Assembly: GCA_007695015.1 (NCBI GenBank)
Contig: REEN01000068.1
Location: 1 to 32,887, forward strand
Direction: 5' to 3'
Length of the DNA: 32,887 nucleotides
From: Marinilabiliales bacterium
GTDB taxonomy: Bacteria > Bacteroidota > Bacteroidia > Bacteroidales > PUMT01
Shown in pieces: positions 1 to 32,887 of the stretch. How positions within the stretch are numbered: the first letter of the stretch is position 1; each line of letters begins with the position of its first letter. A program made the translations under genes and the position numbers. Below the pieces are notes generated by a model. That model saw only the letters and a list, made by a program, of their open reading frames with translations, was not told where the DNA came from and did no database searches.

Positions 1-368
1 AGACGGTATGAACCCTTCAGGCTGTCGAGCACCTGCGCATTCTCAGAATGGATATCCAGCAGCATAGAGGTCCACGCCCTGTCAATATCCTGGTCGGCGA
101 TATCATTGCCGGCCAGGTCACGAAGTCCGTCCCTGAACCGTTCACTGCCGATCAGCCCCTTTTCATAAAGGTGGAACAGGCTCTCATTGCCTGGAGTTGG
201 CTGAGCCGAGAGCAGGATTGACAATTGTTCCCTGACATCTTTGAACCCCAGTCTTATAAACTCATTGATTGACTTTTCGAAATCCAGGTTGAGCAACACC
301 CCTCCAAGGTCAAAAATAATTGCTTCGGTTCTTTTACCCGTGCCGGGCAGTAATTTGACATTTCTCAT
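1..368 (-). CDS. HAD-superfamily hydrolase, N-terminal part (partial)
   Basis: The reading frame starts at an ATG at 368 and runs off the left edge of the window, so only about 122 residues are visible. Residues 15-29 read EAIIFDLGGVLLNLD, which is HAD motif I; D20 is the expected nucleophile that forms the phospho-aspartyl intermediate. The DLGGV form is typical of the YihX-like phosphatase / haloacid dehalogenase-like subgroup. The following helical part (residues about 30-120) fits the C1-type cap domain. Motifs II-IV lie outside the window. It is likely a cytoplasmic phosphatase acting on a small phosphorylated metabolite; the substrate cannot be told. It is transcribed away from the tRNA gene at 454. 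The family is clear, the function is not. Confidence 0.85.
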   Translation of the reverse strand, partial: MRNVKLLPGTGKRTEAIIFDLGGVLLNLDFEKSINEFIRLGFKDVREQLSILLSAQPTPGNESLFHLYEKGLIGSERFRDGLRDLAGNDIADQDIDRAWTSMLLDIHSENAQVLDSLKGSYR

Positions 369-386
369 AAAAAAGTGAATAACGCT

Positions 387-418
387 ATTGAAAAATAGAA
401 TACAAATATGTAATATTG
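387..418 (+). promoter_or_regulatory. Bacteroidetes-type promoter for tRNA(CAU)
   Basis: ATTG at 387-390, a 20-nt spacer, then TAATATTG at 411-418. This matches the Bacteroidetes primary-sigma pattern (TTTG / TAnnTTTG) with one mismatch in each element. The predicted transcription start is roughly 25-30 nt before the tRNA 5' end. Confidence 0.55.
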
Positions 419-453
419 CAGTCCCAAATAAAAATACTAGCAATATTTTTTTC

Positions 454-527
454 GGGCCCATAGCTCAGCTGGTTAGAGCACCTGACTCATAATCAGGGGG
501 TCCCTGGTTCGAGCCCAGGTGGGCCCA
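454..527 (+). tRNA. tRNA with CAU anticodon (elongator Met, or Ile2)
   Basis: Full cloverleaf: acceptor stem GGGCCCA (454-460) pairs with TGGGCCC (520-526), discriminator A527. The D-arm is GCTC...GAGC, the anticodon stem CCTGA/TCAGG encloses loop CTCATAA (anticodon CAU), and the T-loop is TTCGAGC. The CCA end is not encoded. CAU can be elongator Met or lysidine-modified Ile2, and this was not resolved. It is not the initiator type, since the acceptor pair 1:72 is a normal G-C. A hairpin terminator follows directly, and its 3' end is duplicated 160 bp downstream. Confidence 0.93.
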
Positions 528-650
528 CAAAGTAAAACAAGCACTTGCAAACATCACTGCAGGTGCTTTTTTTATCTGGAGTCTGCTATCAGGGCTCGAA
601 GCCCTCCCTGCAACCTGGCCCCTCGCTAAATTAACCCCCCCGGGTTAATT
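506..650 (+). repeat. Tandem duplication, copy A (tRNA 3' end + terminator + palindrome)
   Basis: The last 22 nt of the tRNA plus about 120 nt downstream are repeated at 666-808 with an offset of 160 bp. The copies share an exact 25-bp block at 506-530 / 666-690, the terminator hairpin, a CTCGAAG-containing segment and a palindrome TTAACCC...GGGTTAA. They differ just after the tRNA end (about ten bases), at two internal substitutions, and in a C run (7 versus 6). Confidence 0.9.
540..573 (+). terminator. Rho-independent terminator of the tRNA gene
   Basis: Stem AGCACTTGCA (540-549) pairs with TGCAGGTGCT (558-567) with one G-T pair and an 8-nt loop, followed by a run of Ts to 573. Confidence 0.85.
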
Positions 651-665
651 TTTTACGCTCGGTCC

Positions 666-808
666 GGTTCGAGCCCAGGTGGGCCCACAAACATCTAAAG
701 CACTTGCAAACACCACTGCAGGTGCTTTTTTTATCTGGAGTCTGCTATCAGGGCTCGAAGCCCTCCCTGCAGCCTGGCCCCTCGCTAAATTAACCCCCCG
801 GGTTAATT
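666..808 (+). repeat. Tandem duplication, copy B, carrying a tRNA 3'-end remnant
   Basis: Second copy of the 506-650 unit. It begins with GGTTCGAGCCCAGG, the T-arm and acceptor 3' strand of the tRNA at 454, but no 5' half of a tRNA precedes it, so it is a remnant and not a gene. It ends 12 nt before the stop codon of the AbiEii gene. A tRNA 3' end repeated beside an accessory gene pair is the usual scar of site-specific integration, although a simple tandem duplication would look the same. Confidence 0.88.
699..732 (+). terminator. Duplicated terminator hairpin
   Basis: Copy of the tRNA terminator: AGCACTTGCA (699-708) and TGCAGGTGCT (717-726) followed by Ts to 732. Read on the minus strand the hairpin lies just beyond the AbiEii stop, so it may also act there, although the T run faces the plus direction. 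Confidence 0.65.
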
Positions 809-819
809 CTTTAGGCCAG

Positions 820-1617
820 TCAGATTCGAGATAGTTTTTGGCGGATATAATCCTTAAAAAGCAGGACCTTCTTCTTTTCAGGAGGGTCAAATACAAGTTT
901 GGCAAAATCACGAGACTTAGTTATAAAATCTGTTGTTTCACAAGATTCGAGAATTCTTTGGTATAATTCGGTGTGATTTGTAATCCTGTATTTCTCGTTT
1001 AGATATCCAAAATCAGGTTCTGTAATGCCCGAAAGAAAAATAAAATCGTAGAAATCCCTGCCCTTTCCTCTTTCCAGGACTGCGCCTGTTTTCATAGATA
1101 ATAGAATGGCCGGAGGTGGAGCATAAATTTGTGTAAAGACATTGAATTTCTGAATAATGGGTTTCTCCTGGGCATAATTAAAATTGTGAGGTTCACATTC
1201 AATTTTTATGAGAAGTTTTTTCTCCCGGTGGCCAGTCAGCCCCAGTTCATACATCAATCCCGGAAAAGTAATGTTTCGCCTGAAAGCTGTTAATTTTTGA
1301 TCCTTTTCCTTGTCTTCGGCCTCAACCTTAATTCCTTCCTGTGTAAGTCTTTTAATTACTTTGTCAGTTAGAATCAAAAATTCTTTTCTGGACAGGCTGA
1401 AACAGTCAAAGTCAAGGTCCTCACTGAACCGCTGAATGTGATGCAGAATCCGGAGATTGGTTCCTCCGATAAGGCTTAGTTTTGAAGCCTCTTCTTCTGA
1501 AAAAATGAAATCCAGCATGCGGTAATGAAAATACTCTTTCAGCATAAATTCAAAGTGTGAAGGATTGCTTCGCAGTCTATCTGAAAAAGAAGAAATTATT
1601 TCATCGAAAACAATCAT
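820..1617 (-). CDS. abiEii: AbiEii-type nucleotidyltransferase toxin
   Basis: 265 residues with the nucleotidyltransferase signature of AbiEii/AbiGii toxins: motif I GGTNLR (51-56) followed by RFSEDLDFD (63-71) with D67 and D69 as probable metal ligands, motif III KIECEP (138-143), and motif IV RGKGRDFYD (183-191). Members of this family transfer nucleotides to cellular targets (tRNA for the better-studied MenT relatives) and cause growth arrest or abortive phage defence when not held by the cognate AbiEi. It is the downstream gene of a two-gene operon; its ATG overlaps the AbiEi stop by 4 nt, so translation is probably coupled. The gene is visibly more A/T-rich than its neighbours, which fits horizontal acquisition. 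The key motifs are intact, so it should be active. Confidence 0.9.
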   Translation of the reverse strand: MIVFDEIISSFSDRLRSNPSHFEFMLKEYFHYRMLDFIFSEEEASKLSLIGGTNLRILHHIQRFSEDLDFDCFSLSRKEFLILTDKVIKRLTQEGIKVEAEDKEKDQKLTAFRRNITFPGLMYELGLTGHREKKLLIKIECEPHNFNYAQEKPIIQKFNVFTQIYAPPPAILLSMKTGAVLERGKGRDFYDFIFLSGITEPDFGYLNEKYRITNHTELYQRILESCETTDFITKSRDFAKLVFDPPEKKKVLLFKDYIRQKLSRI

Positions 1618-2249
1618 AACCCATAGGTTTTAGTCATTAATCGAATTCTTTTCTCAAGAGCCCGGTTATTAAACCTTTCAAGATACTGGTAAAACTTTTT
1701 ATTCAAGATCTTTGCCAGCTCATTTTCATTCAATCTCAGGTGTTCCATGTCTTTCTCAGTATTGTAGAAGCTATTGATATAGAAGAAATCAAGAATAGCT
1801 TTCTGTGGGGAGGCAACCATGATCTTTCTGTTATTTCCAAGCTCACCCATGCGGGCATCCATATTTTCAAGTACGTAACCAAAACCAAATACCTCCGGTT
1901 TAATCCGGTGGTATTCCAATTCCCCCAGAGGAGTTGAGAATCTATTGGTTTTTAATGTAGTAACGGATGTTGTAATTGCTATCATTTCCGGGATCAGGTT
2001 GTACCAGGAAAGGGCAGAATGCAGACTAACACAGGAGGGGGCGTAAATAAGATTCGCGGCAAGCCACTCGATGTTTTCGTTATTATCAGCATCGTTAAAA
2101 GCGTACCATCTGTTTCTCAATTTTACAATGTATCCTTTCTTTTGCCAGTGCACCAGGTTCATCAGGTTCATGAATGGAAACTGCTTTTTCACATCCCTCA
2201 CTGAAAACACCCTGAAAGGATACATTTTGCTCCGGAATTCAAACCACAT
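1614..2249 (-). CDS. abiEi: AbiEi-family antitoxin / transcriptional regulator
   Basis: 211 residues. Residues about 15-50 form the winged helix (FSVRDVKKQF...WYAF) typical of AbiEi_4-like antitoxins, followed by the AbiEi core with SLHSALSWYNLIPE (about 76-89), a strand-rich stretch with TNRFSTPLGELEYHRI, and SPQKAILDFFY (147-157). The family neutralises AbiEii and represses its own promoter through the N-terminal domain. The start is uncertain: ATG at 2249 is only about ten bases from the predicted transcription start, while an in-frame ATG at 2225 (residue 9) has GGAG four bases upstream and may be the real start. The 4-nt overlap with the toxin gene and shared A/T richness support a single acquired unit. 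Confidence 0.88.
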   Translation of the reverse strand: MWFEFRSKMYPFRVFSVRDVKKQFPFMNLMNLVHWQKKGYIVKLRNRWYAFNDADNNENIEWLAANLIYAPSCVSLHSALSWYNLIPEMIAITTSVTTLKTNRFSTPLGELEYHRIKPEVFGFGYVLENMDARMGELGNNRKIMVASPQKAILDFFYINSFYNTEKDMEHLRLNENELAKILNKKFYQYLERFNNRALEKRIRLMTKTYGL

Positions 2250-2266
2250 ACATTTCTATTAATATA

Positions 2267-2297
2267 CAAAAATATATAATTTCAGAAATAAAACAAA
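2267..2297 (-). promoter_or_regulatory. Promoter of the AbiE operon
   Basis: On the minus strand TTTG (2297-2294), exactly 19 nt, then TATTTTTG (2274-2267): a full match to the Bacteroidetes TTTG-N19-21-TAnnTTTG promoter. AbiEi autorepression would be expected to act here, but no clear inverted-repeat operator is visible. Confidence 0.75.
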
Positions 2298-2335
2298 AAC
2301 CTGACAGAAAATTAGATGGACTCACAACGCGCAGG

Positions 2336-2356
2336 CAGCCATAGCGGCTGTTTTTT
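2336..2356 (+). terminator. Small hairpin with T run upstream of the aldo/keto reductase
   Basis: CAGCC (2336-2340), loop ATAGC, GGCTG (2346-2350), then six Ts. No plus-strand gene ends before it, so it is either an attenuator-like leader structure or a leftover. The rest of the 2298-2554 interval shows no gene. Confidence 0.4.
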
Positions 2357-2554
2357 GCTTTAAGCGGAAGGTGGATGAAAATTAATACATGGAGAGTGTC
2401 AAACATTAAAAAAGGCAGAAATTAATGTTTGGTCGGATTTTGGCCTTAAAGACTATGTCAGATATTCTGAGAGGCACTCGTCCTTGAACAATTCGTGTTT
2501 ATTGAATGTTATATTGTTTGTCATACAACACGGAAGCTTAAAAGCCATTCAGCG

Positions 2555-3775
2555 ATGGAACAGAAATCACACAACCCGGGGATTAACAGAAGAAAATTTC
2601 TGCAATTTGGTGCTTTGGCCACAGTGGGCCTGTCAGTTGGCGGGTTTAAGACTCTTGGCTCAAAGGCTGGTGTAAAATCTGCGGCTGGTGAAAAAACTCC
2701 GGCACCACCAGAGAAAGCTGTACCCCTTGAGTGGCGGAACAGACAAAGTTCTATGGCCTACAGGCAGCTTGGCCGGACGGGATTGATGGTATCTGAAGTG
2801 GTAGCTGGTGGCGATCCTGTAAAGAACGACAATTATAAACACCTGGAACTGGCCATGGAGATGGGGCTCAATTACATGGATACGGCCCCTGCTTATGGGA
2901 GAGGGGAAAGTGAAACAGCATTCGGGAAGCTGCTTGACTCCCCGGCCAAAAGAGAGAAGGTTTACATTGCGACCAAGATCAGCGGTTATTCATGGGTAAG
3001 AAACAATATGTACAGGGAGATATTCAACGGACTTCCATCCGCTAAGCAGGAGGCTTATCTGAAGGAGGCAAAAGATACCATCGCAGAGAAAAGGGTGGAG
3101 CAACCGGGGTATTTCCTGTCATACTGGCCAAATCATATCAATGCCTTCGACGGAGCCTATCTTAGCAACGTGATGATGAAGGATTACGGACACAAGGTAG
3201 AAGGGAGCGGAGAATTTCGTAAAGCGATCATTTCATCTCTTGAAGATAGCCTGAAAAGGGTCGGCACTGACTATTTTGATATCCTGCTGTGTCCTCATGG
3301 TGCGAGCAGTGCAGAGGAACTCCAGAATGAGGAAATGCTCGGGACCATTGAATACCTGAAAAAACAGGGCAAAATACGCTTCCTGGGGGTCTCTACCCAC
3401 AATGACCCTGCCGGGGTAATTAGCGCAGCCACCAACACGGGCAAATATGATATGGTGATGGCTTCATACAATATTATCAACGGAGGCTTTCTGGAAGACG
3501 CTATTCGTAATGCAAAGGAAAACGGCGTCGGGATCATTGCCATGAAGGCGGCCATGGCGGTGGCTACTCATCACAGTAGACTTGAAATACCCGAATGGCG
3601 TGTTGCCAAGGTGAACAGGGTCGTACCCGGCGATCTGAAACCTCCGATGAAAGCCTATTTATGGGCCCTGCAAAACCCGAATATTACAGCAGTGATCTCC
3701 AACCTGTGGGATGAAACCTATATCAGGGAAAACCTTTCCCTTGCGGGGAAAAAAGTCGAGCTGCAGATGGGGTGA
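2555..3775 (+). CDS. Tat-exported aldo/keto reductase family oxidoreductase
   Basis: 406 residues from the ATG at 2555, chosen because it places a twin-arginine signal (NRRKFLQFGAL, residues 11-21) near the N-terminus; an upstream in-frame ATG at 2495 would add 20 unlikely residues. The aldo/keto reductase barrel starts at about 68 (YRQLGRTGLMVSEV). The catalytic set is visible as D109 and Y114 in DTAPAYGRGESE, K141 in YIATKISG, and H248 in LLCPHG. A roughly 90-residue insertion lies between K141 and the DSLKRVGTDYFD strand (232-242). Tat export implies it folds with its nicotinamide cofactor in the cytoplasm and works in the periplasm; the substrate is unknown. Related exported members are common in Bacteroidota, often near sugar metabolism. 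It is monocistronic and convergent with the next gene. Confidence 0.85.
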   Translation: MEQKSHNPGINRRKFLQFGALATVGLSVGGFKTLGSKAGVKSAAGEKTPAPPEKAVPLEWRNRQSSMAYRQLGRTGLMVSEVVAGGDPVKNDNYKHLELAMEMGLNYMDTAPAYGRGESETAFGKLLDSPAKREKVYIATKISGYSWVRNNMYREIFNGLPSAKQEAYLKEAKDTIAEKRVEQPGYFLSYWPNHINAFDGAYLSNVMMKDYGHKVEGSGEFRKAIISSLEDSLKRVGTDYFDILLCPHGASSAEELQNEEMLGTIEYLKKQGKIRFLGVSTHNDPAGVISAATNTGKYDMVMASYNIINGGFLEDAIRNAKENGVGIIAMKAAMAVATHHSRLEIPEWRVAKVNRVVPGDLKPPMKAYLWALQNPNITAVISNLWDETYIRENLSLAGKKVELQMG

Positions 3776-3788
3776 TCAAAGAAATGTG

Positions 3789-3811
3789 ATTATCAGAGTA
3801 TTTTTGATAAT
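3789..3811. terminator. A/T-rich hairpin between convergent genes
   Basis: ATTATCA (3789-3795) and TGATAAT (3805-3811) form a 7-bp stem with a 9-nt loop in the 127-bp gap between two converging genes. It has no strong T tract, so the terminator role is a guess. Confidence 0.3.
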
Positions 3812-3902
3812 TCTCACGGAATGTTGCATTATTACCAAGATAATATTTCTAAAAAACGCATTTTTTACAAGATAAAATCCTTGGAACTCTTAAGACAGGC
3901 TT

Positions 3903-5297
3903 TTAATTCCCCTGCACCAGGTGCCAGTCCACCCAGGCATCCATGTGTCTTACCGAGTTGGGCCTGAGCAGTATTTCCCGCCTTGAATCCAGCAGGTAGA
4001 GTGTGGGGGTGGCGAAGATATGCCAGGCTTTTGCAACAGGGCTGTCCCACTTCTGGTAATCGCATATGCTGATAAAGGGGAACCTGCCGGCAAAGTTTTT
4101 AAAGGTCTGCCTGTCTTCATCAAGGGAGACAAAAACAACTTCGACACCATGGGCGTTCCATTTTTCGTACAAACCGGCAATCTGTGAAAGATCTCCGGGG
4201 CATCCGGGGCACCAGCTTGCCCCGAAAACCACCACGGTATATTTGCTGTTCAGGTCTGATAGTTTTCCAGGCATTTCTGAAGGTTCGTACCCCGGTGCGA
4301 GAACATCTTCCCTGAAGGCAAAGTCGGGAGCTGTGTTTCCCGGCTTCATGGCACGGTAGCTTTCCAGCTGTGCGGCAAGATCGTTGTCAATAGTGCAGCT
4401 TACTTCGTTCAGCACTTTCAGGGCCAGGTATTCGGAAGAACCGAACAGGCTGCGCCGCTCCAGCAGTTTGAACAGGTAATCGGTTATTTCGTTGAACTTT
4501 TTTTCATCGGTTGCAATATTATCGATCAGGTGGTCAATCGATATGTTCATCTCAATGAACACCGAATCGAGTGACCGTCCGCTGTTCTCAATAAGCCAGA
4601 AATGGCTCTCTATTACATCCCGCAATAACCCGCTTTTGTACAGCCGGGGGTCTGTATGGTCCATGCTCCTGAATGCAGCTATGGCGCCGGGAATTTCGGC
4701 GGTGCGGTATTGTGCAATGGTGGGAACGGAGCTTACCAGCTTCCGGGCTGGCAAGAACCAGCTTACATAGGATTGTGGGTCCAGGCTTTCCAAAAAAGCT
4801 TTGTCCTCTTCTCTTATGCGTTGCATCTCCTGAATAATGGCATTTTTGGGTGCATGGTGAATGGCAAAGAGGGAATCCAGGGTGTATATTCTTTCCAGGT
4901 ATTGCCAGGCGCTCAGGGCCTGCTCCCTGCGGGGATGCCCGGTTGCATATTGCTCAAAAAGCAGGTTCTCGTTACCTTGAAGTATCTCAATGGTTTCGGG
5001 ATGGCTGAAGGATTCTCCTTTCAGTTCAATATCTTCACCACTAAGGATCACGATAAAGGGCCTGTTCTCTGCAGAGATGAGCTGTCCCATGCCGTAGTTG
5101 GGTTCTGAATAACTGAGCATAAATATTCCCTCTTCAGAAACATCTGAACTGCCGATCAGGTAGGTCTCAAACCCTTTAAAGCCTTCAAGGCGGACTTCCT
5201 GGCCGGAGGGGAGGCTGAACCTGCCGGTGATGGTCTGGGCTTGTACTCCGAAGCCAGTCAAAAAAGCTATGAATATGAGAAATCCTGTTAGATTCAT
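3903..5297 (-). CDS. TlpA/ResA-like thioredoxin-domain protein with DUF4369-like N-terminus
   Basis: 464 residues. The N-terminus MNLTGFLIFIAFLTGFGVQAQ is a cleavable signal peptide. Residues about 22-125 resemble the DUF4369 beta domain found ahead of many Bacteroidota thioredoxins, and about 130-320 is helical. From about 325 (TAPDFAF) comes a TlpA-type thioredoxin fold with the redox motif W362-C363-P-G-C366, followed by VEVVFVSLDED and the cis-proline strand ATPTLYLLD. It should act in the periplasm in disulfide exchange or reduction of partner proteins; the partner is unknown. WCPGC is less usual than WCPPC but both cysteines are present. It stands alone, convergent with the aldo/keto reductase and divergent from the sugar symporter. 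Confidence 0.88.
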   Translation of the reverse strand: MNLTGFLIFIAFLTGFGVQAQTITGRFSLPSGQEVRLEGFKGFETYLIGSSDVSEEGIFMLSYSEPNYGMGQLISAENRPFIVILSGEDIELKGESFSHPETIEILQGNENLLFEQYATGHPRREQALSAWQYLERIYTLDSLFAIHHAPKNAIIQEMQRIREEDKAFLESLDPQSYVSWFLPARKLVSSVPTIAQYRTAEIPGAIAAFRSMDHTDPRLYKSGLLRDVIESHFWLIENSGRSLDSVFIEMNISIDHLIDNIATDEKKFNEITDYLFKLLERRSLFGSSEYLALKVLNEVSCTIDNDLAAQLESYRAMKPGNTAPDFAFREDVLAPGYEPSEMPGKLSDLNSKYTVVVFGASWCPGCPGDLSQIAGLYEKWNAHGVEVVFVSLDEDRQTFKNFAGRFPFISICDYQKWDSPVAKAWHIFATPTLYLLDSRREILLRPNSVRHMDAWVDWHLVQGN

Positions 5298-5690
5298 AAA
5301 GTTATATGGTAACTCATCCGGTCAGGTTCCTGGACGATTGTTATTGTGATTAATGCGTCTGTAAACAAAAGTAGTGAATATTTAATCAATAAACTTTTCA
5401 GGGATTGGAACAGGTTGTGTTTCGCGAAGGGCGCAAAGGCGAAAACCGGAACAGGCCCTTTTTGTAATCTTAATAATACCACGCAAGGTTATTTGTAAAT
5501 TTTCGCGTATTATCATAAATTCGCCACCATGAGCTTTTACCGCCCAAATTCACAATTTCGAAAATGCAAAGGTTGTGAGGGACGATTCAAACTGTCCCGT
5601 ATTATCTACCTGGTGCTCCTTGATTAAAATGAAACAGGCCTGGCTCATTAACAAGAGAAATTTATTCAGCTAATTAAATTAACAAGAGTC
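5298..5690. other. 393-bp intergenic region between divergent genes
   Basis: No coding frame with family resemblance is seen. It holds the start-proximal regions of both the TlpA-like gene and the sugar symporter. On the minus strand TACTTTTG (5373-5366) fits a -7 element for the TlpA-like gene, without a good -33. Around 5418-5449 there is a GCGAAGGGCGCAAAGGCG stretch resembling the short G/C/A-rich repeats scattered between genes in many genomes. No convincing promoter was found for the symporter. Confidence 0.5.
5366..5373 (-). promoter_or_regulatory. Possible -7 element for the TlpA-like gene
   Basis: TACTTTTG on the minus strand, 69 bp upstream of the start codon, matches TAnnTTTG. No TTTG lies 19-21 nt upstream, so support is weak. 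Confidence 0.3.
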
Positions 5691-7310
5691 ATGGCAAACT
5701 TTGAAAAGATCAGGATCACCGAAAAGATTGGCTACGCTTTGGGTGACGGCGCTGCGAACATTGCATGGCGCGGGGTGGCAACATTCCTGTTTGTGTTTTA
5801 TACAGATGTCTACGGCATCAATCCTGCCGCCGTTGGATTGCTGATGCTTATTGCCAGGTTCAGCGACGGTGTGAGCGATGTGGTTATGGGGATCCTGGCC
5901 GACCGTACAGAAACCAGGTGGGGAAAGTTCAGGCCCTGGATATTATGGACCGCGATACCTTTGGGTGTTATCCTGTCGATGTTGTTTACCACTCCGGGAT
6001 TGTCGAATACGGGGAAGATCATATACGCCTACACGACCTATATCCTGTTTACATTGGTTTATACTGCAAACAACATCCCTTACGGCGCACTTTTGGCGGT
6101 GATCACAGGGGATAACCGGGAAAGGACCGTGTTTGGCTCCTACCGTATGGTTGGCGCTTTCGCGGGAGGGATGCTTGTGCAGGGCGCGTTGCTTTTCCTG
6201 GTGGCACATTTTGGTAATGTAAACCCTGATGTTCGTGTTGAAAAACTGGCAGAAGACCGCTTCGTGGTGACCGTGTCAGTGGCAAAAGACGTTGAAAATG
6301 TCAACATCAACACTGATGACGGGATAGCCCTCTTCTCCTGGTTTGATAAGCCTGCAGAAGACCCGGACTATGTTCAGGTCAGTTCAATAAGTTTTTCTAT
6401 GGAGGCCGGTACCGAATATGCCTTCCTTGTTGAGGGAGAGGAAAACCTTGAACCTGCAAACATTTCAATTATCGACCAGAAAAGGGGATACAGCAATTCA
6501 ATATATATCATGTCGGTTTTCCTGTCGCTGTTCATGATCATTACTTTCTACAGTACCCGCGAGCGGGTGAGACCCCCGAAGACACAGGTAACCGACCTGA
6601 AGAGGGATTTCAAAGACCTGATCAGGAACAGGCCCTGGCTGGTGCTTTTGGTGATCGGGCTGTTGTTCTGTGTTTATAATGCCATTAAGCAGGGGATTAC
6701 CGTAATATATTTTGCGCACTATATTAACAATCAGTTGCTGGCGGGCACCTACCTGGTGTTCCTGATGCTGGCCTCGATAGGCGGGGCAATGGCAACAGGT
6801 TTTCTTGGCAAAAGAATGGGCAAGAAGAGGCTGTTCATCAATGCACTGATCTTTTCTGCTGCAGTGAATTCACTTATTATTTTCTGCGGCCCGCGGGATA
6901 TTTATGCAATATTTACCCTTGGCATAATATCTGAGTTCGCTGCTGCCATCTTTCCAACACTTTTCTTTGTCATGCTAGGCGATGCCGCCGATTATTCCGA
7001 GTATGTGAATGGCCGGAGGGCAACCGGACTGGTTTATTCTGCCGGGTCGTTCTCCACCAAGTTCGGCGGGGGAGTTGCCGGAGCAATTATTGGACTGATA
7101 CTGGGGGCATACGGTTACAGCGGGCAGGATGCCGTGGCAATTCAGGGAGCCATTCCGGCAATTAAAATGCTTATGAGCTGGGTCCCTGCCCTCATTGCAG
7201 TCCTCGCAGCAGTGCTGATGACCTTGTATCCACTTGACCAGAAAAAGCTGGATGAGATCACCCTTGAGCTCAAAAACCGGCGGGAAAGAGAGGATACTCC
7301 GGAACAATGA
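5691..7310 (+). CDS. GPH-family sugar:cation symporter (MelB-like) with periplasmic insertion
   Basis: 539 residues with the glycoside-pentoside-hexuronide pattern: EKIGYALGDGAANIAW (11-26), the conserved RFSDGVSDVVMGILADRT (56-73) with acidic residues of the cation/sugar site, and the cytoplasmic RTETRWGKFRPW loop (72-83). About 12 membrane segments are seen. Between TM5 (about 153-174) and TM6 (about 269-288) is an insertion of some 95 residues, rich in beta-type sequence (VENVNINTDDGIALFSWF), which the topology puts in the periplasm. It probably imports an oligosaccharide or disaccharide by H+ or Na+ symport. The GH94 phosphorylase gene lies 211 bp downstream on the same strand, so the imported sugar is probably its substrate. 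The last codons and the stop lie inside a 38-bp tandem repeat. Confidence 0.88.
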   Translation: MANFEKIRITEKIGYALGDGAANIAWRGVATFLFVFYTDVYGINPAAVGLLMLIARFSDGVSDVVMGILADRTETRWGKFRPWILWTAIPLGVILSMLFTTPGLSNTGKIIYAYTTYILFTLVYTANNIPYGALLAVITGDNRERTVFGSYRMVGAFAGGMLVQGALLFLVAHFGNVNPDVRVEKLAEDRFVVTVSVAKDVENVNINTDDGIALFSWFDKPAEDPDYVQVSSISFSMEAGTEYAFLVEGEENLEPANISIIDQKRGYSNSIYIMSVFLSLFMIITFYSTRERVRPPKTQVTDLKRDFKDLIRNRPWLVLLVIGLLFCVYNAIKQGITVIYFAHYINNQLLAGTYLVFLMLASIGGAMATGFLGKRMGKKRLFINALIFSAAVNSLIIFCGPRDIYAIFTLGIISEFAAAIFPTLFFVMLGDAADYSEYVNGRRATGLVYSAGSFSTKFGGGVAGAIIGLILGAYGYSGQDAVAIQGAIPAIKMLMSWVPALIAVLAAVLMTLYPLDQKKLDEITLELKNRREREDTPEQ

Positions 7311-7398
7311 GAATCCTCCGGGGTGGCAAGATTTGACAGGAACAATGAGAATCCTCCGGGGTGGCAAGATTTGACAGGAACAATCAGAATGCCCCGGG
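7301..7398 (+). repeat. 38-bp tandem repeat, 2.5 copies, overlapping the symporter stop codon
   Basis: Unit starting GGAACAATGAGAATCCTCCG at 7301-7338 is repeated identically at 7339-7376, with a diverged partial third copy (GGAACAATCAGAATGCCCCG...) at 7377-7398. The first unit contains the symporter stop (TGA 7308-7310). The perfect identity of two units points to recent duplication or slippage. Confidence 0.92.
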
Positions 7399-7521
7399 AC
7401 ACTGCAAATTCCCGGGTGACCATGATAGTTTAGAGGAAAACCGGACTGTCTGGTGACAATGAAAAGGTTCAGCGGCAATGAGAAATGCGGCAATAAAATA
7501 AAATCAAAACTTTAAAATATT

Positions 7522-9951
7522 ATGAAATACGGATTTTTTGATGATGAAAAAAGGGAGTATGTGATAACCGATCCTGTAACTCCCTGGCCCTGGATAAACT
7601 ACCTGGGGAACGAAGATTTCTTTTCGCTTATCTCCAACACTGCCGGCGGGTATTCCTTTTATAAGGATGCCAAATTCAGGAGACTGACCCGTTACAGGTA
7701 CAACAATGTGCCGATGGACAACGGCGGCCGCTATTTTTATATAAATGACGGAGGCACCATCTGGTCGCCCGGCTGGAAACCGGTAAAGACGCCTCTCGAT
7801 GAATATGAGTGCCGGCACGGGATGAGCTACACGAGGATAAAGGGGGTAAAAAACGGACTGGAGGCTGAAGTCCTGTTTCTTGTGCCCCTGAAGGAGTGGT
7901 GTGAGGTGCAGGTGCTTACGCTGAAAAACAGGGGGAAGCAGAAGAAAAAGTTCAAACTGTTTTCCTTTGTCGAATGGTGCCTGTGGAATGCTGAAGATGA
8001 CCAGAACAACCTTCAGCGCAACCTGAACACCGGCGAGGTGGAGATTGACGGCTCCACACTTTATCATAAGACTGAATATAAGGATCGCAGGGATCATTAT
8101 GCATTTTATCATGTTAACCATCCATTAGACGGTTTCGATACCGACAGGGAAAGCTTCATGGGCCTGTACAATGAGTTTTCGGGTCCGGCAGCCGTTATCG
8201 AGGGCAGTCCCCGTAATTCCCATGCACACGGCTGGTCGCCGGTAGCCTCCCATTACCTGGAGATTGAACTTGATCCGGGGGAGACAAAAGAGCTTGTATT
8301 TGTCCTTGGCTATATTGAAAACCCCGACGAGTTGAAGTGGGAATCGGAGGGTGTGATAAACAAGACAAAGGCGAAGGAGCTTATCGGCAGGTATGACACT
8401 CCCGGGAAGGTAAATGCGGCTCTTGAAGGATTGCGGAAGTACTGGGACGAGCTACTTGGTGTTTACGTGCTTGAGAGCGGCGACGAAAAGCTTGACCGCA
8501 TGGTCAACATCTGGAACCAGTACCAGAACATGGTTACATTCAACATGTCGAGGTCGGCTTCGTTCTTCGAAGTGGGAATAGGCCGTGGGATGGGGTTCCG
8601 CGACAGCAACCAGGACCTGATCGGTTTTGTACATCTTGTGCCCGACCGGGCCCGGGAGAGGATCATCGACCTCGCCTCCACACAGTTTGAGGACGGAGGT
8701 GCATACCACCAGTACCAGCCCCTGACAAAGAGGGGAAACCATGCTGTAGGAGGCGACTTTAACGATGACCCCCTGTGGCTCATCCTTTCGACGACAGAAT
8801 ATATCAAGGAGACGGGTGATTACGGCATACTCGATGAAATGGTGCCCTTCGACAACGACGAGTCGCTTGCAAAGCCTCATTTTGACCACCTGAAGGCATC
8901 TTTTTACCATGTGGTGAACAACCTTGGGCCGCACGGACTGCCGCTAATAGGGCGGGCGGACTGGAACGATTGCATCAACCTGAACTGTTTTTCAACCGAC
9001 CCGAACGAATCGTTCCAGACAACGGAAAACAGGAAGGGCAGGACGGCTGAATCGATAATGATAGCAGGGTTATTCGTGGTGTACGGACGCGAATACATCA
9101 GGCTTTGCCGCCAGACGGGCCGTGTTGATGAGGCTGATGCGGCAGTCGGGCATGTGGACAGGATGGTGGAAACCATCAGGGAGCATGGCTGGGATGGCGA
9201 ATGGTTCCTGCGCGCATATGATTACTTTGGTAAAAAGGTTGGCAGCAAGGAAAACGAAGAGGGCAAGATATTCATTGAATCACAGGGATGGTGCTCAATG
9301 GCTGAGGTTGGCAAGGAGGAGGGAATGGTTGAGAAGGCGCTCGATTCGGTAAAGAAGTATCTTGACTGCGATTACGGCATTGTGCTTAACAATCCGGGAT
9401 TCACCCGTTATGTTATAGAATACGGCGAGATATCGACGTACCCGCCGGGTTATAAGGAAAATGCCGGCATCTTCTGCCATAACAACCCATGGATCATGAT
9501 AGGAGAGACAATGCTCGGGCGCGGTGAAATGGCATGGGACTATTACAGGAAGATATGCCCGGCCTACCTTGAGGAGATAAGTGACCTTCACAAGACCGAG
9601 CCCTACGTCTATGCTCAGATGATTGCCGGGAAGGATGCATTCAGGCCGGGTGAGGCGAAGAATTCATGGCTAACCGGGACCGCTGCATGGAATTATTATG
9701 CCATTACCCGCTATATTCTGGGAATACGGCCTGAGTATGACGGACTGGTTGTTGATCCGTGTATTCCGCGCGACTGGAAGGGGTTTGAGGTAACAAGGAA
9801 GTTACGTGGTGGTGAATACAGGATAAAGGTAACCAATCCCGACGGGGTGAATAAGGGTGTCAAGATTGTCAGGATGAACGGAAAGGAGATCGAGGGCAAC
9901 CTGCTTCCGCTTACCCCGGGTGTGAACCAGGTGGAGGTTATTATGGGTTAA
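7522..9951 (+). CDS. GH94 cellobiose phosphorylase-like enzyme
   Basis: 809 residues, the usual size for cellobiose phosphorylase. Family hallmarks run through the chain: [15 protein letters not shown] (2-16), [19 protein letters not shown] (21-39), [20 protein letters not shown] (42-61), [10 protein letters not shown] (81-90), the sugar-binding [12 protein letters not shown] (358-369), and [12 protein letters not shown] (476-487) whose WND aspartate D483 is at the position of the catalytic general acid. The reaction would be cellobiose (or a related beta-glucoside) + phosphate to alpha-glucose 1-phosphate + glucose in the cytoplasm, saving ATP compared with hydrolysis. No signal peptide is present, as expected. 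The cellobiose-type N-terminal half favours cellobiose over chitobiose or cyclic glucan, but the exact disaccharide cannot be fixed from sequence. It pairs with the upstream symporter. Confidence 0.92.
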
Positions 9952-9988
9952 GGGAAATTTTTCCCAGGATACCGTCTGACAGGCAGAC
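9952..9988. terminator. Hairpins between convergent genes
   Basis: GGGAAA (9952-9957) with TTTCCC (9960-9965), then GTCTG (9974-9978) with CAGAC (9984-9988), fill the 40-bp gap between the GH94 gene and the convergent barrel gene. The first stem has Ts only in its loop, so this is a tentative bidirectional terminator. Confidence 0.35.
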
Positions 9989-9991
9989 CGG

Positions 9992-11521
9992 CTACTCGCC
10001 GAACCTGAGGCGGAGGTTGATGCCTCCCATACCCATGCGTATCTGGCGGCTGCCAAGGTCGCCCAGCGGGTATTTTATGAAAGGCTCTATTATGGTGGTA
10101 TAGTTGCCGCCCGAAATAGTGTAACCGAAGGAGAGGTTCAGCAGCCGTGCCGGGTCGAACCGTGAAAAGGGGCCGTAGCTGGCAGTTACATCTGAGACCA
10201 CCCTTGAACTTAGCTGGCGGTAACTACCGTCAGCCGGTGAGTAATAAGCCTGTTCAACATACGCGATCTCCTCTCCGGTTATTTTCTGCTGAAGATATAG
10301 CAGTGATGAGAAGCCTGCCTCAACGTACATTTGCCTTCGGGTGGTTTCCATGAGCTGGTACTGGATGTTTACAGGGATGTCAACGGCCATGATCTCGAAG
10401 GCCTGGTTGCTGTATGATCTATGAAGCTGATAGCCTGCATCTTCCGGCATGCTGGAGTAGTATTTACTGCTACTCCGGCTTCGTAGCGGCATATTGTCGA
10501 CCTCGAACTGCTGGTAGGCCAGCAGAAGTCCCGATTTAACCGTGAATTGCCGGGAGAGCCTGTACTCGGAACTTGCGCCTGCCGAAAAACCCATGCCGCT
10601 GGCCAGTTGCTGTTCGGCGTAAGTGAGCATGGGGCCTGCAGCGACTCCCCACCTTAATGCCCTGTGGCCGGCAGGTTCATCCACGGGTGTCCCGTAAAGG
10701 GGCATCTCCTGAAATAGTTGCCCGGCATCGGCAATAACCGGGACGTCTGGCTCATGGCGCAGACTGTCAACGGGGGGTTCGCGGCCGGGGTCCTCTGTCG
10801 CAACGGTAGCGGCTTCTGCGAGGGCAGAGGGTATGACGGCACCGGTACGCTCTGCTGCAGCAACCGGGACAGTTGGTGTTATGACGGTGGCGGTGTCATC
10901 AGAGAGGGCCGGGGGCATTGTAACTGCATGAGCGGTCCGGGGTTCCGGGGTGCCGGGAGTATGATCATCAGGAATTCCTGGTGGGATTATAACGGCCTGG
11001 GCGGTCCTGGGTTCCGGGGTGCCGGGAACGGCATCGGGGGTGTCGCGGTCCGGGACTCCTGCCGCGATGGTACCGGGATCTGCCATGGCGGGATCAGGCG
11101 GGGTGTCTGCCAGAGAAGATGCGGCTTGTTCATGAATGGGTTCCGCAGAAGGGGGTGTATCAGGAGCGACAGCAGAGGGGGCGCCTGCCTCAGCTGGCTC
11201 AGCAGGGGCGTCTGCCAGCGCCTCATGTTCTGCAGGGGCAGGGGAGGTTGCCGCGGCGTCTTCTTCCGCGAAAGCGGTATCTGAAACAGTTTTCTCAGCG
11301 ATCTGATCTTTTTCAGGCAGCATCAGAAGCACTGAAAAGGAGATGATCAGCAGCAGGGCGGCGGCAATACGGAGCAGCCAGGGCATGAGCCGCCTTGTTG
11401 ACGACGCATTCTGCCCGAGCGTGGACTGCATTGCTTCCCAGGCAGCGGGGTCGACGGGTTCGTCATGCTTGTCGAAGACCTCGCGCACCCTGTCGGCAAA
11501 TCTTTCATCAAACGGCTTCAT
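9992..11521 (-). CDS. Dual-membrane anti-sigma factor: cytoplasmic anti-sigma segment + TM + Pro/Ala linker + outer-membrane beta-barrel
   Basis: 509 residues from the ATG at 11521; the open frame continues upstream but that part lies inside the sigma gene and looks non-coding. Residues 1-45 (MKPFDERFADRVREVFDKHD, then EPVDPAAWEAMQ) are the short cytoplasmic helical segment seen in Bacteroidota anti-sigma proteins. Residues 46-68 are one hydrophobic membrane helix. Residues about 90-285 are a Pro/Ala/Glu-rich linker with a 23-residue repeat (166-188, 189-211). Residues about 288-509 are an outer-membrane beta-barrel of PorT/OmpW type ending in INLRLRFGE. One chain would thus span both membranes. 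It overlaps the ECF sigma gene by 14 nt. The architecture matches the dual membrane-spanning anti-sigma (Dma) proteins described in Bacteroides thetaiotaomicron, linked there to vesiculation; the regulon here is unknown. Confidence 0.82.
   Translation of the reverse strand: MKPFDERFADRVREVFDKHDEPVDPAAWEAMQSTLGQNASSTRRLMPWLLRIAAALLLIISFSVLLMLPEKDQIAEKTVSDTAFAEEDAAATSPAPAEHEALADAPAEPAEAGAPSAVAPDTPPSAEPIHEQAASSLADTPPDPAMADPGTIAAGVPDRDTPDAVPGTPEPRTAQAVIIPPGIPDDHTPGTPEPRTAHAVTMPPALSDDTATVITPTVPVAAAERTGAVIPSALAEAATVATEDPGREPPVDSLRHEPDVPVIADAGQLFQEMPLYGTPVDEPAGHRALRWGVAAGPMLTYAEQQLASGMGFSAGASSEYRLSRQFTVKSGLLLAYQQFEVDNMPLRSRSSSKYYSSMPEDAGYQLHRSYSNQAFEIMAVDIPVNIQYQLMETTRRQMYVEAGFSSLLYLQQKITGEEIAYVEQAYYSPADGSYRQLSSRVVSDVTASYGPFSRFDPARLLNLSFGYTISGGNYTTIIEPFIKYPLGDLGSRQIRMGMGGINLRLRFGE
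10889..11026 (-). repeat. 69-bp in-frame repeat coding the anti-sigma linker
   Basis: Two 69-bp units encode PGTPEPRTAQAV... and PGTPEPRTAHAV... (residues 166-188 and 189-211). The block GGTTCCGGGGTGCCGGGA recurs exactly 69 bp apart on the plus strand. Being a multiple of three, changes in copy number would alter linker length without breaking the frame. Confidence 0.85.
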
Positions 11522-12092
11522 GGCGGTTGTCTTTGATGTTTTTATTGTACAGTGCCCTGATAAGCGCTTTGGCCCTGCTAAGGGCCGACCGGGAAGTTCC
11601 GGGCGATATGCCCAGCATCCCGGCAATCTCATCATGGTTGTATCCCTCTACCTCGTAAAGGTTGAATATCATCCTGTAATTACCGGGCAGCCTGTCGAAC
11701 AGCGCAAGTATCGCTTCGGCATCGGCCGTTGTTTCTGAGCCGGGCAGATCGGCGGTATTGTGAACCTGGTCAATTTCTTCGGCGGTGTCGTAAGCGTTTA
11801 TCCTGAGGCGGTTCTGCCGGTTTGCCCTGTGGTGGTCGATTGCCGTGTTGACAAGGATCTTCCTGAACCAGCTCCTGAATGGTTTGCTGTCGTCGTACAC
11901 ACCTATGTTGTTGTAAACTTTCATAAACCCGTCGTTCAGAATTTCGATGGCATCTTCCCGGCTGTATGAGTACCGCAGGCATACCGACATGCCGAAGCCG
12001 AAATAAAGTCTGTAAAGCAATTCCTGGAAGCGCCGCTTCCCGCGCCTGCATCCCTGTATTATCTCCTGCTCCGTATATTGCCTGCTGGTCAA
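11508..12092 (-). CDS. ECF-type RNA polymerase sigma factor
   Basis: 194 residues. Region 2 covers about 20-90 (FQELLYRLYFGFGMSVCLRY, EDAIEILNDGFMKVYNNI, FRSWFRKILVNTAIDHHR). Region 4 covers about 125-180 (LPGNYRMIFNLYEVEGYNHDEIAGMLGISPGTSRSALSRAK), with the helix-turn-helix for the -35 element. Sigma-70 region 3 is absent, as in group IV sigma factors. The start is TTG at 12092: a TAA lies in frame four codons upstream and the next ATG would remove part of region 2. It overlaps the downstream anti-sigma/barrel gene by 14 nt, so it is most likely held at the membrane by that protein and released by an envelope signal. Its own promoter was not recognised in the 99-bp upstream gap. Confidence 0.92.
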   Translation of the reverse strand: MTSRQYTEQEIIQGCRRGKRRFQELLYRLYFGFGMSVCLRYSYSREDAIEILNDGFMKVYNNIGVYDDSKPFRSWFRKILVNTAIDHHRANRQNRLRINAYDTAEEIDQVHNTADLPGSETTADAEAILALFDRLPGNYRMIFNLYEVEGYNHDEIAGMLGISPGTSRSALSRAKALIRALYNKNIKDNRHEAV

Positions 12093-12191
12093 CTCTGCAG
12101 TTTATTGGTGTTATGACACATCCTTTTATACTGCAATATACTCAGTTTTATTATTCAGAATCACCTTAAATAATTATTTGCCAGTGTTTCA

Positions 12192-13241
12192 TTACGGCAC
12201 GATAACCGGAAATACATCGGAGCGGGGATAATCAGACAGCGATGTCTGGTTATTCCCGTTTATTGTCATGTAATAAATATTATTGATGTAACTGTCTCTT
12301 CTCGATGTAAAAACAATGAACCTGCCGTCACGGGTTACAACCGGACTTTCATCCCTTGTGCCGCTGTCGGTCAGCCTTTTCTTGTTTTTCCCGTTTCTGT
12401 TCATGATATATACATCGGGCAATTCGTTTTCCCAGGAAACATACACTATTCTTGTTCCGTCAGGTGTCCAGACAGGGTCGTGGTTGCCGTCGGGAGGCCA
12501 GCCCGGATATACCCGGGGAGAGACCGACGAGGTCAACTGGGTTACATTTTCACCTGTTATATCTGCCGTGAAGATCTGCCGGCTTCGGTCTTTACCGGTA
12601 GAATAGTAGGCAATGGTCTTCCCGTCGGGCGAAAGGACAGGGCAGCAGCCGCTGTCGATCAGCTTTCTTTTTCCTGAACCATCGGTATTCATAATGTATA
12701 TGCTTCTGGTAGAATAATCTTCTCCCCTTTTGCCAAAGATTATCCTGTTATCATGTGTGAATATCCCGCAGGATTTTTTTCCGCTGTAAGTAAGGATATT
12801 CCTGGCCCCGGTCACCATATCATATGTTACGGCATCTCCTTCTTTGAAGTACAGGATCCTGTTGTCGTCGTGCGACCAGGAGAGGGAACCAATTTGGCCC
12901 TCTGTCCCGTCAATCAGCCTGAGGTCTGACCCGTCAGCATTTATTGCATAAAGCTCATTACCCTTGTGAGTGAACAGAACTGTGCTTCCCCAGTTGGAGA
13001 TCACAGGTTTCCTGCAGCCTGTAGACAGTCCCGACAGCCTTGTCTGCCGGGATCCGTCATTATTCATACTGTAGAGGTGCCACGCAGCGCTGTTATCTTC
13101 CCGGCGGGATATAAACAACACCTGTGATGCACTGGATGAAAAGCCCCAGTGCTGGTCATCCATAACAATGTCATCAGCTTTATCACAGCCGGAGGTTGCA
13201 AAAGAAACAAGCAATATAAACAGTGATATGAACCTTTTCAT
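12192..13241 (-). CDS. TolB-like beta-propeller lipoprotein
   Basis: 349 residues. The N-terminus MKRFISLFILLVSFATSGC is a lipoprotein signal with the lipidated cysteine at C19. The rest is built of PD40/WD40-like repeats of the TolB type, with recurring blocks such as HLYSMNNDGSRQTRLS, SPDGKTIAYYSTG, IFTADITGENVTQLT, VWTPDGTRIVYVSWE and IYYMTINGNNQTSLSDYP. This makes a six-bladed propeller probable. TolB-type propellers bind proteins or glycans at the cell envelope, but this one lacks the TolB N-terminal domain, so it is not TolB itself. It follows the LVIVD lipoprotein gene by 8 nt, forming an operon; the ECF sigma gene lies 99 bp downstream on the same strand and could be co-transcribed. 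Confidence 0.85.
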   Translation of the reverse strand: MKRFISLFILLVSFATSGCDKADDIVMDDQHWGFSSSASQVLFISRREDNSAAWHLYSMNNDGSRQTRLSGLSTGCRKPVISNWGSTVLFTHKGNELYAINADGSDLRLIDGTEGQIGSLSWSHDDNRILYFKEGDAVTYDMVTGARNILTYSGKKSCGIFTHDNRIIFGKRGEDYSTRSIYIMNTDGSGKRKLIDSGCCPVLSPDGKTIAYYSTGKDRSRQIFTADITGENVTQLTSSVSPRVYPGWPPDGNHDPVWTPDGTRIVYVSWENELPDVYIMNRNGKNKKRLTDSGTRDESPVVTRDGRFIVFTSRRDSYINNIYYMTINGNNQTSLSDYPRSDVFPVIVP

Positions 13242-13249
13242 ATTGGGTT

Positions 13250-14530
13250 TTATTTTTCCCCTGTTACCCTTATGTGACTGAGCAGCCTGATGTCGCCCAG
13301 GTCTGAGTAGTCGTACTGGAAGAGTCCGTCATGCCCTATCATCATAAGAACGTTTCCGAGAGGGATAACGTCATAGGTGTCTATGTCGGGGAAGTGTGCT
13401 ATCATATTTGACGAGATGGCCAGGGGATTGGTGGCGTCATATATTTTAAGTCCGTCAGCCCCGTCGCAGATGAACAGCACCGGGTGGTCAATCCCGAGTC
13501 CGTGCGGGTTGAACATCGGGTATGACTTCAGCAGCCTTGGGTTCTTTATGTCGATAATGTCTATCACATCGAGCTGGTTGGCGGTTCCTCCGCAGTTGTT
13601 GCCCGACCGCAGTGTTACATAGGCTATGTCGTTGGCAACGACAACGGGGTCGCATGAATTGACATGGTCGAAGTCGGATACGAATTCGGGCTTTGCAGGG
13701 TTCGCGAGGCTGTAGATGAGCATGCCGGTGGTGGTGCCTATGAACAGGTGCTCATCATGCCTGAAGAGCGTCTCCATGTTTCGCCAGGTGGAGATGCTGT
13801 CAACGGCCGTTATGCCTTCAGGCACTGAAATGTCGAGTGTCTTGAGCATAAAAGGATTCGCGACGGAATAAAGGTAATGCTCATGCAGCATGAACCGTGC
13901 CATGCTGCCGGCAACACCCGCCACCGGTGGACCTGAACTCTGGAGGGCCATATCGGCGCTTGCCCTGAACATCCATGGTCCGCCCCATCCCCATGAGTTC
14001 GTTGGAAATCGCTCGGTGACTATCTTTGTCTGCCACCCTACCACAACCCCCAGCTCAGGATCGTATCCCGAAATGGGCCTTGGTTGCTCTATAGGGGGCA
14101 ATGTATTCGGGAAGGCATTTTCAAGGCGGCCGGCCTCGACCGGATCAAAGATGTCGCTTATGTCGATCGCCACCAGGTCAATAAAACTGTCGGCAAACAG
14201 TATGTTTCCCCTTATGGCTATGTCAACGTTGCCAGGGATCTCATAAAAGGTGAGCGGTACGGGATTCGATGGGTCTGCATTGTTAATGACGTGAATTCCC
14301 TCGTTGACCTCGTTAATAAAGAGCAGGTTATCCTTGAAATAGATCTTGCCGGGGTATTCGATGCCGCGGGTTTCGGCCGATTTGACGGCCGACCTGAATT
14401 CCTGGAAGCTCATGTATATGGGCACATTGGCCTCGAAGGTGTAGGTCTCGTATTCTTTTTTTGTACATGCCTGGTAGATGGCCGGGATGGCCAGCAGGGC
14501 AAACAGCAGCAGCCGTACGTTCTTTTTCAT
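13250..14530 (-). CDS. LVIVD-repeat beta-propeller lipoprotein
   Basis: 426 residues from the ATG at 14530, which gives the signal MKKNVRLLLFALLAIPAIYQAC with lipidated C22; an upstream ATG at 14575 would put 15 polar residues before the signal. Repeats of the LVIVD type are visible: INEVNEGIHVINNADPSNPV, ADSFIDLVAIDISDIFDPVE, IGTTTGMLIYSLANPAKPEF, LDVIDIIDIKNPRLLKSYP and CDGADGLKIYDATNPLA. They are expected to fold as a beta-propeller on the cell surface or in the periplasm. No enzymatic motif is seen; a binding or scaffold role is likely. It is the first gene of an operon with the TolB-like lipoprotein. Confidence 0.86.
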   Translation of the reverse strand: MKKNVRLLLFALLAIPAIYQACTKKEYETYTFEANVPIYMSFQEFRSAVKSAETRGIEYPGKIYFKDNLLFINEVNEGIHVINNADPSNPVPLTFYEIPGNVDIAIRGNILFADSFIDLVAIDISDIFDPVEAGRLENAFPNTLPPIEQPRPISGYDPELGVVVGWQTKIVTERFPTNSWGWGGPWMFRASADMALQSSGPPVAGVAGSMARFMLHEHYLYSVANPFMLKTLDISVPEGITAVDSISTWRNMETLFRHDEHLFIGTTTGMLIYSLANPAKPEFVSDFDHVNSCDPVVVANDIAYVTLRSGNNCGGTANQLDVIDIIDIKNPRLLKSYPMFNPHGLGIDHPVLFICDGADGLKIYDATNPLAISSNMIAHFPDIDTYDVIPLGNVLMMIGHDGLFQYDYSDLGDIRLLSHIRVTGEK

Positions 14531-14662
14531 TTTCGGGCAGGGGTTAGGTTTGACAAAGTTTTCTCTTATACCCAATACGTAAGAACAGGTGTTACTGCTG
14601 CAACAACGTTAATTATTTTTGGTAATTTACTCCGGGTGAACTATTTTTGTGTTGGCTTAAGA

Positions 14663-14771
14663 GGATCTGCCGGCTCTGATCAGCCGGCACCCTGATTTGC
14701 CGGTTCGCTGATCTGCCGGCTACATAATCTGTCGACACCCAGGTTTGCCGGTTCCCTGATTTGCCGGAACC
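14663..14771. repeat. Degenerate short repeats (consensus CTGATTTGCCGG)
   Basis: At least six imperfect copies of a CTGATyTGCCGGnnC block occur between the LVIVD gene and tRNA-Val (near 14664, 14679, 14692, 14708, 14741 and 14756), spaced irregularly by about 13-33 bp. Each contains the CCGG core. No gene is seen in 14531-14835. Confidence 0.7.
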
Positions 14772-14835
14772 ATGGCGTGGAGGCACCATGATACGCTGGT
14801 TCGCTGGCTTGAGCCGGGATGTTCTTTTGATTTAC

Positions 14836-14910
14836 GGGCTGTTAACTCAGTTGGTTTAGAGTGTCACCTTGACAGGGTGGAAGTCACTGGTTCGAGTCCA
14901 GTACAGCCCA
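14836..14910 (+). tRNA. tRNA-Val (GAC anticodon)
   Basis: Acceptor GGGCTGT (14836-14842) pairs with ACAGCCC (14903-14909), discriminator A14910, CCA not encoded. The anticodon stem TCACC/GGTGG encloses loop TTGACAG (anticodon GAC). The T-loop is TTCGAGT. A hairpin terminator follows. Confidence 0.94.
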
Positions 14911-14915
14911 CAGAC

Positions 14916-14963
14916 AAAGGCCTGCATGTTATCCTTTGGTAACGGGCAGGCTTTGTGTTTTTT
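14916..14963 (+). terminator. Terminator of tRNA-Val
   Basis: AAAGGCCTGC (14916-14925) pairs with GCAGGCTTT (14946-14954) with one bulged base; GTTA/TAAC pair inside, and TGTGTTTTTT follows. It overlaps the promoter of the next gene. Confidence 0.65.
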
Positions 14964-14984
14964 ACAGTCTGTTCATTATCTTTG
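14952..14984 (+). promoter_or_regulatory. Promoter of the dCMP deaminase gene
   Basis: TTTG at 14952-14955, 21-nt spacer, TATCTTTG at 14977-14984: a full match to the Bacteroidetes promoter consensus. The ATG lies 40 nt downstream. Confidence 0.75.
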
Positions 14985-15024
14985 CACCAGTCCGCACCTC
15001 ATTAAAATTCTGGTAATTTCAGAT

Positions 15025-15471
15025 ATGAGCAATAAAGATGATATAAAACCTTACGGGGAAAGGCAGGCTGAGTTCGACCGCCGTTACCTGAAGATGGCCC
15101 GCATATGGGCCGGGAATTCATATTGTGAGCGCCGGCAGGTCGGGGCGCTGATAGTTAAGAACAAGATGATCATTTCCGACGGCTACAACGGCACACCCTC
15201 GGGTTTTGAGAACGTGTGCGAGGATGAGACCGGCCGCACCAAACCTTATGTGCTCCACGCTGAGGCAAATGCGATCACAAAGGTTGCCAAGTCGAATAAT
15301 AGCAGCGAGAATTCAACGTTATACATAACCGCAGCACCTTGCCTTGAATGTTCCAAGCTGATAATCCAGGCAGGGATAAAAAGGGTTGTCTATTTTGATG
15401 CTTACCGCATGGACGACGGGGTGCAGCTATTGGAACGGGCCGGCATCGAGATGGTCCAGATTGACGAGTAG
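15025..15471 (+). CDS. Deoxycytidylate (dCMP) deaminase family protein
   Basis: 148 residues from the ATG at 15025; the longer frame to 14869 overlaps the tRNA and promoter. Zinc site: H78-A-E80 (LHAEANA) with P105-C106-L-E-C109 (APCLECSK); E80 is the proton shuttle. The substrate-binding GYNGTPSG (53-60) and SYCERRQVGA (32-41) are typical of dCMP deaminase/ComEB. It converts dCMP to dUMP in the cytoplasm for dTMP synthesis. The next gene encodes an S41 protease, an arrangement often seen in Bacteroidota. A perfect 8-bp inverted repeat lies in the gap between them. Confidence 0.92.
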   Translation: MSNKDDIKPYGERQAEFDRRYLKMARIWAGNSYCERRQVGALIVKNKMIISDGYNGTPSGFENVCEDETGRTKPYVLHAEANAITKVAKSNNSSENSTLYITAAPCLECSKLIIQAGIKRVVYFDAYRMDDGVQLLERAGIEMVQIDE

Positions 15472-15505
15472 GCAGTACATGTAATGGGTAGAATTTTGCA
15501 CACGC

Positions 15506-15538
15506 CCACATGGTTGTAGAATGACTGGTTCCATGTGG
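15506..15538. repeat. Inverted repeat between dCMP deaminase and protease genes
   Basis: CCACATGG (15506-15513) and CCATGTGG (15531-15538) are perfect 8-bp arms separated by 17 bp, followed within a few bases by a short T run. It could be a weak terminator or an operator for the protease gene at 15567. Confidence 0.55.
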
Positions 15539-15566
15539 CCATAGATTTTTAAATCAAGTAAATATT

Positions 15567-17198
15567 ATGAAGTTCAGAATAAATACGTCATCTGCTATTT
15601 TACCGCTGGTTCTTGCCGTTGTACTGATCATTGGTATGCTGATCGGAGTAAAGCTTGTAGACCGAACCGGTGAAAGGTCCATGTTTGTTTATCCTAAGAC
15701 CGACAAGCTGTCGGGCGTTATCAACTTCATCGAGATGGAGTATGTCGACTCAGTCTCGAGAGACGAACTGGTGGAAAAGACAATACCCGAACTCCTGCGG
15801 AACCTCGACCCCCATTCAATGTATATACCGGCAAGGGACCTGCAACGGGTGACCGAGCCGCTGGAGGGCAATTTTGAAGGGATTGGGATACAGTTCAACA
15901 TGTTGAATGACACCATTGTGGTGATACAGACCATATCAGGCGGGCCTTCTGAAAGGATAGGCATAATGCCGGGCGACCGTATTGTGGAGATAGATGACAG
16001 TATTGTTGCCGGGGTGGGCATACCCGATACCGACATTGTCAGCATGCTCAGGGGACTTCGCGGCACAACGGTGAGGGTAGGTGTGCAGAGGCAGTTCATT
16101 CCCGGGCTGATGGAGTTTGAGATCACACGCGACAGGATACCGCTTTACAGCGTCGATGTTGCATATATGATAGATGATGAAACGGGTTACATCAAGATAA
16201 GCCAGTTCTCGCGCACCACCTTCCGTGAATACATGGAGGCGGCGGAGAAGCTGAATGCAATGGGCATGAGAAAACTGATACTTGACCTGCGCGGTAACGG
16301 AGGAGGCTATATGGAGCAGGCAACCAGCATAGCTGACCAGTTCCTGGAGGAGGGCCGGCTGATAGTCTATACAGAAGGCAAGGCAAGTCCCCGATCCGAT
16401 GTTATATCCACCTCAAAGGGAATTAACCTGGACACGGAGATAATCATTATGATCGATGAGTGGAGCGCCTCTGCAAGCGAGATCCTGGCAGGAGCCATTC
16501 AGGACAATGACAGGGGAATGGTGGTGGGCAGGAGGTCCTTCGGGAAGGGACTGGTGCAGAACCAGACCATGTTCTCCGACGGCTCGGCGCTGAGGCTCAC
16601 GGTGGCCCGCTACTTTACTCCCACGGGCCGCAGCATACAAAAACCATATGATGCAGGATCTGATGAATATTTCAACGACCTTGACAGGAGGTTCCTTCAT
16701 GGCGAGTTTGACGAGGCCGACAGCATAAGGTTTGACGATTCACTCAAATTCGTTACTCCCGGTGGCAACGTGGTATTTGGCGGCGGCGGAATCATGCCCG
16801 ACGTGTTCATACCCAGGGATACTGCCGGCATAACCGGCTACTACAGCCAGGTGACCAGGCAGGGACTTGTTTACCGGTTTGCCTTTGACTACTCCGACAG
16901 GAACAGGGAGACCTTAACCCGTTTCGACAATGCTTACGATATAGATGACTATCTTGACAGGCAGAACCTGATGGACAGTTTTGTGGAGTTTGCCGAAGAG
17001 CAGGGGGTCAATCGCAACTCTTCGGAGATCGCCAGGTCGCAGGAGATCATCCATACCCAGATCAAGGCTTATATTGCCCGGAATATTATCGACAATGAGG
17101 GATTTTATCCTATCATAAGCCAGATTGACGAGGCATTCCGTAAATCGGTCTCCCTGATCCGTGAGGGTGCAAGACAGCATCTCACCAATCTGCAGTAA
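15567..17198 (+). CDS. S41-family C-terminal processing peptidase (Ctp)
   Basis: 543 residues. A signal/anchor helix spans about 9-30, a PDZ domain about 95-185 (GIGIQFNMLNDTIVVIQTIS, GPSERIGIMPGDRIVEIDD), and the S41 catalytic domain about 200-370. The Ser-Lys dyad is S302 in WSASASEILAGA and K327 in RRSFGKGLVQ, with the 25-residue spacing known from E. coli Prc. DLRGNGGGYMEQA (240-252) is the conserved oxyanion/strand region. A C-terminal helical extension (about 430-543) is as in Bacteroidota Ctps. It should act in the periplasm, trimming or degrading envelope proteins at their C-termini. It is not obviously co-transcribed with the Spy-like gene 96 bp downstream. Confidence 0.93.
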   Translation: MKFRINTSSAILPLVLAVVLIIGMLIGVKLVDRTGERSMFVYPKTDKLSGVINFIEMEYVDSVSRDELVEKTIPELLRNLDPHSMYIPARDLQRVTEPLEGNFEGIGIQFNMLNDTIVVIQTISGGPSERIGIMPGDRIVEIDDSIVAGVGIPDTDIVSMLRGLRGTTVRVGVQRQFIPGLMEFEITRDRIPLYSVDVAYMIDDETGYIKISQFSRTTFREYMEAAEKLNAMGMRKLILDLRGNGGGYMEQATSIADQFLEEGRLIVYTEGKASPRSDVISTSKGINLDTEIIIMIDEWSASASEILAGAIQDNDRGMVVGRRSFGKGLVQNQTMFSDGSALRLTVARYFTPTGRSIQKPYDAGSDEYFNDLDRRFLHGEFDEADSIRFDDSLKFVTPGGNVVFGGGGIMPDVFIPRDTAGITGYYSQVTRQGLVYRFAFDYSDRNRETLTRFDNAYDIDDYLDRQNLMDSFVEFAEEQGVNRNSSEIARSQEIIHTQIKAYIARNIIDNEGFYPIISQIDEAFRKSVSLIREGARQHLTNLQ

Positions 17199-17294
17199 GG
17201 AAATTTTTCAATTCTCTTTTAAACCTTTCCAGCCATTTCAGGTCAAAAGGACAGAAACAGGCAGAAAACGATTATTAACCAAAATTCTATTATC

Positions 17295-17843
17295 ATGTTT
17301 AAAAGAGAAATAACAGCAACCTTGATGTTTGCCATACTGCTGCTCATGGCAACAGGAACCGATGCCTTCTCACAGAGGGGGCGCGGGATGGACAGGATGG
17401 GAGGAATGGAGCAGGTATGCCCCAGTATCCCGAACCTTACCGACGAACAAAGTCAGCAGATCACACAGCTTCGCACTGCACATCTGAAAGAGATGCAGTC
17501 GCTGCGCGATCAGATAGACGTGAACAGGGCGCAGTACCGTCAGCTGATGAGGGGCGACCGCGCCGACATGAATGCGATCAATGCTAACATTGATGAGCGC
17601 TCGGCAATCCGCACCCAGATGGAGAAAAAGCAGGCCGCGCATCATCAGTCAATCCGCGGACTTCTTACCGAAGAACAAAGGGTTTGGTTTGATGCGGCAC
17701 CCAGGGGGCCGATGGGCCGTGGTGCCGGGATGAGAGCTGCTCCCGGCCGGGGAGAAATGAGGCAGGCTGCTCCTCGTGGTGGACGCGGTGGGGGCGCACC
17801 AGGCGTTATGCCCAACCGGCCCGGATCCAGGAGAGGGTTTTGA
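17295..17843 (+). CDS. Spy/CpxP/ZraP-like periplasmic protein
   Basis: 182 residues: signal peptide to about residue 26 (MFKREITATLMFAILLLMATGTDAFSQ), then an all-helical core of about 90 residues with paired LTxxQ-type motifs NLTDEQSQQI (about 47-56) and LLTEEQRVWF (about 123-132), as in Spy/CpxP/ZraP chaperones and heavy-metal-resistance proteins. The C-terminal third is a disordered Gly/Arg/Ala/Met-rich tail (GRGAGMRAAPGRG and onward). It is expected to be a periplasmic stress chaperone or metal-binding factor. The proximity to an envelope protease fits envelope quality control, but no regulator is adjacent. Confidence 0.8.
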   Translation: MFKREITATLMFAILLLMATGTDAFSQRGRGMDRMGGMEQVCPSIPNLTDEQSQQITQLRTAHLKEMQSLRDQIDVNRAQYRQLMRGDRADMNAINANIDERSAIRTQMEKKQAAHHQSIRGLLTEEQRVWFDAAPRGPMGRGAGMRAAPGRGEMRQAAPRGGRGGGAPGVMPNRPGSRRGF

Positions 17844-17873
17844 TTCATAATTTTTACGGTTAGGGTTTTTTAC

Positions 17874-17910
17874 GGAAAGGCTGTTTTCTTAGGGAAACAG
17901 CCTTTCCCCT
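17874..17910 (+). terminator. Hairpin downstream of the Spy-like gene
   Basis: GGAAAGGCTGTTTT (17874-17887) pairs with GAAACAGCCTTTCC (17894-17907) in a 13-14 bp stem with a 6-nt loop. The trailing CCTTTA has only a short T run. Confidence 0.7.
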
Positions 17911-18230
17911 TTATGCTCCTCACTCTGTGCGGGATTTCGGCAGTTGCATTATGAAGAGCTCACCCGCTTCGCATATTAAATTGGCTTCGCCGGATTCACC
18001 AGCTTCACCGGTTCGAATCCCCGGCCCTACGGGCCGGAAACAACAAATACCAGATTAATGCCTCGGGGCTCTGGGACTGCTACTGCAGTAATACACCTTT
18101 ATTGGAAATATGCTTAACTTTGCATCAATTTGTGCGGGATTGCAACTGTGCCGGCAACAGTAATGATGACAATGATCATAACACCTGCCGGCAAAGTATG
18201 TAATTTTGACCCGTAAAACAGAGTTGAATT
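17911..18230. other. Intergenic region before mutA
   Basis: No gene is seen. It contains a perfect 7-bp hairpin CCGGCCC-TAC-GGGCCGG (18021-18037), next to a GGTTCGAATCCC string that imitates a tRNA T-arm but has no matching tRNA body. A -7-like element lies at 18115. GCCGGC occurs at 18149-18154 and 18187-18192, which could bracket a weak structure in the mutA leader. Confidence 0.5.
18115..18122 (+). promoter_or_regulatory. Possible -7 element of the mutAB operon
   Basis: TAACTTTG matches TAnnTTTG, about 108 bp before the mutA ATG. No TTTG lies at the right distance upstream, so the call is tentative. Confidence 0.35.
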
Positions 18231-20111
18231 ATGAAGCATAACCCAGCAAGTAAACTGTTCGGGGAGTTTCCCCCGGTACCGGTCAGCCAGTGGGAGGAGC
18301 TGATAGCCAAAGACCTGAAGGGCGCAGATTACGAGAAGAAGCTGATCTGGAAGACCATCGAGGGTATCCCCATCAAACCATACTATACCGCCGCCGATAC
18401 CGAAAAACTGGCCCACCTGAAGGCACTGCCGGGCAGGTTCCCGTTTGTAAGGGGCACAAGGGAGCGCACGAACGACTGGCTGGTGCGGCAGGATATACCT
18501 GTAAACAACCCGCAGGATGCCAATATCGCGGCTCTTGATGCACTGATGAAGGGCGCCGGTTCGATCGGCTTCATCCTTGAGCCGGGCACCCGGTATACTC
18601 CGAAGGATATTTCACAACTGCTCAACAATATATGCCTGGCCTCGGCCGGGATCAACTTCATGTCGGCACAGCCCCCGGAAGACCTGCTTCAGATTCTTGA
18701 CAAGGAGAACATCTCCAGGGGAGGCACTGTATCAGACCTTCACGGGTCAGTTGAGTATGATCCGCTGGGAACTCTTTTTATTACCGGTAATTACCCTTAC
18801 GGGGAAGAGAACGCTTTCAGGCTTGCTGCCCTAATGGTCAATGATGCCGGGCGCATTCCCCGGTTCACGGCATTAAATGTCGATGCATCGGTTTTCCATA
18901 ACGCAGGCGGATCAGCCGTACAGGAGCTGGCATTTGCAATGGCATCGGCTGCAGCCTATCTGGAAAGGCTTACATCAGCCGGCATCCCCGCGGCACAGGC
19001 AGCCAAAAAGATACGATTTACCTTTGCAGCCGGCAGCAACTATTTCATGGAGATCGCCAAGTTCAGGGCAGCCAGGTATCTTTGGTCTCAGCTACTGAAG
19101 GCATGGGATCTGGAGCCGGAAACGGCCGCCGGTACCGTTGTCCATGCGGTGACTTCGATGTGGAACAAGACGGTTTACGACCCCTGTGTAAACATGCTGC
19201 GCTCAACAACCGAGGCGATGGCTGCTGTTTTGGGAGGGGCAGATTCGCTAACGGTGCATCCGTACGACAAGGCATTCAGTGATGAGGGCGCACCCTTCCC
19301 GGCAAGGATAGCCAGGAATACACAACTGGTCATGAAGGAGGAGGCCTACCTCGATAAGGTGGCCGATCCCGCTGCCGGGTCATATTATATCGAGTCGCTC
19401 ACCTCATCACTCATTGAGGAGGCATGGAAACTGTTTCTGCAGGTTGACGCTGAGGGCGGAATTGAAAAGGCCTTTATAAAAGGGACGGTTGGTAAGCTGA
19501 TCGGCGAAACTGCAGCAAAACGCGACAACTATATTGCAATGCGAAGGGATACACTGCTTGGAACTAACCGTTATCCCGACCCTGCTGAGAAGGTGTCAGG
19601 CAAGCACGGGGCTGCCGCTTTCTGGCCACAGCAGAAGGTGGATGACAGGCCCCTTGCAGAGCCACTGAAGCTCTATCGCGGTGCAAAGGCATTCGAGGAG
19701 TTGAGGTTCAGGACAGAAAATCATCACGGCGGAGTCCCCGAAGTGTTCCTGCTTACCTACGGAAACCTTGCAATGCGTAAGGCAAGAGCCGAGTTTTCGT
19801 CGGGGTTCTTTGGATCTGCTGGTTTCAGGATAACCAACAATCCCGGGTTTGGCAGTCCGCAAGAAGGCGCTGAAGCCGCTCTTAAAAGCGGTGCATCAAT
19901 CGTGGTTGTGTGCAGCTCAGATGAGGAGTACCCGGAGATAGTGCCCGAAATAGCGGGTATAATCGACGGGAAAGCAATCCTGGTTGTTGCCGGATATCCC
20001 AAAGAGAGTCTCGAAATGCTCAAAGATGCAGGATTAAAGTATTTTATTCACATCAGGTCAAATGTACTGGAAACGCTGCAGCAGTTCCAGCATGACCTGG
20101 GAATCAAATAG
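18231..20111 (+). CDS. mutA: Methylmalonyl-CoA mutase small subunit
   Basis: 626 residues, the size of MutA. The N-terminal TIM barrel is clearly of the mutase family, with [21 protein letters not shown] (about 265-285), which corresponds to the [15 protein letters not shown] region of the large subunit, and [13 protein letters not shown]. The C-terminal domain (about 500-626) has the cobalamin-domain fold but lacks the DxHxxG cobalt-ligand motif (it reads [14 protein letters not shown] at that place), as expected for the non-catalytic subunit. It forms a heterodimer with MutB, whose gene starts 8 nt downstream. Confidence 0.95.
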
Positions 20112-20119
20112 TAGAGAAA

Positions 20120-22258
20120 ATGCCTGATTACAGTAAGATTGACATATTGTCAGCTCTCCCAAAATCACCCGAAGCGAAAGAGGTGAAAGGCAACGGTGAG
20201 TGGATGACAACCGAACAGATACCCGTCAAACCCGTTTACACGGAGAAGGACCTGGAGGGGCTTGAGCACCTGGGATACGGTGCCGGAATGCCGCCATTCC
20301 TGAGGGGGCCCTACTCGACAATGTATGTTATGAGGCCATGGACCATCAGGCAGTATGCCGGTTTCTCCACGGCCGAAGAATCGAATGCCTTTTACCGCCG
20401 CAACCTTGCGGCCGGGCAGAAGGGGTTGTCGGTGGCCTTTGACCTTGCCACTCACCGGGGGTATGATTCAGACCATGAAAGGGTTATGGGCGATGTTGGC
20501 AAGGCTGGTGTGGCCATCGACTCAATTCTTGACATGAAGATCCTGTTCGACCAAATACCGCTCGACCAGATGTCTGTATCGATGACGATGAACGGGGCCG
20601 TACTTCCCGTTATGGCATTCTACATAGTTGCAGGACTCGAACAGGGCGCAAGACTTGACCAGCTTACCGGCACAATCCAGAATGATATCCTCAAGGAGTT
20701 CATGGTTCGAAATACCTACATTTACCCGCCGGACTTCTCAATGAGGATCATTGCCGATATTTTTGAGTATACCTCCAAAAATATGCCCCGGTTCAATTCA
20801 ATAAGCATATCGGGATACCATATGCAGGAGGCGGGCGCCACAGCCGATATAGAGCTTGCCTATACGCTGGCTGACGGACTCGAATACCTGCGTGCCGGTG
20901 TAAATGCCGGTATGGATATAGACAGTTTCGCACCGAGGCTCTCATTTTTCTGGGGAATTGGGATGAACCACTTTATGGAGATTGCCAAAATGAGGGCGGC
21001 GCGTATGCTGTGGGCGAGGATCGTCAAACAGTTCAACCCGAAGAACCCGAAATCGCTTGCCCTGCGGACACACTCGCAGACCTCAGGGTGGAGCCTTACC
21101 GAACAGGACCCCTACAACAATGTATCACGCACCTGTATAGAGGCCCTTGCCGCGGTGCTTGGGCACACACAGTCGCTTCATACCAACGCCCTGGATGAGG
21201 CCATTGCGTTGCCGACCGATTTCTCGGCGCGTATTGCCAGGAACACCCAGATATACCTGCAGGAAGAGACATTCGTCACCCGGTCGGTCGATCCGTGGGG
21301 CGGGTCATATTACGTTGAGAGGCTTACCCATGAGATAGCCCACAAGGCATGGGCACGCATTACCGAGGTTGAGGAGCTTGGAGGGATGGCCAAAGCCATT
21401 GAGACAGGCATCCCGAAGATGAGGATAGAGGAGGCCTCGGCAAGAAAACAGGCGAGGATAGATTCCGGCCGCGACATAATAGTAGGCGTTAACCGCTACA
21501 GGCTGGACAAGGAGGAGCCACTTGAGATACTTGATGTTGACAATACCGCTGTGCGGGAGGCACAGATAAGACGACTTAATCAATTAAAGGCAGAAAGAGA
21601 CCAGGAGGCAGTGCATAAAGCGCTTGATGCGCTGACCGAAGCATGTCGTTCGGGCAACGGCAACCTTCTTGAACTCTCGGTCGATGCGGCCGCCAAAAGG
21701 GCCACACTTGGCGAGATCTCTTATGCCTGCGAAAAAGTAGCCGGGAGGTACAAAGCTGTGATACGATCTGTTTCAGGTGTCTATTCTTCAGAATCGGGCA
21801 GGGATGACAATTTTGAAAATGCCAGGAAGCTGGTAAGCGAATTTGCTGCACGCGAAGGCAGGCAACCGAGGATAATGGTAGCCAAGATGGGGCAGGACGG
21901 GCATGACAGGGGCGCCAAGGTGGTAGCCACCGGTTATGCTGATATCGGGTTTGATGTAGATATCGGGCCTCTTTTCCAGACACCCGTTGAGGCTGCCAAA
22001 CAGGCAGTTGAAAACGATGTACATGTTCTGGGAGTTTCCAGCCTTGCCGCGGGGCACAAGACACTCGTGCCGCAGGTGATCGAAGAACTCAGGAAGCTTG
22101 GGAGGGAAGATATCATGGTGATAGCCGGTGGTGTGATTCCCGCGCAGGATTATGACTTCCTCTACAAAGCTGGTGTGATGGCCATATTCGGACCCGGCAC
22201 ACCAGTTTCTGTAGCAGCGGTGAAGATTTTGGAGCTACTGCTGGATGACCCGGAGTAA
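20120..22258 (+). CDS. mutB: Methylmalonyl-CoA mutase large (catalytic) subunit
   Basis: 712 residues. It has the substrate barrel with [18 protein letters not shown] (the YAGF tyrosine lies over the substrate), [17 protein letters not shown], and [20 protein letters not shown]. The C-terminal B12 domain carries D593-G-H595-D-R-G598 ([11 protein letters not shown]), where H595 is the lower cobalt ligand, plus [13 protein letters not shown] and [11 protein letters not shown]. It catalyses adenosylcobalamin-dependent interconversion of succinyl-CoA and (R)-methylmalonyl-CoA, used in propionate formation or consumption. The chaperone (MeaB/ArgK) and epimerase are not in the window. No cobalamin riboswitch is seen upstream of the operon. 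Confidence 0.97.
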
Positions 22259-22291
22259 CTGTTATGAATTGATCAACTAATAATTAAAGCC

Positions 22292-22780
22292 ATGGATCAA
22301 AAGATGAGCTCAGGTGCCGGGCAGGGTTTCGGCGTAGCCGGTTTCGTGATCGGGATTATTGCGCTGATACTCTCCTTTATTCCCTGTATCGGGATGTACG
22401 CCTTAATACCCGGCATCGTCGCGCTGATTTTTGCTGTTATCGGACTTGCACAGGCCAGCAGTGCAAATGCGCCGCAGGGACTGATCATTGCAGCACTGGT
22501 GATTGCCATTATCGGTACCTCGATCGCCGCCTGGCAGCTTGTAACCGTCAGGAGGGCGACGCGTGGACTGGAACGGATCGGGAGGGAACTGCCCGGGATC
22601 AGGGCCGATGATATTGGCAACGAGATAAGGGAGAACATTAGAAGGGCCCTTGAGGAGATAGAGGAGGGGATTGACCCTGACACTGTTCCCGACGATACGA
22701 TCAGGTTTGACAGCGAGGAGATGATAGAGGAGCTGGAGAGGCTGGAAGGAGAAGAACCCACCGAAACGGAGGATCCGTAA
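22292..22780 (+). CDS. DUF4190-like small membrane protein with acidic tail
   Basis: 162 residues. Two or three hydrophobic helices fill residues about 14-85 (GVAGFVIGIIALILSFIPCI, ALIPGIVALIFAVIGLAQA, LIIAALVIAIIGTSIAAW), the AGFVxGIIALIL...GIVALIFAVIGL pattern of DUF4190-type proteins. Residues 95-162 are a charged, mostly acidic cytoplasmic or periplasmic tail (REIRENIRRALEEIEEGIDP-like helices). Function unknown. It lies 33 bp after mutB and 33 bp before a DUF2752 gene on the same strand, so the two small membrane proteins probably form a unit. Confidence 0.7.
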   Translation: MDQKMSSGAGQGFGVAGFVIGIIALILSFIPCIGMYALIPGIVALIFAVIGLAQASSANAPQGLIIAALVIAIIGTSIAAWQLVTVRRATRGLERIGRELPGIRADDIGNEIRENIRRALEEIEEGIDPDTVPDDTIRFDSEEMIEELERLEGEEPTETEDP

Positions 22781-22813
22781 TCACCCGGTGGCAATATCTG
22801 AGCAAAAGGTCAA

Positions 22814-23368
22814 ATGCATATCACAATCTTTTCAGAAGCCAGGTCACCTTACCTGGTGATCAACGTGCTTACCGGCGTGGCGATAATAGTTTTCCTGCTA
22901 TATCCTGTGCTGGCAGGCCATCCCGGTGGTGTGGCGCCGGTAGAGTGCGTTCATGTTACCACTCACGGCGGTGAATGCAGCACCTGCGGTTTGACGCGCA
23001 GCTTTGCGGAGATGGCCAGGGGAAATTATACCAGCGCTGCCATGCTGAACAGGAACGGGCCGCTGATTTTCGGGTTTTTTGTTATTCAGCTTTTTATGCG
23101 GGCCTTTTTTGGTTACCTGTACTACAGGGGCAGCGGTCCCGTTACCCGGCCGGATGCGGGGAAGCCCGCTGCCGGCCATGGAAGTATCGTGGGCGCTAAT
23201 GCCCGCAATGTTGCCGGACTTGGCATACCGGCGGATACCGGAAAGCCTGATCCCGGGCCGGAAAATACCGGTGGCGGGAGGCTAAGGGCCATTATCATGA
23301 CTGATGCTTTTCTCTCCCTGGCCCTGTTCGTTTTTTGCTTCCGGTACCTGATCGTGTTCTGGCAGTAG
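22814..23368 (+). CDS. DUF2752-family membrane protein
   Basis: 184 residues. Residues about 15-35 are a membrane helix. Residues 42-75 carry the DUF2752 signature ECSTCGLTRSFAEMARGNY followed by AAMLNRNGPLIF, in which the CxxCGLTR motif and the NxxGP segment are characteristic. Two more membrane helices follow, around 78-100 and 160-182. Between them is a Gly/Pro/Ala-rich stretch (about 105-155) that is not usual in the family. Function is unknown; the cysteines could bind metal or form a disulfide. Confidence 0.75.
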   Translation: MHITIFSEARSPYLVINVLTGVAIIVFLLYPVLAGHPGGVAPVECVHVTTHGGECSTCGLTRSFAEMARGNYTSAAMLNRNGPLIFGFFVIQLFMRAFFGYLYYRGSGPVTRPDAGKPAAGHGSIVGANARNVAGLGIPADTGKPDPGPENTGGGRLRAIIMTDAFLSLALFVFCFRYLIVFWQ

Positions 23369-23471
23369 TTTTTCTGTGCTGATGCCGGTTGATTAACAAA
23401 GCCCCTTTTACCCTGATAGCTTTGTCAGAATTGACTTATTAATATGCGATTATTTGAAATACTTTTAACTT

Positions 23472-24839
23472 ATGCGTATTCACTTTATATCAATCGGAGG
23501 AAGTGCCATGCACAACCTGGCCCTGGCACTTCACGGTAAGGGTTATAAGGTAACAGGGTCGGATGATGAAATATTTGAGCCTTCCCGCTCCAGGCTTGCT
23601 GAAAAGGGGCTGCTGCCCGAAAGGGAGGGATGGTTCCCTGAAAGGCTTGATGATGGTATAGATGCGGTTATACTGGGCATGCATGCCAGGGCCGATAATC
23701 CTGAGCTTCGCAGGGCCGGGGAACTGGGACTGAATATATATTCTTTCCCTGAATATCTTTACAAACATGCGCTTAACAAAAAACGGGTTGTAATCGGGGG
23801 CAGCCACGGAAAGACCACAATAACCGCCATGGTTCTTCACGTGCTTAAACAGTGCGGTCATGACACTGACTTTATGGTTGGGGCCAGGCTGGATGGGTTT
23901 GATGTTATGGTAAGGCTTACCGATGAGGCTGAGGTCATGGTTTTTGAAGGAGATGAATACCTTACTTCGGCACTGGACAGGCGCCCCAAGTTTCACGTTT
24001 ACCGTCCCCACCTTGCTTTGCTGAGCGGGATTGCATGGGATCATATAAATGTTTTTCCCACCTGGGAAGGGTACGTGGCAGAGTTTGACAGGTTTATCCA
24101 GCTGATCGAGCCGGGGGGATGCCTTGTTTACTGCCGGGAAGATGCCGGGGTCATGCGCCTGGCTGAAAAATATGAAGGAACTGTCAGAACGGTAAGTTAC
24201 GGTCTGCCTAAACATGAAATAAGAAACGGGGTAACGTGGCTGCTTAACGGGGGCACAGGTGTGCCGCTGAAGGTGTTCGGCAGGCACAACCTGATGAATA
24301 TAGAGGGTGCAAGGATGTTGTGCCGCGAGCTGGGTATAGGTGATGAACAGTTTTATGAGGCTATAGGTTCATTCCCGGGGGCAGCGAACAGGCTCGAGCT
24401 TCTTGCGCATACCGGATCGATGGCAGTCTACCGGGATTTTGCACACTCCCCCTCAAAGCTGAAGGCGACCGTCGAGGCAGTGAGCGAACAGTTTCCCGGC
24501 AGAAAACTTGCCGCATGCATTGAGCTGCATACCTTTTCAAGCCTTAACAGGAATTTCCTTGAACATTACAAAGGGACACTTGACGCCGCAGACATACCAT
24601 TTGTATATTTCAACCCCCATACATTAAAGCTGAAAAGGCTTCCGGACCTCAGTGAGGATGAAGTGAAAAGGGCCTTTGGTAATGAAAGGGTCAGGGTGTT
24701 CACCGACTCCCGGCGACTGGCAGAGGAATTATTGTCTGTCGGCTGGAAGGATAAAAACCTGCTTATGATGAGCTCGGGAAATTTCAACAATATGCCGGTT
24801 TCTGCCCTGATACAGGAGATTACAGGTTTGTCAACCTGA
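23472..24839 (+). CDS. mpl: Mpl-type Mur ligase (UDP-MurNAc:murein tripeptide ligase)
   Basis: 455 residues with the three Mur ligase domains. The N-terminal Rossmann part is HFISIGGSAMHNLALALHGK (4-23) and VTGSDDEIFEPSRSRL. The ATP P-loop is G110-S-H-G-K114-T-T. The central region contains FEGDEYLTSALDRRPKF and WDHINVFPTWEGYVAEF, and the C-terminal ligase domain starts around 310 with YRDFAHSPSKLKATVEAV. The DEY(L/D)TSALDRRPKF and DFAHSP variants are those of Mpl and not of MurC. It would attach recycled L-Ala-gamma-D-Glu-meso-DAP peptides to UDP-MurNAc in the cytoplasm. Its last six codons lie in the 33-bp tandem repeat shared with the convergent receiver gene. Confidence 0.85.
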   Translation: MRIHFISIGGSAMHNLALALHGKGYKVTGSDDEIFEPSRSRLAEKGLLPEREGWFPERLDDGIDAVILGMHARADNPELRRAGELGLNIYSFPEYLYKHALNKKRVVIGGSHGKTTITAMVLHVLKQCGHDTDFMVGARLDGFDVMVRLTDEAEVMVFEGDEYLTSALDRRPKFHVYRPHLALLSGIAWDHINVFPTWEGYVAEFDRFIQLIEPGGCLVYCREDAGVMRLAEKYEGTVRTVSYGLPKHEIRNGVTWLLNGGTGVPLKVFGRHNLMNIEGARMLCRELGIGDEQFYEAIGSFPGAANRLELLAHTGSMAVYRDFAHSPSKLKATVEAVSEQFPGRKLAACIELHTFSSLNRNFLEHYKGTLDAADIPFVYFNPHTLKLKRLPDLSEDEVKRAFGNERVRVFTDSRRLAEELLSVGWKDKNLLMMSSGNFNNMPVSALIQEITGLST

Positions 24840-24953
24840 CGGGGGTGTTCACGAACAGGTCTGTCAACGTGATGGGGGCGCTCATGTACAGGTTTGTCTT
24901 CCTGACGGGGGTGTTCACGAACAGGTCTGTCAACGTGATGGGGGTGACGCGGA
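24822..24953. repeat. 33-bp minisatellite, 4 units, spanning two convergent gene ends
   Basis: Units start at 24822, 24855, 24888 and 24921, each opening ACAGGTyTGTC and containing TGAyGGGGG. Units 1 and 3 resemble each other more than 2 and 4 (CCTGACGGGGGTGTTCACGA versus AACGTGATGGGGG), so a 66-bp dimer may have been duplicated. The array contains the mpl stop (24837-24839) and, on the other strand, the stop of the receiver gene (24932-24930). Confidence 0.93.
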
Positions 24954-25352
24954 CATTCCTGGTGGCCCGCCTTTATTTCCAAGCGCACAGGTAATAGTAT
25001 CGAGAAACTGGGATCTTGTATAGGGTTTTGTGATATATCCGTCGCAACCGGCTTTCAGGCATTCTTCTTCTGAAAAATCAATGCTTGCAGCTGTCTGCAC
25101 AATAACCGGGATCTCCGGGTTGTGTTCTTTTATTTCCTTAAGAAGCTCCATGCCGCTTGTGTCGGGGAGCCTCATGTCTGTTAAAACCACATCGATAGGG
25201 CTTTTACCAAGGACTTTCCTTGCCTCATCTCCGCTGCCGGCCATTACCAGGTTTGCGCCTGTTCCACGGAGAAATGCCCTTATCAGCGCCTGGCACACAA
25301 GATTGTCTTCAATTACCAGGATTGTTGTGTTGTTAAGCCGGACAGATTCCAT
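24930..25352 (-). CDS. Single-domain response regulator (CheY-like receiver)
   Basis: 140 residues forming one receiver domain: acidic pair E15-D16 (VIEDN), phosphoacceptor D59 (VVLTDMRLPDTSG), switch T87 (VIVQTAAS) and K109 (GYITKPY). There is no output domain; the last 15 residues (GGPPGMSASPPSR) are encoded by the repeat array and look like an accidental extension. It would pass phosphate or act by protein contact. The LytS-type kinase 0.45 kb upstream has no visible dedicated receiver other than the LytTR regulator, so the two may or may not be partners. All key residues are present. Confidence 0.9.
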   Translation of the reverse strand: MESVRLNNTTILVIEDNLVCQALIRAFLRGTGANLVMAGSGDEARKVLGKSPIDVVLTDMRLPDTSGMELLKEIKEHNPEIPVIVQTAASIDFSEEECLKAGCDGYITKPYTRSQFLDTITCALGNKGGPPGMSASPPSR

Positions 25353-25394
25353 TGCCTGAGGGATTAGCCTGGGGGATAGTGTTTTCAGCGGAGG

Positions 25395-25643
25395 TTAAAA
25401 AATCACCTTGCGGCTATTTAATACCCGGCCGTTGATATCCTTTTCCTTTACCAGGTAAAATCCGCTCTGGAGCTTAAGTAACTTAAGGTTCTTAAGCTCC
25501 CTGATTACCCAGACCAGATTTCCGTGCACATTGAATATTTCTATCCTGTTGCAGATGATCTTTTTGCCGGGAACTCCCGTAATCCTTGCCTCTTCGATGC
25601 GGATATTGCCATCGGTGGGATAAATGTACCTTACAAGTTTCAT
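25395..25643 (-). CDS. Stand-alone T9SS type A sorting-domain-like protein (no cargo, no signal peptide)
   Basis: 82 residues that nearly fill a type IX secretion C-terminal sorting domain: YIYPTDGNIRIEE (6-18) corresponds to the YPNPxxGxxxIE opening, IEIFNVHGNLVW (34-45) to the middle IxIYNxxGxxV strand, and LQSGFYLVKEKDINGRVLNS (58-77) plus RKVIF to the closing LxSGxYxVKI...xKxxI. Such domains normally sit at the end of large secreted proteins. Here the ATG at 25643 begins the domain itself; in the same frame a TGA lies 12 codons upstream, and no hydrophobic leader is present. It sits between a receiver gene and a sensor kinase gene on the same strand. It could be a relic of a lost cargo protein or a cytoplasmic/peptide signal; the function is unknown. 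Confidence 0.65.
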   Translation of the reverse strand: MKLVRYIYPTDGNIRIEEARITGVPGKKIICNRIEIFNVHGNLVWVIRELKNLKLLKLQSGFYLVKEKDINGRVLNSRKVIF

Positions 25644-25807
25644 GCAAAAACTTTTAGGTTTGATATCAATATCTCATTTATCCCGTATGAAAAAAATTGA
25701 ATTGCACCCGGCGTAAATATAGTGAATCAGGTGGAATGTAAGCAGGCAACTTATTTAACGTCAGTTATTATTTGATTAACGTTTAAAAAAAGGGGTTCAG
25801 CGTCCGA

Positions 25808-28800
25808 TCACTCCCAGTCATCTTCGTCAAAGGTGGCATCATCAGTTACCCGGGGCAGGTAAATATTGACCCTGGTACCTGCCGGTGTCTCTTCGCCGGA
25901 GTGCAGGTCGGCTATCTCAACCCTGAAATCGTTGAAACCCGGGTCATTCATGAGATGCAGGCGCCGGCTGGTAATGTCAAGTCCTATGCTCCTGTGCTTG
26001 TCTTTGTTGCCGGTATTTATTTCTGACGACTTTTTGCGGCCCACTCCATTGTCTTCAACCGTACATTTGATCAGGTTATCTGCTGTTGCCGAAAATACAA
26101 CAGTTATAAATCCATTTTTTTTCAGGTGCAGCATCCCGTGCAGAACCGCATTTTCAACAAACGGTTGTATCATCATCGGGGGTATCCGGTATTTGTGGCT
26201 TTCCTTTATGGGGCCAGCCGTGATCTTATAATCGAAACTGTCCTCAAACCTCATCTTCTCCAGGTTGAGATAGTTCTCGATGAAAGCGATCTCCTCTTTT
26301 ATGCTTACGGAAGATCTTGACGCAAACTCCATGGTCTGCCTGATAAGCTTTGAGAAATATGATATGAACAATAATGCTGAGTCTTTTTCCTTGTTCAGGA
26401 TGTAATACTGTATTGAGTTTATGGCATTGAAAGTAAAGTGGGGGTTCATCTGGGCCTGCAGGGCTCTTATCCTTAGCTCAGAAATTTCCCGTTCCTGGTT
26501 TAGTTTCAGTCCGGCATGTTTTTTGACAAATCTTATTCTTAAGATCAGGATGAGCCAGAAAAGCCCAAGCAGCGCTGTTCCTGCAAGGGTATAGAACCAC
26601 CATGTCTGCCACCAGGGTGGCAATATCCGGAAACCGAAGTGAGTTGTTCCCCTGCTTTTACTGTTCTGTGCCAGTTGTGCCTCGACTTTAAGCATATACT
26701 TTCCCGGCCGGAGATTTGGGAATATTACATGCCTGTTGTCGTCAAAATTTGACCACTGGTCATTAAGTCCGGTCAGCCGGTAACGGTAAAGGGTGTTCTG
26801 CGCATCTCCGATGTTGATTGTGCTGAAATGGAAACCCAGGTTGTTGGAGCTATGCTTCAGCCTCAGATTACCGGCCGGAACACCGGTCCAGTTGTCAGCC
26901 GGGCCCCTGATATGCCAGTCGGTTTCACCATAATCAATATCAATACGGTCGATAATGACATCTCTTGGCGAAGGTTTAAGTCCGAATGCCTTGTCAGTGT
27001 CAATTCTGGCCAGTAGTCCCCTTCCCCCCAGCCATATATAGCCGTTGCTGCATACAGATGAGCTTGTTACCGCCGGATCAAGCACACCGTGATCCATGCC
27101 GAAAAACCCTGCATTGACGGCATTCTCCTGTTCGTCGATCCCGGGCCTGATACGGTTAATGCCCCTGTTGGTTCCCGCCCAGATATAACCCCGGCCATCT
27201 GCCTCGATCCAGAAGATCCGCGTTCCGGTTATGTTTCCTTGAGGACTGATATCATGCAGTATATGGATGGTATCATCTTCATGCCTCAGGACCTGGATCC
27301 TGCCGTTGCTGCTGCCTGCCAGTATGTTTCCGTTACTGCAGGTGCTTAACGCCGTTACCGGGGTGATCAGTCCGCCGTTATCATTGCTCAGGAAGGAAAC
27401 ATCATTGCCACTGATCAGGATCAGGCCATGGTTGCGGCACCCGAGGAGAAGGTTCCCGTTTGACACAATCATGCTTGCAATATTTACATTTTCAGGTATC
27501 CTGGTAACATGAACCGGAAGTGATGGTGATTCAGGCCGGTATGAATAAAGGGTTGATGTGTAAGCTGCAAGCAGCAGGCTGTCATCCTGAACTAAGACAT
27601 TACCAGTACCTGGATAACGGACATTGAAATAGAAGATGTCGCCGGTTTCATCTACCCTGAAGTAGCCTGCATTGGTTGAGATCCAGAGGCTGTTGTCACT
27701 TCCCGGTGCAAGTCCCAGTAACGGATTTATACAGCGGGCCTTCAGGTATTCATATTCAGCGGGACTGTAAAACGCTCCGTCAGGGAAAATCAGCTTCTCG
27801 CCGTTTTGGATTTCATAATAAGGGTTCCTGAATTTATATGCCCCTGATAACCGGAGATAAGCGTATTTTTTGTAAGAGCCTTCAGGATCGAGCATATATG
27901 AATACCGGGAAGGGAACTCTTCTTCCAGGTATTCGCGATAAATATTCTCAAGGTTCGTTTTGTCATACATTGTGAATCCTTTGCCCGGTTCCCTGAACCA
28001 AAGGTTCTGGTCGTCAAGTATCCAGAAGGCCCCGTCATCAGTAGAGGCAAATGACCGTACGGTGAGATCACCCGGGGGAGGCAGCCCTGCTGCTCCGTTC
28101 TCAATTACAGGCGGAAAAAGAATAAACAGTCCCTGTCGCCTGTCTGATATGACAATTAAATTGTCAGACTGATCGTAAATTACCCGGCTGACCGACTCTG
28201 CAGTCAGTCCGTACATTTTGTTCAGTGACCGCAGTGAGTCGCCGGTTATCATGTAGGCCCCTCCCTGATCGCTAAAAGGCGTGCTTATGGTGGCGAGGTA
28301 TATATTACCCGCCTGGTCTTCGGCAATATCCATAACATCGGCCAGGGGACCATATGCACCGGTTCCTTCAGGCCCCGTTCTCATAATGACCTCTCTGTTT
28401 GCAGGCGACCAGATCGTGTCGCCCGCAACGGTGATCCCGGCATGTGAGAGCCTGGTGTAGCCATGGTAGAACGGTACATGGACCAGGGGCTCATCCCTGC
28501 CGGGATAGTACCTGTACAAGCCGTTGGCTGCCGTGATCACGTAAACAAAAGACCCTGCCTCGAGAAAGCTGAGAATTATAACCCCTGTACCAGTATCGGG
28601 GTGCAATGATCCATAGGCCTTGTACTCTCCGTTGCTTAACGTTGCAAACCCATTGCTGGTTCCGATAAACAGCATGTCCCTGTCCGCCATATAGCTGAAC
28701 CTTGTAATCAGATTGCCCGGCAGAGAATCGTAAGGTATTACAGTTTTAAAATTCCTGCCGTCAAAAGCTACAATCCCCTCACCCTGAATTCCCAGCCACA

Positions 28801-29161
28801 GGTTGCCATCTTTGTTTTCTGCTACAGCTTTGACCGTAAGGCCCGGTAATCCGTTCTCCAGGCCATAGGTTTTGATCTGGTTGCCGTACCACCTGGCCAG
28901 ACCGGCATCGGTCCCGATCCAGTAAAAACCCCGCGAGTCTCTTATAATATCATGTATAGAGTTACTCGGCAGGCCTGCATTCATGTCTATGTGACTGAAT
29001 GAATATTGCTGAGCCGGCAACCTGCCGGGGAAGAGTGAGAGGATAGCTGCCAGCCATAGCAGGGTGAACGGCAGGCCACATTTGTTGAGCCTTTTGACCG
29101 GTTCCAGGTTTGCCGGTGTTGACAGCTCGTTTGGGTTTTTTAGACTGATAGGCCCTGCCAT
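25808..29161 (-). CDS. Propeller sensor histidine kinase, LytS type (Reg_prop + Y_Y_Y + His_kinase)
   Basis: About 1117 residues from the ATG at 29161. The frame also has an ATG at 29248, but that 29-codon stretch lies over a tandem repeat and is probably untranslated. After a signal segment (LLWLAAILSLFPGRLPAQ) come two-component-regulator propeller repeats such as GFYWIGTDAGLARW, GNLWLGIQGEGIVAFD and GYIWAGTNRGINRI. A Y_Y_Y domain follows (LYRYRLTGLNDQWSNF, LRPGKYMLKVEA), one membrane helix (about 852-874), and a LytS-type kinase core with QMNPHFTFNAINSIQYYI (H908) and an ATPase with ENAVLHG and VEDNGVGRKK. The propeller senses an extracytoplasmic ligand; H908 should phosphorylate the LytTR regulator encoded just upstream. 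Reg_prop kinases often sense glycans, but no polysaccharide locus is adjacent here. Confidence 0.9.
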   Translation of the reverse strand: MAGPISLKNPNELSTPANLEPVKRLNKCGLPFTLLWLAAILSLFPGRLPAQQYSFSHIDMNAGLPSNSIHDIIRDSRGFYWIGTDAGLARWYGNQIKTYGLENGLPGLTVKAVAENKDGNLWLGIQGEGIVAFDGRNFKTVIPYDSLPGNLITRFSYMADRDMLFIGTSNGFATLSNGEYKAYGSLHPDTGTGVIILSFLEAGSFVYVITAANGLYRYYPGRDEPLVHVPFYHGYTRLSHAGITVAGDTIWSPANREVIMRTGPEGTGAYGPLADVMDIAEDQAGNIYLATISTPFSDQGGAYMITGDSLRSLNKMYGLTAESVSRVIYDQSDNLIVISDRRQGLFILFPPVIENGAAGLPPPGDLTVRSFASTDDGAFWILDDQNLWFREPGKGFTMYDKTNLENIYREYLEEEFPSRYSYMLDPEGSYKKYAYLRLSGAYKFRNPYYEIQNGEKLIFPDGAFYSPAEYEYLKARCINPLLGLAPGSDNSLWISTNAGYFRVDETGDIFYFNVRYPGTGNVLVQDDSLLLAAYTSTLYSYRPESPSLPVHVTRIPENVNIASMIVSNGNLLLGCRNHGLILISGNDVSFLSNDNGGLITPVTALSTCSNGNILAGSSNGRIQVLRHEDDTIHILHDISPQGNITGTRIFWIEADGRGYIWAGTNRGINRIRPGIDEQENAVNAGFFGMDHGVLDPAVTSSSVCSNGYIWLGGRGLLARIDTDKAFGLKPSPRDVIIDRIDIDYGETDWHIRGPADNWTGVPAGNLRLKHSSNNLGFHFSTINIGDAQNTLYRYRLTGLNDQWSNFDDNRHVIFPNLRPGKYMLKVEAQLAQNSKSRGTTHFGFRILPPWWQTWWFYTLAGTALLGLFWLILILRIRFVKKHAGLKLNQEREISELRIRALQAQMNPHFTFNAINSIQYYILNKEKDSALLFISYFSKLIRQTMEFASRSSVSIKEEIAFIENYLNLEKMRFEDSFDYKITAGPIKESHKYRIPPMMIQPFVENAVLHGMLHLKKNGFITVVFSATADNLIKCTVEDNGVGRKKSSEINTGNKDKHRSIGLDITSRRLHLMNDPGFNDFRVEIADLHSGEETPAGTRVNIYLPRVTDDATFDEDDWE

Positions 29162-29200
29162 TATAAAAACATCTTTGAAAAATATTAGTGGCAGTCCGGT

Positions 29201-29247
29201 TGATACCTGCCGCCATCCGTTCATGATACCTGCCCGACATCCGTTCA
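29201..29247. repeat. 23/24-bp tandem repeat between lytTR and kinase genes
   Basis: Two units beginning TGATACCTGCC and containing CATCCGTTCA at 29201-29223 and 29224-29247 (one base longer), followed by a third TGATACG start. It overlaps the long alternative N-terminus of the kinase frame. Confidence 0.85.
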
Positions 29248-29266
29248 TGATACGCGCCGGCTCCCT

Positions 29267-30022
29267 TTAAGAACGCCTGGTCAGACGCCTGAGAAATTCG
29301 TCGCTTCGCCGGTGTGCAACCTCAAGTTGTTGGCCGTTGTGCAATATTATGTAGTTTTCCGGCTTCCTGTATATTTTCACGTAGTTCAGGTTGACCAGAA
29401 ACGATTTATGAATTCTGAAAAACAGTTCCGGCGGCAGTATCTCCTCCATCTGCTTAAGGGTTCTTGAGACAAAGTAACTGATCTGCCCCTTTACATGGAC
29501 CTCGCAATATGATTCCCTTGCCCTGCAATAGACAATATCGACAACCTTTTCCATCTGGTAACCGTCTTTAGTGGGCAATGCGATACTGTTGAAGTGTGTG
29601 CCATCGCCGGACAGGTTGCTTATCAGAGTGTTAATCCTTGTCCTGTTCGCCAGTGGCGACACCCTGAAATTGTCATAGCGGTCCATAAATGCCATGAGAT
29701 CATCCTGGCTTACCGGCTTCAGGAGGTAATCAAAGGCAGCTACCCTGATTGCATCAATTGCGTATTGCTCATAAGCGGTACAGAATACAACCCGGAAATG
29801 GATCTCATCAAAGTGGCTGAAAAGTGAAAATCCGTTTTGTACCGGCATCTCAATATCAAGGAACACAATATCAGGTTCATGCTTTTTGATTGATTTCACG
29901 CCCTCGGCAACCGATGATGCCGTATCAACGACCATCAGCCTTTCACTGAGGAATGACCTGATAAGCTGCCTGAGGGTAAGCCTGGCATGTTTTTCATCGT
30001 CAATAATTACCGCGGTAACCAT
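29267..30022 (-). CDS. LytTR-family response regulator
   Basis: 251 residues from the ATG at 30022, which places MVTAVIIDDEKHARLTL at the normal receiver start; the longer frame to 30073 adds 17 hydrophobic residues lying over the promoter region. Receiver: D8-D9, phosphoacceptor D56 (IVFLDIEMPVQNG), T82 and K102 (YLLKPVS). The C-terminal LytTR DNA-binding domain is about 148-250 (YCRARESYCEVHVKG, FRIHKSFLVNLNYVKIYRK, LEVAHRRSDEFLRRL). It is the first gene of an operon with the LytS-type kinase and divergent from pnuC. An inverted repeat in the shared upstream region is a candidate operator. Confidence 0.93.
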   Translation of the reverse strand: MVTAVIIDDEKHARLTLRQLIRSFLSERLMVVDTASSVAEGVKSIKKHEPDIVFLDIEMPVQNGFSLFSHFDEIHFRVVFCTAYEQYAIDAIRVAAFDYLLKPVSQDDLMAFMDRYDNFRVSPLANRTRINTLISNLSGDGTHFNSIALPTKDGYQMEKVVDIVYCRARESYCEVHVKGQISYFVSRTLKQMEEILPPELFFRIHKSFLVNLNYVKIYRKPENYIILHNGQQLEVAHRRSDEFLRRLTRRS

Positions 30023-30037
30023 AGGTAACAGGTTTTG

Positions 30038-30068
30038 AAAGTACAATATATAATAAAAAATGTACTTT
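30038..30068. promoter_or_regulatory. Inverted repeat in the lytTR-pnuC divergent region
   Basis: AAAGTACA (30038-30045) and TGTACTTT (30061-30068) are perfect 8-bp arms with a 15-bp A/T-only spacer, centred between two divergent genes. It may be an operator, or the chance result of two back-to-back TACTTT-type -7 elements. Confidence 0.5.
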
Positions 30069-30070
30069 TG
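30063..30070 (+). promoter_or_regulatory. -7 element of the pnuC promoter
   Basis: TACTTTTG matches TAnnTTTG and lies 26 bp before the pnuC ATG. The nearest TTTG is at 30034-30037, giving a 25-nt spacer that is longer than usual. Confidence 0.5.
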
Positions 30071-30096
30071 CACTCATATTTTTAATTATCGGGTCG

Positions 30097-30714
30097 ATGT
30101 CCTTCTTCGAGATTTTCTGGCAAAACATACTGAATACCACGTGGCTTGAGATAACGGCAGTTTTATTCGGACTTTTAAGTGTCTGGTTTGCAAAAAAAGA
30201 GAACATACTGGTGTACCCTACCGGGATCGTGAGTGTCCTTATATATGTCTACATATGCTTTTTTGCGAAACTTTATGCAGACATGGGAATCAATTTTTTC
30301 TATTTCCTTATGAGTGTTTATGGCTGGTATATGTGGACCAGAAAGGACCCCGGTAGTGAAAGGCTGAAAATTACCAGAAGCAGCATTCCGGAACAGATCT
30401 TCTGCATTTTGTCGGGGGTGCTGCTGTTCTTTTTACTTAGCTACATACTGAGGAATTTCACTGACAGTGATGTTCCATGGTGGGATTCGCTTACCACGGC
30501 CATCTTTATCGTGGCAATGTGGCTGATGGCACGCAAAAAAATAGATAACTGGACGGCCTGGATGGCCGGGAACCTCATATCAGTGCCTCTGTATTTTTAC
30601 AAGGGGCTGGTGTTTACCTCTTTTCAGTACCTGGTTTTTCTTATACTTGCGATCGCAGGTTATATTGAATGGGACAGGAAGTTGAGAGCAAGGGCCCGGG
30701 CGGTACCGGCATGA
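30097..30714 (+). CDS. pnuC: PnuC-family nicotinamide riboside (vitamin-type) transporter
   Basis: 205 residues with about seven membrane helices and the PnuC signature: LEITAVLFGLLSVWFAKKENILVYP (17-41), FYFLMSVYGWYMWTRK (about 68-83) with the substrate-contacting WxW-type aromatic cluster, and VAMWLMARKKIDNWTAWM (about 148-165) followed by N-LISVPLYFYKGL. It carries nicotinamide riboside by facilitated diffusion, driven by cytoplasmic phosphorylation; close relatives move thiamine (PnuT) or riboflavin. No TPP or other riboswitch is seen in the short leader and no kinase gene is adjacent, so the substrate is not certain. The stop codon is 3 nt before the next gene. Confidence 0.9.
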   Translation: MSFFEIFWQNILNTTWLEITAVLFGLLSVWFAKKENILVYPTGIVSVLIYVYICFFAKLYADMGINFFYFLMSVYGWYMWTRKDPGSERLKITRSSIPEQIFCILSGVLLFFLLSYILRNFTDSDVPWWDSLTTAIFIVAMWLMARKKIDNWTAWMAGNLISVPLYFYKGLVFTSFQYLVFLILAIAGYIEWDRKLRARARAVPA

Positions 30715-30717
30715 TGG

Positions 30718-31200
30718 TTGCATGTTAAAAAGTTTCTGATGGTCAGAGTATCGGTCATAGGTATCATATTATTGTTGACGGTATTGCTTAATGCCTGCAG
30801 GGAGGAGTGTATATATAAACCAAAGTCCCTGGCAGGGGTTGACTTTTATACGGTGATTGACGGAACTGTGGTTGAAGCGGGTGTAAACCTATCCGGACTA
30901 AAGGGAGTTGGCAGGGAAGACAGCCTTCTGTATTCGAACAGGGCCAACATCAGGTCTGTAACACTCCCAATGAACGGGATGGCTGAGGAGACAGGCTTCA
31001 TATTTGTTTTTGACGAGGGTGCTGATACCATAATGTTCAGCTATGAGGTTGTTCCATGGTTTCTTTCACCGGAGTGCGGGTTTATTTTGAATTTTGAGCT
31101 TACAGGTGCACTTTTTACAACTAACAGGATTGACTCGGTGGTTATCGTTACCCCGAAAATTACCAGCTTTGATGATACGAATATCAGGATTTACCATTAG
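30718..31200 (+). CDS. DUF6452-like lipoprotein
   Basis: 160 residues if TTG at 30718 is used. This start gives a Lys-Lys n-region (MHVKKFLMVRVSVIGIILLL...) before the lipobox LLNAC, with C27 lipidated; an in-frame ATG at 30739 (residue 8) is the alternative. The mature part starts REECIYKPKSLAGVDFYTVIDGT and contains about eight beta strands and a Cys pair (C31, and the CGF near residue 120). This is the look of Bacteroidota DUF6452 proteins. The function is unknown; it is likely anchored in the periplasm. It overlaps the following DUF6048 gene by 29 nt, so the two are translated together. Confidence 0.7.
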   Translation: MHVKKFLMVRVSVIGIILLLTVLLNACREECIYKPKSLAGVDFYTVIDGTVVEAGVNLSGLKGVGREDSLLYSNRANIRSVTLPMNGMAEETGFIFVFDEGADTIMFSYEVVPWFLSPECGFILNFELTGALFTTNRIDSVVIVTPKITSFDDTNIRIYH

Positions 31201-31843
31201 TGTCCTCCTGCTCATGCTTTCAGGACCGGCGGGTAACGGTCAGGTGCCTGATGATCCTGCCGTCGGGGTTGAGGATGATTGGTCCTATGACGGACTTCGG
31301 CTGGGTCTGAATCTTTCCCTGCCGCTATGGCAGTTTGTCGTTCCTGATATCTATGGCGCTGAACTGGTGGGGGACTTTAAGGTTGGGCCCGGGTACTTTG
31401 GAGTAGCAGAAGCAGGTTATTCGGTTCGTAATCTGGATGAACCTTCATACCGGTTGGAGGAGAAGGGGTTGTTTTTGCGGATTGGCGGCGACAGGAGTTT
31501 TTACCAGTATAATAACGATATTATTGGTGCCGGGGCAAGGCTTGGCTTTTCTGTAAGAGACAGATCTGCCTCAGATATCTTCGTTGAACAGGAGTACTGG
31601 GGTGACTATTCAGGAGTGATTGACAGCGGACTATCTTTCAGGCAATGGGCCGAGGTGGTGCTGGTGATCAAGGCAGAGCTTTCGAGGAATTTATTTCTTG
31701 GCTGGAACCTCCGGGGCAAGGTGCTTCTTTTTGACCGGGGCGACAGTCACATGTCCGATGTGTTCATACCCGGATTTGGTGCAGGAGACAGAAAAAGCAC
31801 ACTTGGATTTGATTTTTACATATATTACAGGTTCGGATTTTGA
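31172..31843 (+). CDS. DUF6048-like outer-membrane beta protein
   Basis: 223 residues from the ATG at 31172, which gives the signal MIRISGFTISVLLLMLSGPAGNGQ; the longer frame to 31094 lies inside the preceding gene. The rest is amphipathic strands with a barrel-like pattern (GLRLGLNLSLPLW, FFRIGGDRSFYQYNND-like block, GAGARLGFSVRD, GWNLRGKVLLF) and ends in FDFYIYYRFGF with terminal phenylalanine, the usual outer-membrane targeting end. Genes of this type commonly follow DUF6452 genes in Bacteroidota. The function is unknown. Confidence 0.72.
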   Translation: MIRISGFTISVLLLMLSGPAGNGQVPDDPAVGVEDDWSYDGLRLGLNLSLPLWQFVVPDIYGAELVGDFKVGPGYFGVAEAGYSVRNLDEPSYRLEEKGLFLRIGGDRSFYQYNNDIIGAGARLGFSVRDRSASDIFVEQEYWGDYSGVIDSGLSFRQWAEVVLVIKAELSRNLFLGWNLRGKVLLFDRGDSHMSDVFIPGFGAGDRKSTLGFDFYIYYRFGF

Positions 31844-32322
31844 AAAGATACAGGTCCCATATTATTATCGTCACCCTGATGTTTTTGACACTTGCACCCG
31901 CAAGCGGCCAGTTGTACGGCACCGGTTTCGGCGTCCTTCTTGGTAACCCGGCAGGGGCGACCATTAAAATGTTCTTTTCTGAGCGTGATGCTTTTGAGGG
32001 GATAATAGCTACGAGCTGGAGCGGAGTTACCGCATCGGCTCATTATCAGCATCATTTTAAGATGTCAGACCCAAAGCTGAGAAACACGCATTGGTACCTG
32101 GGAGCAGGTATTCAGGCAGGCCGGTGGGACAATACAGCCCCTTTCTATGAGGGTTCGGGTCACGTTATACCTGTAGGTATCGGACTTGCCGCCGGGATGG
32201 AATCGACTTTCGGGGACTATCCCTTTACCTTTGGGTTTCATGTCATGCCCTCAGTGAATCTGATCGGCCATTTTTCGCTTAATATATTCCAGGCCGGTAT
32301 AACGGGCAGGTATGTTTTTTGA
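31840..32322 (+). CDS. Small outer-membrane beta-barrel protein
   Basis: 160 residues from TTG at 31840, whose TTGA overlaps the stop of the previous gene; this start gives the signal MKRYRSHIIIVTLMFLTLAPASGQ, and the first in-frame ATG would destroy it. The mature part has alternating strands with Gly/aromatic residues (YGTGFGVLLGNPAGATIKMF, WYLGAGIQAGRW, IPVGIGLAAGMEST, FGFHVMPSVNL) and ends ITGRYVF with terminal Phe. Six to eight strands are likely, that is, a small barrel. Function is unknown. It is the last gene of the pnuC-DUF6452-DUF6048 run and is followed by the strong promoter of tRNA-Glu. Confidence 0.75.
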   Translation: MKRYRSHIIIVTLMFLTLAPASGQLYGTGFGVLLGNPAGATIKMFFSERDAFEGIIATSWSGVTASAHYQHHFKMSDPKLRNTHWYLGAGIQAGRWDNTAPFYEGSGHVIPVGIGLAAGMESTFGDYPFTFGFHVMPSVNLIGHFSLNIFQAGITGRYVF

Positions 32323-32330
32323 AAAAATTT

Positions 32331-32360
32331 TTTGGTGAAAAGAAAAAAATCCTATCTTTG
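32331..32360 (+). promoter_or_regulatory. Promoter of tRNA-Glu / rpsT
   Basis: TTTG (32331-32334), 18-nt spacer, TATCTTTG (32353-32360). It is one base shorter than the usual 19-21 spacing. The tRNA begins 19 nt downstream. Confidence 0.7.
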
Positions 32361-32378
32361 CAGTCCGAATTAAAATAC

Positions 32379-32450
32379 GGTCCGTTCGTCTAGGGGTTAG
32401 GACGCCAGGTTTTCATCCTGGTAACAGGGGTTCGATTCCCCTACGGACTG
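32379..32450 (+). tRNA. tRNA-Glu (UUC anticodon)
   Basis: Acceptor GGTCCGT (32379-32385) pairs with ACGGACT (32443-32449), with a G-T pair at position 1:72; discriminator G32450. The anticodon stem CCAGG/CCTGG encloses loop TTTTCAT (anticodon TTC). T-arm AGGGG-TTCGATT-CCCCT is perfect. CCA is not encoded. Confidence 0.95.
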
Positions 32451-32485
32451 CGAAATAAGAACAATTAACTATCTTACTGAACAGA

Positions 32486-32737
32486 ATGGCAAATCATCAG
32501 TCAGCAGCTAAAAGAGCGAGGCAGAGCCTGAAGAAAAAACTGGAAAACCGTTATTACGCACGAACCACCCGTAATGCGGTAAGGAAATTGCGTGGGTTGA
32601 AGGATAAGGATAAGGCTGCCGAATTGTTTCCCGGCGTTGCAGCTATGCTGGACAAACTTGCAAAAAGAAGCATTATTCACAAGAACAAGGCTTCTAACCT
32701 GAAGTCAGGACTGCAAAATCACGTGAACAGCCTTTAA
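32486..32737 (+). CDS. rpsT: 30S ribosomal protein S20
   Basis: 83 residues: MANHQSAAKRARQSLKKKLE opening, basic three-helix body, and SIIHKNKASNLKSGLQNHVN near the C-terminus are S20 hallmarks. It binds 16S rRNA in the small subunit body. It lies 35 bp after tRNA-Glu and is probably read from the same promoter. Confidence 0.96.
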   Translation: MANHQSAAKRARQSLKKKLENRYYARTTRNAVRKLRGLKDKDKAAELFPGVAAMLDKLAKRSIIHKNKASNLKSGLQNHVNSL

Positions 32738-32760
32738 CAGTAAGATCCGGAAGGAATTGA

Positions 32761-32794
32761 CAAAGGGTGTGCCGGAATTCCGGCGCACCCTTTG
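32761..32794. terminator. Long palindrome downstream of rpsT
   Basis: CAAAGGGTG (32761-32769) through CACCCTTTG (32786-32794) forms a near-perfect 15-bp stem with an AATT loop and one T-G pair. There is no T tract after it, so it may be a bidirectional or Rho-assisted end. Confidence 0.7.
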
Positions 32795-32829
32795 TATGTA
32801 ATACCTGCCCATTCATTCCGGCCGGCTTT

Positions 32830-32887
32830 CGTGTTCTCCCGCGGCCACGGACCCACGGCTCCCGTGTTCTACCGTGGCCACAGACCC
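32830..32887. repeat. 33-bp direct repeat at the window's right end
   Basis: CGTGTTCTCCCGCGGCCACG... (32830-32854) recurs as CGTGTTCTACCGTGGCCACA... (32863-32887), period 33 bp, 22 of 25 bases alike. The array may continue beyond the window. Confidence 0.75.

Follow-up and report, generated by a model that had tools for sequence, protein, structure and literature searches.

Two adjoining genes on contig REEN01000068.1 of a Marinilabiliales bacterium (assembly GCA_007695015.1) very probably encode a sigma factor and an anti-sigma factor that together form a switch of the dual membrane-spanning kind (Dma/Reo). Within the 32,887-nucleotide stretch of DNA that was analysed, hereafter the window, an ECF sigma factor gene is followed by the gene for a one-chain anti-sigma protein (Table 1). 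Through its residues 1-46 this protein would keep the sigma factor at the inner membrane; a single helix would span that membrane, a slack disordered tether would cross the periplasm, and an OmpA-like barrel would sit in the outer membrane. Perturbation of the barrel, or a failure to assemble it, would send a signal back along the tether and release the sigma factor, which would then drive expression of its own operon and of a regulon. We infer both this topology in the cell and the sensing role of the barrel. The initial annotation had already read the locus as encoding an ECF sigma factor and a one-chain anti-sigma protein of the Dma type, a reading now supported by the layout, the predicted fold, the conserved motifs and the recurrence of the pairing.

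Table 1. Features of the sigma/anti-sigma locus, in coordinates of the window.
Feature	Coordinates	Strand	Details and basis
Intergenic region, candidate own promoter	12093..12191	-	Upstream of sigma gene; conservation in congeners
ECF sigma factor gene	11508..12092	-	194 aa, TTG start
One-chain anti-sigma protein gene	9992..11521	-	509 aa, ATG start, 14-nt overlap with sigma gene
Cytoplasmic, presumed sigma-binding segment, residues 1-46	11384..11521	-	AF2 model, alignments
Single membrane helix, residues 47-67	11321..11383	-	Hydropathy and AF2
Disordered Pro/Ala-rich periplasmic linker, residues ~68-288	10658..11320	-	pLDDT, composition
Linker repeat copy 1 (in reading direction)	10965..11027	-	63 nt matched of the 69-bp (23-codon) period
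Linker repeat copy 2	10896..10958	-	79% identical to copy 1
C-terminal outer-membrane beta-barrel, residues ~289-509	9995..10657	-	PF13568, fold match

The product of the first gene is, as judged by its sequence, an ECF sigma factor. It matches the superfamily model TIGR02937 (E 3e-23, 82 bits against a cut-off of 42.9), and both sigma regions are recognised by Pfam over cut-off, Sigma70_r4_2 at E 3e-15 and Sigma70_r2 at E 1e-10; regions 2 and 4 and the superfamily model, the features that define the ECF superfamily, are thus all present. An earlier start is impossible because an in-frame TAA (12104-12102) lies four codons 5' of the TTG with no start codon between them. Within the class, 289 of 295 genomes have a sequence that matches the sigma alignment at E<=1e-20. 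The region preceding the gene is, to judge from its conservation, a candidate promoter of the sigma gene: 90 of 101-102 alignment columns are identical to each of two congeners, compared with 78-81% of the third codon positions of the sigma gene in the same genomes, and a block at ~12126-12148 is identical in all three. A genome scan with this block, allowing up to three mismatches, returned its own site only and no regulon sites.

The longest mechanical open reading frame for the anti-sigma protein is 547 aa and begins 38 codons before the ATG, within the sigma gene. The frame is coding, since orthologues in the two congeneric genomes, G004 and G007, keep it and their linker indels are in-frame; the overlap between the two genes is identical in both. 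The initial annotation had described a short cytoplasmic part, one helix, a Pro/Ala-rich linker and a barrel, and this layout was recovered as ~46 residues, a helix, a 219-residue linker and an OmpA/NspA/OprF-like barrel. The cytoplasmic segment is modelled by AF2 as two helices (4-18 and 25-37) at moderate confidence (pLDDT 63-78). W28 is invariant in a 19-row family alignment, and its counterpart, the Trp at residue 28 of L039, is the sole column to reach 90% conservation across 79 wider relatives. The segment had no anti-sigma family match in Pfam or NCBIfam; its binding to the sigma factor is presumed.

The hydropathy maximum of the chain falls at ~49-68, and the AF2 model has a helix at 39-65. 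Close to the cytoplasmic end of this helix lies an Ala-Ala pair (A53-A54); 60 of the 79 relatives carry such a pair in their membrane segment, where shuffling gives 30.9 on average (sd 3.5). The linker is 37% Pro+Ala and has a pLDDT below 50 over nearly all of 67-284, its disorder being read from this model confidence; no second membrane-like stretch was found in it (highest 19-residue hydropathy 0.98). The C-terminal domain matches the Pfam family OMP_b-brl_2 (PF13568) at E 5e-9, and its predicted fold resembles OmpA, NspA and OprF with Z of 16-18 (VIA-align); the barrel is read as eight-stranded. A search of solved structures by sequence gave no significant relative (best E 0.09).

The pairing of the two genes recurs widely. 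Starting from the anti-sigma protein family, a same-strand ECF sigma ORF was found at 29 of 30 loci among the matches listed. Starting from the sigma family, a downstream partner, defined as the longest ORF that begins near the sigma end and encodes 80 aa or more, was present at 79 of 80 loci, the single exception being L071; this survey leans towards close relatives because it was confined to the best 80 of the 586 confirmed. A membrane-helix-like hydropathy peak (>=1.4) lies near the N-terminus of 78 of the 79 partners, and a Trp precedes the peak in 76 and is absent there in three; like the pairing and the Ala-Ala counts, the Trp counts come from related sequences and do not represent independent events. 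No near-identical protein is common to the 19-member family and the 79 relatives. In 67 sigma/anti-sigma pairs, sigma distances correlate with barrel distances (r 0.81), and the partial sigma-clamp correlation is 0.24 versus at most 0.12 in 500 permutations; sigma distances follow the barrel better than they follow the clamp segment, in a test unable to tell binding from common descent. Among the best 80 named sigma matches (of 586), 78 carry names recognised as Bacteroidota, and the other two are L095, named only 'bacterium', and L041, from Balneolales (phylum Balneolota, NCBI). The nearest is L039, 'Bacteroidales bacterium isolate CSSed165cm_466'. The genome itself holds two further one-chain systems, three in all.

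Both ends of the protein vary among these relatives: the outer end is exchangeable and the clamp can be multiplied. A fused barrel is the commonest state (51 of the 79 from the best 80 of 586) as detected with our own iterated profile; Pfam alone assigns OMP_b-brl_2 to 35 and OMP_b-brl to 13, sets that may share members. Seven of 24 relatives assumed to be fused were given to Pfam, which placed six in a barrel family and found L037 to be the sorting-domain form, while the fused status of the remainder is taken from alignment A3. Some relatives have a type IX sorting domain as the outer end instead of a barrel. Others have a short barrel-less partner, with an outer-membrane barrel encoded separately by the next gene: among 16 next genes found, all ten given to Pfam match OMP_b-brl_2 over cut-off, and with the barrel profile five had no match and one a poor one (E 0.16, yet over the Pfam cut-off). 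Such separate genes beside short partners suggest that barrel and anti-sigma protein act together even when unfused. Neither the barrel profile nor the sorting domain fits the long relatives L065, L072, L101 and L112. At the inner end the Trp motif is present in up to six copies. L137-L139, considered as sigma/anti-sigma fusions, proved to be multiplied clamps, and no natural fusion of the Dma3 type was recognised among the matches listed, most of which are of ordinary sigma length; L140 and L141 are longer.

What the barrel would report is a matter on which two readings compete. Barrel assembly or outer-membrane damage is preferred over a specific ligand, because the published relative EcfO-Reo is induced by the antibacterial toxins BcpT and Bd-A, according to excerpts of PMC13114119, and because bacteroidetocin A is described, in those of PMC9308784, as a BamA inhibitor. 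Alternatively, the barrel may be a ligand receptor, binding a glycan or some other surface molecule on its extracellular loops and freeing the sigma factor by a signal from the folded state. This is possible, if somewhat doubtful. Glycan sensing has been hypothesised for Dma2 in the available part of PMC13088901, the sigma factors of the genome's three one-chain systems are scattered to different places on the sigma tree (a tree of the quick kind, whose starred branches force only one origin per form), and the window barrel has long, variable stretches, presumed to be surface loops, at ~346-364 and ~415-450. Variability, however, would also be normal in surface loops that serve no receptor function; no ligand-binding feature was found in the barrel, and what excerpts of PMC9308784 and PMC13114119 report for EcfO-Reo is a response to toxins that damage the outer membrane.

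Sigma release would most likely proceed by proteolysis of the tether and the membrane helix. Two M50-family protease matches were found in the genome, which says little since M50 proteases occur in all 14 control genomes. A different role for proteolysis, namely that the linker is cut constitutively after synthesis to leave an ordinary inner-membrane anti-sigma factor and a free barrel, is unlikely. The existence of separate-gene versions in relatives means that covalent continuity is not always needed, and the linker, unconstrained in sequence, should by its disorder be exposed to proteases. Against this, fusion is the commonest arrangement in the survey, no second membrane-like or signal-like stretch was found in the linkers of the 19-member family (highest 19-residue hydropathy 1.21), and all 70 measured linkers have at least 106 residues, a length superfluous for a cleaved product.

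The same linker lengths, which range from 106 to an estimated 429 residues, make slack in the tether possible; there does appear to be a minimum tether length of about 100 residues and no fixed length. The 23-residue linker repeat reported in the initial annotation is present, as two 63-nt copies at 69-bp spacing, and in the protein the 23-residue period gives a self-match score of 92, where 500 shuffles average 45 and peak at 80 when every offset is considered, although it was not reported by TRF. The accompanying idea that repeat copy number sets the reach across the periplasm, as on a ruler, did not hold up and is highly improbable. Linkers in the genus do grow by repeats: the orthologue in G007 has the same period across more of its linker, and a fourth congeneric homologue (G003, linker partly on the contig) has a different repeat with a 36-bp unit. 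Yet the congeneric linkers are 158, 197 and 219 residues long, a spread of 61 residues between barrels that are 86-92% identical (linker identity 47-67%), the 23-residue period is significant in only two of the 19 family members, the window protein and its G007 orthologue but not that of G004, and across relatives neither length nor composition (Pro+Ala 2-37%) is conserved. That the N-terminal segment is no anti-sigma domain and its adjacency to the sigma gene incidental is scarcely credible: the segment matches no anti-sigma family model, but the pairing at 29 of 30 and 79 of 80 loci, the gene overlap, the Trp motif and its tandem copies stand against it, as does the report, in excerpts of PMC13088901, that proteins with this layout control their cognate sigma factor.

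The window pair looks like a new example of a type of regulator known from gut Bacteroides. In Bacteroides thetaiotaomicron, Dma proteins of the same layout are described as anti-sigma factors controlling their cognate sigma factor (PMC13088901, in part). The comparison is by layout and description rather than sequence: Dma1 and Dma2 have an N-terminal sigma-binding domain, one helix, a long disordered tether and a barrel, next to an ECF sigma gene, and barrel, helix and tether are all found in the window protein. The Dma family occurs in Bacteroidota; loss of a Dma protein is described as setting the sigma factor free and altering vesiculation or gene expression, and a role at polysaccharide loci is ascribed to the family. 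Its sigma neighbours belong to group ECF21; the window neighbour is identified as an ECF sigma factor by TIGR02937 and Pfam. The window linker is distinguished by its Pro/Ala richness and 23-residue repeat, and Dma3 carries a sigma domain in the same chain, which the window protein lacks. EcfO-Reo of Phocaeicola vulgatus and Bacteroides fragilis, again compared by description, likewise has a sigma gene followed by that for a barrel-bearing anti-sigma factor, one described as spanning from cytoplasm to surface with an outer-membrane barrel (excerpts of PMC9308784 and PMC13114119).

More distant parallels can be drawn with classical systems. The E. coli RseA-RpoE/DegS system shares with the proposed switch a membrane anti-sigma factor, proteolytic release and, as the proposed input here, outer-membrane assembly stress. 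RseA is not known to carry a barrel of its own, whereas the window protein would have its reporter barrel built into the anti-sigma chain. FecA-FecR-FecI comprises an outer-membrane and an inner-membrane protein acting on the sigma factor, with a 22-stranded TonB-dependent barrel. The window system would resemble it in placing an anti-sigma factor of the inner membrane, and with it an ECF sigma factor, under the control of a protein in the outer membrane, but differs in its single chain and small barrel; relatives with a separate barrel are closer to the Fec layout. TonB-dependent transducers with anti-sigma factors (PMC11637429, in part) bear the same likeness. Class I anti-sigma domains are described, in the accessible text of PMC7406223, as a three-helix bundle plus a fourth helix, 101 +/- 33 residues long; the window protein has ~46 cytoplasmic residues, two helices in the AF2 model and no anti-sigma family match, and the segment may work like such a domain without being filed as one.

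These findings add a well-supported candidate to a regulator type studied in few gut species found in the literature, and the comparison yields rules for it: a minimum but no fixed tether length, an invariant Trp in the presumed clamp and a frequent Ala-Ala in the helix. A broader reading, which we put forward tentatively and consider rather unlikely, is of a widespread chassis with exchangeable ends, in which one to six Trp-motif clamps, one helix and a slack tether of more than ~100 residues would be joined to an outer probe of one envelope machine, sigma release reporting how the probe is handled and not a ligand. If so, the barrel form would be a BAM assembly gauge carrying its own substrate, the type IX sorting-domain form a gauge of type IX secretion, and the form whose barrel has its own gene a version in two pieces. 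The exchangeable outer end and the multiplied clamp would make signalling from the outer membrane to the cytoplasm testable by domain swaps.

The gene pair had been proposed, in the initial annotation, to encode an ECF sigma factor and a downstream protein that reaches from the cytoplasm to the outer membrane in one chain. The sigma factor is borne out by its length and its domain matches. The one-chain gene starts 14 nt inside the sigma gene, whose stop codon lies within the one-chain gene, and the orthologues in the congeneric genomes G004 and G007 share this overlap, the reading frame and the initial residues MKPFDE. Within the genus, 13 genomes were searched, several of them incomplete, and 4 have a homologue of the one-chain protein. 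Across the 100 nt 5' of the sigma start, 90 of 101–102 columns are conserved, versus 78–81% at the sigma third codon positions, a pattern as would be expected of a promoter. The structure model of the one-chain protein, made with 19 input sequences, has cytoplasmic helices at residues 4–18 and 25–37 and then one long helix (39–65); nearly all of residues 67–284 are at pLDDT under 50, and barrel strands span residues 289–507, mostly at pLDDT above 80 except in a loop at ~341–370. The barrel (~284–509) aligns with OmpA, NspA, OprF and OmpW at Z 15–18 in VIA-align comparisons with solved structures, the OprF match being 2.0 Å over 131 residues and the NspA match 3.0 Å over 154. DSSP assigns nine strand segments to the modelled barrel, from which we infer eight strands and a surface hairpin (~415–450), an arrangement that would put both barrel ends in the periplasm. 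The claimed layout of cytoplasmic helices, single membrane helix, linker and barrel is reproduced in the model; the observation as such is confirmed, and its main interpretation is supported at the level of anatomy.

Features of the window and of related loci
Feature	Position	Strand	Description
ECF sigma factor gene	12092-11508	minus	194 residues; TIGR02937 E 3e-23, Sigma70_r2, Sigma70_r4_2
One-chain protein gene	11521-9992	minus	509 residues; ORF
Linker repeat copy	10965-11027	minus	63 nt matched of 23-codon unit
Linker repeat copy	10896-10958	minus	79% identical to other copy, 69-bp spacing
PD40/TolB-like propeller gene and gene with weak, below-cut-off LVIVD match	12192-14575	minus	5' of sigma gene
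Sensor-kinase type regulator	25808-29248	minus	1146 residues; Reg_prop propeller, Y_Y_Y, His_kinase matches
Second one-chain system, own genome	L129:1513-2868	minus	452 residues; OMP_b-brl_2 over cut-off
Third one-chain system, own genome	L126:1145-2287	minus	381 residues; OMP_b-brl_2 22.7 bits, below cut-off 27
Different linker repeat in the G003 barrel homologue	L119:107-197		36-bp unit, 2.5 copies, 90% matches
Six Trp-motif copies	L137:1190-3199		
Sorting-domain partner genes	L061:4559-5824, L091:4542-5855, L093:4603-5892, L099:4549-5619, L037:1489-2763		directly 3' of ECF sigma genes
Short partner then separate barrel gene	L059, L063, L069, L081, L092, L100, L105, L106, L113, L114		Pfam

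The pairing recurs widely. When 393 genomes of the order were searched with the protein family, 58 gave matches, and among the matches listed a same-strand ECF sigma ORF accompanies 29 of 30 loci, the exception (L036) being a barrel-only match; four of the 30 hold sequences already present in the query alignment. In the reverse search by sigma family, a downstream ORF starts near the sigma end at 79 of the 80 named loci, the best 80 of 586 (exception L071). At L041, from a Balneolales bacterium, a fused-barrel partner lies 3' of the sigma gene and its N-terminal segment is without the conserved Trp; NCBI places this order in the phylum Balneolota, not Bacteroidota. Within these 79 partners (best 80 of 586), 78 have a hydropathy peak of at least 1.4. 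The remaining one, L094, reaches 0.60 in the stretch scanned; its long clamp region, the presumed sigma-binding segment, moves the helix further in. Trp occurs ahead of the peak in 76 of the 79, with 127 Trp observed there versus 50 expected from overall composition, and in the alignment of all 79 only one column reaches 90%, a Trp (residue 28 of L039). Ala-Ala is found within the membrane segment in 60, versus 30.9 (sd 3.5) in shuffles. A simple pattern counts six Trp motifs in each of L137 and L094 and four in each of L138 and L139; of the 79, 14 have two or three and five have none, and chance may account for some of those with two. The copies lie in tandem ahead of the membrane helix, and since the units of L094 and L137 differ in sequence, multiplication may have occurred more than once. 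Sigma distances correlate with barrel distances (r 0.81, 67 pairs) and, with the barrel removed, with clamp-segment distances (partial r 0.24; permuted maximum 0.12), the latter pointing only weakly to contact because shared relatedness stays in the distance test.

The 23-residue linker repeat noted at the outset does exist, in two copies, with a protein-level score of 92 versus a shuffle mean of 45 and maximum of 80 (500 shuffles, all offsets). The further suggestion that repeat copy number tunes the periplasmic distance is unsupported. At offset 23 alone, all 300 shuffles were exceeded in 2 of 19 family members, the window protein and its G007 orthologue, and the period covers a longer stretch in the latter. 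The repeat unit aligns in single copy in the G004 orthologue, and the homologue in the congeneric G003 has another tandem repeat in the part of the linker that its contig covers. Linkers are 219, 197 and 158 residues long in the window's own genome, G004 and G007; identities among the three are 86–92% in the barrels, 80–87% in the cytoplasmic parts and 47–67% in the linkers, with many in-frame gaps, so constraint on the linker is loose, as to both sequence and length. The linkers of the other 16 family members are mostly Lys/Asn-rich or mixed (P+A 2–22%). Across the 19 the shortest linker is 106 residues, the median 143 and the maximum that of the window protein; in 51 further barrel-bearing relatives (among the best 80 of 586), with boundaries set by an iterated barrel profile that gave zero matches in shuffled controls, estimated lengths are 122–429 (median 165). 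An extended chain measures ~0.36 nm per residue and the periplasm is 20–30 nm wide; 106 residues, or ~38 nm, exceed this width, which fits a tether with a minimum length and slack allowed. Such a minimum needs no ruler, and the spanning reading is a consistency argument rather than a proof.

The window pair adds to an already described regulator type, represented by EcfO–Reo of Phocaeicola vulgatus and by Dma of Bacteroides thetaiotaomicron, reportedly defined in a 2024 PNAS paper. In one report (PMC13088901), Dma2 is described with the same four parts as the window protein, Dma-type proteins are called exclusive to Bacteroidota, and the vesiculation phenotype of Dma2 deletion requires its sigma factor, Das2. 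In PMC13114119, Reo is described as crossing every one of the five compartments, and the strongest upregulation by the toxins BcpT or Bd-A is that of ecfO-reo; Bd-A is taken to be bacteroidetocin A. In PMC9308784, the sigma gene is up 33-fold with BcpT, and BamA is bound and inhibited by bacteroidetocin A. Because of these reports, barrel assembly or membrane damage is favoured as the signal to which the window pair would respond. The signal may instead be a ligand sensed by the barrel, as the authors of the Dma2 work propose for that protein (PMC13088901).

The window's own genome holds two further one-chain systems (L129 and L126, the latter with two Trp motifs) among 17 of its 20 Sigma70_r2 loci, window included; the three omitted have open frames of 287–289 residues. 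The L123 partner gave no Pfam match, and the remaining 13 loci were judged by length and sequence alone. On contig 17 (L132), two pairs of sigma and membrane-protein genes lie ~6 kb apart, with sigma ORFs at 924 and 7040, and their membrane proteins seem near-identical in the parts inspected. M50-type proteases cut anti-sigma helices in other systems; this genome has two M50-family matches, and such matches also occur in 14 of 14 control genomes. The propeller gene is kept in G004; G007 retains, by eye, only ~35 nt of its end ahead of the pair, and the neighbourhood is therefore rearranged there. The sensor-kinase type regulator in the window is separate from the sigma/anti-sigma finding.

It is at their outer end that the relatives vary. 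Among the 79 downstream genes (best 80 of 586), the iterated profile places a fused barrel in 51, Pfam alone giving OMP_b-brl_2 in 35 and OMP_b-brl in 13. In seven a CHU_C type IX sorting domain replaces the barrel, over the Pfam cut-off at L061, L091, L093 and L099 and below it at L064, L075 and L087, with PKD matches in six; an eighth such form, L037, came from the protein-family search. In these partners a short N-terminal stretch and a single membrane helix precede PKD and/or CHU_C domains, making them candidate inner-membrane-anchored anti-sigma factors with a secretion sorting signal. GldK, a type IX component, is over cut-off in all seven sorting-domain genomes tested (that of L037 not among them) and in the window's own genome, and in none of 14 control genomes. 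In the literature covered, which includes few subscription journals, titles and abstract beginnings describe no anti-sigma protein bearing a type IX sorting domain; unpublished status is not claimed for any of the forms seen in the relatives. A further 17 of the 79 are shorter than 320 residues and without a barrel, and four fit no class. Sixteen of the 17 are followed by another ORF within 300 nt; all ten of these given to Pfam are OMP_b-brl_2 over cut-off, L110 is an eleventh separate barrel gene by barrel profile only, and five of the 16 gave no match to that profile. Sigma gene, short membrane partner and separate barrel gene amount, as read from gene order and domain content, to the one-chain design divided between two genes. 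The forms cluster on the sigma tree, with 8 changes needed among four states, and each form may have had a single origin; the window belongs to a 29-row group with branch support, every row of which is labelled fused. The exchangeable ends found in the relatives are a more interesting lead than the window pair itself.
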